NCBI RefSeq assembly: GCF_002214185.1
Contig: NZ_CP022161.1
Span: 5,277,486-5,341,485 of the forward strand
Direction of reading: 5' to 3'
Origin: Streptomyces capitiformicae
GTDB lineage: Bacteria > Actinomycetota > Actinomycetes > Streptomycetales > Streptomycetaceae
DNA: 64,000 bases
Shown: positions 1 to 64,000 of the stretch, in pieces
How the letters are laid out: each line of letters opens with the position of its first letter
How positions within the stretch are numbered: position 1 is the first letter of the stretch
Program-made: the position numbers and the translations under genes
Notes under the pieces: model-generated
Database searches by the model: none
Told to the model about the DNA's origin: nothing
What the model saw: only the letters and a program-made list of their open reading frames with translations

Positions 1-219
1 CTCCCACTCGGCGACCACGACGAACGCCAGGAAGATCCCGTAGATGGCGCCGTACATCCCGAGGAGTACGCCGACCATGTCGTTCTGTCCGCCGTTCATG
101 AGGCGCGGGAGTCTGCGGCGGACGACCAGGCTGCCCAGGGCGGCGAACGCGATGACACTTCCGGCCATGATCATGGTCAGGGCGAGCGAGCCGAAGCTGT
201 TGAGCAGCCAGAGTTCCAT
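1..219 (-). CDS. DUF4239 (bestrophin-like) membrane protein, N-terminal part
   Basis: The first 73 codons of a gene that runs off the left edge. The fragment starts MELWLLNSFGSLALTMIMAG and has two hydrophobic segments (about residues 5-33 and 50-70) around a basic stretch (VVRRRLPRLM). The pattern NDMVGVLLGMYGAIYGIFLA resembles the start of DUF4239 membrane proteins common in Streptomyces. It is divergent in position from nothing nearby and is separated from the ADH gene by a terminator-like hairpin. Function is unknown; the family call rests only on the N-terminus. Confidence 0.6.
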   Translation of the reverse strand, partial: MELWLLNSFGSLALTMIMAGSVIAFAALGSLVVRRRLPRLMNGGQNDMVGVLLGMYGAIYGIFLAFVVVAEWE

Positions 220-287
220 GGCGGTCAGTCTTGGCGAGCGGCCGGGAGCGGGTGGGGCGTCGAGTTGTCGATCAGCCGAACGGGTGA

Positions 288-309
288 GGCGCCCCGTCCG
301 AGGGGCGCC
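288..309 (-). terminator. Hairpin after the sugar transporter/ADH operon
   Basis: Perfect 8-bp inverted repeat GGCGCCCC / GGGGCGCC with a 6-nt loop, beginning 15 nt past the stop codon of the alcohol dehydrogenase. There is no T-tract, which is usual for Streptomyces terminators. Confidence 0.6.
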
Positions 310-324
310 ATTTCACTCGCGTTT

Positions 325-1314
325 CTACGGCACCACCACGATCTTCCTCCCCACCCCCGACGCGAACTGCTCCAACGCCTCCGGGTACCGCTCCAGGGGC
401 AACCGGTCGCTGATGAAGACCTCCGGGTCGAGGACTCCGTTGGCGAACAGTTCCGCCGCCCGCTCGAAGCTGTGGAGCACCGCCATGGAGCCGGTGATGG
501 TGATCTCCTGGTTGTAGATGCGGTACGGGTCGATCGTGACCCGGGTCGAGTATTCCGCCACCCCGAACTGGAGGAACGTGCCCGCCTTGGCCACCCGGTC
601 CAGGCCGTCCTGGATCGCCGCCGCGTTGCCGGTGGCGTCCACGACCACGTCCCAGCCCTGGGGGCGGTCCAGCTCGTCGGGGGTCGCCGCGGACGCCGAG
701 ACGCCGAGCCTGCCGGCCGTCTCCAGGCGGGACGGGTTCACGTCCACGACGTCCACGCTCGCCGCGCCCGTCCGCTTCGCGAGTTCCAGCATCATCAGGC
801 CCATCGTCCCCGAGCCGTAGATCAGGACGTGGGCGCCCAGGCGGGAACGGAGGACGTCGTAGCCGCGGACCGCGCACGACAGGGGCTCCACCAGCGCCGC
901 GTCCTGGGTGCGGACGTGGTCGGGGAGCCGTACGCAGTTCGCCACCGGCGCCACCGCGTACCGGGCCGCGCCGCCCGCCGTCGTCACGCCGATCGCGGCC
1001 CAGCGCTCGCAGAGGTTGTTGTGGCCCGTACGGCAGTACCGGCACTCGTAGCAGTACAGGGACGGGTCGACGGCCACACGGTCGCCGACCGACAGTTCGG
1101 TGACCCGGGTGCCGACCCCGACCACCTCGCCCGCGAACTCGTGGCCGGGCACGATCGGCAACTTCGGCGCGAACTCGCCCTGGAGGATGTGCAGATCCGT
1201 CCCGCACAGGCCGCACGCGGCGACCTCCACCACGACGTCGCGGGGGCTCGGCGTCGGATCCGGGACCTCCGTGACGACGGCCTTGCCCACGGACTCGATG
1301 ACGGCGGCCTTCAT
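325..1314 (-). CDS. Zinc-dependent medium-chain alcohol/polyol dehydrogenase
   Basis: 329-residue MDR-superfamily dehydrogenase that should oxidise a sugar alcohol or sugar derivative with NAD(P). Catalytic zinc ligands are visible as C37 (CGLCGTD) and H58/E59 (PGHEFAGEVVGVG). The structural zinc lobe has four cysteines at 88, 91, 94 and 102 (CYECRYCRTGHNNLC). The Rossmann motif GSGTMG is at 167-172. Its ATG overlaps the stop of the upstream permease (ATGA), so the two are translationally coupled and the substrate is probably what the transporter imports. Sorbitol, L-idonate or threonine dehydrogenase-like relatives share this architecture; the substrate cannot be fixed from sequence. Confidence 0.88.
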   Translation of the reverse strand: MKAAVIESVGKAVVTEVPDPTPSPRDVVVEVAACGLCGTDLHILQGEFAPKLPIVPGHEFAGEVVGVGTRVTELSVGDRVAVDPSLYCYECRYCRTGHNNLCERWAAIGVTTAGGAARYAVAPVANCVRLPDHVRTQDAALVEPLSCAVRGYDVLRSRLGAHVLIYGSGTMGLMMLELAKRTGAASVDVVDVNPSRLETAGRLGVSASAATPDELDRPQGWDVVVDATGNAAAIQDGLDRVAKAGTFLQFGVAEYSTRVTIDPYRIYNQEITITGSMAVLHSFERAAELFANGVLDPEVFISDRLPLERYPEALEQFASGVGRKIVVVP

Positions 1315-2135
1315 TTCACGGCTCCCAAGGACAGGCCCTGGACCAACTTGTCCTGGGCGGCGAACCCCGCGGCGAGCACCGGCAGGGAGATGACGAGGGA
1401 CGCGGCGCACACCTTCGCCAGGAACAGGCCCTGGCTGGTGATGAAGCCGGTCAGGAAGACGGGGGCTGTTTCGGCTACCACGCCCGTCAGTACCCTCGCG
1501 AAGAGAAGTTCGTTCCAGCTGAAGATGAAGCAGATGAGGGCGGTCGCGGCGATGCCGGGGGCCGCTATCGGGGCCACCACGCGGGCCAGGACCGTCGGCA
1601 GTCGGGCCCCGTCCAACTGCGCCGCCTCGATCACCGCCACCGGGACCTCCGCCAGGAAGGACTGCATCATCCAGACGGCGATCGGGAGGTTCATGGAGGT
1701 GTAGAGGAGGACGAGGAGCCAGATGTTGTCGAGCAGACCTGTGTTCTTGGCGAAGAGATAGATGGGGAGGAGGCCTGCCACCACCGGCAGCATCTTCGTG
1801 GAGAGGAAGAAGAACAGGACGTCCGTCCACTTCCGCACCGGCCGGATCGACAGGGCGTACGCCGCCGGGAGGGCGAGGAGGAGGACGAGCAGGGTCGAGG
1901 CCAGGGATGCCACTGTTGAGTTGATGAGGGCCGGCCAGGGGCTGGCGCCGCCGTCCACGCCGAAGAACTCGCGATAGCCGTCCAGCGTCAACGCGGCCGT
2001 GAAGGACGGCGGGTTGGTCGCCGCGTCCGACTCCGAGTGGAAGGACGTCAGGGCCATCCAGGCGATGGGCAGGAAGAAGACGACTCCGGCGAACCAGGCC
2101 AGCAGACCGAGACCATTGCGTCGTACGGCGTTCAT
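1311..2135 (-). CDS. Carbohydrate ABC transporter permease (MalG type)
   Basis: 274-residue inner-membrane permease with about six hydrophobic segments. The EAA-loop region reads AAQLDGARLPTVLARVVAPIA (approx. residues 185-205), which contacts the ATPase. It overlaps both neighbours by 4 nt (ATGA), so it sits in a tight operon after the MalF-type permease. No ATP-binding subunit is encoded nearby; Streptomyces sugar importers commonly share MsiK encoded elsewhere. Confidence 0.9.
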   Translation of the reverse strand: MNAVRRNGLGLLAWFAGVVFFLPIAWMALTSFHSESDAATNPPSFTAALTLDGYREFFGVDGGASPWPALINSTVASLASTLLVLLLALPAAYALSIRPVRKWTDVLFFFLSTKMLPVVAGLLPIYLFAKNTGLLDNIWLLVLLYTSMNLPIAVWMMQSFLAEVPVAVIEAAQLDGARLPTVLARVVAPIAAPGIAATALICFIFSWNELLFARVLTGVVAETAPVFLTGFITSQGLFLAKVCAASLVISLPVLAAGFAAQDKLVQGLSLGAVK

Positions 2136-3070
2136 GACCGCCCCACCTCCTCGCGGAACAGCGACGACACCACGCGGAGCGCGAACGTCGCGATGATGAT
2201 CGAACCGATGACGACCAGGACGCCGGCCGCCGAAGCGAGACCGTTCTCGTGGGCCTGGTAGAAGGTCTGGTAGACGGTGTAGGGGAGGTTCGCCGTGCCC
2301 AGGCCGCCGGATGTGATCGTGAAGACGGCGTCGAAGTTCTGGACGATGTAGATCGAGCCGAGCAGCGCGCCCAGTTCGAGGTACCGGCGCAGGTGCGGGA
2401 GCGTCAGGTGGCGGAAGATCTGCCAGTCGCTCGCGCCGTCCACCCTCGCCGCCTCGATCTGCTGGTGGTCGCGGGACTGCAGGCCCGCCAGCAGGATCAG
2501 CATCATGAACGGCGTCCACTGCCAGACCAGGGAGGCCTCGACCGCTAGCAGCGGGGTCTTCGATATCCAGTCCGGCTGCGGGCCGCCCACGTAGTGCAAC
2601 AGGCCGTTGAACAGGCCGTATTCGGGGTTGTAGAGCACATGTTTCCAGAGCAGGGCCGCCGCCACCGGGACCACCAGGAAGGGGGCGATCAGGAGGGTGC
2701 GGACGATGCCCCGGCCGCGGAATCTCCGGTCCAGGAGGAGGGCCAGGACCAGGCCGAGGACCAGGCTGGCCAGGACCACGGCCACCGTCAGCAGGATCGT
2801 CGTCCACACCGAACGGCGCAGGTCGGGGTCGGTGAGGACCTCGCCGTAGTTGGCGAAGCCGGCGAAGCCTCGGGCGTCGGGGTAGAGGGAGTTCCAGTCG
2901 AAGAAGGAGATCACCAGCGTGGCCACGAACGGGAGCTGGGTCGCGGCGATCATGAAGATCAGGGCGGGGAGGAGCGGGGCACGGGTGGCCCAGGCGCGCA
3001 GCCGGGCGTTCGGTTTGTCGCCCGTGCGTACGGGGGTGGCTGTGATCGGTGCTGTCGTCGTCGCGGTCAT
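2132..3070 (-). CDS. Carbohydrate ABC transporter permease (MalF type)
   Basis: 312-residue permease with a cytoplasmic N-terminus (about 30 residues) and six predicted membrane segments. The EAA loop reads IEAARVDGASDWQIFRHLTL. Its start overlaps the stop of the binding-protein gene by 4 nt, and its end overlaps the MalG start. The binding protein, MalF and MalG order is the standard CUT1 importer layout. Confidence 0.9.
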   Translation of the reverse strand: MTATTTAPITATPVRTGDKPNARLRAWATRAPLLPALIFMIAATQLPFVATLVISFFDWNSLYPDARGFAGFANYGEVLTDPDLRRSVWTTILLTVAVVLASLVLGLVLALLLDRRFRGRGIVRTLLIAPFLVVPVAAALLWKHVLYNPEYGLFNGLLHYVGGPQPDWISKTPLLAVEASLVWQWTPFMMLILLAGLQSRDHQQIEAARVDGASDWQIFRHLTLPHLRRYLELGALLGSIYIVQNFDAVFTITSGGLGTANLPYTVYQTFYQAHENGLASAAGVLVVIGSIIIATFALRVVSSLFREEVGRS

Positions 3071-4437
3071 CGGCCCTCGTACTCCTCGGAGATCTGCTCG
3101 GCGAGCGCCTGCGATTTCTTCAGGGCCGACTCGACGGACTGGCGTCCGGCGATGGCCGCGCTGATCTCCAGGGAGACCTTGGTGCCGAGATCGGTGAACT
3201 CGGGGATGCCGACGAACTGGATGCCGGGCGCGGGGCGCGGTTGCGTCCCCGGGTCGGTGGGCCGGGCGCCCTCGATGGCCTCACGGGTCATCTCCTGGAA
3301 GGCGGCGGCCTCCTTGACGTACGCGGGGTTCGAGTACGTCGACTCGCGCTTGCCGGCGGGGACGTTGGACCAGCCGATCTCGTCGCCGACGAGCTGCTCG
3401 TACTGCTTGCCGGAGGCCCAGGAGACGAACTTCCAGGCCTTGTCCGGGTTCCGGGAGGCCTTCTGGATGCCCCAGGCCCAGGTGTAGAGCCAGCCGGAGG
3501 AGTCCGTCTCCTCCACGGGTGCGGGCGCGTAGCCGATCTTTCCCTTCACGGGGGAGGCGGTCGCCTCCAGGGAACCGGCGGCGGAGGTGGCGTCGTACCA
3601 CATGGCGACCTTGCCCTGCGTCATGTTGTTCAGGCACTCGGCGAAACCGGCCTGGGCGGCGCCGGATTCGCCGTGCTCGCGTACGAGGTCGACGTAGAAC
3701 TTGGTGGCCTTCTCGAACTCGGGGGAGTCCAGACGGGCCTTCCAGTCCTTGTCGAACCAGGTGCCGCCGTAGGTGTTGACGACCGTGGTGAGCGGGGCCA
3801 TCACTTCGCCCCAACCGGGCAGGCCGCGCAGACAGATGCCCTTCATACCGTCCTGGGCGCCGTCCGTCTTCGCGGCGAGATCGGCGACCTGCTGCCAGGT
3901 GGGATGCGAGGGCATCGTCAGGCCCTCCTGCTCGAACACGTCCTTGCGGTACATCAGGAAGGACGACTCGCCATAGAAGGGCTGTCCGTAGAGCTTGCCG
4001 TCGTCGCCGGTCAAGGACTGGCGCATCGGCTCGAGGATGTCCTGCTGGTCGAAGCCGGCATCCTCGGCGACATAGGAGTCCATCTCCTCCAGCCAGCCGT
4101 TGCGAGCGTAGATCGGTATCTCGTAGTTGCTGAGGGTTGCCACGTCGTACTGGCCGGCCTGGTTGGCGAAGTCCTGGCTGATCTTGTCGCGGACGTCGTT
4201 CTCGGGCAGGACGGTGAAGTTGACCTTGATGCCGGTCTCTTCGGTGAAGTGCGCGGCGGTGAGCTTCTGCAGCTCCTGCATCTGCGGGTTGTTGACCATC
4301 AGCACATTGATGGAGTCGCCGCCGGAACCGGCCCCGCCCGCCCCGACCCAACAGCCGGAGAGCAGCGGGGCGAGCAGCGTCCCAGCGGCGACCATGGCGA
4401 GCGTCGCTCGCGGCCTCCGTCGGCTCGGGGTGCGCAT
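3067..4437 (-). CDS. Sugar ABC transporter substrate-binding lipoprotein
   Basis: 456-residue extracellular solute-binding protein (SBP family 1). The start is placed at the ATG preceded 6 nt upstream by AGGAG; an upstream in-frame ATG has no such site. The N-terminus has basic residues, a hydrophobic stretch and a lipobox LLSGC (Cys about residue 29), so it is a membrane-anchored lipoprotein. It captures the sugar for the two permeases that follow with ATGA overlaps. The ligand is unknown; the regional context suggests a plant-derived sugar, polyol or uronate oligomer. Confidence 0.9.
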   Translation of the reverse strand: MRTPSRRRPRATLAMVAAGTLLAPLLSGCWVGAGGAGSGGDSINVLMVNNPQMQELQKLTAAHFTEETGIKVNFTVLPENDVRDKISQDFANQAGQYDVATLSNYEIPIYARNGWLEEMDSYVAEDAGFDQQDILEPMRQSLTGDDGKLYGQPFYGESSFLMYRKDVFEQEGLTMPSHPTWQQVADLAAKTDGAQDGMKGICLRGLPGWGEVMAPLTTVVNTYGGTWFDKDWKARLDSPEFEKATKFYVDLVREHGESGAAQAGFAECLNNMTQGKVAMWYDATSAAGSLEATASPVKGKIGYAPAPVEETDSSGWLYTWAWGIQKASRNPDKAWKFVSWASGKQYEQLVGDEIGWSNVPAGKRESTYSNPAYVKEAAAFQEMTREAIEGARPTDPGTQPRPAPGIQFVGIPEFTDLGTKVSLEISAAIAGRQSVESALKKSQALAEQISEEYEGR

Positions 4438-4515
4438 GAATCGCTCCTGGACATAGATGGATGAAAAGGGCACTGCGTGTGCGCGACCACCCCCGTTCTC
4501 GCGTGGGGCGGCTGT

Positions 4516-5286
4516 TCAGACTCGGATGACCTGGGGCCCCAGCAGCGAATACCGGTGAGCCTCCGACGTGGGCAGGAGGGTGCTGGTGACGATCGCCTCC
4601 AGGTCGCCGATCCCGGCGAAGCGGCAGAAGCTGACCGCGCCGAACTTGGTGTGGACGCCCGCGAAGACGGTGCGCCGGGAGGCTCGGATCGCCTGCGCCT
4701 TGACCTCGCTGACCGCCGGGTCGGGGGTGGTCAGGCCGTGGTCGCGGGTGATGCCGTTGGCGCCGATGTACGCCAGGTCGATGACGAAGCCGGCGAGCAT
4801 CTTCGTCGTCCAGTGGTCGACGGTGGCGAGGGTGCCGGGCCGCACCCGGCCGCCCAGCAGCAGCACGGTGGTGTTGCCGGCCTCCGCGAGAGCGCCCGCG
4901 GTGGCGAGGGAGGCGGTGACCACGGTCAGCGGCCGGTCCCGGGGGAGTGCCTCTGCGATGAGCTGCGGGGTGAAGCCCTCGTCGACGAAGACCGTCTCGG
5001 CGTCCCCGAGCAGCTCGGCCGCCGCGGCGGCGATCCTGCGCTTCTCGGGCACATGGCTGGTCGCGCGGAACGCGAGCGTCGTCTCGAACCCGGCGCTTTC
5101 CACGGGATAGGCGCCACCGTGCGTCCGGCGGACCAGCCCGTGGTCCTCCAGGGCACGCAGATCACGCCGTACGGTCTCCTTCGCCACGCCGAGTGCGGCG
5201 GCGAGCTCGGCGACGTCGACGGCACCCGTGCGGCGGGCGGCCCGGACGATCTCGCGTTGCCTTTCTTCCGCGCTCATGGCCGACAC
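4516..5286 (-). CDS. DeoR/GlpR-family transcriptional regulator
   Basis: 256 residues. The N-terminal DeoR helix-turn-helix has the typical line AALGVAKETVRRDLRALE followed by the GLVRRTHGG wing (about residues 25-60). The C-terminal DeoRC sugar-phosphate sensor domain contains VFVDEGFTPQLIAEAL and TTKMLAGFVIDLAYIGANGI. A GTG start is used because GGAG lies 5 nt upstream; an ATG three codons later is an alternative. It lies 78 bp upstream of the binding-protein gene on the same strand and probably represses the transporter/ADH operon, with a phosphorylated sugar as inducer. Confidence 0.88.
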   Translation of the reverse strand: MSAMSAEERQREIVRAARRTGAVDVAELAAALGVAKETVRRDLRALEDHGLVRRTHGGAYPVESAGFETTLAFRATSHVPEKRRIAAAAAELLGDAETVFVDEGFTPQLIAEALPRDRPLTVVTASLATAGALAEAGNTTVLLLGGRVRPGTLATVDHWTTKMLAGFVIDLAYIGANGITRDHGLTTPDPAVSEVKAQAIRASRRTVFAGVHTKFGAVSFCRFAGIGDLEAIVTSTLLPTSEAHRYSLLGPQVIRV

Positions 5287-5593
5287 CTGCTCTCCCTCGC
5301 CGTAGTGCTGCCCGTTCGGGCCCGGTGCGGGCCTTGGGGAAGTTTCTACAGCGGGTGCGCGGGGCTGACCAGGCCTGTTGTGCGTCCGATGCTGCCCGAC
5401 CGTGCCCGTTCGGCGCGGCGGTCGCCCGTCGCGGACCTGGGGCGGAGGTGGGATCGGGCAACGGGCGTGCCCGAATGCGGGAGCGGGCGGGCCCGTTCGG
5501 TGCCCGCCCGCTCCTCTCGTACGACGTACGCCCTCGTTATTCGTACGCCGTACGGGCCCTGTGTGCCGTCGCCGTCAGTACGGCCTGTGCCGT
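5287..5593. promoter_or_regulatory. Intergenic region with repeated CCGTTCGG motifs
   Basis: 307 bp without a gene, between the DeoR start and the udh stop. The motif CCCGTTCGG occurs at least three times (near 5308, 5405 and 5492), two of them in the half proximal to the DeoR gene. These could be DeoR-family operator half-sites; this is inference. The udh terminator hairpin occupies the distal end. Confidence 0.35.
5481..5513 (-). terminator. Terminator hairpin downstream of udh
   Basis: Perfect 12-bp arms GAGCGGGCGGGC / GCCCGCCCGCTC around a 9-nt loop, about 80 nt past the udh stop codon on the minus strand. Confidence 0.65.
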
Positions 5594-6403
5594 TCAGTAC
5601 GGCCAGATCGGGGGCTCGCTCACGAAGTGGCCGCCGAGGTGGGCGTGCGCCACGTTCCCGGGCTCCAGCTCGCCCTGCTCGGCGATCAGCTTCTCGGCGT
5701 ACGGCTCGGAGTCGTCCTGCGGCTCGTAACCCAGCGTGCGGGCGGAGGTGAGGTCCCACCACAGGCGGGTATTGGCGGAGGAGCCGTAGACGACGGTGTG
5801 GCCGACGTTCTCGGCGGTCAGGGCGGCGTGGAAGAGGCGGGCGCCGTCGGCCGGACTCATCCAGAGCGAGAGCATGCGCACGCTGGTGGGCTCGGGGAAG
5901 CACGAGCCGATGCGGACCGAGACCGTCTCCAGGCCGTGCTTGTCCCAGTAGAACTGGGCGAGGTCCTCGCCGAAGGACTTGGACAGGCCGTAGAAGGTGT
6001 CCGGGCGGCGCGGGGTGTCGACGGGGATGAGGGGGTCGTCGCCCCAGGGCCGGGGGGTGAAGCCGACCGCGTGGTTGGAGGAGGCGAAGACGATCCTGGG
6101 TACGCCCTGCTCGCGGGCGGCCTCGTACAGGTTGTACGTCCCCTCGATGTTCGCCTTGAGGATCTTCTCGAAGGGGGCTTCCAGGGAGATGCCCGCGAGG
6201 TGGATGATCGCGTCGACGCCCCGTACGGCCTCGCGGAGGGCCTCCTTGTCGGCGAGGTCGGCGGTGATCGCGTCCGGTTCGCCTTCGATGGTGCGTACGT
6301 CGAGGAGGCGCAGCTCGTAGCCGTACGTCGGGAGGAGCTCCCGCATCAGGGTGCCGACGCCACCGGCGGCGCCGGTGAGCAGAACGGTGCGGGGAGCGGG
6401 CAT
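5594..6403 (-). CDS. udh: Uronate dehydrogenase (NAD-dependent SDR)
   Basis: 269-residue extended SDR. TGAAGGVG at 10-17 binds NAD. The catalytic set is Ser (SSN, 108-110), Tyr138 and Lys142 (YGLSK). The SSNHAVGF context and overall length match bacterial uronate dehydrogenase (EC 1.1.1.203), which oxidises D-galacturonate or D-glucuronate to the aldarate lactone. The start is the ATG preceded by AAGGAG at 8 nt, not the upstream in-frame ATGs. It is divergent from kdgD, which acts later in the same oxidative pathway. That pairing and the nearby pectinases support the call over a generic epimerase. Confidence 0.82.
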   Translation of the reverse strand: MPAPRTVLLTGAAGGVGTLMRELLPTYGYELRLLDVRTIEGEPDAITADLADKEALREAVRGVDAIIHLAGISLEAPFEKILKANIEGTYNLYEAAREQGVPRIVFASSNHAVGFTPRPWGDDPLIPVDTPRRPDTFYGLSKSFGEDLAQFYWDKHGLETVSVRIGSCFPEPTSVRMLSLWMSPADGARLFHAALTAENVGHTVVYGSSANTRLWWDLTSARTLGYEPQDDSEPYAEKLIAEQGELEPGNVAHAHLGGHFVSEPPIWPY

Positions 6404-6678
6404 CCTCGGGTCTCCTTGCATCGCCATCTATGCATCGCCATCTGTGCACATGAGCGTCCAGTATTCACATTCATGGACACGCTAGGGGTGTGGGTCTGGT
6501 GCGTCAAGTGTGGCGCGACGGCGGAAAATCGCTGGTGCGGCACGGGTTGGCGTGCTTGACCGCCCCTAAGGAGGCGCCTTAGCGTGACCTCGTTCAGAAA
6601 TGTAAACATTGATCAGCGACATGGACCCTTGATCAGAGACAGGGACCCTTGATCAGCGACATGGACTTGGGAGAGCCC
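6404..6678. promoter_or_regulatory. Divergent udh/kdgD control region
   Basis: 275 bp between two diverging genes. It holds a 14-bp direct duplication at 6417-6430 and 6431-6444 (TGCATCGCCATCT plus one base) in the udh leader. It also holds an interrupted palindrome GTCCA...TGGAC at 6456-6478 and a triplicated 20-bp unit at 6609-6668 just before kdgD. No promoter boxes could be assigned with certainty. Confidence 0.5.
6609..6668 (+). repeat. Three tandem 20-bp repeats in the kdgD leader
   Basis: Unit TTGATCAGCGACATGGACCC at 6609-6628, 6629-6648 and 6649-6668. The second copy has two changes and the third ends differently in its last bases. Each copy contains the palindrome TGATCA. The array ends 10 bp before the preferred GTG start of kdgD. 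It could be an operator array or a duplicated leader. Confidence 0.8.
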
Positions 6679-7626
6679 GTGACGTCAGCCCCGTCTGCCA
6701 CTCTCGCCGCTCGGCTCAGTGTTCCCAGCGGGCCGCTGTTCTTCCCCGTCACGGCGTACGGCCCGGACGGCGCCCTCGACCTCGACGCCTACCGGGCACA
6801 CATCCGCCGGGGTGTCGAGGCCGGTGCCGCCGCCGTCTTCGCCTGCTGCGGCACCGGCGAATTCCACGCGCTCACGCCCGAGGAGTTCCAGGAGTGCGTA
6901 CGGGCGGCCGTGGCCGAGACGGCCGGACGGGTCCCGGTCGTGGCCGGCGCCGGCTACGGGACCGCCCTCGCCGTCCGCTACGCGCGTCTCGCCGAGGAGG
7001 TCGGCGCCGACGGTCTGCTCGCCATGCCGCCCTACCTCGTCGTGGCCGCCCAGGAGGGCCTGCTGCGGCACTACCGTGACCTTGCCGCCGCGACCTCCCT
7101 CCCCGTGATCGTCTACCAGCGCGACAACGCCGTGTTCACCCCCGCCACGGTGGTGGAACTGGCCCGCACGGAGGGCATCGTCGGTCTCAAGGACGGCCTC
7201 GGCGACCTCGACCTGATGCAGCGGATCGTCAGTGCGGTACGCACCGAAGTCCCCGGCGGCTTCCTCTACTTCAACGGCCTGCCCACCGCCGAACTGACCC
7301 AGCCCGCGTACCACGCCCTCGGGATCACCCTCTACTCGTCGGCCGTCTTCTGCTTCGTACCGGAGATCGCCCTCGCGTTCCACCAGGCGCTGCGGTCGGA
7401 TGACGACGCGCTCGTACGACGGCTGCTCGACGGCTTCTACCGGCCCTTCGTCGAACTCCGCTCCCAGGGACGCGGCTACGCGGTGTCACTGGTGAAAGCC
7501 GGGGTACGGCTTCGGGGGCCGGCCGTGGGAGAGGTACGGCCGCCGCTGCACGAGCCGGCGGAGGAACACGTCAAGCAGTTGGGACAGTTGATCGAGCGCG
7601 GGTACGCGCTGCTCGAAGAAGGCTGA
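6679..7626 (+). CDS. kdgD: 5-dehydro-4-deoxyglucarate dehydratase
   Basis: 315-residue TIM-barrel enzyme of the DHDPS/NAL family. It converts 5-dehydro-4-deoxy-D-glucarate to 2-oxoglutarate semialdehyde with loss of water and CO2 (EC 4.2.1.41). Visible features are GTGEF (58-62), Tyr146 in IVYQRDNAVF and the Schiff-base Lys171 in VGLKDGLGD; the YxRDN signature is typical of KdgD. The GTG at 6679 is chosen because GGGAG lies 5-6 nt upstream; in-frame ATGs at 6649 and 6661 lie in the leader repeats. The product needs the semialdehyde dehydrogenase found at 34.8 kb. Confidence 0.85.
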   Translation: MTSAPSATLAARLSVPSGPLFFPVTAYGPDGALDLDAYRAHIRRGVEAGAAAVFACCGTGEFHALTPEEFQECVRAAVAETAGRVPVVAGAGYGTALAVRYARLAEEVGADGLLAMPPYLVVAAQEGLLRHYRDLAAATSLPVIVYQRDNAVFTPATVVELARTEGIVGLKDGLGDLDLMQRIVSAVRTEVPGGFLYFNGLPTAELTQPAYHALGITLYSSAVFCFVPEIALAFHQALRSDDDALVRRLLDGFYRPFVELRSQGRGYAVSLVKAGVRLRGPAVGEVRPPLHEPAEEHVKQLGQLIERGYALLEEG

Positions 7627-7666
7627 GAGCGCTGAGAGCGCTGAGAGTGCGGAGAGTGGAGGGCAA

Positions 7667-8833
7667 GTGAAGGCGTCGACGTTCGTCTACCCCTGGGATG
7701 TCAACGGGGATCCGGCCGCCGCGGAGCGCATCGCGGGGCTGGGTGTGCGACAGGTGACGCTCGCCTCCGCGTACCACTCCACCCGCGCGCTCACCCCCCG
7801 CCACCCCCGGCACCGCATCGTCACCGCCGAGCACGCGGCCGTGCTGTACCCGCCGGGGACGCGGTGGGAAGGGCGTACGTTGCGGCCGTACGCGGCGGGT
7901 GAGTGGGCGCCCGGTGACGCGTTCGGGGAGGCGGCCGAGGCGCTGGCCGCCGCCGGTCTCGAGGTGCACACCTGGGTCGTCCTCGCGCACAACTCCCGTA
8001 TGGGCGCCGAGCATCCGTCGACCTCCGTGGTCAACGCGTACGGCGACCGCTACCCGTGGGCGCCGTGCATCGCCCAGCGGGCCACCCGCGAGTACCTGGT
8101 CGACCTGGCGGCGGAGGCGGCGGTCCGGCCCGGCGCGCGCGGCACCGAACTGGAGTCCCTCGGCTGGTACGGCCTCTCCCACCTCCACGCCCACGACAAG
8201 ACCGCCGGGGTCGGCCTCGGCGACGCCGGGCAGTACCTGATGTCGCTGTGCTTCTGCGAGACCTGCCGGGACGGGTACGCCGGGGTCGGCCTGGACCCGG
8301 ACAGCCTGACGGCGGCCGTCCGCGACGCGCTGGAGCCGCTGTGGCGCGGCGAGACCGTCGACGAGGGCTGGCCGGCGATCGAGAAACTGCTCGGCGCCGA
8401 ACTGGCGGCGGGTACGCGGGAGTGGCGGGACGGCATCGCCCGCTCCCTCCAGGAATCGGCCGTCACAGCGGTACGGGCGGCCGCGCCCGAGGGGTTCCAG
8501 GTCCTCCTCCACGCCGACCCGATGACGTACCACTGCGGGGCGAACCCCGGCGTGGACCCCACCCACATCCTGGGCGTGGCCGACGGGGTCGTGGTGCCGT
8601 GCGCGGGCGGGCCCGGACTGCTGCCCGCGTTCGCGCAGGCGGGTGTCACGGGGGCCGTGCTTGCCGCCAACTTCGGGGTCGTGTCCGGGATGGGGGGCAG
8701 CCCGGTGACCCTGGCGGAGGACGCGGGGCGGGCGGCCGAGCTGGGGGCGACGGAGATCCGGCTGTATCACGCGGGGCTGGCCTCGGACGCGGATCTGGTG
8801 GCGGTACGGGAGGCGCTCACGGCAGTGGGCTGA
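7667..8833 (+). CDS. Uncharacterised TIM-barrel-like protein, glycosidase-like
   Basis: 388 residues, not recognised as a named family. Features that can be seen: an alternating beta/alpha pattern; FVYPWDVNGDP near the start; VLAHNSRMG (about 105-113); CFCETCRDGY (about 198-207), a Cys motif seen in some putative glycoside hydrolases of TIM-barrel fold; and VLLHADPM (about 283-290). There is no signal peptide, so it is cytosolic. A GTG start has GGAGGG 5 nt upstream. It lies 40 bp after kdgD on the same strand, with a short GAGAGCGCT repeat between them, so co-transcription is likely. A role in uronate or oligosaccharide catabolism is inferred only from position. Confidence 0.7.
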   Translation: MKASTFVYPWDVNGDPAAAERIAGLGVRQVTLASAYHSTRALTPRHPRHRIVTAEHAAVLYPPGTRWEGRTLRPYAAGEWAPGDAFGEAAEALAAAGLEVHTWVVLAHNSRMGAEHPSTSVVNAYGDRYPWAPCIAQRATREYLVDLAAEAAVRPGARGTELESLGWYGLSHLHAHDKTAGVGLGDAGQYLMSLCFCETCRDGYAGVGLDPDSLTAAVRDALEPLWRGETVDEGWPAIEKLLGAELAAGTREWRDGIARSLQESAVTAVRAAAPEGFQVLLHADPMTYHCGANPGVDPTHILGVADGVVVPCAGGPGLLPAFAQAGVTGAVLAANFGVVSGMGGSPVTLAEDAGRAAELGATEIRLYHAGLASDADLVAVREALTAVG

Positions 8834-8862
8834 CGAGGGGTTTCGCCCTCGCCGTCACTCCT

Positions 8863-10047
8863 CTACTTGCTGGTCGTCAGAAGCCAGGCCGCCGACAGTA
8901 CGAACGCCGACCCCACCCCCACCAACAGGCCCTGGAGATCGACCAGTTCCACTGCCCCCGCGCCGATCGCCATGCCCAGGGCGGTCGGGGCGAAGAGGAG
9001 TGTGTGGGCGGTGGCGGTCGCGCGGCCCAGTAGGGCGGGTGGGGTTTCGCGTTGGAGGAGAGTGAGCGTGGCGGTCAGGGCGCAGGGGAGGCCGAGGCCG
9101 ATCGCGGTGCTGCACACGAGGGCCACCGTGTCGTCGGGGATCGCGCGGAGCGCCACGGCCACGCCGGTCAGGGCTGTGCCGCAGGCGGCGAAGGGGAGTT
9201 CGCCGAGGCGGCGCAGGAGGAGGCCCGTGGCCAGGCCGATGGTGATCGAGCCCACGCCCTGTGCCGCGTAGAGGAGGCCGGTGTGGGCGGGGGAGTGGCC
9301 GAGGGACTCGACCACCGCGTAGATCAGCGCGCCGTTGATGCCGGAGAGCAGCATGGTCGTGCCGCCGGCCAGGAGGAGGGGGCGCAGGCGTGGGTGTGCG
9401 AAGAGGTGGCGGGCGCCTTCGGTGGTGCGGGCGCGCACCGACTCGGGCTTTCCGGTGCGCGTCGGCTCGTTCTCGCGGGCCCGCAGCAATCCGTACAGCC
9501 CCGCCGCCGCCACGAACGTGATCGCGTCCAGGAGTGCCACCGTCGCGCCGCCGTACGCGGCGTAGAGGCCCGCCCCGGCCGGCGGCGCCACGAGTTTCAT
9601 GCCCTCGTTGGCCGTCATCCGCAGGCCGTTGAAGTCGCCGAGGAGGGTCTTGTCGACGGCGACCGTGACCAGCGCCGACTCGGCCGCGTCCTGGACGACG
9701 CCTACAGCGCCGTAGGTGAGGAGGACGACGTAGAGGAGCCATAGGCCGCTGCGGTCGTCCACTGTGAGGAGGGTGGGGAGGAGGGCGGCCAGGGCGAGGT
9801 TGGTGCCGATGAGGAGGGGGCGCCGTCGGACGAGGTCAGCGAAGGTGCCCAGCAGGGGCCCCGCCAGCAGTGGGGCCCACAGGGCGAACGTGCACAGTGC
9901 CGCCAGTGCGTCCGAGCCGGTCAGGTCCTTGACCCAGACACCCGCCACCAGCCCCATCGCCGACGAACCGAATCCCGACACCACGACCCCGGTCAGGAAC
10001 AAACCCGCGTCACGGTTCCGCAGAACACGCGTCATTGTCCATGTCAT
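8863..10047 (-). CDS. MFS transporter, probable efflux
   Basis: 394 residues with about 12 hydrophobic segments in two halves and a short cytoplasmic loop rich in charges near the middle (about residues 195-215, ARENEPTRTGKPESVRAR). GTFADLVRRRPLLIGTN (about 67-83) is the MFS motif A region. This is the MFS_1/enterobactin-exporter-like type. It converges on the preceding gene with only a 29-bp gap. The substrate is unknown; the start may alternatively be the ATG four codons later. Confidence 0.85.
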   Translation of the reverse strand: MTWTMTRVLRNRDAGLFLTGVVVSGFGSSAMGLVAGVWVKDLTGSDALAALCTFALWAPLLAGPLLGTFADLVRRRPLLIGTNLALAALLPTLLTVDDRSGLWLLYVVLLTYGAVGVVQDAAESALVTVAVDKTLLGDFNGLRMTANEGMKLVAPPAGAGLYAAYGGATVALLDAITFVAAAGLYGLLRARENEPTRTGKPESVRARTTEGARHLFAHPRLRPLLLAGGTTMLLSGINGALIYAVVESLGHSPAHTGLLYAAQGVGSITIGLATGLLLRRLGELPFAACGTALTGVAVALRAIPDDTVALVCSTAIGLGLPCALTATLTLLQRETPPALLGRATATAHTLLFAPTALGMAIGAGAVELVDLQGLLVGVGSAFVLSAAWLLTTSK

Positions 10048-10219
10048 GGCTGGTCAGCATGGGGCTAAGGCCCCGCCCGGCGGATCGGGCGGATGCCCAG
10101 GAAACCGTCGCTCGGCGGGGTGGGCGCGCGGTGAGCGATGAGTTTCCGGTGCGCCGTCGGTCTACAGGACAACGGGAGCGGAATTCCGCGTCCCCGGCAC
10201 GCCCGTGAAGGAGCAGAGG

Positions 10220-10813
10220 ATGACAGACAGCGGCAGGATGACCCTCGACCTCGGACCCCAGGCGCAGATCATCGCCCGGCTCGCGCGCGGAGTGAGCGAC
10301 GAGCAGTTCTCCGAGCCGACCCCGTGCCCGGAGTACGCGGTGCGCAACCTGCTCGGGCATCTGCTCGGCCTCACCCTCGCCTTCCGTGACGCGGGCCGCA
10401 AGGACCTGGGCCCCACGACGGACACCAGCCCCACCACCGTCCTGCCGGACATCGAACCCGGCTGGCGCGAGGCCCTGCCCGAGGTGCTCGACGAGCTCGT
10501 CGAGGCCTGGCGTGACCCGGCCGCCTGGACCGGGGAGACCCGGGCGGGCGGGGTGGACCTGCCGGGTGCCGTCGCCGGTGCCGTGGCCGTCGACGAACTC
10601 GTCGTGCACGGCTGGGACCTCGCCCGCGCCACCGGCCAGGCGTACGAACCCGACCCGGCGGCCCTGGACTTCACCCACGGTTTCCTCGCCGCCGCGGTCG
10701 ACGATCCCTCCCGCGGCGACATCTTCGGCCCCGTCGTGCCCGTGCCGGACGACGCGCCCCTCCTCGACCGTGTGATCGGGCTGAGCGGACGCGACCCGGG
10801 CTGGAAGCCGTAA
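10220..10813 (+). CDS. TIGR03086-like metal-binding / mycothiol-dependent isomerase-fold protein
   Basis: 197 residues with a DinB/maleylpyruvate-isomerase N-terminal fold. The N-terminal half has EPTPCPEYAVRNLLGHLLG and the C-terminal half has DELVVHGWDLARATGQ; the histidines GHLLG and VHGWD are the expected metal ligands. The ATG with AAGGAG 6 nt upstream is chosen over an earlier in-frame GTG. The family is probably a mycothiol-linked detoxification or isomerase enzyme. It is divergent from the MFS gene, so the two may share control. Confidence 0.75.
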   Translation: MTDSGRMTLDLGPQAQIIARLARGVSDEQFSEPTPCPEYAVRNLLGHLLGLTLAFRDAGRKDLGPTTDTSPTTVLPDIEPGWREALPEVLDELVEAWRDPAAWTGETRAGGVDLPGAVAGAVAVDELVVHGWDLARATGQAYEPDPAALDFTHGFLAAAVDDPSRGDIFGPVVPVPDDAPLLDRVIGLSGRDPGWKP

Positions 10814-10824
10814 GAACGCTCAAA

Positions 10825-10860
10825 GGGAGCGCACGGCCACGCCCGCGTCCGTACGCTCCC
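10825..10860 (+). terminator. Hairpin between isomerase-fold gene and MBL gene
   Basis: Arms GGGAGCGCACGG / CCGTACGCTCCC with one mismatch, starting 12 nt after the stop and ending just before the next ATG. It could terminate or attenuate transcription into the MBL gene. Confidence 0.45.
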
Positions 10861-10864
10861 CCAC

Positions 10865-11614
10865 ATGCCCCTGAGCCTCACCGTCCTCGGCACCGCCTCC
10901 CCCTATCCGCAGCCCGGCCGGCCCGCCTCCGGGTATCTGCTGCGCGGGGGAGGGGCCGAGGTATGGGTGGACGCGGGGTTCGGGACGTTCGCCGAGTTGC
11001 AGCGGCACACGGATCCCACGCGGCTCACCGCGATCTGGATCTCCCATCTGCACGCCGACCACAGCGCAGACCTGGCGGCCGCGATGTACGGCTTCGCGTA
11101 CGGCGGGCTGACCCTGCCCGCGCCGCTTCCCGTGTACGCGCCGGCCGGCTGCGCGCGGCGGCTCGCGGGGTTCTTCGGGCGGCCTGACACGGAGTTCCTG
11201 AGCGGCGTCTTCGACTTCCGGACCTTGTACGACGGCCATTCGGCGCGGCACTGGAACCTCACCCTCACCGCACACGCCGTCGTCCACGACGTCGAGGCGT
11301 ACGGGCTGCGTGCCGAGTGTCAGGGGCGCGTGTTCGCGTACTCCGGGGACAGCGGACCGTGCGACGCGCTCCCCCGACTCGCTGGCGGCGCCGACCTGTT
11401 CCTGTGCGAGGCGGACGTCGACACGCATCGCGATGGCGAACCCCGCGTGCACCTCACCCCCGAGGACGCCGGCGCCTACGCGAAGGGCGCGAGTCGGCTC
11501 CTCGTCACCCATGTCGGGCCCACGCTCACCCCGCTGGCGGCCACCGCGCGCGCCGCCGTGGCCTTCGGCGGACCCACCGAGTGCGCCCTTGAGGGCGACA
11601 CCAAGATCGTGTGA
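10865..11614 (+). CDS. MBL-fold metallo-hydrolase (RNase Z-like group)
   Basis: 249 residues. The metallo-beta-lactamase fold signature is SHLHADHSAD (about 61-70), giving the HxHxDH zinc site. Later ligands are probably His in AHAVVHDVEAYG, Asp in YSGDSGPCD and His in LLVTHVGP. Length and motif spacing fit small cytosolic MBL phosphodiesterases or hydrolases related to RNase Z. It has no obvious tie to the neighbouring sugar genes. The precise substrate is unknown. Confidence 0.85.
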   Translation: MPLSLTVLGTASPYPQPGRPASGYLLRGGGAEVWVDAGFGTFAELQRHTDPTRLTAIWISHLHADHSADLAAAMYGFAYGGLTLPAPLPVYAPAGCARRLAGFFGRPDTEFLSGVFDFRTLYDGHSARHWNLTLTAHAVVHDVEAYGLRAECQGRVFAYSGDSGPCDALPRLAGGADLFLCEADVDTHRDGEPRVHLTPEDAGAYAKGASRLLVTHVGPTLTPLAATARAAVAFGGPTECALEGDTKIV

Positions 11615-11667
11615 CCCAAGATCCCAAGATCATGTGACGGCAAGCACCTCGTCGTTTGTCGGAAGCA

Positions 11668-11727
11668 TTGACGAAACGCGGGGCCCTTCCTACCTTCAAC
11701 GCGTCGTACTTCGTACGTCATATATGA
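11668..11727 (+). promoter_or_regulatory. Promoter and operator candidate of the GntR gene
   Basis: TTGACG (11668-11673), a 17-nt spacer and TACCTT (11691-11696) form a good vegetative promoter. The perfect palindrome TCATATATGA lies at 11718-11727, about 25 nt past the expected transcription start, and TCGTACTTCGTACG sits between. The position fits autoregulation by the downstream FCD-type GntR protein. Confidence 0.55.
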
Positions 11728-11800
11728 GACGCGATACGTGAGATCAGATCTCCAGGGACCCAACTGGGATCCGGATCCACGGAGATCCGAGAGGCCGCGC

Positions 11801-12445
11801 ATGACCTCTGTGCCCACGCCGATTCCGTCCCGCACGCAGTTCGTGCTGGAGGGGATCAAACACCGCATCCTCACCGGTCAGTTGACACCGGGTCAGGCCC
11901 TGGTGGAGACCGAGCTGGCCGCGCAGTTCGGGGTGTCCAAGACGCCCGTTCGCGAGGCGCTCAAGACGCTGGCCGGGACGGGGCTCGTCGTGATGAGCCA
12001 GTACAAGGGCGTCACGGTGCGCATGGTCGACGCGGACATGGCACGCGAGGTCTACGACGTACGGCTGCTCCTGGAGCCGGAGGCCCTGCGGCGCTCGGTG
12101 CGGCGCGGCGCCTCCTGGGACGCGGCGAGCGAGGCGCTGGCCAGGGCCGACGCGGCCACCGACACCGCCGAACGGTCGCTGGCCAACCGGGAGTTCCACC
12201 GCGCCCTGTACGTGCCCTGCGGCAATCCGCTGCTCGGCCGGATGCTCGACGAGGTGCGCGACCAGGCGGCCCTCGTCTCGGCGGTCGCCTGGGCCGCCTC
12301 CCCCTCCTGGGAACGGGAGGCCGGCGAACACCGCGAGATCCTGCGGCTGGCTCTCGACGGCGACGCCGACGGCGCGGCCGCCGCCCTCCACGCCCACATC
12401 GCCTCGTTCGTCGAGCGGGCCTTCCCCGAGGCCCGCGAAGACTAG
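11801..12445 (+). CDS. GntR-family (FCD/FadR subgroup) transcriptional regulator
   Basis: 214 residues. The winged HTH at about 10-75 reads ILTGQLTPGQALVETELAAQFGV split by the recognition line SKTPVREALKTL. The C-terminal FCD domain contains DVRLLLEPEALR, the Asp/His metal site NREFHRALY, and GEHREILRLALDGD. FCD regulators often answer to sugar acids. The gene is followed, after a MITE-like insertion, by two sugar-acid enzymes that it probably controls. An upstream in-frame ATG exists, but the chosen ATG gives the normal family length. Confidence 0.85.
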   Translation: MTSVPTPIPSRTQFVLEGIKHRILTGQLTPGQALVETELAAQFGVSKTPVREALKTLAGTGLVVMSQYKGVTVRMVDADMAREVYDVRLLLEPEALRRSVRRGASWDAASEALARADAATDTAERSLANREFHRALYVPCGNPLLGRMLDEVRDQAALVSAVAWAASPSWEREAGEHREILRLALDGDADGAAAALHAHIASFVERAFPEARED

Positions 12446-12735
12446 GGGGTGTGGTGAAAGTCCCGCACAGCACCCACGGCGCCCGGCAGGCTCCCCCACT
12501 CTCGGCTTCGCTCGAGCGGGAGGGGCCCCCACCGCCGCACCGGCCAAACGCCCAAGTAGCCCCTCCCTCACTCTCGGCTCCGTTCGAGCGGGCTCCTTCC
12601 CCACTCTCGGCTCCGTTCGAGCGGGGGACCCCCACCGAGGGCCTTCGTCCGGCACGCCGAGGGCACGCACCGGCTGTGACACCAGCCGTTGCCGCGGCGG
12701 GCGCGGGCACCGCACAGGACTTTCACCACACCCCC
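12445..12735. mobile_element. MITE-like element with 19-bp terminal inverted repeats
   Basis: GGGGGTGTGGTGAAAGTCC at 12445-12463 is matched exactly in inverted orientation at 12717-12735. The 291-bp interior has no coding frame worth naming. It carries three copies of an ACTCTCGGCTYCGYTCGAGC unit near 12500, 12570 and 12605. The left end coincides with the last base of the GntR stop codon. The ends resemble those of the second element at 37785. It is non-autonomous; no transposase for it is in the window. Confidence 0.75.
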
Positions 12736-12804
12736 AAGGCCCAGCCCCGCCACCCGGCAACCCCCGCGGTCCAGTCCTCACATCCTCGAAGAGGAAGGTC
12801 ATCA

Positions 12805-13716
12805 ATGAGCAGCGTGACGTTCGAGACCCAACGGGCGGCCCTGGCCGACGTGGTGGCCATCCCGGTGACTCCGTTCGCCGAGGACGGCACCGTCGACCAG
12901 GGCGCCCACCGGGCCCTGCTGCGTCGGCTGCTCGACGGAGGCATCACGACCCTCACCCCGAACGGCAACACGGGTGAGTTCTACGCCCTCACCCCCGAAG
13001 AGCGGTGCCTGGTCACCGAGCTGACCATGGACGAGGTCGGCGACCGGGCCGCGATCCTGGTCGGCGTCGGACACGACGTACCGACCGCGATCGCCTCCGC
13101 CGAGCACGCCCGCGAGGCCGGCGCCCAGATGGTGATGGTCCATCAGCCCGTCCACCCGTACGTCGCGCAGGGCGGCTGGGTCGACTACCACCGGGCCATC
13201 GCCGAGGCCGTACCGGAGCTGGGTGTCGTCCCGTACATCCGCAGCGCGCAGCTCACCGGCGCCCGCCTCGCCGAACTCGCCGACGCCTGCCCGAACGTGA
13301 TCGGGGTGAAGTACGCCGTCCCGGACGCCGCCCGCTTCGCCGCCTTCGCCCGTGACGCCGGCCTCGACCGCTTCGTCTGGGTCGCGGGGCTGGCCGAGCC
13401 GTACGCGCCCTCGTACTTCTCGGCCGGCGCCACCGGCTTCACCTCGGGGCTCGTGAACGTCTCCCCGGCCGTTTCGCTGAACATGATCGAAGCGCTTCGA
13501 TCAGGCGACTTCCCGGCCGCCATGAAGGTCTGGGAGCAGATCCGCCGCTTCGAGGAACTGCGGGCCGCGAACGGTTCCGCGAACAACGTCACCGTCGTCA
13601 AGGAGGCCCTCGCCTCCCTCGGCCTCTGCCGCCGCGACGTCCGGCCGCCCAGCAGACAACTGCCCGAGGACGAGCGCGCCGAGGTCGCCGCGATAGCCGC
13701 CGGGTGGTCGATATGA
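12805..13716 (+). CDS. DapA-family sugar-acid lyase/dehydratase
   Basis: 303-residue DHDPS/NAL-family TIM barrel. GNTGEFYAL (54-62), Tyr144 (VVPYIRS) and Schiff-base Lys169 (IGVKYAV) are visible. ATG with GAGGAAGG upstream. It overlaps the following IlvD/Edd dehydratase by 4 nt (ATGA). The pairing of a NAL-family enzyme with an IlvD/Edd dehydratase is typical of non-phosphorylative sugar-acid pathways, for example L-arabinonate dehydratase plus L-2-keto-3-deoxyarabonate dehydratase (EC 4.2.1.43). An aldolase cleaving a 2-keto-3-deoxy acid is the main alternative. It contains a 20-bp palindrome at 13484-13503. Confidence 0.8.
   Translation: MSSVTFETQRAALADVVAIPVTPFAEDGTVDQGAHRALLRRLLDGGITTLTPNGNTGEFYALTPEERCLVTELTMDEVGDRAAILVGVGHDVPTAIASAEHAREAGAQMVMVHQPVHPYVAQGGWVDYHRAIAEAVPELGVVPYIRSAQLTGARLAELADACPNVIGVKYAVPDAARFAAFARDAGLDRFVWVAGLAEPYAPSYFSAGATGFTSGLVNVSPAVSLNMIEALRSGDFPAAMKVWEQIRRFEELRAANGSANNVTVVKEALASLGLCRRDVRPPSRQLPEDERAEVAAIAAGWSI
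13484..13503. promoter_or_regulatory. 20-bp perfect palindrome inside the DapA-family gene
   Basis: TGATCGAAGCGCTTCGATCA is fully self-complementary. The core GAAGCGCTTC resembles LacI-family operators of actinomycetes. It lies inside the coding sequence (residues 227-233), so it could be an intragenic operator or chance. Confidence 0.35.
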
Positions 13717-15434
13717 AGAAGCCGGAAGAACTCAGAAGCCACCAGTGGTACGGCACCGACGGACTGCGTTCCTTCAGCCACCGCGCCCGTACCCGCCAGC
13801 TCGGCTACCTGCCCGAGGAGCACCTCGGCAAGCCGGTCATCGCGATCCTCAACACCTGGTCCGACATCAACCCCTGTCATGTGCACCTCCGTGATCGCGC
13901 GCAGGCGGTCAAGCGGGGGGTGTGGCAGGCCGGTGGCTTCCCGCTGGAGTTCCCGGTCTCGACCCTCTCGGAGACCTTCCAGAAGCCGACCCCGATGCTC
14001 TACCGCAACATGCTCGCGATGGAGACCGAGGAGCTGCTGCGCTCCTACCCGGTCGACGGGGCCGTGCTGATGGGCGGCTGCGACAAGTCCACGCCCGCGC
14101 TGCTCATGGGCGCGGCCAGTGTCGACCTGCCGACCGTGTTCGTGCCGGCCGGGCCCATGCTGCCGGGGCACTGGCGGGGCGAGGTCCTCGGCTCCGGCAC
14201 CGACATGTGGAAGTACTGGGACGACAAGCGCGCCGGACTGATCGGCGACTGCGAGATGACCGAGCTGGAGTCCGGCCTCGCGCGCTCGCCCGGTCACTGC
14301 ATGACGATGGGTACGGCGTCCACGCTCACCGCCGCCGCCGAGACACTTGGGGTGACCGTCCCGGGCGCGTCGAGCATCCCGGCCGTCGACTCCGGGCACG
14401 ACCGCATGGCCGCCGCGGCCGGGCTCAGGATCGTCGAACTGGTCCACAAGGACCGCAAGTTGAACGACATCCTCACCGCCGACGCCTTCGAGGACGCCGT
14501 CACCACCGTCCTCGGACTCGGCGGCTCCACCAACGCCGTCATCCATCTCATCGCCATGGCCGGCCGGGCGGGCGTCACGCTCACCCTCGACGACTTCGAC
14601 CGCATCGCCCGTACGGTCCCGGTGCTGGCCAACGTCCGGCCCGGCGGGCAGACGTACCTGATGGAGGACTTCCACTTCGCGGGCGGCCTGCCCGGGTTCC
14701 TGTCCCGGATCACCGACCTGCTGCACCTGGACCGGCCGACGGTCTCGTACGACACGATGCGCGAGCAGCTCGACGGCGCGCTCGTCCACAACGACGACGT
14801 GATCCGCACCCGCGACAACCCGGTCGCGAGCGAGGGCGGAGTCGCCGTGCTGCGCGGCAACCTCTGCCCGGACGGCGCGGTCATCAAGCACATCTCGGCC
14901 GAGCCGCACCTGCTCAAGCACACCGGCCCGGCGGTCGTCTTCGACGACTACAAGACGATGCAGCGGACCATCAACGACCCGGACCTCGGCATCACCGCCG
15001 ACACCGTGCTCGTGCTGCGCAACTCCGGGCCCAAGGGCGGCCCGGGCATGCCCGAGTACGGGATGCTGCCCATCCCCGACCATCTGCTGAAGCAGGGCGT
15101 ACGGGACATGGTGCGGATCTCCGACGCCCGGATGAGCGGGACGAGTTACGGCGCCTGCGCGCTGCATGTGGCCCCGGAGTCGTACATCGGCGGTCCCCTC
15201 GCCCTGGTCCGCACCGGTGACTCCATCACCCTCGACGTCGAGGCGCGCACCCTCCAGCTCAACGTGGACGACGAGGAGTTGCAACGCCGCCGGGCCGACT
15301 GGACCCCACCGCCCACCCGCTACGAGCGCGGCTACGGCGCCCTCTACAACGACCAGATCACCCAGGCCGACACCGGCTGCGACTTCGAGTTCCTGGCCAG
15401 ACCGGGCAAGGTGCAGGACCCGTACGCCGGCTGA
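13713..15434 (+). CDS. IlvD/Edd-family sugar-acid dehydratase (arabinonate dehydratase-like)
   Basis: 573-residue Fe-S dehydratase. Cluster cysteines are probably C55 (INPCHVH), C123 (GGCDKSTPA) and C196 (PGHCMTMGTAST); K125 is the usual Mg-site lysine. Length and the NTWSDINPCH line match the sugar-acid branch (L-arabinonate, D-xylonate or galactonate dehydratases) rather than IlvD of valine synthesis. It would dehydrate an aldonate to a 2-keto-3-deoxy acid, the substrate of the overlapping DapA-family enzyme. Arabinose from pectin side chains released by the GH43 enzyme is the likely source; that is inference. Confidence 0.85.
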   Translation: MKKPEELRSHQWYGTDGLRSFSHRARTRQLGYLPEEHLGKPVIAILNTWSDINPCHVHLRDRAQAVKRGVWQAGGFPLEFPVSTLSETFQKPTPMLYRNMLAMETEELLRSYPVDGAVLMGGCDKSTPALLMGAASVDLPTVFVPAGPMLPGHWRGEVLGSGTDMWKYWDDKRAGLIGDCEMTELESGLARSPGHCMTMGTASTLTAAAETLGVTVPGASSIPAVDSGHDRMAAAAGLRIVELVHKDRKLNDILTADAFEDAVTTVLGLGGSTNAVIHLIAMAGRAGVTLTLDDFDRIARTVPVLANVRPGGQTYLMEDFHFAGGLPGFLSRITDLLHLDRPTVSYDTMREQLDGALVHNDDVIRTRDNPVASEGGVAVLRGNLCPDGAVIKHISAEPHLLKHTGPAVVFDDYKTMQRTINDPDLGITADTVLVLRNSGPKGGPGMPEYGMLPIPDHLLKQGVRDMVRISDARMSGTSYGACALHVAPESYIGGPLALVRTGDSITLDVEARTLQLNVDDEELQRRRADWTPPPTRYERGYGALYNDQITQADTGCDFEFLARPGKVQDPYAG

Positions 15435-15447
15435 GCGAAGGCTTGTA

Positions 15448-15469
15448 AGGGGCGCGGGGAACTGCGCGA
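15448..15469 (+). repeat. Dispersed 22-bp Streptomyces repeat, copy 1
   Basis: Contains GGGGCGCGGGGAACTGCGCG. Identical 22-bp copies occur at 36377-36398 (inverted), 37060-37081, 54070-54091 and 55902-55923 (inverted). This copy sits between the dehydratase stop and the truncated 5' end of a pectate lyase gene. Confidence 0.85.
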
Positions 15470-15493
15470 ACAACCCCCACGCACCCAAGGTGC

Positions 15494-16429
15494 TCCGCCT
15501 GGTCGAGCGAGGACTACGCCACCGACGGCTACGACCTCAAGGCGTACCTCGCCGCGTACGACCCGCGCACCTGGGGCTCCGCCAAGCCCAGCGGTCCCCA
15601 GGAGGAGGCCCGCCGCGCGTCGGCGGCCAAGCGGGCCGAGCGGGTCGAGCCGGCCGTCGGGTCCAACACCACGATCGTCGGTCTCGGCGACCGCGCCGCC
15701 CTCAAGGGCGCCGGTCTCCAGCTCAAGGACGCGGACAACGTGATCGTCCGCAACCTCGAACTCCGCGACGCCTACGACTGTTTCCCGGTCTGGCAATCCA
15801 ACACCGGCGGCCTCGGCGACTGGAAGACGGCGTACGACAACATCTGGCTGCGCGGCGCCGGCCACGTCTGGATCGACCACGTCACCCTGTCCGACAAGGG
15901 CCACCCGGACGAGGACGAGCCGACGTACTTCGGCCGCAACCACCTCCGCCACGACGGTCTGCTCGACATCACCAACGCCTCCGACCTCGTCACCGTCTCC
16001 TGGAGCCGGTTCGCCGACCACGACAAAGCGATCCTCAGCGGCAACGGCGACACGGCGACGGGGGATCGCGGCAAGCTGCGGGTGACCCTGCACCACAACG
16101 AGTTCACCGGCGTCGTCCAGCGCGCGCCCCGCGTCCGCTTCGGCCAGGTGCACCTCTACAACAACCGATACGTAATTCCAGTCCCGGCCGACACCCACGA
16201 CTACCGCTACTCCGTTGGCGTCTCCACCGAGTCCGCCGAGTCCGCCGTGTACGCGGAGAACAAAGCCTTCACCACTCCAGGCCATGTCGAGGTCGCCGAC
16301 CTGGTGAAGAGCTGGAACGGCACGGCGCCCGACGTCGGCTGGACGCCTACCCTGCACCAAGAGATCGACAGCGCCGAGAGGGCCGACCGCGAGGTGGCAC
16401 AAGGCGCGGGCGCCGGGAGGATCCGATGA
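15494..16429 (+). pseudogene. 5'-truncated PL1 pectate lyase
   Basis: From about 15507 the frame reads SEDYATDGYDLKAYLAAYDP, GSNTTIVGLGDRAALKGAGL and NVIVRNLELRDAYDCFPVW. It continues with the PL1 core: WIDHVTLSD (about 15871), DHDKAILSG (calcium/catalytic region) and RVTLHHNEFTGVVQRAPRVRFG with the catalytic arginine. The signal peptide and roughly the first 60-90 residues are absent; the 22-bp dispersed repeat lies where they should be. The C-terminus also looks shortened: KSWNGT runs straight into PDVGWTPTLH, where relatives I recall have an intervening loop. No good start codon precedes the remnant, so it is unlikely to give a secreted enzyme. Its stop overlaps the next ATG. Confidence 0.8.
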
Positions 16430-17658
16430 CCACCAGTAAGTACGACATCCCGCTTCCGATCGTCCTCGCGGGCGCCCGTGGCCACGGCCGCTGGCACCTG
16501 GAGAACATCCGTCGGCTGGCGGACAAGGGGATCGTGCGGCTCGCCGGGATCTGCGAGCTGACCCCGCTGGACGCCGACGAGATCCCGGGCGGCCTCGGCA
16601 CGCCCGAGCAGTCCGCCGACTTCGGGGCGCTCCTCGACTCGACCGGTGCCGCGATCGCAGTGATCTGCACCCCGATCCCGACCCACACCGACCTGGCCCT
16701 GACGGCGGCCGAGCGGGGCGTGCACATCCTGCTGGAGAAGCCGCCGGCGCCGTCGTACGCCGAGTTCCGCCGGATGGCGGACGGGGTGGCGAAGGCGGGA
16801 GTGGTCTGCCAGATCGGCTTCCAGTCGCTGGGCTCGCACGCGGTGCCCGCGATCCGGCGGATGGTCGACGGGGGCCTGATCGGCGAGGTCGTCGGGATCG
16901 GCGGCGCCGGGGCCTGGGCGCGCGCCGAGGCGTACTACCGGCGGGCTCCCTGGGCCGGCAAGCGGCGCATGAACGGCGTCGACGTGATCGACGGGGCGCT
17001 CACCAACCCCCTCGCGCACGCCGTCGCCACCGGCCTCGCGCTCGGCGGCGCCACCCGTACCGAGGATGTCGACGCCATCGAGACCGAGCTGCTGCGGGCC
17101 AACGACATCGAGTCCGACGACACGTCGTGCGTGCGGATCACCACCGCCGACGGCGGCCGGATCACCGTCGCCGTCACCCTGTGCGCCGAGCACCCGGACG
17201 ACCCGTACAACGTGGTGCACGGCACCAGCGGCCGGATCACCTTCTGGTACAAGCAGGACCGTGTACTCGTGCAGCGGGCCGGACACGGCCCGGAGGAGAT
17301 CGAGTACGGCCGCACCGACCTGCTGGAGAACCTCGTCGACCATCTCGCCGACGGCACCGACCTCCTTGTCCCGCCGGACGAGACCGGCGCGTTCATGAAG
17401 GTCGTCGAGGCCATCCGGCTCGCCCCGGACCCGATCGCGATTCCCGCCGACGCCTGGCACCTGCTGCCCGAGGAGGACCGCCGCGTCGTCGACGGTGTCG
17501 ACGCCCTCGTCACGGCCGCCGCCGACGAACTCGCCCTCTACTCCGAGCTGGGGCGTGTGGCGGAACTCCCTCCTGTCTCGCGACGCCTGGCACGCACTCT
17601 CGCCGCACGCGCCTCCTGGGTGCTCCCGCAACCTCCACCGAAAGAGGTGAGCACGTGA
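16426..17658 (+). CDS. Gfo/Idh/MocA-family oxidoreductase
   Basis: 410 residues. The N-terminal Rossmann fold has the modified glycine motif GARGHGRWH (about 16-24). ICTPIPTHTDLAL and LLEKPPAPSYAEF (about 105-117) carry the family Glu-Lys-Pro motif. The second alpha/beta domain contains GVDVIDGALTNPLAHA with the substrate-binding histidine. It should oxidise or epimerise a sugar derivative with NAD(P). It is intact although both neighbours are broken: its ATG overlaps the stop of the PL1 remnant and its TGA overlaps the ATG of the PmoA-like fragment. Gfo/Idh plus PmoA-like pairs are common in Streptomyces sugar loci. Confidence 0.88.
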   Translation: MTTSKYDIPLPIVLAGARGHGRWHLENIRRLADKGIVRLAGICELTPLDADEIPGGLGTPEQSADFGALLDSTGAAIAVICTPIPTHTDLALTAAERGVHILLEKPPAPSYAEFRRMADGVAKAGVVCQIGFQSLGSHAVPAIRRMVDGGLIGEVVGIGGAGAWARAEAYYRRAPWAGKRRMNGVDVIDGALTNPLAHAVATGLALGGATRTEDVDAIETELLRANDIESDDTSCVRITTADGGRITVAVTLCAEHPDDPYNVVHGTSGRITFWYKQDRVLVQRAGHGPEEIEYGRTDLLENLVDHLADGTDLLVPPDETGAFMKVVEAIRLAPDPIAIPADAWHLLPEEDRRVVDGVDALVTAAADELALYSELGRVAELPPVSRRLARTLAARASWVLPQPPPKEVST

Positions 17659-18134
17659 TGACGACGAATGACTCCCTGGTCCTGCGGGTGGCGGGGCGCC
17701 CGGTGGGCCGTTACATCACCCGGCCCGAACTCCCGGCCCGGCTCTCACCGCGCCCCTACCTCCATCCCGTCACCACCCTGTCCGGTACGGCGGTCACCGA
17801 GCTGAGCCCCGCCGACCACCTCCACCACCTCGGCGTCGGTGTCGCCGTTCCCGGCGTCGAGGGGCACAACTTCTGGGGCGGGCGGACCTACGTCCGCGAC
17901 CAGGGCCCGACCGAGCTCGACAACCACGGCTCCCAGCGCCACACCGCCTACCAGCTGCGCGACCCCGACGGCTTCGTCGAGGAACTGCGCTGGATGGCCT
18001 CCGCCGGCGAGCTGCTGCGCGAGCGCCGTACGGTCGCGGCCACCGAACTCACCGACACCGCCTGGGCGTTGGACTTCACCTTCTCGCTCACCAACACCAC
18101 CGGCGCGCCGGTGTCCATCGGCAGGTCACGGTGA
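17658..18134 (+). pseudogene. 3'-truncated PmoA-family (DUF6807) protein gene
   Basis: 158 codons corresponding to the N-terminal half of PmoA-like (DUF6807) proteins, which are normally near 300 residues. Recognisable lines are HPVTTLSGTAVTELSPADHLHHLGV and NFWGGRTYV (written here in short pieces). The frame ends at VSIGRSR just where the family continues into its second half. About 100 bp of sequence with no recognisable origin (18135-18240) follows before a pectinesterase remnant. Translational coupling to the oxidoreductase is preserved (TGATG overlap). It may still be expressed as a half protein. Confidence 0.7.
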
Positions 18135-18240
18135 GCTGCACCTGAACCCCGGCACCAGCAACGCGAACGTCCCTGCAGCCTATTCGACCGTTGATCGACT
18201 CGTAGAAGAGAGCCGTTCATTGACCTCCTCCCTCTCCTAA

Positions 18241-18589
18241 GAGCGGGACAGTCCAGCGGTCACCCGCTGGGTTTCCGTCACCGGGGACCGGTCGCATTTC
18301 GAACGCGTACGGCTCCTCGCCCACCAGGACACGCTGTTCGCGGACACCACCGCGCTCGACGCCTTCGACCGGCAGTACTACCACCACTGCCACACCCAAG
18401 GGCATGGTCTTCGCACCCGCCACCGCCCGTGCCAACCCCTACGGCTTCCTTGCCCTCCACGGCCGGATCACCTCCGGCGCCGAGGACGCGGCGTACAAGA
18501 TCGCCCGGCCCTGGGTGCCCTCGTACGAGACGACCGCCTGGCCGTCGCTGGTCGTACGGGACACCTGGATCGGCTCCGGCATCGACTCC
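18241..18589 (+). pseudogene. Pectinesterase (CE8) remnant
   Basis: Two pieces in different frames. The first (about 18270-18395) reads VSVTGDRSHFERVRLLAHQD and TLFADTTALDAFDRQYYHHC, the middle of a bacterial pectin methylesterase. The second, from about 18404 in another frame, reads ANPYGFLALHGRITSGAEDA and ARPWVPSYETTAWPSLVVRD, the C-terminal part. The N-terminus, the segment carrying the catalytic DVDFVFG region and the C-terminal tip are missing. It is joined directly to a PL9 fragment. It is non-functional as an esterase. Confidence 0.75.
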
Positions 18590-19114
18590 GCACAAATCGG
18601 ACGACGGCCTGGACTTCTGGTCCTTCTCGTCCCCCGTCACCGTCGAGCACACCTGGGCGATGGGCAACGGCAAGAACCGCTGGTCGGACTCCGCCTTCGC
18701 GGGCGACGGCAACGGCTACAGGCTGGGCGGCGACGGCGAGACCGTGGCCCACGTCGTCAACAACTCGGCGGCCTGGGACAACGCGGGCAACGGCTTCACC
18801 GAGAACAGCAACAAGGGTGCCATCGTCATCAACCGCACCACCGCCTACGCCAACGCCAAGTGGGTCTACTACTTCGCCACCGGCGTGGCCAGGCTCGGCA
18901 AGAATCTGGCCGTCTCCAACGGCAGCGGCTCGGTCAACAAGGGCTCGTCCGTCGTCTCGGCCGGCAACAACTGGGACTCGGGCATCGCGACGCCCGCCTT
19001 CCGGTCCACCAACGCCTCGACCACGTTCAACGCGCCCGGCAGTCGAGCGGCGCACTGCCCGTGACCACGTTCCTGACCACGGGCAGCACGACGATCGGCG
19101 CGACGATGGACTGA
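18590..19114 (+). pseudogene. C-terminal fragment of a PL9-type pectate lyase
   Basis: Closely parallels residues about 210-384 of the intact PL9 gene at 21601: DDGLDFWSFSSPVTVEHTW, FTENSNKGAIVINRTTAYAN and ARLGKNLAVSNGSG all have direct counterparts. The N-terminal half is missing and the frame starts inside the fused pectinesterase remnant. Near 19045 a frameshift separates the main frame (ending GSRAAHCP) from the expected tail LPVTTFLTTGSTTIGATMD, which is read in another frame. It is a decayed paralogue or the source/product of an incomplete duplication. Confidence 0.8.
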
Positions 19115-19129
19115 GCCGGTTACCTCCTG

Positions 19130-21349
19130 TTACCGCCTGACCCGCTTGATCGACTCCAGGGTCGGCACCACCGGCTTGATCGTTCCGTCCGCCGCGAACT
19201 CCATGCGATCGATGGTCGTCTCCCGGTGCGTGCCGTCCCCACCGGACTTGCCGGGCCCGTTCAGGGCGAACCGGTGGTAAACCATGTACCAGTCATCGGT
19301 ACCCGGCGTGTTCACCACCGAGTGGTGGCCCGTGGCGAGGATGCCGTACTCCGGCCGCTTCGACAGGATCGTCCCCCGCTTGGTCCACGGGCCGAGCGGG
19401 GACGGTCCGGTCGCGTACGCCACGTGGTAGTTCTCGCTGCGCGTGTCGTCCTCGGACCACATGAAGTAGTACGTGCCGCCGCGCTTGATCACGAAGGAGC
19501 CCTCCCGGTAGTTGTCCGGGGTGATGTCCTTCACCTTGGTCGTGTCGAACGACACCATGTCGTCGTTCAGCGGCACGACGTACCCGTGCACATTGCCCCA
19601 GTAGAGATACGCCTGCCCGTCGTCGTCGACGAAGACCGACGGGTCGATGGCCTGGCCGCTGAACTGGCCCTTGGCGACGAGGGGTTTGCCGAGGACGTCC
19701 TTGAACGGCCCGGCGGGGGAGTCGGACACCGCGACGCCGATGTTCCCCTCGGCGCAGAAGTAGAAGTAGTACTTGCCGTCGCGCTCCGCGATCGCCGGGG
19801 CCCAGGCGTTCTTGTCGGCCCAGGTCACATCGGGGCCGAGATCGAGGATCAGGCCGTGGTCCTTCCAGTGGACCAGGTCCTTCGACGAGAACGCCTTGAA
19901 CCGGGTGCCGCTCCAGCCGGGGAAGCCGTCCGTCGTCGGGTAGATCCAGTAGCGGCCGTTCATGTACTTGACGTCGGGGTCGGCGTAGAGGCCGGGCAGG
20001 ACCGGGCTGCGGGTCGGCACCGCCTCGACCGTCCAGACGCGTTTCGTGCCGTCCGCCGCCGTGACCGTGTACTTCTGCCGCTTACGGAAGTCGCGCGGTG
20101 TGCCCGACCTCGGGCTGACCGTCGCGCCCTCGCCCACCCACAGCTTCGGCGCCAGCCGCCGGAGGTTCGTGTCGGGCTCCATCGGCAGGACGACCTTCGA
20201 GGAAGCCTCCGTGACGATCGCGTATCCCTCCTGGCCCTTCGCCGTCACGTCCACCACCGAGGCGGGGCTCACCGGATACGCGGCCAGCAGCCTGTCGTAC
20301 TCCTCCTGCGTCACCGGGATGACCGTGCCGTGCCGGGGGCTGGCGGGGAGCTGGTAGTTCGTCGACGGGGTCCACTTGCCGGAGTCGAGGTCGGTGGTCT
20401 CGAAGGGCAGGTAGCCGCGGCCGCCGTACTCGTCGATGAACAGGTACCACTTCTCCTCGGTGTTCGACTTGAACACCGTCGGTCCCTCGCCGCGGTCCAT
20501 CGCGCCGTTGCCGATGCAGTCCGCCACGAAGTCGTACTTCGTCGAGGTCAGCGACGTCGACTTCTCACCGGTGATGAACTTCGCGCAGGGGCGGGAGGAG
20601 TTCGGATCCCGCTCGTCCTTGGTGTAGCGGTAGTACGTGCCGTCGTGCTGCACGACCGTGGAGTCGATGACCGAGTAACCCGGGTCGTTCCAGACCTTCG
20701 GCTCGCTGAAGGTGCGGAAGTCCTTCGTCGTCGCGTACAGCATCTTGTTGTACGTCGAGCCGGTGTGGTCCGGGTCGTCGTCGGCGTACAGCTTCGACGC
20801 CCAGAAGACGACGTACGCGTCGAGGCTGTCGTCCCAGTACGCCTCCGGCGCCCAGGTGTTGCCCGCGTTGTCGGGGGAGACCTTGACGAGGCGCTGGTCG
20901 GTCCAGTTCACCAGGTCGGTGGACTCCCAGACCATGATGGACTTGCTGCCGTGCCGCTGGACGTGGTCCCAACTGCCGCTGCTGTTCTGGTACATGCGCA
21001 GGTCGGTCGCGATCATGTAGAACTTGTCGCCCTCGGGGGAGCGGATCACGAACGGGTCGCGCAGGCCCTTCTCACCGATGGTGGACGTGAGGACGGGCTT
21101 GCCGGCGTTCAGCTCACGCCAGTGCAGCGCGTCGTTGCCACGGCTGAGGGCGTAGCGGATCTGCTCGCCGTCGGCGGTGTCCTCCCCCGTGAAGTAGGCG
21201 AAGAGATAGCCGGCGTACTCCGTTCTCTGCATGGACTTCCCAGAGCTCTGTGGTTGTTGTTCGGGTTGCGCTGCTCCTGGTGGAGCCGCCAGTAGGCCGA
21301 GGAAGAGGGCCAGGAAGGGGAGCAGGAGCGTACGGGCGGTGGGGCGCAT
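19130..21349 (-). CDS. Secreted two-domain GH43 glycoside hydrolase
   Basis: 739 residues with a Sec signal peptide (about 1-27, LLLPFLALFLGLLAAPPGAA). The N-terminal GH43-like five-bladed propeller covers about 45-345 (YLFAYFTGEDTADGEQIRYA, LRDPFVIRSPEG, NTWAPEAYWDDS, DSTVVQHDG). A linker domain at about 355-440 includes DGTKRVWTVEAV. A second GH43 propeller covers about 450-735: LYADPDVKYMNGRYWIYPT with the catalytic base Asp, WAPAIAERDGKYYFYF, IDPSVFVDDDG and REGSFVIKRGGTYYFMWS with the acid Glu. The C-terminal domain looks like an alpha-L-arabinofuranosidase or beta-xylosidase; the N-terminal domain resembles GH43 arabinosidase-like proteins without a complete set that I can verify. It is divergent from the PL9 gene. 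Confidence 0.88.
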   Translation of the reverse strand: MRPTARTLLLPFLALFLGLLAAPPGAAQPEQQPQSSGKSMQRTEYAGYLFAYFTGEDTADGEQIRYALSRGNDALHWRELNAGKPVLTSTIGEKGLRDPFVIRSPEGDKFYMIATDLRMYQNSSGSWDHVQRHGSKSIMVWESTDLVNWTDQRLVKVSPDNAGNTWAPEAYWDDSLDAYVVFWASKLYADDDPDHTGSTYNKMLYATTKDFRTFSEPKVWNDPGYSVIDSTVVQHDGTYYRYTKDERDPNSSRPCAKFITGEKSTSLTSTKYDFVADCIGNGAMDRGEGPTVFKSNTEEKWYLFIDEYGGRGYLPFETTDLDSGKWTPSTNYQLPASPRHGTVIPVTQEEYDRLLAAYPVSPASVVDVTAKGQEGYAIVTEASSKVVLPMEPDTNLRRLAPKLWVGEGATVSPRSGTPRDFRKRQKYTVTAADGTKRVWTVEAVPTRSPVLPGLYADPDVKYMNGRYWIYPTTDGFPGWSGTRFKAFSSKDLVHWKDHGLILDLGPDVTWADKNAWAPAIAERDGKYYFYFCAEGNIGVAVSDSPAGPFKDVLGKPLVAKGQFSGQAIDPSVFVDDDGQAYLYWGNVHGYVVPLNDDMVSFDTTKVKDITPDNYREGSFVIKRGGTYYFMWSEDDTRSENYHVAYATGPSPLGPWTKRGTILSKRPEYGILATGHHSVVNTPGTDDWYMVYHRFALNGPGKSGGDGTHRETTIDRMEFAADGTIKPVVPTLESIKRVRR

Positions 21350-21600
21350 GACACATCCTGTGTGAGTCTGGTGGATTCTGTTGGCCGAGCTGTCTCGGAG
21401 TCTGATCAGTGGGGTTCAGCGCGTCAATCGGTGTGCGTGTGAAGACTGCGAGCGAAACTTTCGAACGATTTCGCATGGACACGGCAACCCTTTCCGCTCG
21501 GGCGGCGACCAGTGATCAGAAGCGGGCCGGGGCGGCCCCTCCGGCCCGCTTCGCTCTCTCCGTCCCCCGGGGGCGATCAATGCCAAGGAAAGGAACGCCC
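21350..21600. promoter_or_regulatory. Divergent GH43/PL9 control region with CGAA-type palindrome
   Basis: 251 bp. CGAAACTTTCG at 21453-21463 is a perfect 11-bp palindrome, followed by a second TTCG at 21469-21473. CGAA-N-TTCG type inverted repeats are known operators of LacI/BxlR-like regulators of hemicellulose genes in Streptomyces. Likely it represses both divergent secreted-enzyme genes without plant polysaccharide. No promoter boxes were assigned. Confidence 0.5.
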
Positions 21601-22755
21601 GTGCGTCAGAGCATCGGACGCCACCGCAGAACCCGCACCCTGTCGATCGCCGCTGCTGTGGCCGTCGCCGCGGGGGCGGGCGGCGTCTACGCCGGCCTCT
21701 CGAACAACGGTGCCGAGGCCGCCGCCACCACGGTCACCGTCTCCAGCACCGCCCAGCTGGAGTCCGCCGTCGCGAGCGCGGTCGCCGGTACGACCATCCA
21801 GGTGCGTGGCGGCACGTACCAGCCGGCGAAGACCCTGAAGTCCACGGCGAACGGCACCGCCTCGGCCCGGATCACGCTCACCGCGTACGGCAGCGAGAAG
21901 GTCAGGATCGACGGATCCAAGCTCGCGGACGGCTCCTGGCTCGCGGGGATCTACGGCGACTACTGGACCGTCCAGAACCTCACCTTCCAGAACTCCCCGG
22001 CCCAGGGCTTCGTCGCCACCTCCTCCGTCGGCGGCGTCTTCCAGAACCTCGTCACCGCGAACAACGGCGACTCGGGCTTCACCCTGCGCGGCGACGGCAC
22101 GACGAACAACCTCGTGCGGAACCTGGACAGTTACGGCAACTACGACGCCGCGAACCACGGTCAGAACGCCGACGGGATCGCCGTGAAGTTCGGCTCCGGC
22201 ACGGGCAACAAGATCACCGGCGCGCGCCTCTACAACAACGCGGATGACGGGCTCGACCTCTGGCAGTTCTCCTCGCCCGTCACCATCGAGCACAGCTGGG
22301 CCTTCGGCAACGGCAAGAACCGCTGGAACGACTCCGCGTTCGAGGGCAACGGCAACGGGTTCAAGCTGGGCGGCGGGGGTGCGTCGGTCGCGCACTCGGT
22401 CAACAACAACGCCGCCTGGGACAACACCCTGCACGGCTTCACCGAGAACTCCAACACCGGCGCCATGCTGCTGAACCGGAACACCGCGTACGCCAACAAG
22501 TCGAACGGGTTCTACTTCGCGACGGGTAAGGCCCGGCTGGCCCGGAACCTCGCGGTGAGCAACGGGGCGGGGAAGGCGAAGCTGGGCGGCTCCACGGTGT
22601 CGGCCGCCAACAACTGGGACAGCGGGGTCACGACTCCGGCCTTCAGGTCAACGGACGCGGCGACCGCGTACGGCGCCCGCAAGTCGGACGGTTCCCTGCC
22701 GGCGACCACCTTCCTGACGACGGGCTCGACCACCATCGGCTCGACGATGAACTAG
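21601..22755 (+). CDS. Secreted PL9-type pectate lyase (parallel beta-helix)
   Basis: 384 residues. The GTG start has AAAGGA 6 nt upstream; an in-frame ATG at 21580 is the alternative. A signal peptide covers about 1-38 (RRTRTLSIAAAVAVAAGAGG, cut near AEAAA). The right-handed beta-helix core has repeated short turns: NLTFQNSPAQGFVATSSVGG, NNGDSGFTLRG, NADGIAVKFGSGTGNKITG, NADDGLDLWQ, FEGNGNGFKLGG. The NADGIAVK and DDGLDLW turns with Asp residues and GFKLGG with Lys match the calcium site and catalytic lysine of PL9 lyases. It would cleave polygalacturonate outside the cell. A damaged copy lies at 18590-19114, and a strong terminator follows. Confidence 0.87.
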   Translation: MRQSIGRHRRTRTLSIAAAVAVAAGAGGVYAGLSNNGAEAAATTVTVSSTAQLESAVASAVAGTTIQVRGGTYQPAKTLKSTANGTASARITLTAYGSEKVRIDGSKLADGSWLAGIYGDYWTVQNLTFQNSPAQGFVATSSVGGVFQNLVTANNGDSGFTLRGDGTTNNLVRNLDSYGNYDAANHGQNADGIAVKFGSGTGNKITGARLYNNADDGLDLWQFSSPVTIEHSWAFGNGKNRWNDSAFEGNGNGFKLGGGGASVAHSVNNNAAWDNTLHGFTENSNTGAMLLNRNTAYANKSNGFYFATGKARLARNLAVSNGAGKAKLGGSTVSAANNWDSGVTTPAFRSTDAATAYGARKSDGSLPATTFLTTGSTTIGSTMN

Positions 22756-22772
22756 CGCGCGGCACACAGCGA

Positions 22773-22806
22773 AACACCCCCGCCGGTCGTCACCGGCGGG
22801 GGTGTT
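22773..22806. terminator. Bidirectional terminator between PL9 and PL4 genes
   Basis: Perfect 15-bp arms AACACCCCCGCCGGT / ACCGGCGGGGGTGTT with a 4-nt loop, 18 nt after the PL9 stop, between convergent genes. Confidence 0.85.
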
Positions 22807-22861
22807 CTGTCGTGCCGGCCGAGGAGGGCTCAAGTCGGCACTGCTGCCGACCGAGGGGGGC

Positions 22862-24544
22862 TCAGGCCAGCAGGTCCATGCAGTCGAACGAGGTGCCGGG
22901 GCTCAGGAAGGCCGTGCCGCTCGAACCACTGACGATGTTGAGCTTCAGGACGTTGTACTCACTGGTGTTCGACTTCCACGCACTCGCAGGGACGTGGTAC
23001 GTGAACGTGTGGTTGTTCCCCCGGTAGGAACCCGTGGTCAAGGACCGGGTGGACGGCTGCTTCGGGGCCTTCGGGATGGCCGAGACCCAGTTGTTCACCG
23101 TCACCCTCGGGCGACCGCCCGCGAACGCGTCCGTGACGCCGATGCGCAGGGTGTGCGCGGCGGCGGCCTGGGCGGCGGTGAGCTTGAAGTAGATCAGGAT
23201 GCCGTCGTTGACCGCCTGCCACATGTACGCCGGGAAGGACGTGGCCGGATCGCCGCTGCCGATCGTGACGTTGCCCGTCCACTTCGCCGCGCGGGCGTCG
23301 GAGGGGTGGGCGTACGTCATCAGCTCGGCGTTCTTGAACTCGCCGGGCGTGCCGTCCCAGTCGCCGAGCCGCCACACGGTCTGCGCGGCGGAGGGGTCAC
23401 CGGTGATGGTGAGGGAGTTCAGGGCGGTCGAACCGCCGGCGGTCACCTTCACCTCCCGGGTGTGCACGGCCAGCTCGCCCTTGTAGACGGTCAGCGTGTA
23501 CGTGCCCGGCAGCATCCCCTTGCAGGAGAAGGCGCCGGTGCCCGAGGCGGCCTTCGCCCAGTACTGGGCGCCTGCGTTGGCGAAGCCGACCGTGTAGGCG
23601 TACTTGGCGTCCATGCCCTTCAGACCGACGCCGGCGACCTTGCCGCGGCCCGCCTTGCCGATCCAGCCGGTGATACCGAGGCCGTCCACCCAGGAGGTGT
23701 CCAGCTTGGCGTGCGACAAGGAAGAAGAGGGCGCCCCGCCGTCCGCGAAGGCCAGGACGTACGGGCCCTGGAGGCCGAAACGTTCCGGCTCGGTCTGGGC
23801 CTGGTTGTAGTGCAGGATCTCGTAGAGCCCGGCGCCCAGGTCGTTGGAGTGGCGCAGCAGCGAGCGGTAGAAGGGACCGCCGGAGGCCTTCTCATGGTTG
23901 GAGCGGACGAGCCACAGGCCGACCGAACCGGTGGTGAAACCGATGTGGTCGTAGTCGATGACCCGCTTGCCCGAGTAGTGCTTGGAGTGGGTGGTGCCGT
24001 CCGCGCGCTTCCAGACGTCACCGGCCTCGATGACCTTGTCGGAGGCCTCGATCCAGGAGTCGGACCCCTCGTTGGGGAACATCCCGGGCTTGAGCCGGAC
24101 GATGAACCGGGTCGCCGTGAAGGAGGAGTCCGCCTTGTTCGTCCACAGGTAGACGTTGTTCTGGCCGCTGCGGGCCGCGTACCACTGGGTGATCGCGCCG
24201 TGCACGGCCTTGATCAGGATCGTCGACCCGGACTGTTTGACGGTGACGGTCGAGGCGCCGAGGCCGGACTCGACGTGCGAGTGCTTGCCGCCGTAGCCCT
24301 CGTACTCCTTGCCCTTGTAGACCAGGGACGTGAGGTCGCCGGTGGTCTTGGAGACCTTGAAGACGAGGGAGGCACCGGTGTCCACGACGTAGTTCTTGCC
24401 GTCGTCGGAGTAGCCGAAGCCCGCGGCGGACGCCGGCGAGAGGAGGCCGGTGCCGCCCGCGACGGCGGCGCCGGTGGCGGCGACGCCGAGCGCGGTGGCC
24501 CCGAGCACACGTCGGCGTGTGAGGCGTCTCTTGTGCGTGCTCAA
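22862..24544 (-). CDS. Secreted PL4 rhamnogalacturonan endolyase
   Basis: 560 residues. The TTG start has GGAG at 8 nt; GTG four codons upstream is possible but overlaps that site. A twin-arginine signal TRRRVLG lies near residues 9-15, with cleavage near ASA-A (about 41), suggesting Tat export. The catalytic domain extends to about 330 (TATRFIVRLKPGMFPN, HSKHYSGKRVIDYDHIGFTT). An FnIII-like domain covers about 330-410 (AFSCKGMLPGTYTLTVYKGE). A CBM-like jelly roll covers about 410-560 (WRLGDWDGTPGEFKNAELM, LRIGVTDAFAGGRPRVTVNN). This three-domain order is that of PL4 enzymes cleaving rhamnogalacturonan I. It follows the PL3 gene by 28 bp in one operon. Confidence 0.88.
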   Translation of the reverse strand: MSTHKRRLTRRRVLGATALGVAATGAAVAGGTGLLSPASAAGFGYSDDGKNYVVDTGASLVFKVSKTTGDLTSLVYKGKEYEGYGGKHSHVESGLGASTVTVKQSGSTILIKAVHGAITQWYAARSGQNNVYLWTNKADSSFTATRFIVRLKPGMFPNEGSDSWIEASDKVIEAGDVWKRADGTTHSKHYSGKRVIDYDHIGFTTGSVGLWLVRSNHEKASGGPFYRSLLRHSNDLGAGLYEILHYNQAQTEPERFGLQGPYVLAFADGGAPSSSLSHAKLDTSWVDGLGITGWIGKAGRGKVAGVGLKGMDAKYAYTVGFANAGAQYWAKAASGTGAFSCKGMLPGTYTLTVYKGELAVHTREVKVTAGGSTALNSLTITGDPSAAQTVWRLGDWDGTPGEFKNAELMTYAHPSDARAAKWTGNVTIGSGDPATSFPAYMWQAVNDGILIYFKLTAAQAAAAHTLRIGVTDAFAGGRPRVTVNNWVSAIPKAPKQPSTRSLTTGSYRGNNHTFTYHVPASAWKSNTSEYNVLKLNIVSGSSGTAFLSPGTSFDCMDLLA

Positions 24545-24572
24545 GGGTGGCACTCCGTTACTGTTTGAAACT

Positions 24573-25406
24573 TCACTTACTTGTCGTGATGTCAGAGGAC
24601 TTGTACTTGCAGGTGGTGCCATAGGGGCCGCTGCCGAGCGTTTTCGGTTCCTTGCCGGAGTTGTTGTCCTGGAAGCGGGTGCACACCTTGAGCTTCTTGC
24701 CGGTGTCCCCGTGAATGCGGATCCTGGAGAGCGTGGTGGTGTCGCCGTAGTTCTGGTTGACGCCGACCAGCGACTCCCCAGGCGCGGTCGCGTCGATGTC
24801 GCTCACCGTGATCGTCCGCTTGTACTGCTTGCTGCAATTGCCGCAAGAGCGCACCAGCTTGCCGATGTTGCGCACCTTGAAGCCGGTGATGCTGAGCTTC
24901 CCGGCGCCGTTGAACTGGAAGACCTTGTCCGAGGCCTTCCTCGCGCCACGCCCGATGACCTTGTACGCGGCCTTCGACGACTTGCCCTTGAAGCTGGCGG
25001 CGTCCTCACCGACGTCCAGCCACCACACGTTCCGCAGCGTGCAACTGCCCTTGCAGTGCACCCCGTCCGCGCCCGGGACGCCGGTGATCACGTTCTGCAG
25101 CACGGCGCCGTCGGCCAGCTCGAAGATCGGGTCCTGGCCCTCGTCCTGGCTGCTGTCGCCGAGCGCGCCCTTGCCGAAGAACTTCTTCAGCTTGCCGTCG
25201 TACGTACCCGAGACCTTGATCGTCGAGGAGACGGCCTTGCTGCCCTTGGCCGTGGGCCAGCTGGTGGCGGCGCCGGCGGTGGACAGCAGCGACGTCGTGG
25301 CGAACGCGGCGTCGGTGAGGCCGAGGGTGGCCACCGACGCGATCACGGCCCGCCGCTTGGTGACCCGGCGGCGGTGCCGAACGCGCTGCTCTGCAGGTGC
25401 GGTCAT
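24573..25406 (-). CDS. Secreted PL3 pectate lyase
   Basis: 277 residues. The ATG has AAGGA 8 nt upstream. A basic N-region (RHRRRVTKRRAV) and a hydrophobic core give a signal peptide ending near residue 45. PL3 hallmarks are DGVHCKGSCTLRNVWWLDVG, with paired cysteines and the acidic calcium site (EDAASFKG), and ARKASDKVFQFNG with the conserved lysine. A Cys pair SCGNC follows, then YKRTITVSDI with a likely catalytic arginine. It cleaves polygalacturonate. First gene of a PL3-PL4 operon, so both backbone types of pectin are attacked together. Confidence 0.9.
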   Translation of the reverse strand: MTAPAEQRVRHRRRVTKRRAVIASVATLGLTDAAFATTSLLSTAGAATSWPTAKGSKAVSSTIKVSGTYDGKLKKFFGKGALGDSSQDEGQDPIFELADGAVLQNVITGVPGADGVHCKGSCTLRNVWWLDVGEDAASFKGKSSKAAYKVIGRGARKASDKVFQFNGAGKLSITGFKVRNIGKLVRSCGNCSKQYKRTITVSDIDATAPGESLVGVNQNYGDTTTLSRIRIHGDTGKKLKVCTRFQDNNSGKEPKTLGSGPYGTTCKYKSSDITTSK

Positions 25407-25488
25407 GTACCCGTTCCTTGGTGGTGGTGACTCCTGTGTCTCCTGGTCGCCACCGGTGGAGAAAGGGTTGCCGCGGCCACAGAATTTC

Positions 25489-26364
25489 TTACGAATCGCC
25501 TTCGTTCGTCGAGTCGTTGTCGTCCTGGCCCGCGAAGTCGCCCGCCACCGCGAGGTCTTCGCCCGCAGCATTCCCGGCCTTTGCGGCCATCGCGTACCTG
25601 TCGTCGCCCGCGTCGCGGCCGCCGCGCTCGTGGTTGTACTGCCCGGCGAACACGAACTCGCCCTTCGGGACCGTACGGCCGTCCTTGAGCACCCAGGTGT
25701 AGACCAGGAAGCCGTCGTCCTCCTCGACCGTGAGGTCGAAGTCCTGCTCCGGCAGCGAGCGCCAGGCGCCGGACGAGGTGACCCCGCCGGTCTGGGCGAT
25801 CCGCAGCTGGACGGTGAGTGCGGTGAGCTCCTCGCGCGTCTTCAGGGTCACGTTGCTCTGCGCCCAGAAGTCGTTGCTGTGCGGGTCGACCGAGCCGGCC
25901 GACCAGAGCGGACCGTCTTCCTTGTCCGCCGACGTGGACAGCTCCGGGATCGGGGCCTTGGTGGCCGACGGTGTGCTCGACGGCGTCGAGCGGGGCTCCT
26001 CCTTCGAGCCGCCCCGGGGCGGCCTCGGGTCCGGGTCCGGCTGGACCGGCGCCCGGCTGGTCGCGGCCGGGGACTCGACCGGCGTCGGCGACACCGCGAC
26101 GGTCTGGTCCGCCGGTTTCTCCTCGCCGACCACCGCCGAGGCGACCGTGTAACCGCCGACCGCGAGCACGCCCGCGACCCCGGCGGTGGCGCTGACCACC
26201 CGCACCCAACCCCACAGCGGTGGACGCGTCGCCTTCCGGCTGCGACGCTCCTCGGGGGCGGCCATACCGCGCTCGACACGGGCCAGAATGCGGGCGCGAT
26301 CAGGCTCGTGTGCCCCGGCCGACTCGCGCAGCCGGGCACGCAGCTCCTCGTGCACGTCCCTCAT
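25489..26364 (-). CDS. Single-pass membrane protein coupled to SigE-family sigma factor
   Basis: 291 residues. A cytosolic N-terminal part of about 50 residues (MRDVHEELRARLRESAG) precedes one membrane segment (about 54-78, VVSATAGVAGVLAVGGYTVA). A Pro/Ser/Thr-rich linker covers about 88-145, and an extracellular domain rich in beta pattern follows (FWAQSNVTLKTREELTALTV, FLVYTWVLKDGR). Its ATG overlaps the sigma-factor stop (ATGA), so it probably acts as an anti-sigma or signal-sensing partner, although no zinc-finger motif is seen. No named family was recognised for the outer domain. Confidence 0.78.
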   Translation of the reverse strand: MRDVHEELRARLRESAGAHEPDRARILARVERGMAAPEERRSRKATRPPLWGWVRVVSATAGVAGVLAVGGYTVASAVVGEEKPADQTVAVSPTPVESPAATSRAPVQPDPDPRPPRGGSKEEPRSTPSSTPSATKAPIPELSTSADKEDGPLWSAGSVDPHSNDFWAQSNVTLKTREELTALTVQLRIAQTGGVTSSGAWRSLPEQDFDLTVEEDDGFLVYTWVLKDGRTVPKGEFVFAGQYNHERGGRDAGDDRYAMAAKAGNAAGEDLAVAGDFAGQDDNDSTNEGDS

Positions 26365-26993
26365 CGGTCCCTTCCTCCGCTGCCCGGCACACCGGCGCCG
26401 GTCACCCTCGCGCCCGGCACACCTGCACCGGCCACGCCCCCGCCCGTCACGCCCGCACCCGTCATGCCGGCAGGCATACGACCCGGCCCGTCCCCGGTGC
26501 CGAGGAGCTTCCGCAACTCGGCCATCCCCTTGGACGTCTGGCTCTTAACCGTACCGACAGAGACTCCGAGGGCGAGCGCCGTGTCCTTCTCCGAGAGATC
26601 GAAAGCATGCCGCAGCACCACACACGCCCGCTTGCGGAACGGCAGTCTGCGCAGCGCCGACTGGACATCGACCGCGCCGGCCACATCGGGATTCTCGGTC
26701 TTCTCCTCGCGCTGCGACCAGAACAGGGTGATCCTACGGCGCTCACGGACCGCGCTGCGGATCCGGGTGCGCGCCAGATTGGCGACCACGCCACGGGCGT
26801 ACGCCACCGGGTGGTCCGCCGCGCGGACCCGGTCCCAGCGGTGCCACATCGCGAGCAGCGCGTCCGCGGCGAGATCGTCGGCGGCGTCGGCCTCACCGGT
26901 CAACAGGTGTGCCAGGCGGGACAGTTCGGCATAGTGCCGTTCGAAGAAGGCGTGAAACTCCACGGAGGCTGCGTCGTCGACGACAGTGCCCAC
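26361..26993 (-). CDS. SigE-family ECF-type RNA polymerase sigma factor
   Basis: 210 residues. Sigma-70 region 2 is at about 10-75 (FFERHYAELSRLAHLLTGEA, DDLAADALLAMWHRWDRVR). Region 4.2 is at about 105-165 (LRRLPFRKRACVVLRHAFDL, SVGTVKSQTSKGMAELRKLL). The SVGTVKS motif is the DNA-recognition helix of the Streptomyces SigE/SigM-like group. The GTG start has AGAGG 6 nt upstream. The last about 40 residues are a low-complexity tail of GAGVTG/GAGVPG repeats (from about 172), not part of the standard fold. Coupled to the membrane protein downstream. Confidence 0.88.
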   Translation of the reverse strand: MGTVVDDAASVEFHAFFERHYAELSRLAHLLTGEADAADDLAADALLAMWHRWDRVRAADHPVAYARGVVANLARTRIRSAVRERRRITLFWSQREEKTENPDVAGAVDVQSALRRLPFRKRACVVLRHAFDLSEKDTALALGVSVGTVKSQTSKGMAELRKLLGTGDGPGRMPAGMTGAGVTGGGVAGAGVPGARVTGAGVPGSGGRDR

Positions 26994-27261
26994 GGACGAC
27001 CTCTCTCCTCGCTGCTCGAAGACACCCCGGACGGAATGTCTGTGTATGTCATGTAAATGACATGTGGGTCCGGGGGGCAACCCGGACGAGATCCGGAAGA
27101 GTAGCAGTGATCGTGAAGAGCGTTCGTACGGGACTTCGAACGCTGTCTTACAGGGCGAACTCAGATTCCGTAACACGAAGAAAACCTGAATAGGGTTCAA
27201 CGGGGGAACAATCCAGCCAGCATCCGCGCGTAGAACACCACACGTCCCTAGGAGTACCGCC
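26994..27261. promoter_or_regulatory. Divergent sigma-factor/permease control region
   Basis: 268 bp. The perfect palindrome ATGTCATGTAAATGACAT at 27046-27063 lies 53 nt upstream of the sigma-factor start. A second inverted repeat AGCGTTCG (27119-27126) / CGAACGCT (27137-27144) lies further out. Either may be an operator for the sigma gene or for the purine permease; no purine riboswitch fold was recognised. Confidence 0.45.
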
Positions 27262-28713
27262 ATGTCCGACGCACAGAAGGTGGCCGACCGGCAGAGCGCC
27301 GAGCCACCCGGGGCGAACAGCGTCGATCGCTTCTTCAGGATCACCGCCCGCGGGTCCACCTTCGCCCGGGAGATACGCGGCGGCTTCGCCACGTTCTTCA
27401 CGATGGCGTACATCCTTGTCCTGAATCCCATCATCCTCGGCAGCGCCAAGGACAAGTACGGGCACACCCTCGACGGGGCCGAACTCGTCACCGCCACCGC
27501 CCTCGTGGCCGCCGTGATGACGGTCATCATGGGCGTCGGCGGCAACCTGCCGCTCGCCCTCGCCGCGGGCCTCGGACTCAACGCCGTCGTCGCCTTCCAG
27601 ATAGCCCCGCTGATGAGCTGGTCCGACGCGATGGGCCTGGTCGTCCTCGAAGGCCTGCTGATCTGCGTACTGGTGGTAACCGGCCTGCGCGAGGCCGTCA
27701 TGCACGCCATTCCGCAGCCGCTCAAGCAGGCGATCAGCGTCGGCATCGGCCTGTTCATCGCCTTCATCGGCTTCGTCGACGCCGGGTTCGTCAGCCGTAT
27801 CCCGGACATCGCGAACACCACCGTCCCGGTCCAACTCGGCGCCACCGGCTCGCTGTCGGGCTGGCCCATCCTGGTCTTCTGCCTCGGGGTGCTGCTGACC
27901 ATCGCCCTGCTCGCCCGCAAGGTCAAGGGCGCCATCCTCATCAGCATCCTGGTGATGACGGTCGTTGCGATCGTGATCAACTCGGCGGCCGACATCAAGA
28001 GCTGGGGCCTGACCACGCCGAAGGTCCCCGACGACATCGTCGCCGCCCCCGAGTTCGGGCTGATCGGCGACTTCAGCCTCTTCGGTTCGTTCGGCGAGAC
28101 CACCGTCATCACGGTCGTCCTGCTGATCTTCACCCTGCTGCTGTCCGACTTCTTCGACACGATGGGCACGGTCGTCGGCATCACCGCCGAGGCCGGCCTG
28201 CTCGACGAGCAGGGCAAGGTCCCGAACCTCGGCCGCGTCCTCCTCATCGACGGCGCCGCGGCCGTCGCGGGCGGTGCCGCCTCCTCGTCCTCGGCGACCT
28301 CCTACATCGAGTCCGCCGCCGGTGTCGGCGAGGGCGCGCGCACCGGCTTCTCGAACCTCATCACCGGCGGCCTCTTCGCGGTCGCCCTCTTCCTGACCCC
28401 GCTGCTGACCATCGTCCCGATGCAGGCCGCCGCCCCCGCGCTCGTCGCCGTCGGCTTCCTGATGATGACCCAGGTCAAGCACATCGAGTGGGACAAGTAC
28501 GAGATCGCCATCCCCGCGTTCCTGACCATCGCCGTGATGCCGTTCACCTACTCCATCACCAACGGCATCGGCGCCGGCTTCCTCGCCTACGTCCTCATCA
28601 AGACGGTCCTCGGCAAGGCCCGGGAAGTGCACTGGCTGCTGTGGGGCACCTCGGCGCTGTTCCTGGTGTACTTCGCGATCAACCCGGTCCAGCAGCTGTT
28701 CGGCGTGAAGTGA
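27262..28713 (+). CDS. NCS2-family purine (guanine/hypoxanthine) permease
   Basis: 483 residues with about 12-14 membrane segments. The AzgA/PbuG group is indicated by FATFFTMAYILVLNPIILG near residues 46-64, LAAGLGLNAVVAFQ, and the substrate region DFFDTMGTVVGITAEAGLLD (about 296-315), followed by GAAASSSSATSYIESAAGVG. Proton-driven uptake of guanine, hypoxanthine or adenine is expected. The ATG has TAGGAG upstream. Monocistronic: divergent from the sigma factor and followed by a strong terminator. Confidence 0.92.
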   Translation: MSDAQKVADRQSAEPPGANSVDRFFRITARGSTFAREIRGGFATFFTMAYILVLNPIILGSAKDKYGHTLDGAELVTATALVAAVMTVIMGVGGNLPLALAAGLGLNAVVAFQIAPLMSWSDAMGLVVLEGLLICVLVVTGLREAVMHAIPQPLKQAISVGIGLFIAFIGFVDAGFVSRIPDIANTTVPVQLGATGSLSGWPILVFCLGVLLTIALLARKVKGAILISILVMTVVAIVINSAADIKSWGLTTPKVPDDIVAAPEFGLIGDFSLFGSFGETTVITVVLLIFTLLLSDFFDTMGTVVGITAEAGLLDEQGKVPNLGRVLLIDGAAAVAGGAASSSSATSYIESAAGVGEGARTGFSNLITGGLFAVALFLTPLLTIVPMQAAAPALVAVGFLMMTQVKHIEWDKYEIAIPAFLTIAVMPFTYSITNGIGAGFLAYVLIKTVLGKAREVHWLLWGTSALFLVYFAINPVQQLFGVK

Positions 28714-28768
28714 CGCCACAGGCGCGCTGACACACCGACGGGGCGAAGGGCCGCCCCCGGGGAGAGAG

Positions 28769-28803
28769 AAGGGCCGCCCCCCGGGGGGAGAGGGGCGGCC
28801 CTT
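28769..28803 (+). terminator. Terminator after the purine permease
   Basis: Perfect 12-bp arms AAGGGCCGCCCC / GGGGCGGCCCTT, followed by CCCTTATT. A partial extra copy of the left arm precedes it at 28746. Confidence 0.85.
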
Positions 28804-28836
28804 CCCTTATTCAGATGGCTTTCGCGCGGCGGAGGT

Positions 28837-29347
28837 TCACTGCTCCAGCGCCGCCCGCATCACAGCTTTGGCCACCGGCGCGGCCAACCCGTTGCCGCTG
28901 ACCTCGGAGCGCGCCGCGTTCGACTGCTCCACGACGACCGCGACGGCGACCTCCTTGCCGTCGGCCTTCCCGTACGACGTGAACCAGGCGTACGGCGTCT
29001 TGCTGTTGTTCTCACCGTGCTGGGCGGTGCCGGTCTTGCCGCCCACGGTCGCCCCGCTGATCTGCGCGTTCGTCCCCGTGCCGTCCTCGACGACCGTCTG
29101 CATCGCCGACTGCAACTGCTCGGCCGTGGAGGAACTGACGATCTCCTTGGTGTCGGCCTCGGCGTCGTAGTCCTCCAGCACATCGCCGCCACTGTCGGTG
29201 ATCTGCGCCACCATGTGCGGCGAGACCAGCTTGCCGCCGCCCGCGATCGCCGCCGACACCATGGCCATCTGCAGCGGGGTCGCCGTGACGTCGTACTGCC
29301 CGATACCGGTCAGCGCGGTGGACGGCTTGTCCATGTCCGAGGGGTTG
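28837..29347 (-). pseudogene. C-terminal fragment of a class B penicillin-binding protein
   Basis: About 170 codons covering the end of a PbpA/PBP2-type transpeptidase: GIGQYDVTATPLQMAMVSAA, GGKTGTAQHGENN with the KTGT active-site motif, and TPYAWFTSYGKADGKEVAVA. The dimerisation domain and the active-site SxxK and SxN motifs are missing. Homology stops near 29345 at a junction with an IS1182-like remnant. A functional PBP is impossible from this piece. Confidence 0.8.
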
Positions 29348-29394
29348 TGAGCAGGTGTGTGTCGGCTGCCCGCTGCGGACGCGTTGCACCCTCC

Positions 29395-29600
29395 AGGACC
29401 GGACGCACTCTCAACGTCCACCCCCAGTACGAACTGCCGGCCGCCGCCCGGGACCAGGCCGCCACCGACGCTGGCCGGCAGGACGAGTATCGCCGATGGC
29501 GGCCGCCGGTCGAACGGGCCATCGCCTGGCTTGTCGCCAAGGGCAACCGCCGGGTTCCCTACCGCGGCGTCTTCGCCAACAACATCTGGGCATCCCCTCA
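29395..29600 (+). mobile_element. IS1182-like transposase C-terminal remnant
   Basis: One frame reads RTLNVHPQYELPAAARDQAA then RRWRPPVERAIAWLVAKGNR and RVPYRG, which is the end of IS1182-family transposases (DDE domain, around the last catalytic Glu in RPPVERAIAWL). Similarity fades after RVPYRGVFANNIW. No inverted terminal repeats or complete transposase remain. It abuts the broken PBP gene and probably caused the truncation. Confidence 0.6.
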
Positions 29601-29602
29601 CT

Positions 29603-30622
29603 TCAACCCGGTGAACCGGCGCCCGAAGCGGTCCGGCCAGGAACCGCCGCCGTGGACAACGATGTCCGGTAGGAGTTCGAGCCCTCACGCGCCTCCAACA
29701 CCACGGTGGCCGGGCGCCCCGCTCCCTCCCGGACCCTCAGGGTCCGTTCCTCGCTCCAACCGCGCATGCGGAACTCGCCACGGCCGAGATGCTCCAGCGT
29801 GCAGAACAGCCGCCCACCTGTCACCAGCCGCAGAGCGCCCCGATGGATCACGATCTCGGCCGGAACGACATTCCGCCGCGCATCGCGCGCCAGGAAGTGC
29901 CCGGGCCCCTCCCAATCGGTGAAGGCTTCCGGCAGCGGGAAACGGCAGGTGTAGCGGTGGAGTTCAGCCGGATCCAAGGGAACCTCGGGGCGCCGTTCGA
30001 GCGCTGCGGGGCTGCGCAGACGGGCCCGGAGGTCTGCGGGGAACAGCCCGGCCAGGGCCGCCGTGTGGTGCAGATCGATCACCGCGAGGACGAGTTCCTC
30101 GTCCATGCCGTTCACCATGGCGTGTTGCCGCCAGGAGGCCGCGAACCATAGCGATCCGGGCTGCCAGTGCCCCGTCCCGCCCACGAACACGGCCAGGGAC
30201 CCAGCACCACCGGCCAGCGGCAGGTACAACCGGCACAAGCCCCAAGGCGGACCATTCTTGGCCGCCCGAAGATTGGAGAGCACAGCCCCCGGGGTCATTG
30301 CCACCAGGCGCACGGAACGCAGCGGAGCCGGAAGCCCCCGGAGGATGTCGGCGAGCAGTGGCACCCGCTTGAGCCACTGCGTCGCTGCGAACTTCCGCAG
30401 GCCCGGCCCTGCGAAGTCGGTCCGCGTGAGGTCACCCCCCGGGCTGTGCAGCGCGAGCACCTGATGGTTCTCGACCCCGGCCAATGGCGCGCCGGCCGCC
30501 CGCAGCGCAATCAGTTCGGCACGCAACAGGCCTGGGTCACCCACCAGGCCCAGCTCCACGGCATCGGGAAGGAGCCGGCCCTGGGGGTCGCGCATCCGCG
30601 ATGTCTCGCGCACCAATCTCAT
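29603..30622 (-). CDS. Asp/Asn beta-hydroxylase-like protein with degenerate iron site
   Basis: 339 residues. The central region resembles the aspartyl/asparaginyl hydroxylase (2-oxoglutarate/Fe) fold: SVRLVAMTPGAVL, CRLYLPLAGGAGS, HWQPGSLWFAASWRQHAMVN and LVLAVIDLHHT. The proximal HxD iron ligands expected after PGAVL are replaced by SNLRAAKNG, while the distal His (RQHAMVN) remains. It may not be a hydroxylase. Its ATG overlaps the stop of the TauE-type exporter (ATGA). The last about 30 residues run toward the IS remnant and may not be native. Confidence 0.65.
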   Translation of the reverse strand: MRLVRETSRMRDPQGRLLPDAVELGLVGDPGLLRAELIALRAAGAPLAGVENHQVLALHSPGGDLTRTDFAGPGLRKFAATQWLKRVPLLADILRGLPAPLRSVRLVAMTPGAVLSNLRAAKNGPPWGLCRLYLPLAGGAGSLAVFVGGTGHWQPGSLWFAASWRQHAMVNGMDEELVLAVIDLHHTAALAGLFPADLRARLRSPAALERRPEVPLDPAELHRYTCRFPLPEAFTDWEGPGHFLARDARRNVVPAEIVIHRGALRLVTGGRLFCTLEHLGRGEFRMRGWSEERTLRVREGAGRPATVVLEAREGSNSYRTSLSTAAVPGRTASGAGSPG

Positions 30623-31389
30623 CCGAACTGGTCGACGGCGAGTTTGATCACCAGCCCGGTGACGACCACGAGCAGGACACCGCGGATGAAACCGGAGCCC
30701 CGCTTCAACGCAGTCCGGGCTCCGATGGTGGCGCCCGCGACGTTGCAGACGGCCATCCCCGCGCCCAAGGTCCACAGGATGTGGCCCTGCGCGGCGAAGA
30801 CCGTGAGCGCGCCCAAGTTCGTCCCGACGTTCACGATCTTCGCCAGCGCCGAACTCTCCAGGAACTCCATGGACAGGAGAGCGGTGAAGCTCATGATGAG
30901 GAAGGTCCCGGTACCGGGTCCGAAGACGCCGTCGTAGAAGCCGACGCCGCAGCCGGCCAAGCCGACGGCCATCAGCCTCCGCCGTCCGCTGACCGCGTCG
31001 GCGGTCTCGATCACGGATCCGAAGCTCGGGCGCAGCGTCACGAACGCCGCCACTCCGATGAGCAAGGCCATGATCAACGGCCGGAACCAGTCGGCCGGCA
31101 GGCTGGAGGCGGACAGGGCGCCGATCCCGGCGGAGGGGATCGCGAGGCCGGCTGCGGACAGCGCCACGGACCGGTCCAGTTTCGTACGCCGCGCATAGGT
31201 GACGGCGGCAACGCTGGTGCCCGTGATCGCCGTCAGTTTGTTGGTGCCCAGCACGGTGGCAGGCGCCATGGTGGGAAACGCCACCAGCAGCGTCGGGATC
31301 AGGATCAGCCCGCCGCCCCCCACCACTGCGTCCACCCATCCGGCCGCAGTCGCGGCCACCAGAAGGGCGGCGACTATCTCTGCATCCAT
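30619..31389 (-). CDS. TSUP-family (TauE/SafE) membrane exporter
   Basis: 256 residues, about 8 membrane segments in two repeats. Characteristic glycine-rich lines are GWVDAVVGGGGLILIPTLL with LGTNKLTAITGTSVAAVTYA, and in the second half GFYDGVFGPGTGTFLIMSF with VNVGTNLGAL. The family moves sulfite, sulfonates or other anions. The ATG has AAGGA 5 nt upstream; longer starts are possible. Coupled to the hydroxylase-like gene, suggesting a shared substrate pathway; that link is inference. Confidence 0.88.
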   Translation of the reverse strand: MDAEIVAALLVAATAAGWVDAVVGGGGLILIPTLLVAFPTMAPATVLGTNKLTAITGTSVAAVTYARRTKLDRSVALSAAGLAIPSAGIGALSASSLPADWFRPLIMALLIGVAAFVTLRPSFGSVIETADAVSGRRRLMAVGLAGCGVGFYDGVFGPGTGTFLIMSFTALLSMEFLESSALAKIVNVGTNLGALTVFAAQGHILWTLGAGMAVCNVAGATIGARTALKRGSGFIRGVLLVVVTGLVIKLAVDQFG

Positions 31390-31670
31390 GCTGGTCCTTC
31401 CATGGCGTCCGGCGAGCCCGCCGGAGCAAGAGCACTCACGACAATCACGAAACCCCGAGGACGCGGTTCCATAGAGGGGACATGACAAGACTCCACGTCA
31501 CAGGCGGGCCGTAAGGACCCAACAAGCTTTATGCATATTACTTGCAATAGCAAGCTCGTTGCTTCAGTGCCCATCCATATGCCGCTGCCTCGAAGTCCGG
31601 CGGGCATGGGCTCCCTATGGTCAAGTCACTCGTAGTGATGCTCTAGGGACGGAGAGGGTCAACAGACGTG
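31390..31670. promoter_or_regulatory. Divergent exporter/SDR control region
   Basis: About 280 bp that is AT-richer than its surroundings near 31525-31560. It contains CTTGCAATAGCAAG (31541-31554), an inverted repeat of 5-bp arms with a 4-nt loop. This is a plausible repressor site; no regulator gene lies next to it. Confidence 0.4.
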
Positions 31671-32487
31671 ATGGAGCACCGTGTGGTCATCGTGACGGGT
31701 GGGGGTACGGGCATCGGAGCCGCCTGTGTCCGGCTGTTACGGGAGGCGGGGCACCAAGTGGTCGCCTCCGGGCGGCGCCCCGAGCCGTTGCGGCGCCTCG
31801 CGGAGGAGACCGGTGCCTCGCCCATCCGTCCGACGTCGGTGACCCCGACGCCGCCGCGGGCCTGGTCGACGCGGCCCTGACGTCCTACGGACGGCTGGAC
31901 GGGCTTGTCCTGAACGCGGACATCGGCCGCGGCGGCACCGTCGGGGACCTGTCGATGGAGGACTGGGAGGACGTGATGCGCACGAACGTCACCGGCCCCC
32001 TGCTGCTTCTGCGTGCGGCGATCCCCCACCTGCTGCGGTCGCACGGGACGGTGGTCGCCGTCGCGTCGGTGTCCGCCCTGCGCAACGGCGCGGGCAATGC
32101 CGCGTACGCGACCTCCAAGGCGGCACTGCTCCTACTCTGTCGCTCCCTGGCCGTCGACTATGGGCGCCGAGGTCTGCGCGCCAACATCGTGTGCCCGAGC
32201 TGGGTGCGCAGCGAGATGGCCGACCGGCGGATGGCGCGCTTCGCCGCGGAAGCGGGGCCGGGCGACGGTGGTGCGGAGGCCGCCTACGGCGAGGCGACCC
32301 GACCTCTGCCCCTGGGGCGCCCGGGTGAGCCGCGCGAAGTCGCGGAGGCGATCGACTGGTTGCTGTCTCCGGCCGCCTCTACGTCAACGGCGCGGTTCTG
32401 ACCGTCGACGGTGGGGCGACGGCGCTCGATCCCGGAACCCTCGCTTTCGACTTCCGCATCGAACCCCGGGGCAACGCGGAGCAGTGA
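31671..32487 (+). pseudogene. Frameshifted SDR-family oxidoreductase
   Basis: Three frames are needed to read one protein. Frame 1 gives VVIVTGGGTGIGAACVRLLR (NAD-binding TGGGTGIG). A shift near 31825 leads to SDVGDPDAAAGLVDAALTSY, then NADIGRGG, ASVSALRNGAGNAAYATSKA (Ser, Tyr, Lys catalytic set) and LRANIVCPSWVRSEM. A second shift near 32375 is needed to read LYVNGAVLTVDGGATALD, the usual C-terminus. All motifs are otherwise well kept, so decay is recent or two sequencing errors are present. Confidence 0.75.
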
Positions 32488-32594
32488 CAGCGGTACTGCT
32501 CTCCCCGTTCCCCCGATCTGCTGCACGCCCAATCCCCACGCCACCCGCACCCCACACCCGCACTGCGCGCCCGACCCTGGCACGCCGCGTGGCG

Positions 32595-33755
32595 TCACGG
32601 CCTCCGGGCGGAGGAGGACCGCGGCCGCTCGGTGACCGCGTCCGCCATCGACGGCCACACTCCGGCGATGACGAGAAGCGTCGCCAGAGTGCCCTGTTCG
32701 AGACCTGGCAGCGGGCAGGGGGCGGCAGCCGGGGCGGCACCGCCGAGCTTGCCCCGTCGGGCCTCGCCGAGTGCGCCGGCGAGCGCGGCTGCCGCAAGGC
32801 GGTCGCTTCCGATGCCCGCGTCCTGAGCGCGTTCGCTCGCTTCCTCGTACGCGCCCGACGGGGTGTACCGCTGTAGCTCCAGGATCGCGTCGTACGTCTC
32901 GATGGTTTGCCGATGGGCCTGCAACGCGAGCGGTCCACGGGAGCGGAGCACCTGCCGGATCCGGGTCTTTTGCGGCTGGACGAGGACCACTTGAGGTACG
33001 GCGCCGGTCAGGTCGTGCCACATAGGCCAGAGCACCCAGAGGATTCGAAGGGACTCCACGGCCCGGGCCAGCGTGAAGGCGGTGGGCACCAGCAGGGAGG
33101 CCGCGCGGAAGAAGCCGTGGACGCTGATGACGACGGACAGGCCGGCCATTCCGCCCGGTGCGGGAACGTAGTGGTGGATGAGATAGCCGGACCAGAAGAC
33201 GATGGCGAGGCAGCTGCCCATCGCGAACAGCCGCAGGGACCAGACCAGTTCGCGGTCGTTCGAACGCCGGTCGTACTTCCGGCAGACAGCGGCGGCGGCG
33301 ATGTCACCGGCCAGATGAGAGACGACGAGGATCAGCACGTACGGGGTCGAGGGAGCCGCTGGTCTCTGGACGGACGGTGCGTCTGCGGGGGCCCCTTCGG
33401 ACAGTCCGAGCAGCAACAGCGACCCCATCGCCGCCGCCATCCCCACCATCACGGCGAGGTGCGGGCCGTGGCCGTGAGTGGAGTCGATGACGAAGAGGAG
33501 GACGAGTCCGGCGCTCAGGACGCCTATCAGGTTCCGGGCCAGGACGATCGTCCGGGTGTCGCCTCCCAGGTCCGTCGCCAGGGCGACGATCGCGGGCTGG
33601 AAGAGGGAGGTGGCCACGGCCGTGGCCAGGACGGTGAGCCAGAGTCCCCGTTGGCAGCGCAGGCAAAGTGCCGGCCGTGCACGCCAGACAAGGGCGGCCC
33701 ACAGAGTCAGGATGCTCCACAGACCGAGTTGGTCCGCGATGTCAATCGGCTCCAT
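32595..33755 (-). CDS. MAB_1171c-type (DUF6545) integral membrane protein
   Basis: 386 residues. Seven or so hydrophobic segments occupy the N-terminal about 220 residues (WSILTLWAALVWRARPAL, TRTIVLARNLIGVLSAGLVL, FWSGYLIHHYVPAP). A soluble C-terminal domain follows (ETYDAILELQRYTPSGAYEE, ALAGALGEARRGKL). This layout matches the actinobacterial MAB_1171c putative transporter family. In relatives such genes are often near XRE or ImmA/IrrE genes; none is adjacent here. The ATG has GGGAG 9 nt upstream. Function is unproven. Confidence 0.7.
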   Translation of the reverse strand: MEPIDIADQLGLWSILTLWAALVWRARPALCLRCQRGLWLTVLATAVATSLFQPAIVALATDLGGDTRTIVLARNLIGVLSAGLVLLFVIDSTHGHGPHLAVMVGMAAAMGSLLLLGLSEGAPADAPSVQRPAAPSTPYVLILVVSHLAGDIAAAAVCRKYDRRSNDRELVWSLRLFAMGSCLAIVFWSGYLIHHYVPAPGGMAGLSVVISVHGFFRAASLLVPTAFTLARAVESLRILWVLWPMWHDLTGAVPQVVLVQPQKTRIRQVLRSRGPLALQAHRQTIETYDAILELQRYTPSGAYEEASERAQDAGIGSDRLAAAALAGALGEARRGKLGGAAPAAAPCPLPGLEQGTLATLLVIAGVWPSMADAVTERPRSSSARRP

Positions 33756-33912
33756 CGACCGGCACTCCCAGGAACGCGCCGAGTCGTCCCAGCCGACCGT
33801 CCGGGCGTTCGGGCTTTCTGACGCTCCTCAACAGGCTGGCTATCCTCGGCCTCCTGTTCCTCGGCGGTCGTATAATTCGTCGCGGGAACGGGGGCTTCGG
33901 GATCCGGGGCCC

Positions 33913-34686
33913 TCACAGCCTCCGCGTCGCCAGCGTCAGCCGGTCGCGCGCGTCGAAGAGGGCGTCCTTGACCAGCTGCTCGTGGGCCGGGGTCAGCCGG
34001 GCCACCGGGACGGAGCAACTGATGGCGTCGCGGGCCGGCGTGCGGTAGGGGATCGCCACACCGAAGCAGCGCAGGCCCAGCGTGTTCTCCTCGCGGTCGA
34101 CGGCGAAGCCCTGATCGCGGACCTGGCGGAGCTCCTCGATGAGGTGCTCGCGGTCGGTGATGGTGTGCTCGGTCAGCGCCGGGAGGGTCTCCGGGAGCAT
34201 CTTGCGGACCTGCTCGTCGGTGTGGGTCGCCAGGAGCGCCTTGCCGAGCGAGGTGGAGTGGGCGGGCAGTCGCCGGCCGACCCGGGTGAAGGGGCGCAGA
34301 TAGTGCTGGGACTGGCGGGTGGCGAGGTAGACGACGTTCGTGCCGTCGAGACGGGCCAGGTGGATGGTCTCGGTGGTGTCGTCCGAGAGCCGGTCGAGCG
34401 TGGGCCGGGCCAGGGCGACCACTTCGTCACCGTCGATGTACGACGTACCGACGAGGAGGGCCCGTACGCCGATGCCGTACCGCGTGCCCGTCGCGTCCGT
34501 CTCGACCCAGCCCAGCTCCACGAGGGTGCGCAGCAGCATGTAGAGGCTGGACTTGGGGTAACCGACGGCCTCCTGGACCGCGGCGAGGGAGTGCATACCA
34601 GGGCGGCCGGCGAAGTATTCCAGCAGCTCAACCGTCCGCACCGCGGATTTGACCTGCGCCCCGCCCCCCGTCTCGCCAGCCGACAT
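33913..34686 (-). CDS. IclR-family transcriptional regulator
   Basis: 257 residues. The N-terminal winged HTH is at about 12-70 (SAVRTVELLEYFAGRPGMHS, GYPKSSLYMLLRTLVELGWV). The C-terminal effector domain contains SYIDGDEVVALARPTLDRLS, TSLGKALLATHTDEQV and GFAVDREENTLGLRCFGVAI. The start is the ATG with AAGGG close upstream. It is divergent from the 2-oxoglutarate-semialdehyde dehydrogenase gene with 112 bp between, so it is likely its regulator, responding to a sugar-acid intermediate as KdgR-type IclR proteins do. Confidence 0.87.
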   Translation of the reverse strand: MSAGETGGGAQVKSAVRTVELLEYFAGRPGMHSLAAVQEAVGYPKSSLYMLLRTLVELGWVETDATGTRYGIGVRALLVGTSYIDGDEVVALARPTLDRLSDDTTETIHLARLDGTNVVYLATRQSQHYLRPFTRVGRRLPAHSTSLGKALLATHTDEQVRKMLPETLPALTEHTITDREHLIEELRQVRDQGFAVDREENTLGLRCFGVAIPYRTPARDAISCSVPVARLTPAHEQLVKDALFDARDRLTLATRRL

Positions 34687-34798
34687 CGCCCTTGACCCCT
34701 TCGTTCGACGGGAAATAGTCTCCGACAGCATATTCATCATCACGGACGGTGTTCAGCATATCGAACGCCGCTGATGCAAGCACTTGAAGGGACCCGCG
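34687..34798. promoter_or_regulatory. IclR operator candidate between divergent genes
   Basis: GTTCAGCATATCGAAC at 34751-34766 has GTTC/GAAC arms around a central CATAT. A matching CGTTCGA (34702-34708) and TCGAACG (34761-34767) pair lies about 50 bp apart in inverted orientation. These are reasonable IclR sites controlling both genes. Confidence 0.45.
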
Positions 34799-36328
34799 GT
34801 GGCAGCAGCACCAGTCTGGAGTGTCGACCCCCGTACCGGGAAGCAGCGTGAGCAGGTTGCGGTGGAGGCCACAGCCAAGGAGGTGGACGCCGCCGTCCGT
34901 GCGGCGCACGCCGCCCGGGGTGCCCTCGCCGACCGCACGGTCCGCGCGGCCTTCCTGCGCACCGCCGCCGACCAGCTCCAAGCGGCCAAGGACCAGCTCG
35001 TCGAGGTCGCCGACGCGGAGACCGCGCTCGGCCCGGTCCGGCTCACCGGCGAGCTCGCCCGCACCTGCTACCAGCTGCGGGCCTTCGCCGACATCGTCGA
35101 CGAGGGCGCCTTCCTCGACGTGGTGATCAACCACCCCGACGACACCGCCACCCCGCCCATCCCCGACCTGCGCCGCTACAAGGTCCCGCTGGGCGTCGTC
35201 GCCGTCTACTCGGCCTCCAACTTCCCCTTCGCCTTCTCCGTCCCCGGCGGCGACACGGCGAGCGCGCTGGCCGCCGGGTGCCCGGTGGTCGTCAAGGCCC
35301 ACCCCGACCACCCGGCCCTGTCCGAGCTGGTCGCGATCGTGCTGCGCCGCGCCGCCGCCGAGCACGGCATCCCCGAGGGCGTCCTCGGCCTCGTCCACGG
35401 CTTCGAGGCGGGCGTCGAGCTGGTCAAGCACCCGCTCGTCACGGCCGCCGGGTTCACCGGTTCCGTACGCGGCGGCCGGGCCCTCTTCGACGCGGCCGCC
35501 GCGCGGCCGGTGCCGATCCCGTTCCACGGCGAGCTGGGCTCGCTGAACCCGGTCCTCATCACGGAGGCCGCGGCCGCCGAGCGTGCCGAGGCGATCGGTG
35601 CGGGGCTGGCGGGCTCCATGACCCTGGGTGTCGGCCAGTTCTGCGTGAAGCCCGGCCTGGTGCTCGCGCCGACCGGCCCGGCGGGCGACCAGCTGGTGAA
35701 GTCCCTGACCGACGCGGTCAGCGCCGTCGACGCCGGGGTCCTGCTCGACCACCGGATGCGGGACAACTTCGTCGCCGGTGTCGCCGAGCGCGCGGAGCTT
35801 CCCGACGTGGAGTCGCCGGTGACGGCCGGCGCGGGCGGCGAGCACACCGTCAGCCCCGGATTCCTCACCGTCCCCGCCGGCAAGCTGGCGGCCGAGGGCG
35901 AGCACGACCTGCTCCTCGAGGAGTGCTTCGGGCCGCTCACGGTCGTGGCGCGCTACGAGGACGAGGACGAGGCGAAGTCCGTGCTGTCCCGCCTGCAGGG
36001 CAACCTCACGGCCACGGTGCACCTGTCCGGTGAGGAGGCCGCCGGGGAGGGGCGCGGGCCGGAGCTGCTGGCCGAGCTGACGCCGCTGGCCGGGCGTGTG
36101 CTGGTCAATGGGTGGCCGACCGGTGTCGCTGTGGCTCCGGCCCAGCACCACGGTGGGCCGTACCCGGCGACGACTTCCACGTCCACGTCTGTGGGCGGTA
36201 CGGCCATCGAGCGGTGGCTGCGGCCGGTCGCTTACCAGGGGGCGCCGGAGGCGCTGCTGCCGCCGGAGCTTCGGGACGGCAACCCGTTGGGGCTGCCGCG
36301 CAGGTTCAACGGCCGTCTGGAGCGGTAG
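34799..36328 (+). CDS. 2-oxoglutarate semialdehyde (2,5-dioxovalerate) dehydrogenase
   Basis: 509-residue aldehyde dehydrogenase. FTGS at 219-222, general base E245 (FHGELGSLNP) and catalytic C282 (GVGQFCVKPG) are visible. YSASNFPFAFSVPGGDTASA contains the Asn and cofactor-site residues typical of the NADP-dependent KGSADH group (EC 1.2.1.26). It oxidises 2-oxoglutarate semialdehyde, the product of KdgD and of the arabinonate route, to 2-oxoglutarate. The GTG start has AAGGGA 6 nt upstream. It lies away from kdgD but its own IclR regulator sits next to it. Confidence 0.85.
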   Translation: MAAAPVWSVDPRTGKQREQVAVEATAKEVDAAVRAAHAARGALADRTVRAAFLRTAADQLQAAKDQLVEVADAETALGPVRLTGELARTCYQLRAFADIVDEGAFLDVVINHPDDTATPPIPDLRRYKVPLGVVAVYSASNFPFAFSVPGGDTASALAAGCPVVVKAHPDHPALSELVAIVLRRAAAEHGIPEGVLGLVHGFEAGVELVKHPLVTAAGFTGSVRGGRALFDAAAARPVPIPFHGELGSLNPVLITEAAAAERAEAIGAGLAGSMTLGVGQFCVKPGLVLAPTGPAGDQLVKSLTDAVSAVDAGVLLDHRMRDNFVAGVAERAELPDVESPVTAGAGGEHTVSPGFLTVPAGKLAAEGEHDLLLEECFGPLTVVARYEDEDEAKSVLSRLQGNLTATVHLSGEEAAGEGRGPELLAELTPLAGRVLVNGWPTGVAVAPAQHHGGPYPATTSTSTSVGGTAIERWLRPVAYQGAPEALLPPELRDGNPLGLPRRFNGRLER

Positions 36329-36376
36329 CGCCGTAGGGGTGCGGTGATCTGCGGGCTGCGGGTAGGTCGTGGCTGA

Positions 36377-36398
36377 TCGCGCAGTTCCCCGCGCCCCT
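36377..36398 (-). repeat. Dispersed 22-bp repeat, copy 2 (inverted)
   Basis: Exact inverted match to the copy at 15448. Together with the copy at 37060 it flanks the DUF1349 gene as perfect inverted repeats. Confidence 0.85.
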
Positions 36399-36440
36399 AA
36401 AAGCCTGCTGCCATCGGCCGGGAGCTGTAAGAATCCCCCC

Positions 36441-37049
36441 ATGGACCTCGAACTTCCCGAACTCCCGTTCCCTCTCCGCACGTACGGCCCTGACGGGCAC
36501 TGGTCCTACGAGGACGGTGTGCTCACCGGGTGGGCCGGTGCTCGGCAGGATCGGTTTGTGGCGCCCACCGATGAGGCGTTGGATCCTCCTTCGGACGCGC
36601 CCAGGCTGTTGGGGGCGCCGGAGGGGGATTTTCAGCTGATAGCCCGGGTCACGGTGGGCTTCGCCGCCGGGTTCGACGCGGGGGTGCTGTATGTGCATGT
36701 GGGGGAGCGGGCCTGGGCGAAGCTCTGTCTGGAGTATTCGCCGGATGTGCCGACCGTGTGCACGGTGGTCACCCGGGGGCACTCCGACGATGCCAACTCC
36801 TTCACCGTGGAGGGAAGTTCGGTGTGGCTGCGGGTCAGCCGGACCGGGCGGGCGTTCGCCTTCCACGCCTCGCGAGACGGCAAGCAGTGGACCTTCGTCC
36901 GGCTCTTCACACTCGCGGGCGAGAAGGAGAGCGGCGCCGCCCTCGTTGGCTTCATGACACAGTCCCCGATGGGCGAGGGCTGCGTGGTCACGTACGAAGA
37001 GATCGAGTTCCGCCCGAACTGGCCGGAGGACCTGCGCAACGGCAGTTGA
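36441..37049 (+). CDS. DUF1349 concanavalin-like protein
   Basis: 202 residues with a beta-sandwich (laminin-G/concanavalin-like) pattern of the DUF1349 family: GDFQLIARVTVGFAAGFDAG, VLYVHVGERAWAKLCLEYSP, SVWLRVSRTGRAFAFHASRD and GALVGFMTQSP-like lines. No signal peptide, so cytosolic. Such proteins may bind carbohydrate, but the function is not known. The ATG at 36441 fits the family length. It is bracketed by inverted copies of the 22-bp repeat. Confidence 0.8.
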   Translation: MDLELPELPFPLRTYGPDGHWSYEDGVLTGWAGARQDRFVAPTDEALDPPSDAPRLLGAPEGDFQLIARVTVGFAAGFDAGVLYVHVGERAWAKLCLEYSPDVPTVCTVVTRGHSDDANSFTVEGSSVWLRVSRTGRAFAFHASRDGKQWTFVRLFTLAGEKESGAALVGFMTQSPMGEGCVVTYEEIEFRPNWPEDLRNGS

Positions 37050-37059
37050 GCGCCCCGTC

Positions 37060-37081
37060 AGGGGCGCGGGGAACTGCGCGA
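37060..37081 (+). repeat. Dispersed 22-bp repeat, copy 3
   Basis: Contains GGGGCGCGGGGAACTGCGCG, beginning 10 bp after the DUF1349 stop codon. The following CCCCTCGGGGTCGAAGGGG stretch can form further hairpins; the remainder of the 170-bp gap shows nothing else. Confidence 0.85.
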
Positions 37082-37219
37082 CAAGCCCCCACTCACCCGC
37101 AGCCGAAGAACGCACCCCTCGGGGTCGAAGGGGCAGCGCCCCTGGGATGGGACGGGTAGGGGCGGCGGGGGCGAAAGACTCCGTGGAACCACGCTGCCCC
37201 CGGTCACGTCCTCCCCCGC

Positions 37220-37732
37220 ATGATCAAGGATCGTGTGAACCGAGTGACCGGCGCGCGTGTGATCAGGACCGCGCTCCCCGCCGAGGCGCAGGACATCACC
37301 GCACTGCACGCCCGCGCCCGCGCGACGTACTACCCCGACGGTGTTCCCGACGACGGCACGGACTGGCTCGCCGGCTGGCGGCGGGCCATCGAACGCCCGG
37401 ACGGCCATGTGCTCTGCGCGGTGGAGCACGGCCGGATCGTCGGCATCGCCTCGTTCCGTACGGCGGAGGGGGCACCCGCCGACACCGTGTACCTCGCCCA
37501 GTTCCATGTCGACCCCGACCGGTGGCGCCGGGGCGCCGGCCGCGCCCTGCACTCCGCCTGTGTGGAGGAGTGGCTGGCCGACGGCAAGCGCACGGCCCAC
37601 CTCTCCGTCCATGTGGACAACGACCGGGCCCGCGCGTTCTACGCCCGCCTGGGGTGGGTTCCGGACCCGGAGAATCCGCCGGCTCCGGGCGACCACCATC
37701 TGCTCCTCGTCTACCGGGTGACCGGGGAATGA
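37220..37732 (+). CDS. GNAT-family N-acetyltransferase
   Basis: 170 residues. VYLAQFHVDPDRWRRGAGRA (about 93-112) has the acetyl-CoA pyrophosphate-binding loop RRGAGRA, and HVDNDRARAFYARLGWVP (about 130-147) has the conserved Asn and Tyr region. The N-terminal part ALHARARATYYPDGVPD resembles GNATs of the YuaI type. The substrate is unknown. In-frame GTG codons a few residues downstream are alternative starts. Confidence 0.82.
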   Translation: MIKDRVNRVTGARVIRTALPAEAQDITALHARARATYYPDGVPDDGTDWLAGWRRAIERPDGHVLCAVEHGRIVGIASFRTAEGAPADTVYLAQFHVDPDRWRRGAGRALHSACVEEWLADGKRTAHLSVHVDNDRARAFYARLGWVPDPENPPAPGDHHLLLVYRVTGE

Positions 37733-37784
37733 GCCCGGCTGCTTGAACGTTCACCCATCAAGGAAGCGGAGAGCATCTCCGTAA

Positions 37785-37946
37785 CTAGGGCGTGTTGCGA
37801 AAGTCCCGTCGTCCGCCCGGAGGGCGGGCCGAGCGGCGTCATGGGGGTCCCCCCGCTCGAGCGAAGCCGAGAGTGGGGGAGAAGCCGAGAGTGGGGGAGC
37901 GTGCCAGGCGTCGGGCGGCAGGCGGGACTTTCGCAACACGCCCTAG
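37785..37946. mobile_element. MITE-like element with perfect 24-bp terminal inverted repeats
   Basis: A 24-bp sequence beginning CTAGGGCGTGTTGCGAAAGT at 37785-37808 is repeated exactly in inverted orientation at 37923-37946. The 162-bp element encodes nothing. The interior has the ACTCTCGGCTTCGCTCGAGC unit seen in the element at 12445, plus an 18-bp direct repeat AAGCCGAGAGTGGGGGAG. Both ends begin with CTAG, which may be part of the target site. Non-autonomous, type IS5-like by end sequence; that affiliation is a guess. Confidence 0.85.
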
Positions 37947-37990
37947 TGACCCATAGACCCATACCCGTACGACCGAAGAGAGCTGACACC

Positions 37991-38710
37991 ATGCGCGTCG
38001 AGATCTGGAGCGACATCGCCTGCCCCTGGTGCTACGTGGGGAAGGCCCGCTTTGAGAAGGCGCTCGCGGCCTTCCCGCACCGTGACGGCGTCGAGGTGGT
38101 GCACCGCTCCTTCGAGCTCGACCCGGGACGCGCCAAGGACGACATCCAGCCGGTGCTCACCATGCTGAGCAAGAAGTACGGGATGAGCGAGGCCCAGGCC
38201 CAGGCCGGCGAGTACAACCTCCGCGAGCAGGCCGCCGCCGAGGGGCTCGACTACCGTGCGGAGGGCCGTGACCACGGCAGCACCTTCGACATGCACCGGC
38301 TGCTCCACTTCGCCAAGGAGCAGGGCCGGCAGAGCGAGCTGCTCCAGCTCTTCTACCGGGCGAACTTCGCCGAGGAGCGGTCCGTGTACGCCGGCGCCGA
38401 CGAGTTCCTGATCGAGCTGGCCGTCGAGGCGGGGCTGGACGGGGAGGCGGCGCGCAAGGTTCTCGCCGACCCTTCCGCGTACGCCGATGCCGTCCGCGCG
38501 GATGAGCGGCAGGCCGCGGAGCTGGGTGCGAACGGGGTGCCGTTCTTCGTTCTGGACCGCAAGTACGGGGTTTCCGGGGCTCAGCCCGCGGAGGTCTTTG
38601 AGCGGGCGCTGGTCCAGGCGTGGGGAGAGAGGCCGCCGTTGACTGTTGTCCAGGGGGACGGTGCCGAGGTTTGTGGCCCCGATGGCTGTGCCGTACCGCA
38701 GCAGGGCTGA
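37991..38710 (+). CDS. DsbA-family oxidoreductase (FrnE-like)
   Basis: 239 residues with a thioredoxin fold and the CPWC active site at 11-14 (IWSDIACPWCYVGKARF). It has an all-alpha insertion and the cis-Pro line GVPFFVLDRKYGVSGAQPAE (about 184-203), as in FrnE/2-hydroxychromene-2-carboxylate isomerase-like proteins. No signal peptide, so a cytosolic disulfide or glutathione/mycothiol-linked role is expected. A C-terminal CGPDGC pair may add a second redox site. Confidence 0.88.
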   Translation: MRVEIWSDIACPWCYVGKARFEKALAAFPHRDGVEVVHRSFELDPGRAKDDIQPVLTMLSKKYGMSEAQAQAGEYNLREQAAAEGLDYRAEGRDHGSTFDMHRLLHFAKEQGRQSELLQLFYRANFAEERSVYAGADEFLIELAVEAGLDGEAARKVLADPSAYADAVRADERQAAELGANGVPFFVLDRKYGVSGAQPAEVFERALVQAWGERPPLTVVQGDGAEVCGPDGCAVPQQG

Positions 38711-38817
38711 GAGCCGTCCCGTAGCCCCAGCTCCCAGGCGATGTATAAGCATCGCTTGGGAAAACCACGTAAAACATCTCAATGGACGGGGAGGACTCCG
38801 GGCCCCACAGTGGTTCC

Positions 38818-39867
38818 ATGGAGACCTTCGAGAGCCTCGTCAGTACCGAGTTCGCCCCGAAGAACACCTATCTGAACACCGCGAGCACCGGGCTGTTGCC
38901 GGCCCGCGCGGTGGACGCGATGAAGGCCGCTGTCGAGTCCGTCGCGGACGGGCGGCCGCAGGACATGTTCGCTGATGTGGAGGCCGCGCGGGCGGCCTTC
39001 GCGCGGATCGTCGGGGTGCCGGACCGCCGGGTCGCGGCCGGGGCCTCCGTCGCCGTCTACACCGGGCTGATCGCCGCCTCGTTGCCTTCGGGCGCCGAGG
39101 TGGTCACGGCCGAGGGGGACTTCACCTCGGTCGTGACTCCCTTCCATGTGCGTGGTGACCTCAAGGTGCGGCAGGTGCCGCTGGAGCGGGTCGCCGAGGC
39201 GGTGCGGCCTGGTACCACGCTCGTCGCCGTCAGCGTCGCGCAGTCCGCGGACGGCCGGGTCGCGGACCTGGAGGCGATCCGGGAGGCCGCGCGGGCGCAC
39301 GGGGCGCGTACGTACGTCGACGCGTCCCAGTCCGCCGGGTGGCTGCCGATCGAGGCGGACGCGTACGACTACGTCGTCTCTGTCGGCTTCAAGTGGCTCG
39401 TCTGCCCGCGCGGCGTGGCCTTCCTGGTCGTTCCGGAGGACCTCGGCGGACTGACCCCGGTCTTCGCCGGGTGGGTCGCCGGGGAGCGCCCCTGGGACAG
39501 CTGCTACGGCCCGGTCGAGGAACTCGCCCACTCCGCCCGCCGGTTCGACGAGAGTCCGAGCCTGTTCTCGTACGCCGGAGCCCGGCGGTCCCTCGCGCTG
39601 ATCGAGGAGTTGGGCGTGGCGAACGTCCGGGATCACGATCTCGTGCTGGCCGACCGTTTCCGCGCGGGCCTCGCCGGACTGGGGCACGCGCCGGTGCCGG
39701 CGCCCGACTCGGCCATCGTGTCCGTCCCCGGACTCGGCCACCGGCAGGCCGAACTGAGCCGTGCGGGGGTCGAGGTCTCCGACCGCGCGGGCCATCTGCG
39801 GGCCGCGTTCCACCTGTACAACACGCCTGCGGACGTGGACCGGATCCTGGACGTCCTGTCCGCCTGA
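38818..39867 (+). CDS. Class V aminotransferase-like PLP enzyme
   Basis: 349 residues, PLP fold type I in the cysteine desulfurase/class V group. TYLNTASTGLLPARAVDAM is the usual N-terminal line. VDASQSAGWLPIEADAYD has the PLP-pyridine Asp, and VSVGFKWLVCPRGVAF has the Schiff-base Lys. Such proteins include kynureninase-like, desulfurase-like and epimerase-like enzymes; the reaction is not determined. An earlier in-frame ATG at 38782 would add 12 residues; neither start has a strong ribosome site. Confidence 0.8.
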   Translation: METFESLVSTEFAPKNTYLNTASTGLLPARAVDAMKAAVESVADGRPQDMFADVEAARAAFARIVGVPDRRVAAGASVAVYTGLIAASLPSGAEVVTAEGDFTSVVTPFHVRGDLKVRQVPLERVAEAVRPGTTLVAVSVAQSADGRVADLEAIREAARAHGARTYVDASQSAGWLPIEADAYDYVVSVGFKWLVCPRGVAFLVVPEDLGGLTPVFAGWVAGERPWDSCYGPVEELAHSARRFDESPSLFSYAGARRSLALIEELGVANVRDHDLVLADRFRAGLAGLGHAPVPAPDSAIVSVPGLGHRQAELSRAGVEVSDRAGHLRAAFHLYNTPADVDRILDVLSA

Positions 39868-39977
39868 CGACCGGCCGACGTCCGGCTGACACCAGACGGA
39901 CTTCCCTGCCGAACCCGGCTGGACTCCCGTGACCCACTGGCGCGGACCGCGCGGGGACGCTAGGAAGGCTTCACGAG

Positions 39978-40586
39978 GTGGTGGTGCCGGTGGAGCCGAC
40001 GCTCGAACAGCCGTCCATCGATGCGGAGTTGCATCGGCGGCTGGTGTACGGGGACGAGTCCGCGTTGCGTGAGGCGTACGCGACGTACGGGGGACTCGTC
40101 CGGCGGGTGGCCGTCCGGGTCACCCACAGCACGGCGTCGGCCGAGGACGTGGCGCAGGAGGTCTTCGCGCAGCTGTGGAGCAGGCCGTACGGCTTCGACC
40201 CGCGCCGGGGCTCGCTGCGCACCTGGCTGTCCATGCTCGCCCACCGGCGGGCCGTGGACTGGGTACGCAGCGAGGCCCGGCACCGCAAGGACGCCCGTGC
40301 GGACGACTCGGCGCTCGCCGCCATCCCCGACACCGGACCCGGCCCGGACGAGGCGGTCGTCGACCGCGAGCGCTCCCTCCTGCTGCACACCGCCCTGGCC
40401 GAACTCCCGCGCACCCAGCGGGAGGTGGTCCACCTCGCCTACTTCGCGGGCCGCACCTACCGCCAGGCCGCCGTGGAACTGGGCATACCCGAGGGCACCG
40501 CGAAGACCCGGCTGCGCTCGGCCCTGCGCAAACTGGCGGAGTCCCTCGCGGATCCACCCGACCCGGCGCCTGTGAGGGGCGCGTGA
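39978..40586 (+). CDS. ECF sigma factor
   Basis: 202 residues. Region 2 (about 24-90): YATYGGLVRRVAVRVTHSTA, AEDVAQEVFAQLWSRP and TWLSMLAHRRAVDWVRSE. Region 4 (about 130-190): LPRTQREVVHLAYFAGRTYR, PEGTAKTRLRSALRKLAESL. The SigK/ECF19-like group commonly pairs with a zinc-finger anti-sigma, which here is the next gene, 76 bp downstream. GTG start with a GAGG stretch upstream. Confidence 0.88.
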   Translation: MVVPVEPTLEQPSIDAELHRRLVYGDESALREAYATYGGLVRRVAVRVTHSTASAEDVAQEVFAQLWSRPYGFDPRRGSLRTWLSMLAHRRAVDWVRSEARHRKDARADDSALAAIPDTGPGPDEAVVDRERSLLLHTALAELPRTQREVVHLAYFAGRTYRQAAVELGIPEGTAKTRLRSALRKLAESLADPPDPAPVRGA

Positions 40587-40662
40587 TGGGGGCGTGCGGG
40601 ATGTACCCGGACATACGGGCCGTGCGTATCGTGGGACCGGCAGGGCGAAAGGGCGGCGCGCG

Positions 40663-41688
40663 ATGACCAACGACCACGACGGCGTACGGGAGCTGCTGGC
40701 CGCCTGGGCGGTCGGCGCGCTTCCACCCGGCGACGACCGGACGGTCCCGCTGCACCTGGCCGGGTGCGAGAGCTGCGCGACGGAGGCCGAGCGGCTCCGG
40801 CACACTGTACGACTGCTGGACGGAGGGCCGTCGGATGGCCGACCGCCGGCGAGTGCCTTGAACGGGAGCGCCGACGGCGCCCTGGCCATGGCTCTCCGCT
40901 CCCGCGGCCCCCGCACGCCCGGGGTCGCCCCGCACGCGGCGCCGTACGCCGCCGCCGTGGCCGGACTCCAGGCGCTGATACCGGAGTTGGACGGCCGCTG
41001 GGGTACGCCGGTCGTGCACGACTGGGACGCGCACGCCACCGTCGCGCACCTCATCGCGGCCGACGAACACCTCGCCGTGGCACTCGGCGTCGCATCGCGT
41101 CTGCCGGCCTCGCACATCCCCGACGGGACCTCCGCGGGCGACGCCTGGGACCGGCGCACAGCCGACGTCATCGCCCACGAGCACACGCGCACGCCCGAGG
41201 AGACCGTCGCCACCTGGGCCGCGCAGGCCGCCGCACTGCTGGCCACACCCGAGGCCCGGGACACCGAACTCGCCGCGCGCGCCATCACCGTGATGGACCT
41301 GCGGCTCCCCATCGCCGACCACTTCGTGATCCGCGCCTTCGAGGCCTGGATCCACACCGACGACATCGGCCGCGCCCTGGGCCTCCCCGTGCCGCCACCG
41401 CCCGACGAGCACCTGGACCAACTGGTCCGCCTCGCCGTCCGCATCCTCGGCCTGGCCCTGCACGACGCGCCCCCGGTCCTCTTCGAGGTCACCGGCCCGA
41501 CCGACAGCAGCTGGGTCCTCGGCTCCGGGGACGACCCCGTCATCGCCGAACTGACCCTGGACCCGGTCGACTTCTGCCTCCTGGTCGGCGGCCGCTACGC
41601 CCCGGCTGAGGTACCGAGGGGCGAGACGGGCGACGCGGGGGCAGTGCGGAACGTACTGCGGACGGCGGCTGCGCTGTCGTGGCTGTGA
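40663..41688 (+). CDS. Zinc-finger anti-sigma factor fused to maleylpyruvate-isomerase-like domain
   Basis: 341 residues. The N-terminal anti-sigma zinc finger has His31, Cys35 and Cys38 (HLAGCESC), preceded by LLAAWAVGALPPGDD. After a linker, a DinB/MDMPI domain runs from about 90 to 250 (HDWDAHATVAHLIAADEHLA with metal His, and HFVIRAFEAWIHTDDIGRAL). A C-terminal MDMPI_C-like segment covers about 255-335. No membrane segment, so a soluble anti-sigma. Its position after the ECF sigma supports control of that sigma, perhaps sensing thiol or metal state. Confidence 0.85.
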   Translation: MTNDHDGVRELLAAWAVGALPPGDDRTVPLHLAGCESCATEAERLRHTVRLLDGGPSDGRPPASALNGSADGALAMALRSRGPRTPGVAPHAAPYAAAVAGLQALIPELDGRWGTPVVHDWDAHATVAHLIAADEHLAVALGVASRLPASHIPDGTSAGDAWDRRTADVIAHEHTRTPEETVATWAAQAAALLATPEARDTELAARAITVMDLRLPIADHFVIRAFEAWIHTDDIGRALGLPVPPPPDEHLDQLVRLAVRILGLALHDAPPVLFEVTGPTDSSWVLGSGDDPVIAELTLDPVDFCLLVGGRYAPAEVPRGETGDAGAVRNVLRTAAALSWL

Positions 41689-41706
41689 GGCCGTGAGCAC
41701 AAGACA

Positions 41707-41746
41707 GGGCCGGGCGGTCTCTCAGGGAGCAGAGACCGCCCGGCCC
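41707..41746. terminator. Terminator hairpin after the anti-sigma gene
   Basis: Perfect 16-bp arms GGGCCGGGCGGTCTCT / AGAGACCGCCCGGCCC with an 8-nt loop, 18 nt past the stop. It can also stop transcripts arriving from ectD. Confidence 0.85.
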
Positions 41747-41775
41747 GGTCGCACTGGACACGAGGTCACCTCACC

Positions 41776-42012
41776 GGAGTGAAGTCCCTCGCCTCGATGC
41801 TGCGTTCTCCGGGGGCGACCCCCGGACCCCCGGCCGTGCTCGGCTCACGGGACGGGAGTGAAGTCCCTCGCCTCGATGCTGCGTTCTCCGGGGGCGACCC
41901 CCGGACCCCCGGCCGTGCTCGGCTCACGGGACGGGAGTGAAGTCCCTCGCCTCGATGCTGCGTTCTCCGGGGGCGACCCCCGGACCCCCGGCCGTGCTCG
42001 ACTCACGGGACA
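41776..42012 (-). repeat. Three tandem 79-bp copies of the ectD 3' end
   Basis: Units begin at 41776, 41855 and 41934, and the same frame-and-sequence start recurs inside ectD at 42013. Read on the minus strand each unit ends with codons for EARDFTPVP and a stop, the same as the true EctD C-terminus. Each contains the hairpin CCGGGGGTCGCCCCCGG. The region is otherwise gene-free; it looks like slipped or unequal duplication of the ectD stop plus terminator. Confidence 0.9.
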
Positions 42013-42890
42013 GGAGTGAAATCCCTCGCCCCGATGAACGTCGGTCGCCGTACCGGCGCCGCGAACGGCTCGACCGCCGCGTTCTCCACGCTGTTGAACA
42101 CGATGAAGACGTTGCTCCGGGGGAAGGGCGTGATGTTGTCGCCGGAGCCGTGCATGCAGTTGCAGTCGAACCAGGTCGCCGAACCGGCCTTGCCCGTGAA
42201 GAGCTTGATGCCGTACTCGGTCGCCATGGCGGTGAGGGCCTCGTCCGACGGGGTGCCCGCGTCCTGCATCTGGAGAGACTTCTTGTAGTTGTCCTTCGGC
42301 GTCGCCCCGGCACAGCCGAGGAACGTCCGGTGCGACCCCGGCATGATCATGAGGCCGCCGTTGGTGTCGTAGTTCTCGGTCAGGGCGATCGAGACGGACA
42401 CCGTGCGCATGTTCGGCAGGCCGTCCTCGGCGTGCCAGGTCTCGAAGTCCGAGTGCCAGTAGAAGCCGGACGCGCCGAAGCCCGGCTTCACGTTGATCCG
42501 CGACTGGTGGACGTACACGTCCGAGCCGAGGATCTGCCTGGCCCGCCCGACGACCCGCTCGTCGCGCACCAGCCGTGCGAACAGCTCACTGATCCGGTGC
42601 ACCTCGAAGACCGACCGGATCTCCTTGGACTTCGGCTCGATGATCGAGCGCTCGTCGGCCCGGATCGCCGGATCGGTGATGATCCGATCCAACTCCTGCC
42701 GGTAGACGGCGACTTCGTCCGGGGTGATGAGCTCCTCGACGGCGAGGAAGCCATCGCGCTCGTACGCCTGGAGGTCGGTGAGGGAGGCCGGGCCGGGCGT
42801 GCCGGGGGCTCCCCAGACGACCGGGTCCTGACGGGGGACCGTCACCTCGGAGGCGCCGCGGCTGGGGTACAGGTCGGTGATCGTGGTCAT
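42003..42890 (-). CDS. ectD: Ectoine 5-hydroxylase
   Basis: 295-residue Fe(II)/2-oxoglutarate dioxygenase. It converts ectoine to 5-hydroxyectoine. Iron ligands H146 and D148 (FYWHSDFETWHAEDG) and H247 (NCMHGSGDN) are present, with R258 (PFPRSNVF) for 2-oxoglutarate. The FYWHSDFETWH line is the EctD signature. Last gene of the ectABCD operon, starting 5 bp after ectC. The 3' end is copied three times downstream. Confidence 0.96.
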   Translation of the reverse strand: MTTITDLYPSRGASEVTVPRQDPVVWGAPGTPGPASLTDLQAYERDGFLAVEELITPDEVAVYRQELDRIITDPAIRADERSIIEPKSKEIRSVFEVHRISELFARLVRDERVVGRARQILGSDVYVHQSRINVKPGFGASGFYWHSDFETWHAEDGLPNMRTVSVSIALTENYDTNGGLMIMPGSHRTFLGCAGATPKDNYKKSLQMQDAGTPSDEALTAMATEYGIKLFTGKAGSATWFDCNCMHGSGDNITPFPRSNVFIVFNSVENAAVEPFAAPVRRPTFIGARDFTPVP

Positions 42891-42895
42891 GGTGG

Positions 42896-43294
42896 TCAGC
42901 CCTCCTCGGTGAGCAGTGGGTAGACGCCGTTCTCGTCGTGGTCCTCCCGGCCGGTCACGGGCGGGTTGAACACGCAGACGCAGCGGAAGTCCTCCTTGAC
43001 CCGCAGCGTGTGCCGCTCGTGCCCGTCGAGGAGGTACATGGTCCCGGGCGTGATCGTGTACTTCCGCCCGGTCTCGTCGTCGGTGAGCTCAGCCTCGCCC
43101 TCGACGCAGACGACGGCCTCGATGTGGTTCGCGTACCACATCGACGTCTCCGTGCCGGCGTAGAGGATCGTCTCGTGCAGGGAGAAGCCCACCTTCTCCT
43201 TGGCGAGGACGATGCGTTTGCTCTCCCAGGTGCCGGACGCCGATTTCACGTGCCGGTCGGTGCCTTCGATGTCCTTGAACGAACGGACGATCAC
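42896..43294 (-). CDS. ectC: L-ectoine synthase
   Basis: 132-residue cupin that cyclises N-gamma-acetyl-diaminobutyrate to ectoine. EctC signatures: [20 protein letters not shown] at the N-terminus, [20 protein letters not shown] with metal Glu, and [20 protein letters not shown] with His. Length is the family norm (about 130). It lies 57 bp after ectB, a gap that contains two copies of TCTCGGACTTCTCAGCC. Confidence 0.97.
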
Positions 43295-43351
43295 GGTGGG
43301 TTCAAGCCTCCTTCTGTAGCCTTCTCGGACTTCTCAGCCCTCTCGGACTTC

Positions 43352-44632
43352 TCAGCCTTCTCGGACGGTTTCGCGGACGGCGCGGGCCAGCGTGCGCAGG
43401 CCCTCGTCCAGTTCGTCGGGGGTGATGGTGAGGGCGGGCAGCAGTTTGACGACCTCGCCCTCCGGGCCGGACGTCTCGATCAGCAGCCCGAGTGCGAAGG
43501 CCCGCCGAGCCACCCGCTCCGCGCGCGCCTTGTCGTGGAACTCGATGCCCCACACCAGCCCGCGCCCCCGGTACTCCTTCACCTCGGCGAGGTTCTCCTC
43601 GGTGATCGAGATCAGCGCCTGCTCGATCTGCTCACCGCGCGCCCGGGTCTGCTTCTCCATGGCGGAGCCGTCCGACCAGTACGTCTCCAGCGCGGCGGTG
43701 GCGGTGACGAAGGCCGGGTTGTTGCCGCGGAACGTGCCGTTGTGCTCGCCCGGCTCCCAGATGTCCAGCTCGGGCTTGAACAGGCACAGCGACATGGGCA
43801 GCCCGTACCCGCTGATGGACTTGGAGACGGTGACGATGTCGGGGGTGATGCCCGCCTCCTCGAACGAGAAGAAGGCCCCCGTACGCCCGCAGCCCATCTG
43901 GATGTCGTCGACGATCAGCAGCATGTCCTGGCGCTCGCACAGGTCGGCGAGCGCGCGCAGCCACTCCGGGCGGGCGACGTTGATGCCGCCCTCGCCCTGG
44001 ACGGTCTCCACGATCACGGCGGCCGGCTTGTTGAGCCCGGAGCCCTGGTCCTCCAGGAGCCGCTCGAACCACAGGAAGTCCTCGACCGTGCCGTCGAAGT
44101 AGTTGTCGAACGGCATGGGCGTGCCGTGCACGAGCGGGATACCGGCCCCGGCCCGCTTGAAGGCGTTGCCGGTGACGGCGAGGGACCCGAGGGACATGCC
44201 GTGGAAGGCGTTGGTGAAGGAGACGATCGCCTCCCGCCCCTTCACCTTCCGGGCCAGCTTCAGCGCGGACTCGACCGCGTTGGTGCCGGTCGGCCCCGGG
44301 AACATGACCTTGTACGGCAGATCGCGCGGCCGCAGCACCAGGTTCTGGAACGACTCCAGGAAGGCCCGCTTGGCGGTCGTCGACATGTCGAGCCCGTGGG
44401 TGACGCCGTCCCGCTCCAGATAGTCGATGAGGGCGCGTTTGAGTACGGGGTTGTTGTGGCCGTAGTTGAGTGAACCGGCGCCGGCGAAGAAGTCCAGATA
44501 CGTGTGGCCGTCCTCGTCGTACATACGGCTGCCGTGCGCGCGGTCGAAGACGGTGGGCCAGCCGCGGCAGTAGCTGCGCACCTCGGACTCCAGGGTCTCG
44601 AAGACGCTCAGGTCCGGCTGGGTGATGGTCAC
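43352..44632 (-). CDS. ectB: Diaminobutyrate-2-oxoglutarate aminotransferase
   Basis: 426-residue class III PLP aminotransferase making L-2,4-diaminobutyrate from aspartate semialdehyde with glutamate. Visible: FFAGAGSLNYGHNNPVLKRA, GPTGTNAVESALKLARK, LIVDDIQMGCGRTGAFFSFE (PLP Asp) and TVSKSISGYGLPMSL (PLP Lys). The GTG start has GAGGAG 9 nt upstream. Second gene of ectABCD. Confidence 0.97.
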   Translation of the reverse strand: MTITQPDLSVFETLESEVRSYCRGWPTVFDRAHGSRMYDEDGHTYLDFFAGAGSLNYGHNNPVLKRALIDYLERDGVTHGLDMSTTAKRAFLESFQNLVLRPRDLPYKVMFPGPTGTNAVESALKLARKVKGREAIVSFTNAFHGMSLGSLAVTGNAFKRAGAGIPLVHGTPMPFDNYFDGTVEDFLWFERLLEDQGSGLNKPAAVIVETVQGEGGINVARPEWLRALADLCERQDMLLIVDDIQMGCGRTGAFFSFEEAGITPDIVTVSKSISGYGLPMSLCLFKPELDIWEPGEHNGTFRGNNPAFVTATAALETYWSDGSAMEKQTRARGEQIEQALISITEENLAEVKEYRGRGLVWGIEFHDKARAERVARRAFALGLLIETSGPEGEVVKLLPALTITPDELDEGLRTLARAVRETVREG

Positions 44633-44709
44633 GGTCGATCGCTCCTCGATGCGTGGGGGGGTGAGAGCTCTTCGGGGGTCAGATTCCGCGGGGTTTGGAC
44701 TCCGCGGGT

Positions 44710-45249
44710 TCAGACGGCGAGCGGGCCGATGCGGTGGAGGACCTCCGGCTGGTGGGAGCCGTCCGGGAAGTCCCCCGCCTCGAACAGGACGGTGCGCTCG
44801 ATGCCCGCGCCGTGCCGTTCGGCGTACGCGGCGAACAGGCGCTCGGACGCGGTGTTGCCCGGCGTGATGGTGGTCTCGACGGTCGTCAGGGTCTGTTGGC
44901 GGGCGACCCGGGCGGTGAGCCCGTCCAGCAGCGCGGCGGCGAGTCCGCGCCCCCGGTGCGCCTCGTCGACGGCCACCTGCCACACGAGGAGGGTGTCCGG
45001 CCGCTCCGGCCGCACGTACCCGGTCACGAACCCCACCGGTTCCCCCGACTCGTCCCGCGCCACCGCCGAGGTGGCGGCGAAGTCCCGGCACCACAGCAGA
45101 TAGCTGTACGAGGAGTTCAGATCGAGGGTCCCGGAGTCCCCGGCGATACGCCACAGCGCCGCGCCGTCCGTAACGTCCGGGCGGTCGATCCGAATCCCCT
45201 CCGGGATTTTCAGTTCTGCTTGTGCGGCTTCTGCTTGTGCGGCAGTCAT
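44710..45249 (-). CDS. ectA: L-2,4-diaminobutyrate acetyltransferase
   Basis: 179-residue GNAT making N-gamma-acetyl-diaminobutyrate. EctA lines: LDLNSSYSYLLWCRDFAATS, GFVTGYVRPERPDTLLVWQV, HRGRGLAAALLDG (acetyl-CoA loop) and TTITPGNTASERLFAAYAER. First gene of ectABCD. The ATG has no clear Shine-Dalgarno, and an upstream in-frame start would add 19 residues; a short leader or leaderless mRNA is possible. Confidence 0.96.
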   Translation of the reverse strand: MTAAQAEAAQAELKIPEGIRIDRPDVTDGAALWRIAGDSGTLDLNSSYSYLLWCRDFAATSAVARDESGEPVGFVTGYVRPERPDTLLVWQVAVDEAHRGRGLAAALLDGLTARVARQQTLTTVETTITPGNTASERLFAAYAERHGAGIERTVLFEAGDFPDGSHQPEVLHRIGPLAV

Positions 45250-45613
45250 GTGGATTGAATTTACCGAGGGGAAATTCGAATCGCATTGCTGCGGGGGGTT
45301 ACGCATGGGCTGCCCGTGTGCTATCAGGCGGGCGCGAGCGAGCGCGCGAGAAGGCGGTCATGATGTGTGCATTTGCCCGGAAAATACCGCACAAAAAGGG
45401 CGCGATGTGGAGTCGGTCACATGTGTGCAACCCTCACGAGATCTGCTCGAATTGTGTCCGATCCACGCCCATCTGTGTTCGCGAAATCTTTGCGTTTAGG
45501 AGAGGGAAGAACGGGCAGGAGAATGCGGGGCCCTGTTTTGATTAATCCGCTGGAATTCCAGTTGGAAAGCCTCGCCGAGAAGTCGGGGAAACCGGAGGAA
45601 TGCGAGGGAGTGG
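45250..45613. promoter_or_regulatory. ectA upstream region
   Basis: 364 bp with no convincing gene, AT-richer than the genes around. An inverted repeat GAATTT (45257-45262) / AAATTC (45272-45277) lies directly upstream of the ectA start, and CACATGTG lies near 45419. It must hold the osmotically controlled ect promoter, but I could not assign -35/-10 boxes with confidence. Confidence 0.45.
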
Positions 45614-46210
45614 TCAGAACCCGGTGACCCCGTCGATGCGCTCGCGCACGATGTCGGCATGGCCGTTGTGCCGGGCGTACTCCTCGATCATGTGGACAAG
45701 GATCCACCGGAGGCTGACCGCCAGCCCGCCCATCATCTGGCCGTCCGGGATCCGCCCGAGCGAGTCGAGAGCGCGTCCCGCCACCGTCGCGCGACTGCGG
45801 GCGACCTCCCGCCGCCAGATGTAGAGCGCCTCGTCGAGCCCGCGTTCGGGGGACAGCCGGTAACCCGTGCCCTCCTCGTACACCAGGGGAGCGTCCACGC
45901 CCGCGAACACCCGCTGGAACCAGTTCCGTTCGACCTCCGTCAGATGCTGTACGAGCCCCAGCAGCGTGAGTTCCGACGGCTCCGCCGACGCCGTCCGCGC
46001 CTGCGCGTCATCCAGCCCCGCACACTTCAACTCCAAAGTGGCCCGATGGAACTCCAGCCAACTCTCCAGCATGGGGCCCTCGTCGCCGGTCATCAGGGGA
46101 ATGGGTCGGCCGTCGGGGAGAGTGGCGGGTACGGGTACGGGTGCCGACTCGGGGGTGGTCCCGGTGCTCCTGGGCTCGGTCATGGCATCGGTGGGCTCGG
46201 AAGTGGTCAT
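45614..46210 (-). CDS. DinB-superfamily (DUF664) protein
   Basis: 198 residues. DinB four-helix fold: [40 protein letters not shown] (metal His in VQHLTEVE) and [20 protein letters not shown] (two His). Actinobacterial DUF664 proteins of this type are probably mycothiol/bacillithiol-dependent transferases. A Pro-rich N-terminal about 30 residues looks unstructured. It runs toward no partner; the truncated aminotransferase lies 29 bp upstream on the same strand. Confidence 0.85.
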
Positions 46211-46239
46211 GAGCCCACCCTCACACGCGCCCCCGGCCT

Positions 46240-46980
46240 CTACCCCCAGGTCTCCGAAGCCGCCCGGCGAGCCCCGTCCGGGTCGACCGTCAGCCCCGCC
46301 TCGGCCATCGCCGCCCCCAGCCCGGCCAGGCTGCCGTGCACCGCCTCGGGGGAGGCGTCCGGGCCGTAGTGGTTGACCCGGACCATCTCCTTGGCGAGGG
46401 CGCCGCCGCCCGCGGCCAGCGGCCGTGCGGGGTCCACGGCCAGCGCCCTGGCGACCAGTTCGGAGGCGTCGACCCCGGCGGGCACCCGGAGGGTCGTGGC
46501 GACGGGCGCCGCGTCCCGCGCCTCGTACACATACGGCTCCAGGCCGCCGCCCAGCGCTAGCGCACCCGCCCGGGTCGCGGCGGCGGCGGATGCGTGCCGG
46601 GACATGACCGTGTCCGGTCCGGCCGCCTCGATGCGCTCCAGGCAGGCCTCCAGGGCGAGCATCTCCAACTGGGCGGGCGCGTGGAGCAGTGCACGCCGGC
46701 CGCCGTCGATCCAGCGCTCCTTCCAGTCGAGGAGCGAGAGGTACGACCGCCGCGGGGCCCGCGGGTTCGCGGCCATCCGGGCCCACGCCCGCTCGCTCAC
46801 GGAGATCGCCGACACCCCGGCCGGCCCGCCCATGGCCTTCTGCGCGCCGATGACGCACAGGTCGACACCCCAGGCGTCGGGCAGCACCGGCTCGGCGCCG
46901 ACGGAGGCGACGGCGTCGAGGTAGAACAGGGCGCCGTGCTCGCGTACGACCTCGCCGATCTCCGCGACGGGGTTGTGAAC
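46240..46980 (-). pseudogene. 5'-truncated class V aminotransferase
   Basis: Homology runs from [20 protein letters not shown] to the end: [40 protein letters not shown] (Schiff-base Lys in QKAMGGP) and [20 protein letters not shown]. These are alanine-glyoxylate/phosphoserine-type class V features. The first about 130 residues, including the PLP phosphate-binding part, are missing. The break near 46975 carries GGGGTTGTGAACAGGTG, nearly the same as the break of the PBP fragment at 29341. Confidence 0.78.
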
Positions 46981-47254
46981 AGGTGGTGATTGACGGCAGT
47001 TGAGTGTGTTCTGGCGCGTATGAGTGAGTCTCCGGGCGTGGCAGGCGCACATCCCCCCGGGTGGGGAACGGGAGTTCTTGTGTCGAATGTGTGACCTTTG
47101 CCGGTGGTGGTCGTTGGGTGTGGTGACGGATTTCTGCGACACCGGCTGGGGGGTGGAAGAGATGGCGTCCTGCGTGAGGGCTGAACGTCCTGCGTGAGGA
47201 CTGGGCGTCCTGCGCGAGGACTGGGCGTCCTGCGCGAGGGCTGAGCTCCCGGCG
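46981..47254. other. Gene-free stretch with 20-bp tandem repeats
   Basis: Four copies of a 20-bp unit (CGTCCTGCGYGAGGRCTGRG) start at 47166, 47186, 47206 and 47226. The part 46981-47160 shows no recognisable gene or element. It probably replaced the 5' part of the aminotransferase gene. Confidence 0.7.
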
Positions 47255-47671
47255 TTACTCCTCGCCGTCCTTGTTGTTCTTCTTCTCCCTGTTCGCCCGC
47301 TTCTCGTCCTCCTGCCGCTTCAACTCCTCCTCGCGGCGACGGAGATCGGCCTCCCAGCTCTTGAGGAGGGACTCGTCCTTCTTGTTGTCCTCGGCGAGGG
47401 ACTTCAGGAACTCGGGGTTGTCGTCCGGGGCCACGTACTCGAGGCGGTGGTGGCGGTGCCACTCGGAGGGGGTGCGGCCGTTCGCGGGGGCGTGGCGCAT
47501 CTTGCCCGCCGCCAGCCAGGCGATCGGGCCGACGATCCAGAAGAGCAGGATGATGAAGACCCAGGCGATCTTGGGAAGGTGCTTCGCCTCGTCCTCGGGG
47601 GTGTTGAGGCAGTCGATGAACGCGTAGATCGTCAGCGCCAACGGCACGAGGTACATCAACACCCTGAGCAT
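47255..47671 (-). CDS. PLDc_N-domain small membrane protein
   Basis: 138 residues. Two membrane segments (about 1-20 and 37-57: LRVLMYLVPLALTIYAFIDC; IAWVFIILLFWIVGPIAWLA) form the phospholipase-D-nuclease N-terminal (PLDc_N) domain. A charged coiled-coil-like tail (about 95-138, rich in E/K/R, LRRREEELKRQEDEKRANR) follows. Divergent from the UbiD gene. No catalytic domain is present; the function is unknown. Confidence 0.82.
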   Translation of the reverse strand: MLRVLMYLVPLALTIYAFIDCLNTPEDEAKHLPKIAWVFIILLFWIVGPIAWLAAGKMRHAPANGRTPSEWHRHHRLEYVAPDDNPEFLKSLAEDNKKDESLLKSWEADLRRREEELKRQEDEKRANREKKNNKDGEE

Positions 47672-47801
47672 GAACGGCCCCCCTGGAAGCGGTGACGGCG
47701 GTGCGGGAGCCGTACATGTCGGCCCTGCACCCATGATGACGGGACCGCGCGCCGGGGCCCCGTGACGGGGTCAGGGTAGCCCCTCGGGGATACTTGACCC
47801 C

Positions 47802-49259
47802 ATGGCTTACGACGATCTTCGCTCCCTGCTCCGCGCACTGGAGCGCGAGGGCGATCTCAAGCGCATCAAGGCCGAGGTCGACCCGTATCTGGAAGTCGGG
47901 GAGATCGTCGACCGGGTGAACAAGGCCGGAGGTCCGGCGCTGCTCTTCGAGAACGTGAAGGGCTCCTCGATGCCCCTCGCGATGAACGTCTTCGGCACCG
48001 ACCGCCGCCTGCTGAAGGCGCTCGGCCTGAAGTCGTACGAGGAGATCAGCGGCAAGATCGGCGGCCTGCTCAAGCCCGAGCTGCCGCACGGGTTCGTGGG
48101 GGTGCGCGAGGCCTTCGGGAAGCTCGGCGCGATGGCCCATGTCCCGCCGAAGAAGGTGAAATCCGACAACGCGCCGGTTCAGGAGGTCGTCCTGCTCGGC
48201 GACGACGTGGACCTGGAGCGGCTCCCGGCGCTGTTCACCTGGCCCAAGGATGGCGGCTCCTTCTTCAATCTGGGCCTCACCCACACCAAGCACCCCGAGA
48301 CCGGCGTACGCAACCTCGGCCTCTACCGCCTCCAGCGCCACGACAAGCGCACCATCGGCATGCACTGGCAGATCCACAAGGACAGCCGCAACCACTACCA
48401 GGTGGCGGCGAAGCGCGGCGAGCGCCTGCCGGTCGCGATCGCCTTCGGCTGCCCGCCCGCCGTGACGTACGCCTCGACCGCGCCGCTCCCCGGTGACATC
48501 GACGAGTACCTGTTCGCCGGGTTCGTCGCGGGCAAGCGGATCGAGATGGTCGACTGCAAGACGGTGCCGTTGCAGGTGCCGGCGAACGCGGAGGTCGTCA
48601 TCGAGGGCTGGCTGGAGCCCGGCGAGATGCTCCCCGAGGGCCCGTTCGGCGACCACACCGGCTTCTACACACCGCAGGAACCGTTCCCCGCGCTGAAGAT
48701 CGACTGCGTGACGATGCGGAAGCGGCCGCTGCTGCAGTCGATCGTGGTCGGCCGCCCGCCGACGGAGGACGGGCCGTTGGGCAGGGCGACGGAGCGTTTC
48801 TTCCTCCCCCTGTTGAAGATCATCGTCCCGGACATCGTGGACTACCACCTCCCCGAGGCGGGCGGCTTCCACAACTGCGCGATCGTCTCGATCGAGAAGA
48901 AGTACCCGAAGCACGCGCAGAAGGTCATGCACGCCATCTGGGGCGCCCACATGATGTCGCTGACCAAGCTGATCGTGGTCGTCGACGCCGACTGCGACGT
49001 CCATGACCTCCACGAGGTCGCCTGGCGTGCCCTCGGCAACACGGACTACGCCCGCGACCTCACGGTGGTCGAGGGCCCGGTGGACCATCTGGACCACGCC
49101 TCGTACCAGCAGTTCTGGGGTGGCAAGGCGGGGATCGACGCGACGAAGAAGTGGATCGAGGAGGGGTACACGAGGGACGGGGGCTGGCCGGACATGGTGG
49201 AGTCCGACCCGGATACGGCCGAACGGGTGACAAGGCGCTGGAAGGAATACGGGCTGTGA
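47802..49259 (+). CDS. UbiD-family decarboxylase of menaquinone (futalosine) pathway
   Basis: 485 residues. UbiD fold for prenylated-FMN-dependent decarboxylation: NLGLYRLQRHDKRTIGMHWQ and HKDSRNHYQVAAKRGERLPV (prFMN/metal region, Asn, Arg, His), and VIEGWLEPGEMLPEGPFGDH with the catalytic Glu. Context decides the role: the prenyltransferase follows directly, and UbiX and MqnE are nearby, as in the Streptomyces late futalosine cluster. It would decarboxylate prenylated 1,4-dihydroxy-6-naphthoate. Confidence 0.88.
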   Translation: MAYDDLRSLLRALEREGDLKRIKAEVDPYLEVGEIVDRVNKAGGPALLFENVKGSSMPLAMNVFGTDRRLLKALGLKSYEEISGKIGGLLKPELPHGFVGVREAFGKLGAMAHVPPKKVKSDNAPVQEVVLLGDDVDLERLPALFTWPKDGGSFFNLGLTHTKHPETGVRNLGLYRLQRHDKRTIGMHWQIHKDSRNHYQVAAKRGERLPVAIAFGCPPAVTYASTAPLPGDIDEYLFAGFVAGKRIEMVDCKTVPLQVPANAEVVIEGWLEPGEMLPEGPFGDHTGFYTPQEPFPALKIDCVTMRKRPLLQSIVVGRPPTEDGPLGRATERFFLPLLKIIVPDIVDYHLPEAGGFHNCAIVSIEKKYPKHAQKVMHAIWGAHMMSLTKLIVVVDADCDVHDLHEVAWRALGNTDYARDLTVVEGPVDHLDHASYQQFWGGKAGIDATKKWIEEGYTRDGGWPDMVESDPDTAERVTRRWKEYGL

Positions 49260-49338
49260 GGAAGCGAGAGATGATCGAGGCTGGGCGCCCCGGCGTAAGT
49301 TGTCCCCGCCACTGCGGGGGTTGTCCGGAGTACGGGCT

Positions 49339-50241
49339 GTGAGCAGCGCGTCGGCCGCGATCCCTCAGCCGGGGCGCACCAAGGCCTTCCTCCGCCTGGT
49401 GATGATCGAGCACTCGATCTTCGCGCTGCCCTTCGCGTACATCGCCTCGCTGACCGCGATGTTCCAGCTGGACGGGAACATCCACTGGGGCCGTCTGCTC
49501 CTGGTCACCATCTGCATGGTGGGCCTGCGCACCTTCGCGATGGCCGTCAACCGGATCATCGACCGCGAGATCGACGCCCGTAACCCGCGTACGGCGCACC
49601 GCGAGTTGGTGACGGGAGCGATGTCCGTCCGCCACGCCTGGACGGGCGCCCTGATCGCGGTCGTCATCTTCCTCGGCTCGGCGGCCCTGCTGAATCCCCT
49701 GTGCCTGGCCCTGGCCCCCATCGCCGTGATCCCGATGGTGGTCTACCCCTACGGCAAACGCTTCACGAACTACCCCCAGGCGATCCTCGGCCTCGCCCAG
49801 GCCATGGGTCCGGTGGGCGGCTGGCTGGCGATCACGGGTTCCTGGTCCTGGGACGCGGTCATCCTCGGCCTGGCGGTGGGCATCTGGATCGGCGGCTTCG
49901 ACCTGATCTACGCCTGCCAGGACGTCGACTCCGATCGCGAGACCGGTGTCCTCTCGGTCCCGGCCCGCTTCGGTATTCCGGCGGCGGTGTGGGCGGCGCG
50001 GGTGTGCCACGTCCTGACGACGGGTCTGTTCATCTGGTACGCGGTGGTGACGGACGCGGGTGCCTTCCTCTGGTTCGGTCTGGCGATCGTGGCGGGCGCC
50101 TTCGTCTACGAGCACACGATCGTGCGGCCACATGACCTGTCCCGCCTGAACCGTGCGTTCTTCAGTGTCAACGGGTTCATCGGGATTGCCCTGTTCGTGT
50201 GCGCGCTGCTTGATTTGTTGGTTCGTGGCCTGACCCTCTGA
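49339..50241 (+). CDS. mqnP: Menaquinone prenyltransferase (UbiA family, MqnP-like)
   Basis: 300 residues, about eight membrane helices. The two aspartate-rich motifs are NRIIDREIDARNPRTAHRE (about 74-92) and YACQDVDSDRETG (about 192-204), which bind the prenyl diphosphate through Mg2+. It prenylates 1,4-dihydroxy-6-naphthoate in the futalosine route. The GTG start has GGAG 8 nt upstream. The start region repeats GARTACGGGCTGTGAG found at the end of the UbiD gene 80 bp earlier. Confidence 0.88.
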   Translation: MSSASAAIPQPGRTKAFLRLVMIEHSIFALPFAYIASLTAMFQLDGNIHWGRLLLVTICMVGLRTFAMAVNRIIDREIDARNPRTAHRELVTGAMSVRHAWTGALIAVVIFLGSAALLNPLCLALAPIAVIPMVVYPYGKRFTNYPQAILGLAQAMGPVGGWLAITGSWSWDAVILGLAVGIWIGGFDLIYACQDVDSDRETGVLSVPARFGIPAAVWAARVCHVLTTGLFIWYAVVTDAGAFLWFGLAIVAGAFVYEHTIVRPHDLSRLNRAFFSVNGFIGIALFVCALLDLLVRGLTL

Positions 50242-50246
50242 ATACG

Positions 50247-50813
50247 GTGCGCCTCGTGGATCGCTCACGTGCACAGCTGACTCGCTTGGCAGACCTCTTC
50301 CCGGGGTGGCTGACGGAGATCGTCGAAGGCAACGTCGTGGCGAGCCCGGTCACCCCGCACCACGGCAGCACGATCCGTCAGATCTGGAACGCCCTCGAGT
50401 CTCAGCTGAGCGCGGAGTGGGACGTCGTCAGCGATGTGGCCTTCCCCTTCGACGAGGAGAACGAGCTCTGCCCCGACCTCGCCGTCATCCCGGCATCCGA
50501 AGCGGAGAAGAACGAGGCAGCGTACTCACCCGGCCTCATCACGCTGGTCGTCGAGGTCGTCTCGCAGGCCAGCAGACGCCGCGACCACGAGATCAAGCCG
50601 CACTTGTACGCCTCCCGAGGCATCACCAACTACGTGATCCTGGATCCGCTCAAGGGCCACGCCGTCATGATGTGGAATCCCGGCCCCGACGGCTACCAGG
50701 GCCGCGACACCATCCCCTACGGCCCTGACCTGACCGTCGACTCTCCCCTGGGCAAGCTCGTGATCGCCACGGGCCGTCTCCCCGTGGACCCGAAGGCGCG
50801 CCCTAGGCGTTGA
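50247..50813 (+). CDS. Uma2-family (DUF820) PD-(D/E)XK-fold protein
   Basis: 188 residues. The fold motif is FDEENELCPDLAVIPA then LITLVVEVVSQASRRRDHEI, giving the D...ExV core of Uma2-type endonuclease-like proteins; HHGSTIRQIWNALES precedes it. GTG start 5 bp after mqnP stop, so co-transcribed. Streptomyces genomes carry many Uma2 genes of unknown function. It overlaps the convergent rhomboid gene by 11 bp. Confidence 0.85.
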   Translation: MRLVDRSRAQLTRLADLFPGWLTEIVEGNVVASPVTPHHGSTIRQIWNALESQLSAEWDVVSDVAFPFDEENELCPDLAVIPASEAEKNEAAYSPGLITLVVEVVSQASRRRDHEIKPHLYASRGITNYVILDPLKGHAVMMWNPGPDGYQGRDTIPYGPDLTVDSPLGKLVIATGRLPVDPKARPRR

Positions 50814-51453
50814 GCGTCCCGCGGGGTTCGCGGCGCCGGAACAAGAACGCCGCCACCACCCCCGTCACCAGACCGATCAAGTGCCCCTGCCAGCTCACAC
50901 CGGTCTGGGTGGGAGCGATGCCGGCGAGGATGGAGCCGCCCCAGATGCCGGCGATCACGACACCCACCGCCACCCCCAGCAGCCGCCGCTCGACGAACCC
51001 GCTGACCAGAAGGAAGCCGAAGAGACCGAAGACGACGCCGGAGGCGCCGGCGGTGTTGCTGTTGTCGGGGGATATGAGCCAGACACCCAGCCCATCGGCG
51101 ACGATGATCAGCGCGCAGACGGCGGCGAAGCGCCGCAACCCCCCGAGCGCCGAGAGAAAGCCCAGCACCAGCAACGGCACACTGTTCGCCGCGACATGAC
51201 CGAAGCCGAAGTGGATGAAGGCGGAAGGAACCACGTCCACCAACTCGGGCACCGCACGCGGCATGACCCCGAAGTCGTCCAGCGCATGCCCGCTCGCCAC
51301 ATCGATCAACTCGAGCAGCCACAGCAGCGCCACCCAGCCCACCATCAGCTTGGCGGCGGCCTTCGCCCGCTCCCCGCGGGACCAAGCCCGCTCCGAACTC
51401 AGCACGCCACGCATGCCACGCACTCTGCGAACCCCGCCCGTTCCATCCGCCAT
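50803..51453 (-). CDS. Rhomboid-family intramembrane serine protease
   Basis: 216 residues, six or seven membrane segments. Catalytic Ser138 (AGASGVVFGLFGF) and His191 (WQGHLIGLVTG), and the HFGFGHVAAN motif (81-90) with the oxyanion His/Asn, are all present. So it should be an active protease for membrane proteins. It lies inside the menaquinone cluster on the opposite strand, without an obvious link to it. Confidence 0.92.
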   Translation of the reverse strand: MADGTGGVRRVRGMRGVLSSERAWSRGERAKAAAKLMVGWVALLWLLELIDVASGHALDDFGVMPRAVPELVDVVPSAFIHFGFGHVAANSVPLLVLGFLSALGGLRRFAAVCALIIVADGLGVWLISPDNSNTAGASGVVFGLFGFLLVSGFVERRLLGVAVGVVIAGIWGGSILAGIAPTQTGVSWQGHLIGLVTGVVAAFLFRRREPRGTLNA

Positions 51454-51557
51454 GACAACCCCCGACTCGACTGGCGTCCCTCTCGCGTCCCTTCAGGAAA
51501 AACGACCGTGCCCCCTTGGCCGGTTCCCGCCCCACGCCGCCGGATAGGCTCGGTGTC

Positions 51558-52250
51558 GTGAACCCAGTCAAGCCAGGAGAGACGCCGCGTACGCCTTGGA
51601 TCGTAGGGGTGTCCGGCGCATCCGGCACCCCATATGCCGCGGCAGTGCTCCGCGCGCTCCTCGCCGCCGGCGAGAGCGTCGACCTCGTCGTGTCCCGGGC
51701 CTCGCGGCTGACCCTGCTGGACGAGACGGGCATCTCGTTCCGGGACGCGCACTGGCGGGACGACCTGCGGGAATGGCTGTGCCGGGGGGCCGATGGGAAG
51801 CCCGGCACATTCGCTGTGGACCTCGAGGGCGACCGCGTACGGCACTGGAGCGCCGGCGACCTGGCCGCCGGACCGTCCTCGGGCTCGTACCCCGTCAAGG
51901 GGATGCTGATCGTCCCCGCGTCGACGGCGTGCGTCGCGGGCGTCGCGCTGGCCCTGAGCAAGGACCTGCTCCAGCGGGCGGCGAGCGTGACCCTCAAGGA
52001 GCGGCGGCGCCTGGTCGTCGCCGTACGCGAGACCCCGTTGAACGGGCAGACCCTGCGGCACCTGGTGACCCTGGACGACGCGGGCGCGACCGTACTGCCC
52101 GCCTCCCCGGCCTTCTACGCGGGGGCCACGCACATCCAGGACCTGGTGGACTTCGTCGCCGGACGGGTGCTGGACGCGGCGGGCGTCGAGCACACCCTGT
52201 ACCGGCGCTGGGAGGGCGACGTCGGCGGGGCGCGCTCGCCCCGTACCTGA
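51558..52250 (+). CDS. ubiX: UbiX-family flavin prenyltransferase
   Basis: 230 residues. WIVGVSGASGTPYAAAVLRA binds FMN. IVPASTACVAGVALALSKDL and RRLVVAVRETPLNGQTLRHL are the canonical UbiX lines (prenyl phosphate site). It makes prenylated FMN for the UbiD decarboxylase 4 kb upstream. The GTG at 51558 is chosen; in-frame upstream codons are less likely. It is followed by an Lrp regulator and mqnE. Confidence 0.9.
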   Translation: MNPVKPGETPRTPWIVGVSGASGTPYAAAVLRALLAAGESVDLVVSRASRLTLLDETGISFRDAHWRDDLREWLCRGADGKPGTFAVDLEGDRVRHWSAGDLAAGPSSGSYPVKGMLIVPASTACVAGVALALSKDLLQRAASVTLKERRRLVVAVRETPLNGQTLRHLVTLDDAGATVLPASPAFYAGATHIQDLVDFVAGRVLDAAGVEHTLYRRWEGDVGGARSPRT

Positions 52251-52360
52251 CTCCCCTCCGCGGCACGCACCCGCAGCACTCTCACGCAGTACTCATCCGC
52301 ACCACTCTCATCTCACGCACCACCCACAACGACACTCTTCAGCGGAAGGCAACCGATCGC

Positions 52361-52816
52361 ATGGACGCGGTGGACAGGCAGCTCATCCAGGCCCTGAGGG
52401 AGAACGGCCGGGCCTCCTACGCGGAGCTGGGACGCCTCGTCGGTCTGTCGGGACCCAGCGTCACCGACCGCATCAACCGGCTGGAGGCGGCCGGGGTCAT
52501 CACCGGCTATCGCGCCACCGTCGACGCGGCCTCCCTCGGCCTCGGCGTGACCGCGCTCATCGGCATCTCGCTCTCCGACGCCGCCGACCACGAGGACGTG
52601 GCGACCCGGCTGCGGGACCTGGCCGAGATCGAGGACTGCTGGTTCATCGCGGGCGACGACTCGTTCATGCTCAAGGTGCGCGCCCCCGACGTGGACGGCC
52701 TGGAGAAGACCATCCGCCGGCTCTCCGGTACGAAGGGCGTCTCCCGGACCCGTACGACCATCGTGCTCTCCACGAAGTGGGAGAACCGGGTGGGTGAGCT
52801 GCCGGACGAGGAGTAG
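52361..52816 (+). CDS. Lrp/AsnC-family transcriptional regulator
   Basis: 151 residues. HTH at about 5-50 (DRQLIQALRENGRASYAELG, LSGPSVTDRINRLEAAGVIT), and the RAM effector domain at about 65-140 (HEDVATRLRDLAEIEDCWFI, AGDDSFMLKVRAPDVDGLEK). ATG with GGAAGG upstream. It sits between UbiX and MqnE, 43 bp before mqnE on the same strand, so it may regulate menaquinone genes in response to an amino acid; this is inference. Confidence 0.9.
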   Translation: MDAVDRQLIQALRENGRASYAELGRLVGLSGPSVTDRINRLEAAGVITGYRATVDAASLGLGVTALIGISLSDAADHEDVATRLRDLAEIEDCWFIAGDDSFMLKVRAPDVDGLEKTIRRLSGTKGVSRTRTTIVLSTKWENRVGELPDEE

Positions 52817-52859
52817 GCGTACGGTTGCAGCAGTTTTGTCGGTGAGGAGAGGCGGAGGC

Positions 52860-54023
52860 ATGGACGTCGGGCTCAAGCGCGAGCTGGAGGAGAAGGTCCG
52901 CTCCGGTGAGCGGCTGACCCGCGAGGACGGCATCGCGCTGTACGAGTCGGACGACCTGGCCTGGCTGGGCGGACTCGCGCACGAGGTGCGGACGCGGAAG
53001 AACGGCGATGTCGTCCACTTCAACGTCAACCGCCACCTCAACATGACCAACGTGTGCACGGCCTCCTGCGCGTACTGCTCCTTCCAGCGCAAGCCGGGGG
53101 AGAAGGACGCGTACACGATGCGGATCGAGGAGGCCGTCAAGCTCGCCAAGGCGATGGAGTCGGAGAACCTCACCGAGCTGCACATCGTCAACGGCCTGCA
53201 CCCCAACCTGCCGTGGCGCTACTACCCGCGCTCGCTGCGCGAGTTGAAGGCGGCCCTGCCGAACGTGTCGTTGAAGGCCTTCACGGCCACCGAGATCCAC
53301 CACTTCGAGACGATCAGCGGTCTGTCGGCGTCCGAGATCCTGGACGAACTGATCGACGCGGGCCTGGAGTCGCTCACCGGCGGCGGAGCGGAGATCTTCG
53401 ACTGGGAGGTCCGGCAGCACATCGTCGACCACCGCACCCACTGGGAGGACTGGTCGCGGATCCACCGCCTGGCGCACGAGAAGGGTCTGAAGACCCCGTG
53501 CACCATGCTGTACGGCCACATCGAGGAGCCCCGCCACCGCGTCGACCACGTCCTGCGCCTGCGTGAACTCCAGGACGAGACGAACGGCTTCCAGGTCTTC
53601 ATCCCCCTGCGCTACCAGCACGACTTCGTCGACATGAAGGACGGCAAGGTACGCAACCGCCTCCAGGCCCGCACCCAGATGGCGACGGGGGCGGAGGCCC
53701 TGAAGACCTTCGCGGTCTCTCGGCTGCTGTTCGACAACGTCCCCCACGTCAAGGTCTTCTGGGTCATGCACGGCGTCCAGACCGCGCAACTGGCCCTCCA
53801 GCACGGCGCCGACGACATGGACGGCTCGGTGGTCGAATACAAGATCACCCACGACGCCGACAACTACGGCACGCCGAACAAACTCACCCGCGAGGACCTC
53901 CTGGACCTCATCCGAGACGCCGGCTTCCGCCCCGTCGAACGGAACACCCGCTACGAGATCATCCGCGAGTACGAGGCCCCCGACCCCGAGCGCCGCGAGT
54001 CCCCCCAGCCGATGCGCGTATAG
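52860..54023 (+). CDS. mqnE: Aminofutalosine synthase (radical SAM)
   Basis: 387 residues. Radical-SAM cysteines C66, C70 and C73 (NVCTASCAYCSF). MqnE features are FNVNRHLNMTNVC, HIVNGLHPNLPWRYYPRSLR, GGGAEIFDWEVRQHIVDHRT and TPCTMLYGHIEEPRHRVDHV. It adds a SAM-derived adenosyl radical to the MqnA product to form 6-amino-6-deoxyfutalosine. ATG with GGAGGC just upstream. The rest of the early pathway (mqnA, B, C, D) is not in this window. Confidence 0.95.
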   Translation: MDVGLKRELEEKVRSGERLTREDGIALYESDDLAWLGGLAHEVRTRKNGDVVHFNVNRHLNMTNVCTASCAYCSFQRKPGEKDAYTMRIEEAVKLAKAMESENLTELHIVNGLHPNLPWRYYPRSLRELKAALPNVSLKAFTATEIHHFETISGLSASEILDELIDAGLESLTGGGAEIFDWEVRQHIVDHRTHWEDWSRIHRLAHEKGLKTPCTMLYGHIEEPRHRVDHVLRLRELQDETNGFQVFIPLRYQHDFVDMKDGKVRNRLQARTQMATGAEALKTFAVSRLLFDNVPHVKVFWVMHGVQTAQLALQHGADDMDGSVVEYKITHDADNYGTPNKLTREDLLDLIRDAGFRPVERNTRYEIIREYEAPDPERRESPQPMRV

Positions 54024-54041
54024 ACACGGCCCTGCGGGCCG

Positions 54042-54068
54042 AAAAGCAGGGGCGCAGCCCCTGCTTTT
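54042..54068 (+). terminator. Terminator hairpin after mqnE
   Basis: Perfect 12-bp arms AAAAGCAGGGGC / GCCCCTGCTTTT with a GCA loop and a T-tract, 18 nt after the stop. A copy of the 22-bp dispersed repeat follows immediately. Confidence 0.85.
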
Positions 54069-54069
54069 G

Positions 54070-54091
54070 AGGGGCGCGGGGAACTGCGCGA
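54070..54091 (+). repeat. Dispersed 22-bp repeat, copy 4
   Basis: Exact copy, fused to the mqnE terminator hairpin. The same hairpin-plus-repeat arrangement is at 55902-55965 in inverted form. Confidence 0.85.
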
Positions 54092-54205
54092 CCAGCCCCC
54101 ACACACCTGCACCCGCCAACGAACCCACCCTCCCGAGCTCTCAGGCGCCCTGGCGGGACGAGAACCCGGTTGAGTGGACCGGAAGGTAATGGCTAACCTC
54201 CCGCC

Positions 54206-54730
54206 ATGCCCCTTACCTTCCAGCTCGACCCACCCCTCACCCCCACCCTCAGCGACGCCATCCTCACCCTCTGGACGGACGTCTCGAACGCCGGCGGAGC
54301 CGTCGGCTTCGTACCCCCGGTGACGCCGGAGGCGATACGCCCGGCCCTGATCCAGCACATGGTGGGCATGGCGGAGGGCAGGCAGCGGATGCTCATCGGC
54401 TTCGACGAGACCGGCACCCCCGCCGCCACCGCGTTCTTCAGCTTCAATACCCACCGCCTGATGGCGCACTGGGTATGGCTGTACACGGTGATGGTGCACC
54501 CCACCCATCAGGGCAAGGGCTACGGCCGCGACCTGATGACGGCGGCGGAGGAAGCCGCCCGCCACTTCGACGGCATCGACGCCATCCGCCTCACCTGCCG
54601 CGGCGGCCTCGGCCTGGAGCACTTCTACGCCACCTGCGGCTACAAGGAGGTCGGCCGCGTCCCCGGCGCGATCCGCGTCGCCCCGGACGACCACCGCGAC
54701 GACATCATCATGCTGCTGCCCCTGACCTGA
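54206..54730 (+). CDS. GNAT-family N-acetyltransferase
   Basis: 174 residues. WVWLYTVMVHPTHQGKGYGR (about 89-108) with the acetyl-CoA loop HQGKGYGR, followed by DAIRLTCRGGLGLEHFYATC and GYKEVGRVPGAIRVAPDDHR. This is a common Streptomyces type of unknown substrate. It is the first of three co-directional small genes. Confidence 0.85.
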   Translation: MPLTFQLDPPLTPTLSDAILTLWTDVSNAGGAVGFVPPVTPEAIRPALIQHMVGMAEGRQRMLIGFDETGTPAATAFFSFNTHRLMAHWVWLYTVMVHPTHQGKGYGRDLMTAAEEAARHFDGIDAIRLTCRGGLGLEHFYATCGYKEVGRVPGAIRVAPDDHRDDIIMLLPLT

Positions 54731-54819
54731 GGCCCCGCACCCCCGTGCAAGATCGCACGCCGACCGTGTTTCACTGGATGACGCAGGATGCCCAAACGGA
54801 GACGGAAGAGTGGATTGAG

Positions 54820-55152
54820 ATGCTCCGCTACACATTGATGCGCCTCGGAATCTTCGTGGGCTGCTTCGTGGTCGTCTGGGCCCTCGTCTACTCCGGCGTC
54901 GCCCCTCGCGGCCTCGGCTCCTCCAACGGCATGTGGATGATCCTCCTCGCCCTGGTCGTCTCCGCGCCGATCAGCTTCATCGCCCTCCGCAAGGAGCGCG
55001 ACCGGGCCTCCGCCCAGATCGCCCCCCACCTCGACGAGCGCATCAACCGCGTCAAGTCCAACCTCGCCGCCAACCGCAGCGTGGAGGACGAGGCCGACGA
55101 CGAGGCGAGGAAGCAGAGCGAGACGGCATCGGGCCAGGCACAGGCCTCGTAA
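54820..55152 (+). CDS. DUF4229 small membrane protein
   Basis: 110 residues. Two membrane segments (about 5-25, LMRLGIFVGCFVVVWALVYS; about 36-55, MWMILLALVVSAPISFIALR) are followed by a charged tail RKERDRASAQIAPHLDERIN. Length and layout match DUF4229, a conserved actinobacterial family often near menaquinone genes. Function unknown. Confidence 0.85.
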   Translation: MLRYTLMRLGIFVGCFVVVWALVYSGVAPRGLGSSNGMWMILLALVVSAPISFIALRKERDRASAQIAPHLDERINRVKSNLAANRSVEDEADDEARKQSETASGQAQAS

Positions 55153-55190
55153 CGGGATCTTTCCCGGCAGGGAACCGTACGCTTGCCCGC

Positions 55191-55841
55191 ATGGGTGCTG
55201 TGAAGAGCAAACGAATGCCCCGTGCGGTGCGGGAACAGCAGATGCTGGACGCGGCCGTGCGGACCTTCGGGCAGCGCGGGTACCGGGCCGCGTCGATGGA
55301 CGAGATCGCCGAACTGGCGGGTGTGTCCAAGCCGTTGGTGTATCTGTACCTGAACTCCAAGGAAGACCTCTTCACGGCCTGCATCCGCCGTGAGGCCAAG
55401 GCGCTCACCACCGCCGTACGCGCGGGCGTGGACCCCGAGCTCCCCGCCGACCGTCAACTCTGGGAGGGGCTGCGGGCGTTCTTCACGCACACCGCGCAGA
55501 ACCCGGACGCCTGGGCGGTACTGCACCTCCAGGCCCGTACGCACGGCGAACCGTTCGCCGCCGAGGTGGCGGCGATGCGTGAGGAGATGGTCGCGTTCGT
55601 GACCGGGCTGATCCTGGTCGCCGCCCGCGACGCCCGCCGCGACCCGTCCCTCCCGGAGCGCGAGGTCGCCGGCCTCGCGGAGGCCCTGGTCGGCGCCGCC
55701 GAAGCCCTCGCCGCCTGGGCCAACGCCACTCCCGGCATCACCGCCAGACAGGCCGCCGCCACGCTGATGAACTTCGCCTGGTCCGGCCTGGGCGACCTGA
55801 TGGAGGGCCGACCCTGGGCTCCGCCGAGCGAAGAGGTGTAG
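55191..55841 (+). CDS. TetR-family transcriptional regulator
   Basis: 216 residues. HTH at about 15-60 (QMLDAAVRTFGQRGYRAASM, IAELAGVSKPLVYLYLNSKE). The C-terminal ligand domain is of the Streptomyces fatty-acid type (LWEGLRAFFTHTAQNPDAW, AALMNFAWSGLGDLMEG-like end). It is convergent with the MaoC-like gene and close to an acyl-CoA ligase, so a fatty-acid metabolism regulator is likely. Confidence 0.85.
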   Translation: MGAVKSKRMPRAVREQQMLDAAVRTFGQRGYRAASMDEIAELAGVSKPLVYLYLNSKEDLFTACIRREAKALTTAVRAGVDPELPADRQLWEGLRAFFTHTAQNPDAWAVLHLQARTHGEPFAAEVAAMREEMVAFVTGLILVAARDARRDPSLPEREVAGLAEALVGAAEALAAWANATPGITARQAAATLMNFAWSGLGDLMEGRPWAPPSEEV

Positions 55842-55901
55842 TTCGGCGCCGGAACTCGGGTGTCTGTGGTGGTCGGTCATCCGCGGGGCGTGGGTGGTTG
55901 C

Positions 55902-55965
55902 TCGCGCAGTTCCCCGCGCCCCTGAAAAGCAGGGGCTGCGCCCCGTGCTTTTCAGGGGCGCGGGG
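55902..55965. terminator. Bidirectional terminator with dispersed repeat, copy 5
   Basis: 19-bp perfect arms (CCCCGCGCCCCTGAAAAGC at 55912-55930 and its complement at 55947-55965) enclose a smaller GGGGCTGCGCCCC hairpin. The left arm overlaps an inverted copy of the 22-bp repeat (55902-55923). It lies between convergent TetR and MaoC-like genes. Confidence 0.85.
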
Positions 55966-56080
55966 CCGTGTCTTTCAGGGGCGCGGGGCTGTGACATATG
56001 CGGCTCCGCCGCGTGGGCGCGACCAGCCCCACCCACCGGCACTCGCCAACGCACCGACCGGACCGAGCCCCTGCGCGCCC

Positions 56081-57004
56081 TCACGCAATGAGCGGGTACA
56101 CGCTGCCCCTTACATGCACCCGTCCCCCACCACCGCGGAGTTCGAAGTCGCCGCCCGCCCGGCCGTGCGCCGCGTACACCACCGTGCTCGGCAGCGTCAC
56201 CGGCGCCCTGAACTCGGCGCGGACGAGGGCCGCCGCAGGCGTGCCGTGCTCGGCGAGGCAGCGCGCCACCGTCCACATGCCGTGCGCGATGGCCCGGGGG
56301 AAGCCGAAGAGGCGGGCGCCGAGCGCATGCAGATGGATCGGATTCCGGTCCCCCGAAACCGCCCCGTACCGCCGCCCGACATCCCCACCCAACCGCCACT
56401 GGGCAACAACCGGAAGCGACCCGCCCGCGGCTCCCCGAGGCCGCCCGCCCCTGTTGGTGCGTTCCTCCCGCACGGCTCCGCTCCTCCGCTCCCCGTGCCG
56501 TGCGAGATACGTACTCCGCGACTCCCACGCGACCTCGCCCCCGTCGCCCCCGTTCCCGTCCCGGAGCTCGGTCACCATCGTGGCTTCGGTGCCCCGGCGG
56601 TGGGGTGCCAACTCGTTCACGTAGACGGTGAGCTCGTACTCCCCGGTGGCGGGCAGCACTCGGCGCCGGGTGATCTCGATCGAGGTGTGGACGAGTCCGA
56701 GCAGGGGGAGCGGGAAGTCGCGGTCGGCCATGAGGCGCATGGCGAGCGGGAAGCCGAGGACATGCGGATAGGTGAGGGGGACGGCGTCCTCGCCGGTGGG
56801 GAAGCCGCAGACGCGCTCGTACGCGGCGAGCCGGGCGAAGTCGATCCGCACGCCGGGGAGGACCAGCCGGGTGGTCGGGCCGGGGGTGCGCAGGGGGCCG
56901 GTGCGGGGAAGCTTGCGGCTCTTGCACGGAGAGAGGAGGGCGCCCCGCGCGAGGAGGCGGCTGAGGGCGGGGAACTCGGTGAGAGTGACGGTGAGGGTGT
57001 GCAT
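56081..57004 (-). CDS. MaoC-like double hot-dog dehydratase
   Basis: 307 residues. The N-terminal hot-dog half is degenerate (PHVLGFPLAMRLMADRDFPL, LVHTSIEITRRRVLPATGEY). The C-terminal MaoC half has the hydratase motif SGDRNPIHLHALGARLFGFP with Asp and His, followed by RAIAHGMWTVARCL. It should hydrate an enoyl-thioester. It is divergent from the acyl-CoA ligase, with a palindrome between. Confidence 0.87.
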   Translation of the reverse strand: MHTLTVTLTEFPALSRLLARGALLSPCKSRKLPRTGPLRTPGPTTRLVLPGVRIDFARLAAYERVCGFPTGEDAVPLTYPHVLGFPLAMRLMADRDFPLPLLGLVHTSIEITRRRVLPATGEYELTVYVNELAPHRRGTEATMVTELRDGNGGDGGEVAWESRSTYLARHGERRSGAVREERTNRGGRPRGAAGGSLPVVAQWRLGGDVGRRYGAVSGDRNPIHLHALGARLFGFPRAIAHGMWTVARCLAEHGTPAAALVRAEFRAPVTLPSTVVYAAHGRAGGDFELRGGGGRVHVRGSVYPLIA

Positions 57005-57059
57005 CGGACGGTTTCCCCCTTCCTTCTCGTGCCCCGCTTCTACTTACTCCACAGTCAGG

Positions 57060-57072
57060 TTACCCGAGGTAA
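57060..57072. promoter_or_regulatory. TTACC-CGA-GGTAA operator candidate
   Basis: A perfect 5-bp inverted repeat TTACCCGAGGTAA, with a further AGGTAAC at about 57109, lies between the divergent MaoC-like and acyl-CoA ligase genes. It is likely the site of the nearby TetR protein or another fatty-acid regulator. Confidence 0.5.
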
Positions 57073-57260
57073 GCGAGGGTGAGGAGATGGGGAGCTGAGC
57101 GACCCTCAGGTAACTTGACACCCCCTTGACCTGCGCGGACGCGGTCACCGACACTGCACATCCCCGGCCCGTTACCACCTCCGGACCATCCCCACACTCA
57201 CACAAACCTCACACAACAACCCCGTACGATCCGGGCACACCGAACGCCCAGGAGCCGCCC

Positions 57261-59168
57261 GTGTCCAGCCTCGACCGCACCCAACCCGCCTTGGTGGAAC
57301 CCGAGTTGAAGCGACTGGACGGCGCCGTGCGAGAGGCGTACGTGCCCGCGCTGGCCGCGCCCGTCGCCTACGGCTCACTCGCGGACATCCCGTTCGACAA
57401 CGCGGGCCACGCCCCCGAGTCGGTGGTCCTCAGCCGCAAGGACCGCCCCGGCGAAGACGGCATCCGGTGGCGGGACGTGACGGCGGCCGAGTTCGCGGCC
57501 GAGGTACTCGCGGTGGCCAAGGGCCTGATCGCCGAGGGCCTGATGCCGGGCGACCGTATCGCCATCATGGCCCGGACGACGTACGAGTGGACGCTGCTGG
57601 ACTTCGCGGCCTGGGCGGCCGGCCTGGTGACCGTCCCCGTCTACCCGACCTCCTCCGTCTTCCAGACCCGCTGGATCCTCCAGGACTCGGGTGCCGTGGC
57701 CCTCGCCGTGGAGTCGACCTCCCAGGCCGCCGCTCTCGGCCCCGAACGCGACCGCATCCCCGACCTCCGTCACATGTGGGTCTTCGAGAAGGGCCACCTG
57801 GAACGCCTCGCCGAACTGGGCCGGGGCGTCTCCGACCAGGAAGTCGCCGTACGGCGTGGGGTGTTGGGCCCCGGCACCCTGGCGACCCTGATCTACACCT
57901 CGGGCACGACCGGCCGTCCCAAGGGCTGCGCCCTCACCCACGGCAACTTCTTCGCCGAGATCGACAACGCGATCGACCTCCTGTACCCGATCTTCCGCGC
58001 GAAGACCGACGAGGAGGCCTCCACGCTCCTCTTCCTCCCCCTCGCCCACGTCTTCGGCCGCATGGTGGCGATCGCGTGCATGCGGGCGCGGATACGCGTG
58101 GGCCACTCACCGAGCTTCCGCACGGAGGACCTCCTCGCCGACCTGAAGTCCTTCCGCCCGACGTTCCTGCTCCTCATCCCGTACGTCCTGGAGAAGGTCT
58201 TCAACAGCGCCCGCGCCTCCGCCGAACGCATGGGCCGCGTCTCGTCCTTCGACCGCGCCGCCGCCGTCGCCCGCCGCTACGGCGAGGCCCTGGAGTCGGA
58301 ACAACACGGCACGGGCCCGGGCCCGACCACCTTCCTCAAGGCCGCCCGCGGCTTCTACGACCCCCTGGTCTACCGCCGCATCCGCAACGCCCTCGGCGGC
58401 CGGGTCCGCTACGTCATCTGCGGCGGCTCCCCCCTCGGCCGCCGCCTGGCCGCCTTCTACGCGGGCGCCGGCATCGAGGTCTTCGAGGGCTACGGCCTCA
58501 CGGAGACGACAGCGGCGGTGACGGTCACCCCACCGACCCGCCCCCGCCTGGGCACGGTGGGCCGGCCGCTCCCCGGCACCCGGGTCCGCATCGCGGCGGA
58601 CGGCGAAGTCCTGCTCCACGGCGGCCAGATCTTCCGCGGCTACTGGGACCCCCAGGCCGGCGGCGTCGTCCCGGCGGGCCCCGACGGCTGGTTCGCCACC
58701 GGTGACATGGGCGAGCTCGACGACGAGGGCTACCTCACGATCACCGGCCGCAAGAAGGAGATCCTCGTCACCGACAGCGGCAAGAACGTGGCGCCGGCCC
58801 CCCTGGAGAACTGGCTCCGCTCCCACCCCCTCATAGCCCAGGCCATGGTCATCGGCGACCGCCGCCCCTATGTCACGGCATTGCTGACCCTGGACCCCGA
58901 GGGCATCAACCACTGGCGCCAGATGAACGCCAAACACGTCGTCCCACCCGAACTCCTCGCTGACGACGCCGAGTTGCACGCCGTCCTCCAACGCGCCGTC
59001 GACGAGGCCAACCGCCTCGTCTCCCGCCCCGAATCCATCCGCCGCTTCACGATCATCCCCGGCGGCTTCACGGAGGAGCAGGGCCACTTGACCCCGTCGA
59101 TGAAGCTGCGACGGGAGGTCATCGAGGAGGCGTTCGCGGCGGAGATCGAGGACCTGTACAGGAAATAG
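57261..59168 (+). CDS. Long-chain fatty-acid-CoA ligase (AMP-binding)
   Basis: 635 residues. Adenylation motifs: TLIYTSGTTGRPKGCALTHG (P-loop, about 199-218), EGYGLTETTAAVTV (about 408-421), GWFATGDMGELDDEGYLTIT (about 475-494) and GRKKEILVTDSGKNVAPAPL with the catalytic lysine region. FadD/FAA1-like length. The GTG start has AGGAG 6 nt upstream. It activates fatty acids; divergent MaoC-like and nearby TetR genes support a beta-oxidation role. Confidence 0.92.
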   Translation: MSSLDRTQPALVEPELKRLDGAVREAYVPALAAPVAYGSLADIPFDNAGHAPESVVLSRKDRPGEDGIRWRDVTAAEFAAEVLAVAKGLIAEGLMPGDRIAIMARTTYEWTLLDFAAWAAGLVTVPVYPTSSVFQTRWILQDSGAVALAVESTSQAAALGPERDRIPDLRHMWVFEKGHLERLAELGRGVSDQEVAVRRGVLGPGTLATLIYTSGTTGRPKGCALTHGNFFAEIDNAIDLLYPIFRAKTDEEASTLLFLPLAHVFGRMVAIACMRARIRVGHSPSFRTEDLLADLKSFRPTFLLLIPYVLEKVFNSARASAERMGRVSSFDRAAAVARRYGEALESEQHGTGPGPTTFLKAARGFYDPLVYRRIRNALGGRVRYVICGGSPLGRRLAAFYAGAGIEVFEGYGLTETTAAVTVTPPTRPRLGTVGRPLPGTRVRIAADGEVLLHGGQIFRGYWDPQAGGVVPAGPDGWFATGDMGELDDEGYLTITGRKKEILVTDSGKNVAPAPLENWLRSHPLIAQAMVIGDRRPYVTALLTLDPEGINHWRQMNAKHVVPPELLADDAELHAVLQRAVDEANRLVSRPESIRRFTIIPGGFTEEQGHLTPSMKLRREVIEEAFAAEIEDLYRK

Positions 59169-59212
59169 GGGGCGCCGCGCGGGAGGCAGCCGCACGGAGC
59201 AGTCGTAGCGCC

Positions 59213-59701
59213 CTAACTCTGGTCGCCCGCCGCCGGGTCGCCCTCACCGAGCCCGACCCACCAGTACCCGTCGTCCTTGACCAGCAGCAACTCCTGCTGC
59301 TGGTCGGTCTTCTCGTAGGTGAGCCGGATGGCGTTGAAATAGTCGACGGACCCCTCCAGCACGGTGACGTCGACGTGCCCGCGAGCCCCCTCGCCGAACT
59401 CCCGGACCTGGTCGTAGGCCGCGGACCGAGCCCCGTCGTACGCGGGCCCGGCCAGCTCCGCGAGCCCTTCCACGTCACCGGCCCTGAGCCGCTGCACGTA
59501 CACCCGTACGACGGTGTCGACGTCCTCGGCGGTCTCCTGGACATCGGGGTACTTCGACTTCTCGGCCCGCACGGTCACCTCGATCCCGGGCGAGTCGGCG
59601 AGCGTGTACGGCGCCCGGAACCAGTTCCACCACACGACCCCGACGGCCCCGAGAACGACGACCAGCCCGCCACAGCCCAGCAGAATGCCCCGCCTCTTCA
59701 T
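59213..59701 (-). CDS. Membrane-anchored hypothetical protein
   Basis: 162 residues. A single N-terminal hydrophobic segment (about 4-24, RGILLGCGGLVVVLGAVGVV) precedes a soluble domain with an alpha+beta, NTF2-like look: TVVRVYVQRLRAGDVEGLAE, LAGPAYDGARSAAY, YFNAIRLTYEKTDQQQELLL and DDGYWWVGLG. Cys10 is not in a good lipobox. Convergent with the acyl-CoA ligase. No named family is recognised beyond this. Confidence 0.75.
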   Translation of the reverse strand: MKRRGILLGCGGLVVVLGAVGVVWWNWFRAPYTLADSPGIEVTVRAEKSKYPDVQETAEDVDTVVRVYVQRLRAGDVEGLAELAGPAYDGARSAAYDQVREFGEGARGHVDVTVLEGSVDYFNAIRLTYEKTDQQQELLLVKDDGYWWVGLGEGDPAAGDQS

Positions 59702-60163
59702 CAGTTCCGCCCCGTTTCGTCGCGTTCCATCACCCAGCCCACCGGCCACCGGTCGACTCCTCCCTGGAGAGTCATTCCGGCAGGATTCGGTTGTACGCGG
59801 CGACGAACTTCTGAGGCGGGCGGGTCGGGAATCGTGTGGATGCCGGCGGCGAGGGTGCGATCGGGGCCGGGCGGGATGTGCACGTTTGGCGTGACGCCGC
59901 TGTCCGGTCGGCGCTGACAAGGCCATCGGGGAAAGGAGCCGGCGCGACCGACGCCAGTGGATTCCCCAGGATTTCCACATTCCGGGAGCGAAACCTTTGC
60001 CTCGACTTCGTCTCCTTTCTCTTCCGTCCCCGGCGGAACTTTGCTCCTCGTAAGGAAATTCGAGCAAGTCGAAATTCCGTCAAGAGATGCGATCGATGTT
60101 TTCAGGACTTTGCCTGCTGTGGGGATCCGGGAAATCGTTTCTGCCTATCTACGATTTCAAACC
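59702..60163. other. Gene-free region before the amino-acid oxidase
   Basis: About 460 bp. No convincing gene; the second half (59990-60160) is clearly AT-richer than its surroundings. GAAATTC occurs twice (60056 and 60072). The promoter of the oxidase must be here. The oxidase frame stays open for about 69 codons upstream of the chosen ATG, so a longer N-terminus is possible but unlikely given composition. Confidence 0.5.
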
Positions 60164-62203
60164 ATGACCGACACTCCACGGGACAACTCCGCCACCCGTG
60201 CGCGCTGGCAGACGTGTCTCAAGCTCGCCCGCGAACTCCTCCTCGTCGGGCCGGACGACAAGGACCTCAAACTCAGCTATCTCCACACCCTGATCGACAC
60301 GGGCCGTCTCGGCCCCACCCACCACCCGCGCAAGAAGATCCTCGTCATCGGCGCCGGCATCACCGGCCTCGTCGCCGGCCGCCTGCTCAAGGACGCCGGC
60401 CACGACGTCACCATCATCGAGGCCAATGAAAGCCGCGTCGGCGGACGCATCAAGACCTTCCGCGCCACCAAGCACCACCAGCCCTTCGACGACCCCGCCC
60501 AGTATGCGGAGGCCGGGGCCATGCGGCTGCCCGACTTCCACCCGCTCGTCCTCGCCCTCGTCGACAAACTCGGACTCGGCCGGCGCCAGTTCTACAACGT
60601 GGACGTGGACCCCTCCACCGGCAGCGGTCCCGAGGTCCCCGTCCCCCCGGTGACGTACACCTCCTTCACCGGCCAGACGTGGACCAACGGCGACGCGAGC
60701 CCCGACTTCCGCGAACCCGACAAGCGCGGCAACTCCTGGATCCGCGCCAACCGCGTCCAGATGCGGCGGGCCGACTACACCGCGAGTCCCGAACGGATCA
60801 ACGAGGGCTTCCACCTCACCGGCGACGAGGTCCGCGCGCCCGTCGTGAAGATGGTCGACGACGCGCTGGAGAGCGTGCGCGACTACTACTCCGACGTCGT
60901 CGACGGCAAGCGTGTCAACAAGCCGTTCGACGAGTGGGTCGAGGGCTGGGCCCGGGTGATCCGCGACTTCGACGGCTACTCCATGGGCGGCTTCCTGCGA
61001 GACCACGCCGGGCTCAGCGACGAGGCGATCGAGGCCGTCGGAACCCTGGAGAACATGTCCTCACGGCTGCACCTCTCCTTCTTCCACAGCTTCCTGAGCC
61101 GCAGCGACATCAACCCCACCGTCCGCTACTGGGAGATACCCGGCGGCAGTTGGCGCCTGCCGCACGCCCTCCACGAGGGCCTACGCGACGAGGTGCGGCT
61201 CGGCCACCGCATGATCCGCCTCGAATACCACGACCCCAGCCGCGACACCGACCCCGAGGGCACCGCCGTCGGACCCGACGGATGGGGCGTGACCGTGGAG
61301 ACCGTCGCCGAGAACGACCCGCAGGCCCCGCCGCGCCGGTGGACCGCGGACCTGGCGATCGTCACCATCCCGTTCTCCGCCCTGCGCTTCGTGGAGATCG
61401 TCCCCTCGATGTCGTACAAGAAGCGCCGCGCCATCATCGAGACCCACTACGACTCGGCCACCAAGGTGCTGCTGGAGTTCAGCCACCGGTGGTGGGAGTT
61501 CACCGAGGACGACTGGCGCGAGGAGCTGGAGAGGATCGCACCGGGCGTCTACGAGTACTACCGGCTGGGCCCGGAGGCGGCCGGCGAGCCCGCCCGTATG
61601 CCCACGCTCGCCGAGGCGGACGCCGGCCTGCTCGGTGCCGCCGTCAAGGACAGCGGCGTCACCGAGGAGATGCGGCAGATCGACAGCACCATGCCGCTGC
61701 GCGGCCCCGCCCTCCGCCCCGCCACCCACAGCTTCGGCGGGGGCTCCGCCACCGACAACCCCAACCGGTTCATGTACTACCCGTCGCACCGGGTCGAGGG
61801 CAGCACCGGCGGCGTGGTGCTCGCCTCGTACTCCTGGTCCGACGACGCCGCGCGCTGGGACTCGATGCGGAACGCGGAGCGCTACGTCTACGCCCTGCGC
61901 AACCTCCAGGCCCTGCACGGCCGACGCATCGAGGTGTTCTTCACCGGGCGCGGCGCCACCAAGAGCTGGGCCCGCGACCCGTACGCCTTCGGCGAGGCCG
62001 CCATCTACACCGCGCACCAGATGACCAGCTTCCACCTGGACGTCTCCCGGCCCGAAGGCCCCGTGCACTTCGCCGGAGAGCACACCTCCCTCAAGCACGC
62101 CTGGATCGAGGGCGCCCTGGAGAGCGCCGTCCGCGCCGCCATCGCCGTCCACCAGGCCCCGCCGGTCACCACCCCGGGCCCGGACGGGGAGGGCCGCTCA
62201 TGA
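60164..62203 (+). CDS. L-glutamate-oxidase-like flavin amino-acid oxidase
   Basis: 679 residues. FAD motif GAGITG (63-68) followed by [25 protein letters not shown] gives R121, the alpha-carboxylate arginine in relatives. [20 protein letters not shown] and [19 protein letters not shown] give R301 and H308, which align by eye with the glutamate-specificity Arg305 and His312 I recall from Streptomyces L-glutamate oxidase. The C-terminus [20 protein letters not shown] is canonical. Oxidative deamination of L-glutamate (or a close amino acid) to the 2-oxo acid, H2O2 and ammonia is expected. The start has no strong ribosome site. It overlaps the next gene by 4 nt (ATGA). Confidence 0.85.
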
Positions 62204-64000
62204 CCGCGATCACCTCCGGGACCGCGATCACCCCTGGGTGCACGGTCGCCCGCTATCTCGCCCTGCGCCTGGCCGAGTTGGGCATCACCCACCTCTTCGG
62301 CGTCCCCGGCAACCACCTCGGCCCCTTCTTGACCACCCTGCGGGCCGAGGGCGACATCGAGTGGGTCGGCACCCCCACCGAGGGCGGCGCGGGCCAGGCC
62401 GCCGACGCCTACGCCCGGATCCACGGCGTCGGCGCGGCCGCGGTCACCTACAGTGTGGGCGCGTTCAACCTGCTCAACGCCTGCGGTGGCGCCTACGTCG
62501 AGCAGGTCCCGCTCGTCGCCGTCAACGCTTCCCCGCCCTACGAGCAGTGGCAGAACTACCGCGCCCTCGGCCTGCTCACCTCCCACATGAGCCCCCGCCC
62601 GGAGAGCAACCTGGACGTCTACCGGCAGGTCACCGTGGACGCGCAGGTCATCTCCAACCCGGGCCTCGCCCCCGCCCAGATCGACGCCGCGCTCACCGCG
62701 TGCCTCTCCGAGCGCAGGCCGGTCTACCTGGAGGTCATGGAGGACCTGTGGGACGAGCCCTGCGCCGAGCCCGGGGAGCCGATCATCCGCCGCGAGCGGC
62801 CGTTCAGCGCGCGCAACCAGCTGATGCTGGACCACGCCGTGAACGCGATCCTCACCCTGGTCGAGGAGCACCCCGGCCCGGACGGAACGCCCCGCCCCAT
62901 CGTCTGGGCCGGCGAGGAGATCGACCGGTTCCGCCTGGGCGGGCAGCTCACCGACCTGGTGGAGGGAACCGGCGTGCCGTTCTGCACCACTGTCGGCGCC
63001 AAGGCCGTCGTCGACGAGGACCTGCCGCAGTTCCACGGCGTCTACAACGGCCACGCCAGCCACCCGGACGTGCACGGCGTCTTCAAGGACTGGGCCACCT
63101 GCCGGATCGGGCTCGGCGCCTGGTCCACGTCGAAGAACCTCGGCGGCGAGCAGTGCGTCGGCGGCGACTGGGTGATGGCCGCGAACGGCGGCGTCAGTGT
63201 CGGCAGCTCCTACTTCCCCGACGTCCAGCTCGAACAACTCCTGCCCGCCCTCCAGGACGCGCTGGTGAAGCGCTACGGCTCCGGGGGGCTGGCCGCCGAC
63301 TACTACGCCGAGGCCCATGCCCATCTGGGGGAGTCCGTCGACCGCCCCGCCGGCCTGGAGCAGTACCGCGCCTCGCTCCGCACCAGCGGCTCACGGTCCC
63401 GGCACGCCGAACGGCTCACCTACGACGGCGTGTTCGACCGGATCAACCACTTCCTGGGCCACGAGACCCGGCAGGACTGGACGGTCGTCTCCGACGCCGC
63501 GTTCTCCCTCATCGGCTCGATGAACCTGTCCCTGTCCGCGGGCGGGTTCCTGTCGCAGGTCAGCTGGCTGTCCATCGGCTGGTCGGTCGGCGCGGCCACC
63601 GGCGCCGCGCTCGCCCCCGAGCGCGGGCAGGCCCGCCCGATGGTGTTCGTCGGCGACGGCGCCTTCCAGGAGACCTGTCAGGAGATCTCCACCCACACCA
63701 GGCTCGGGCTGCGGTCGGTGGTGTTCGTCATGGACAACGGACACTTCTACGGCATCGAACAGATGCTGGTGCACCCCGCCTACTACGCGGACGACCAAGG
63801 GGCCTCCCACGACCCCGACTTCTACAACGTCCTCCACCCCTGGCACTACGACCGTCTCGCGGCCGTCTTCGCCGCCAAGGAGACCCCGGCGAACGGGATC
63901 ACCATCGCCCACACCTCCGAACTGGACGACCTTCTGACCCGCCTCACCGACCCGACCGACCCCGTCAACGCCGGACCGCTGCTGGTCCGCGTCCGCCTGC
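62200..64000 (+). CDS. ThDP-dependent 2-oxo-acid decarboxylase, partial
   Basis: 600 codons visible, running off the right edge. N-terminal Pyr domain: [20 protein letters not shown] and [20 protein letters not shown] with the catalytic Glu. A central domain follows ([20 protein letters not shown]). C-terminal PP domain: [20 protein letters not shown] then [17 protein letters not shown], the GDG...N ThDP/Mg2+ motif. Resembles pyruvate/indolepyruvate/branched-chain decarboxylases. It is coupled to the oxidase by ATGA overlap, so the pair could turn an amino acid into an aldehyde; succinic semialdehyde if the substrate is glutamate. Confidence 0.85.

Follow-up and report, generated by a model that had tools for sequence, protein, structure and literature searches.

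L-Glutamate oxidase (LGOX) has long been used as a commercial enzyme for glutamate sensors. It converts L-glutamate to 2-oxoglutarate, ammonia and hydrogen peroxide, as described in PMC11055115 and PMC13026155. What the enzyme does for the bacteria that encode it is the question raised by the locus described here; no account of its physiological role was found in the open-access literature consulted. In Streptomyces capitiformicae, at the right end of the window (the whole stretch of DNA that was analysed, 64,000 nucleotides, positions 5277486-5341485 of a single 10.99 Mb contig), an LGOX gene runs into a gene for a thiamine diphosphate (ThDP)-dependent enzyme of the pyruvate decarboxylase (PDC) type (Table 1). 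The initial annotation knew of no standard operon of this kind, and our search of the open-access literature likewise found no paper on an LGOX-ThDP operon.

Table 1. Features of the LGOX-ThDP operon; positions are those of the window unless a locus is named.
Feature	Position	Strand	Length	Remarks
Palindrome GAAATCGTTTC, possible operator	60131..60141	+		GAAA-N3-TTTC
TACGAT, -10-like box	60150..60155	+		14 nt before oxidase ATG
L-Glutamate oxidase (LGOX) gene	60164..62203	+	679 aa	937 bits to PDB 7e0c
ATGA, oxidase/ThDP stop/start overlap	62200..62203	+	4 nt	ThDP ATG inside overlap
ThDP-dependent enzyme gene, pyruvate decarboxylase type	62200..64000	+		ends 74 nt past window
N38, at PDC standard position 28 (Asp)	62311..62313	+		alignment of 197 family proteins
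S128-H129, replacing HH motif	62581..62586	+		alignment of 197 family proteins
GDG Mg/ThDP motif	63652..63660	+		G485-D486-G487
E520, at PDC standard position 477	63757..63759	+		E in 197/197 proteins
PixA/AidA third gene	L003:4552-5061, outside window		169 aa	overlaps ThDP gene by 8 nt

L-Glutamate oxidases score best against the window oxidase in a search of the PDB. The homology to the characterised enzyme extends over the full length, with 65% identity to the X-119-6 chain at 659 positions, and the FAD motif was found. Arg121 (codon 60524-60526) and Arg301 (codon 61064-61066) align with Arg124 and Arg305 of LGOX, and His308, Tyr556, Trp558 and Trp647 align with His312, Tyr562, Trp564 and Trp653, the residues of the substrate pocket. 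All six checked residues are therefore the same as in X-119-6 LGOX (PDB 2e1m, 7e0c, 8jpw); they are also kept in 32/32 full-length type-1 orthologues (defined below), in two type-2 copies and in the six paralogues compared. Hence the alignment bears out the earlier description of an LGOX-like oxidase with Arg121 and Arg301 as predicted carboxylate-binding residues. The identity to LGOX and the conserved pocket argue strongly, almost to certainty, for glutamate as the predicted substrate of the window oxidase.

The second protein is complete in the parent genome (624 aa, L003:2685-4559) and contains the Pfam TPP_enzyme N, M and C domains. Its nearest homologue in our contig scan is from S. tailanensis (97%, locus L036). 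It is about 22-28% identical to PDC, indolepyruvate decarboxylase (IPDC) and the branched-chain 2-oxo-acid decarboxylases KdcA and KivD, and these types outscore acetolactate synthases in both sequence and predicted fold. The indolepyruvate decarboxylase model TIGR03393 gave 169.1 bits, far below its NCBIfam equivalog cut-off of 946, and the best acetolactate-synthase model, NF006187, gave 81 bits against a cut-off of 509; the best PDB chains reached 175 bits (PDC type) and 75 bits (acetolactate-synthase type). A check for an acetolactate-synthase-type ligase, suggested with the initial annotation, thus speaks for the PDC type, and membership of the acetolactate and acetohydroxyacid synthases is not supported by these scores, although the chemistry as such may still be that of a ligase.

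The cofactor residues are in place: Glu61 (standard position 51), the GDG motif and Asn513 as the Mg ligand. The acid-base set of pyruvate decarboxylase, in contrast, is changed at two of its four positions. Asp at standard position 28 is replaced by Asn38, and among the 197 aligned family proteins this position holds Asn in 157, Asp in 39 and a gap in one. The HH motif at standard positions 114/115 has become SH, position 128 being Ser in 192 proteins and Thr in five, while His129 is invariant (197/197), as is the Glu at standard position 477. According to PMC3534367, the HH motif is specific to the PDC, IPDC and PPDC decarboxylase families. A Rhizobium relative (35% identity) has the Asp, both His and the Glu, and no amino-acid oxidase is annotated within 6 kb of its gene. 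Accordingly, the previous assignment as an IPDC/PDC-like enzyme with intact ThDP motifs stands for the type and the cofactor motifs but not for the acid-base residues.

A contig scan with six peptide patterns taken from the window protein yielded 38 further Streptomyces loci, here called type 1; because the patterns came from that protein, the scan favours close relatives. An LGOX sequence precedes the ThDP gene in 37 of the 38. The oxidase match is full length in 32, and is divided between two frames in L035, where a frameshift, either a real change or possibly a sequencing error, breaks the reading frame. It is present only as a remnant in L014, L020, L041 and L044 and is absent from L015. 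A start codon that gives exactly the 4-nt overlap noted in the initial annotation was found in 36/38 loci (all but L015 and L035), and the same overlap occurs in 12/12 loci of a second branch (type 2, see below) in the genus sample. This conservation exceeds chance.

Downstream of the ThDP gene, a PixA match follows in 37/38 type-1 loci, partial in two of them (L036 and L041). The third gene of the window operon matches PF12306 with 159.8 bits (E 8.8e-47; Pfam gathering cut-off 21). It thereby resembles the PixA/AidA inclusion-body proteins but sits with two metabolic enzymes. The cases in the literature consulted come from Burkholderia, Xenorhabdus, Ralstonia and Photorhabdus, and Actinobacteria are named there only as having relatives. 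PMC10143992 was among the papers drawn upon.

Upstream, TA[CG]GAT lies exactly at -14 in 38/38 regions (the parent genome and 37 loci, L044 being left out), and no Shine-Dalgarno sequence was seen by eye before the oxidase in the type-1 alignment rows shown. The position of the box suggests that type-1 cassettes may be transcribed as leaderless mRNA; common descent could account for part of its constancy. Of the 38 type-1 upstream regions examined, 23 contain GAAA-N3-TTTC at -33 relative to the ATG. Several type-2 loci have GGAG-like leaders by eye, unlike the leaderless-looking type-1 cassettes.

The surroundings of the type-1 cassette vary between species, some close relatives having flanks in common. 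When flanking ORFs from the 38 loci and the parent genome were compared all against all (gene finding by a crude GC3 filter, with operon genes and ORFs overlying them set aside), no family beyond the operon genes spans more than 5 of the 39 loci. For seven proteins flanking the window operon, L036 has six and L011 a single helix-turn-helix match (32%); none occurs in any of the remaining 36 loci. To the right of PixA, a helix-turn-helix/DUF5753 gene and further genes lie on the opposite strand; beyond them come a HATPase gene and, judged by eye, glycosyltransferase-like genes. The initial annotation had supposed that a biosynthetic cluster might start to the right of the window. Inspection of that flank led us to reject this: beyond PixA lie non-conserved genes, which occur together in just one of the 38 loci, that of the nearest relative. 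Elsewhere in the window (49300-54023), genes resembling UbiA, UbiX and an MqnE-type radical SAM enzyme were noticed by eye, and these suggest futalosine menaquinone biosynthesis.

Among 100 relatives, three gave a match to the ThDP protein at E <= 1e-40, with an identity of just 31% in one case, and LGOX was found in 27. Broader samples gave the ThDP protein in 33/392 genomes of the genus, 26/200 of the family and 2/396 of the phylum, as well as in 4/4 genomes of one genus and 1/151 of an order. Twelve of the 33 positives in the genus sample belong to the type-2 branch, whose ThDP proteins are about 60% identical. The gene contexts from this sample are those of the 12 type-2 hits, and in every one LGOX lies directly upstream of the ThDP gene. 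From the family sample 19 contexts were examined, with G902, G908 and G958 left out and G273 and G331 represented by short loci only.

Twenty more loci comprised one of type 1 (L129), one distant locus (L113) and 18 of type 2. Directly before the ThDP gene, these 18 carry LGOX (11 loci), an oxidase that we call LAAO2 (2), a DyP peroxidase (2) or none of these (3). Ten of the 11 LGOX genes overlap the ThDP gene by 4 nt and one lies at -1. Overall, the LGOX-ThDP pair is present in 23/30 type-2 loci, which come from Streptomyces and from two further genera of its family. In protein searches that scored the 8000 candidates sharing most words and listed 120 matches each, the type-2 records listed include Kitasatospora and Embleya among others. 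In nine of the 23 LGOX-bearing type-2 loci (L084, L085, L090, L092, L095, L125, L127, L128 and L132) a DyP gene stands directly before LGOX, as it does on two annotated Streptomyces plasmids; in L095 the DyP and ThDP matches are each in two pieces. The DyP-type gene upstream in L087 is a different one, and in L119-L121 the DyP matches are only partial.

Three loci carry a different amino-acid oxidase where LGOX would otherwise stand. It is LAAO2 (nearest PDB entry 2jae), without overlap, in L114 and L115, the match in L115 being in two pieces, and in L113 (ThDP identity 36-39%) an oxidase of a third family (PDB 7c4k/7og2) ends 8 nt before the ThDP gene. LAAO2 also follows the ThDP gene in L084, L085 and L090, with a 4-nt overlap in L084.

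These replacements coincide with changes in the ThDP protein. Residues 133, 312 and 437 are Arg, Lys and Leu in 67/70 loci, whether they contain LGOX, a remnant or no oxidase. The exceptions (L113 N/K/L, L114 R/N/Q, L115 R/G/Q) are exactly the three loci with another oxidase, two of which are from one genus. Judged by alignment, all three residues would be located in the active-site pocket. Lys312 adjoins the position of Tyr290 in PDC and Ser286 in KdcA. Leu437 corresponds to Trp at standard position 392, a residue reported to affect carboligation (PMC3534367).

The oxidase has been deleted about four times while the ThDP enzyme stayed under selection. L014, L020, L041 and L044 keep roughly the first 26-60 codons together with C-terminal parts of the oxidase, in frame and with the 4-nt overlap. 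In L015 the first oxidase codons run directly into the ThDP frame. The oxidase start is thus retained in all five in-frame deletions, and the overlap is lost only in the L015 fusion. The tree requires four losses. The dN/dS values of the ThDP gene were 0.21-0.41 in five comparisons with oxidase-loss lineages and 0.12-0.50 in ten without.

All five genomes with a deleted cis oxidase have a second LGOX elsewhere (48-50% identical), compared with 10 of 33 others. Fisher's test gives p = 0.006 for 38 rows that contain only four independent losses, and the median p of an independent-pairs test is 0.5. For these tests L034 was dropped, its ThDP match being in two pieces, and L035, with a frameshifted oxidase and a paralogue, was not scored as a loss. 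The paralogue searches used different E-value limits (1e-40, 1e-20 and 1e-60). The pattern fits a ThDP enzyme that may need LGOX activity from some source, the loss events being few. A second LGOX-type oxidase of about 50% identity was also observed in many Streptomyces genomes (L047-L052).

One locus connects the operon to the sensor enzyme itself. In L091 the LGOX differs from the X-119-6 chain of 7e0c at 12 positions (98.3% identity), and its gene shares 4 nt with the ThDP gene; one of the 12 is position 305, which is Glu in 7e0c and Arg in 8jpw and L091. Therefore, the sensor enzyme has a nearly identical counterpart in such an operon. In the literature consulted, X-119-6 LGOX appears as a stand-alone sensor enzyme with no mention of a genomic partner.

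We propose that the two genes form a self-contained, translationally coupled oxidase-ThDP module. LGOX would oxidize L-glutamate with O2 to 2-oxoglutarate, NH3 and H2O2, and the divergent ThDP enzyme would then consume the 2-oxoglutarate, with CO2 and succinic semialdehyde as the most likely products. We assign this reading a probability of about one half. Taken separately, we have fair confidence in 2-oxoglutarate as the presumed ThDP substrate and moderate confidence in an aldehyde, succinic semialdehyde, as the presumed product: its formation is likely rather than certain, because two of the four acid-base residues differ from those of pyruvate decarboxylase. The module would yield a C4 aldehyde, ammonia and peroxide. 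Ordinary dehydrogenases could take the aldehyde to succinate, and the DyP peroxidase of the sister branch could use the peroxide. If the proposal holds, the cassette resembles the GABA shunt in leading from glutamate to succinic semialdehyde. The GABA shunt, however, proceeds via GABA with a PLP-dependent decarboxylase and a transaminase, whereas the cassette would employ an oxidase and a ThDP enzyme, without GABA and with release of NH3 and H2O2.

The changed acid-base residues also raise the question of whether the ThDP enzyme is a carboligase that passes a C4 unit from 2-oxoglutarate to an aldehyde or oxo-acid acceptor, giving a hydroxyketone. We consider this unlikely, although it is the main rival to the aldehyde. 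Position 38 is Asp in 39/197 proteins, and Asp and Asn both occur among LGOX-linked loci. Moreover, such an enzyme would call for an acceptor, and no acceptor-making gene is conserved nearby, because no flanking family spans more than five of the 39 type-1 loci. A looser association, in which oxidase and ThDP enzyme are merely co-expressed and the latter uses a 2-oxo acid that has nothing to do with the LGOX product, would explain why the ThDP gene persists without a cis oxidase and why amino-acid oxidases of other families can replace LGOX. It is nevertheless improbable, given that the 4-nt coupling is nearly invariant, that the three replacements of LGOX are amino-acid oxidases and not unrelated genes, and that the changes at 133/312/437 are restricted to those three loci.

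The cassette might alternatively generate peroxide for antagonism or signalling. 2-Oxo acids quench H2O2, so that the ThDP enzyme would serve to remove 2-oxoglutarate and thereby prevent its build-up and the loss of peroxide, with PixA/AidA as an accessory. The PixA/AidA third gene, the surroundings that differ between species and the presence of DyP, a peroxide user, speak for such a role. So does the requirement of an AidA for virulence in C. elegans, reported in PMC9060813, which describes the family as a poorly understood one of the stationary phase. The repeated deletion of the oxidase with retention of the ThDP gene, however, is the opposite of what a weapon predicts, and no secretion signal on the window LGOX was noticed by eye. 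Hence we regard peroxide generation as distinctly unlikely.

Returning to the oxidase-ThDP module, we put forward, at even odds, that the native job of Streptomyces LGOX would be the first half of an oxygen-driven, GABA-free shunt that ends in a C4 aldehyde or a derived acyloin, carried by a travelling cassette in which the ThDP pocket changes with the oxidase. The conserved operon partner thus leads to a direct and testable proposal for the physiological role of LGOX. The ThDP enzymes form an uncharacterised subfamily with a non-canonical acid-base set, which might find use in the production of C4 aldehydes or acyloins.
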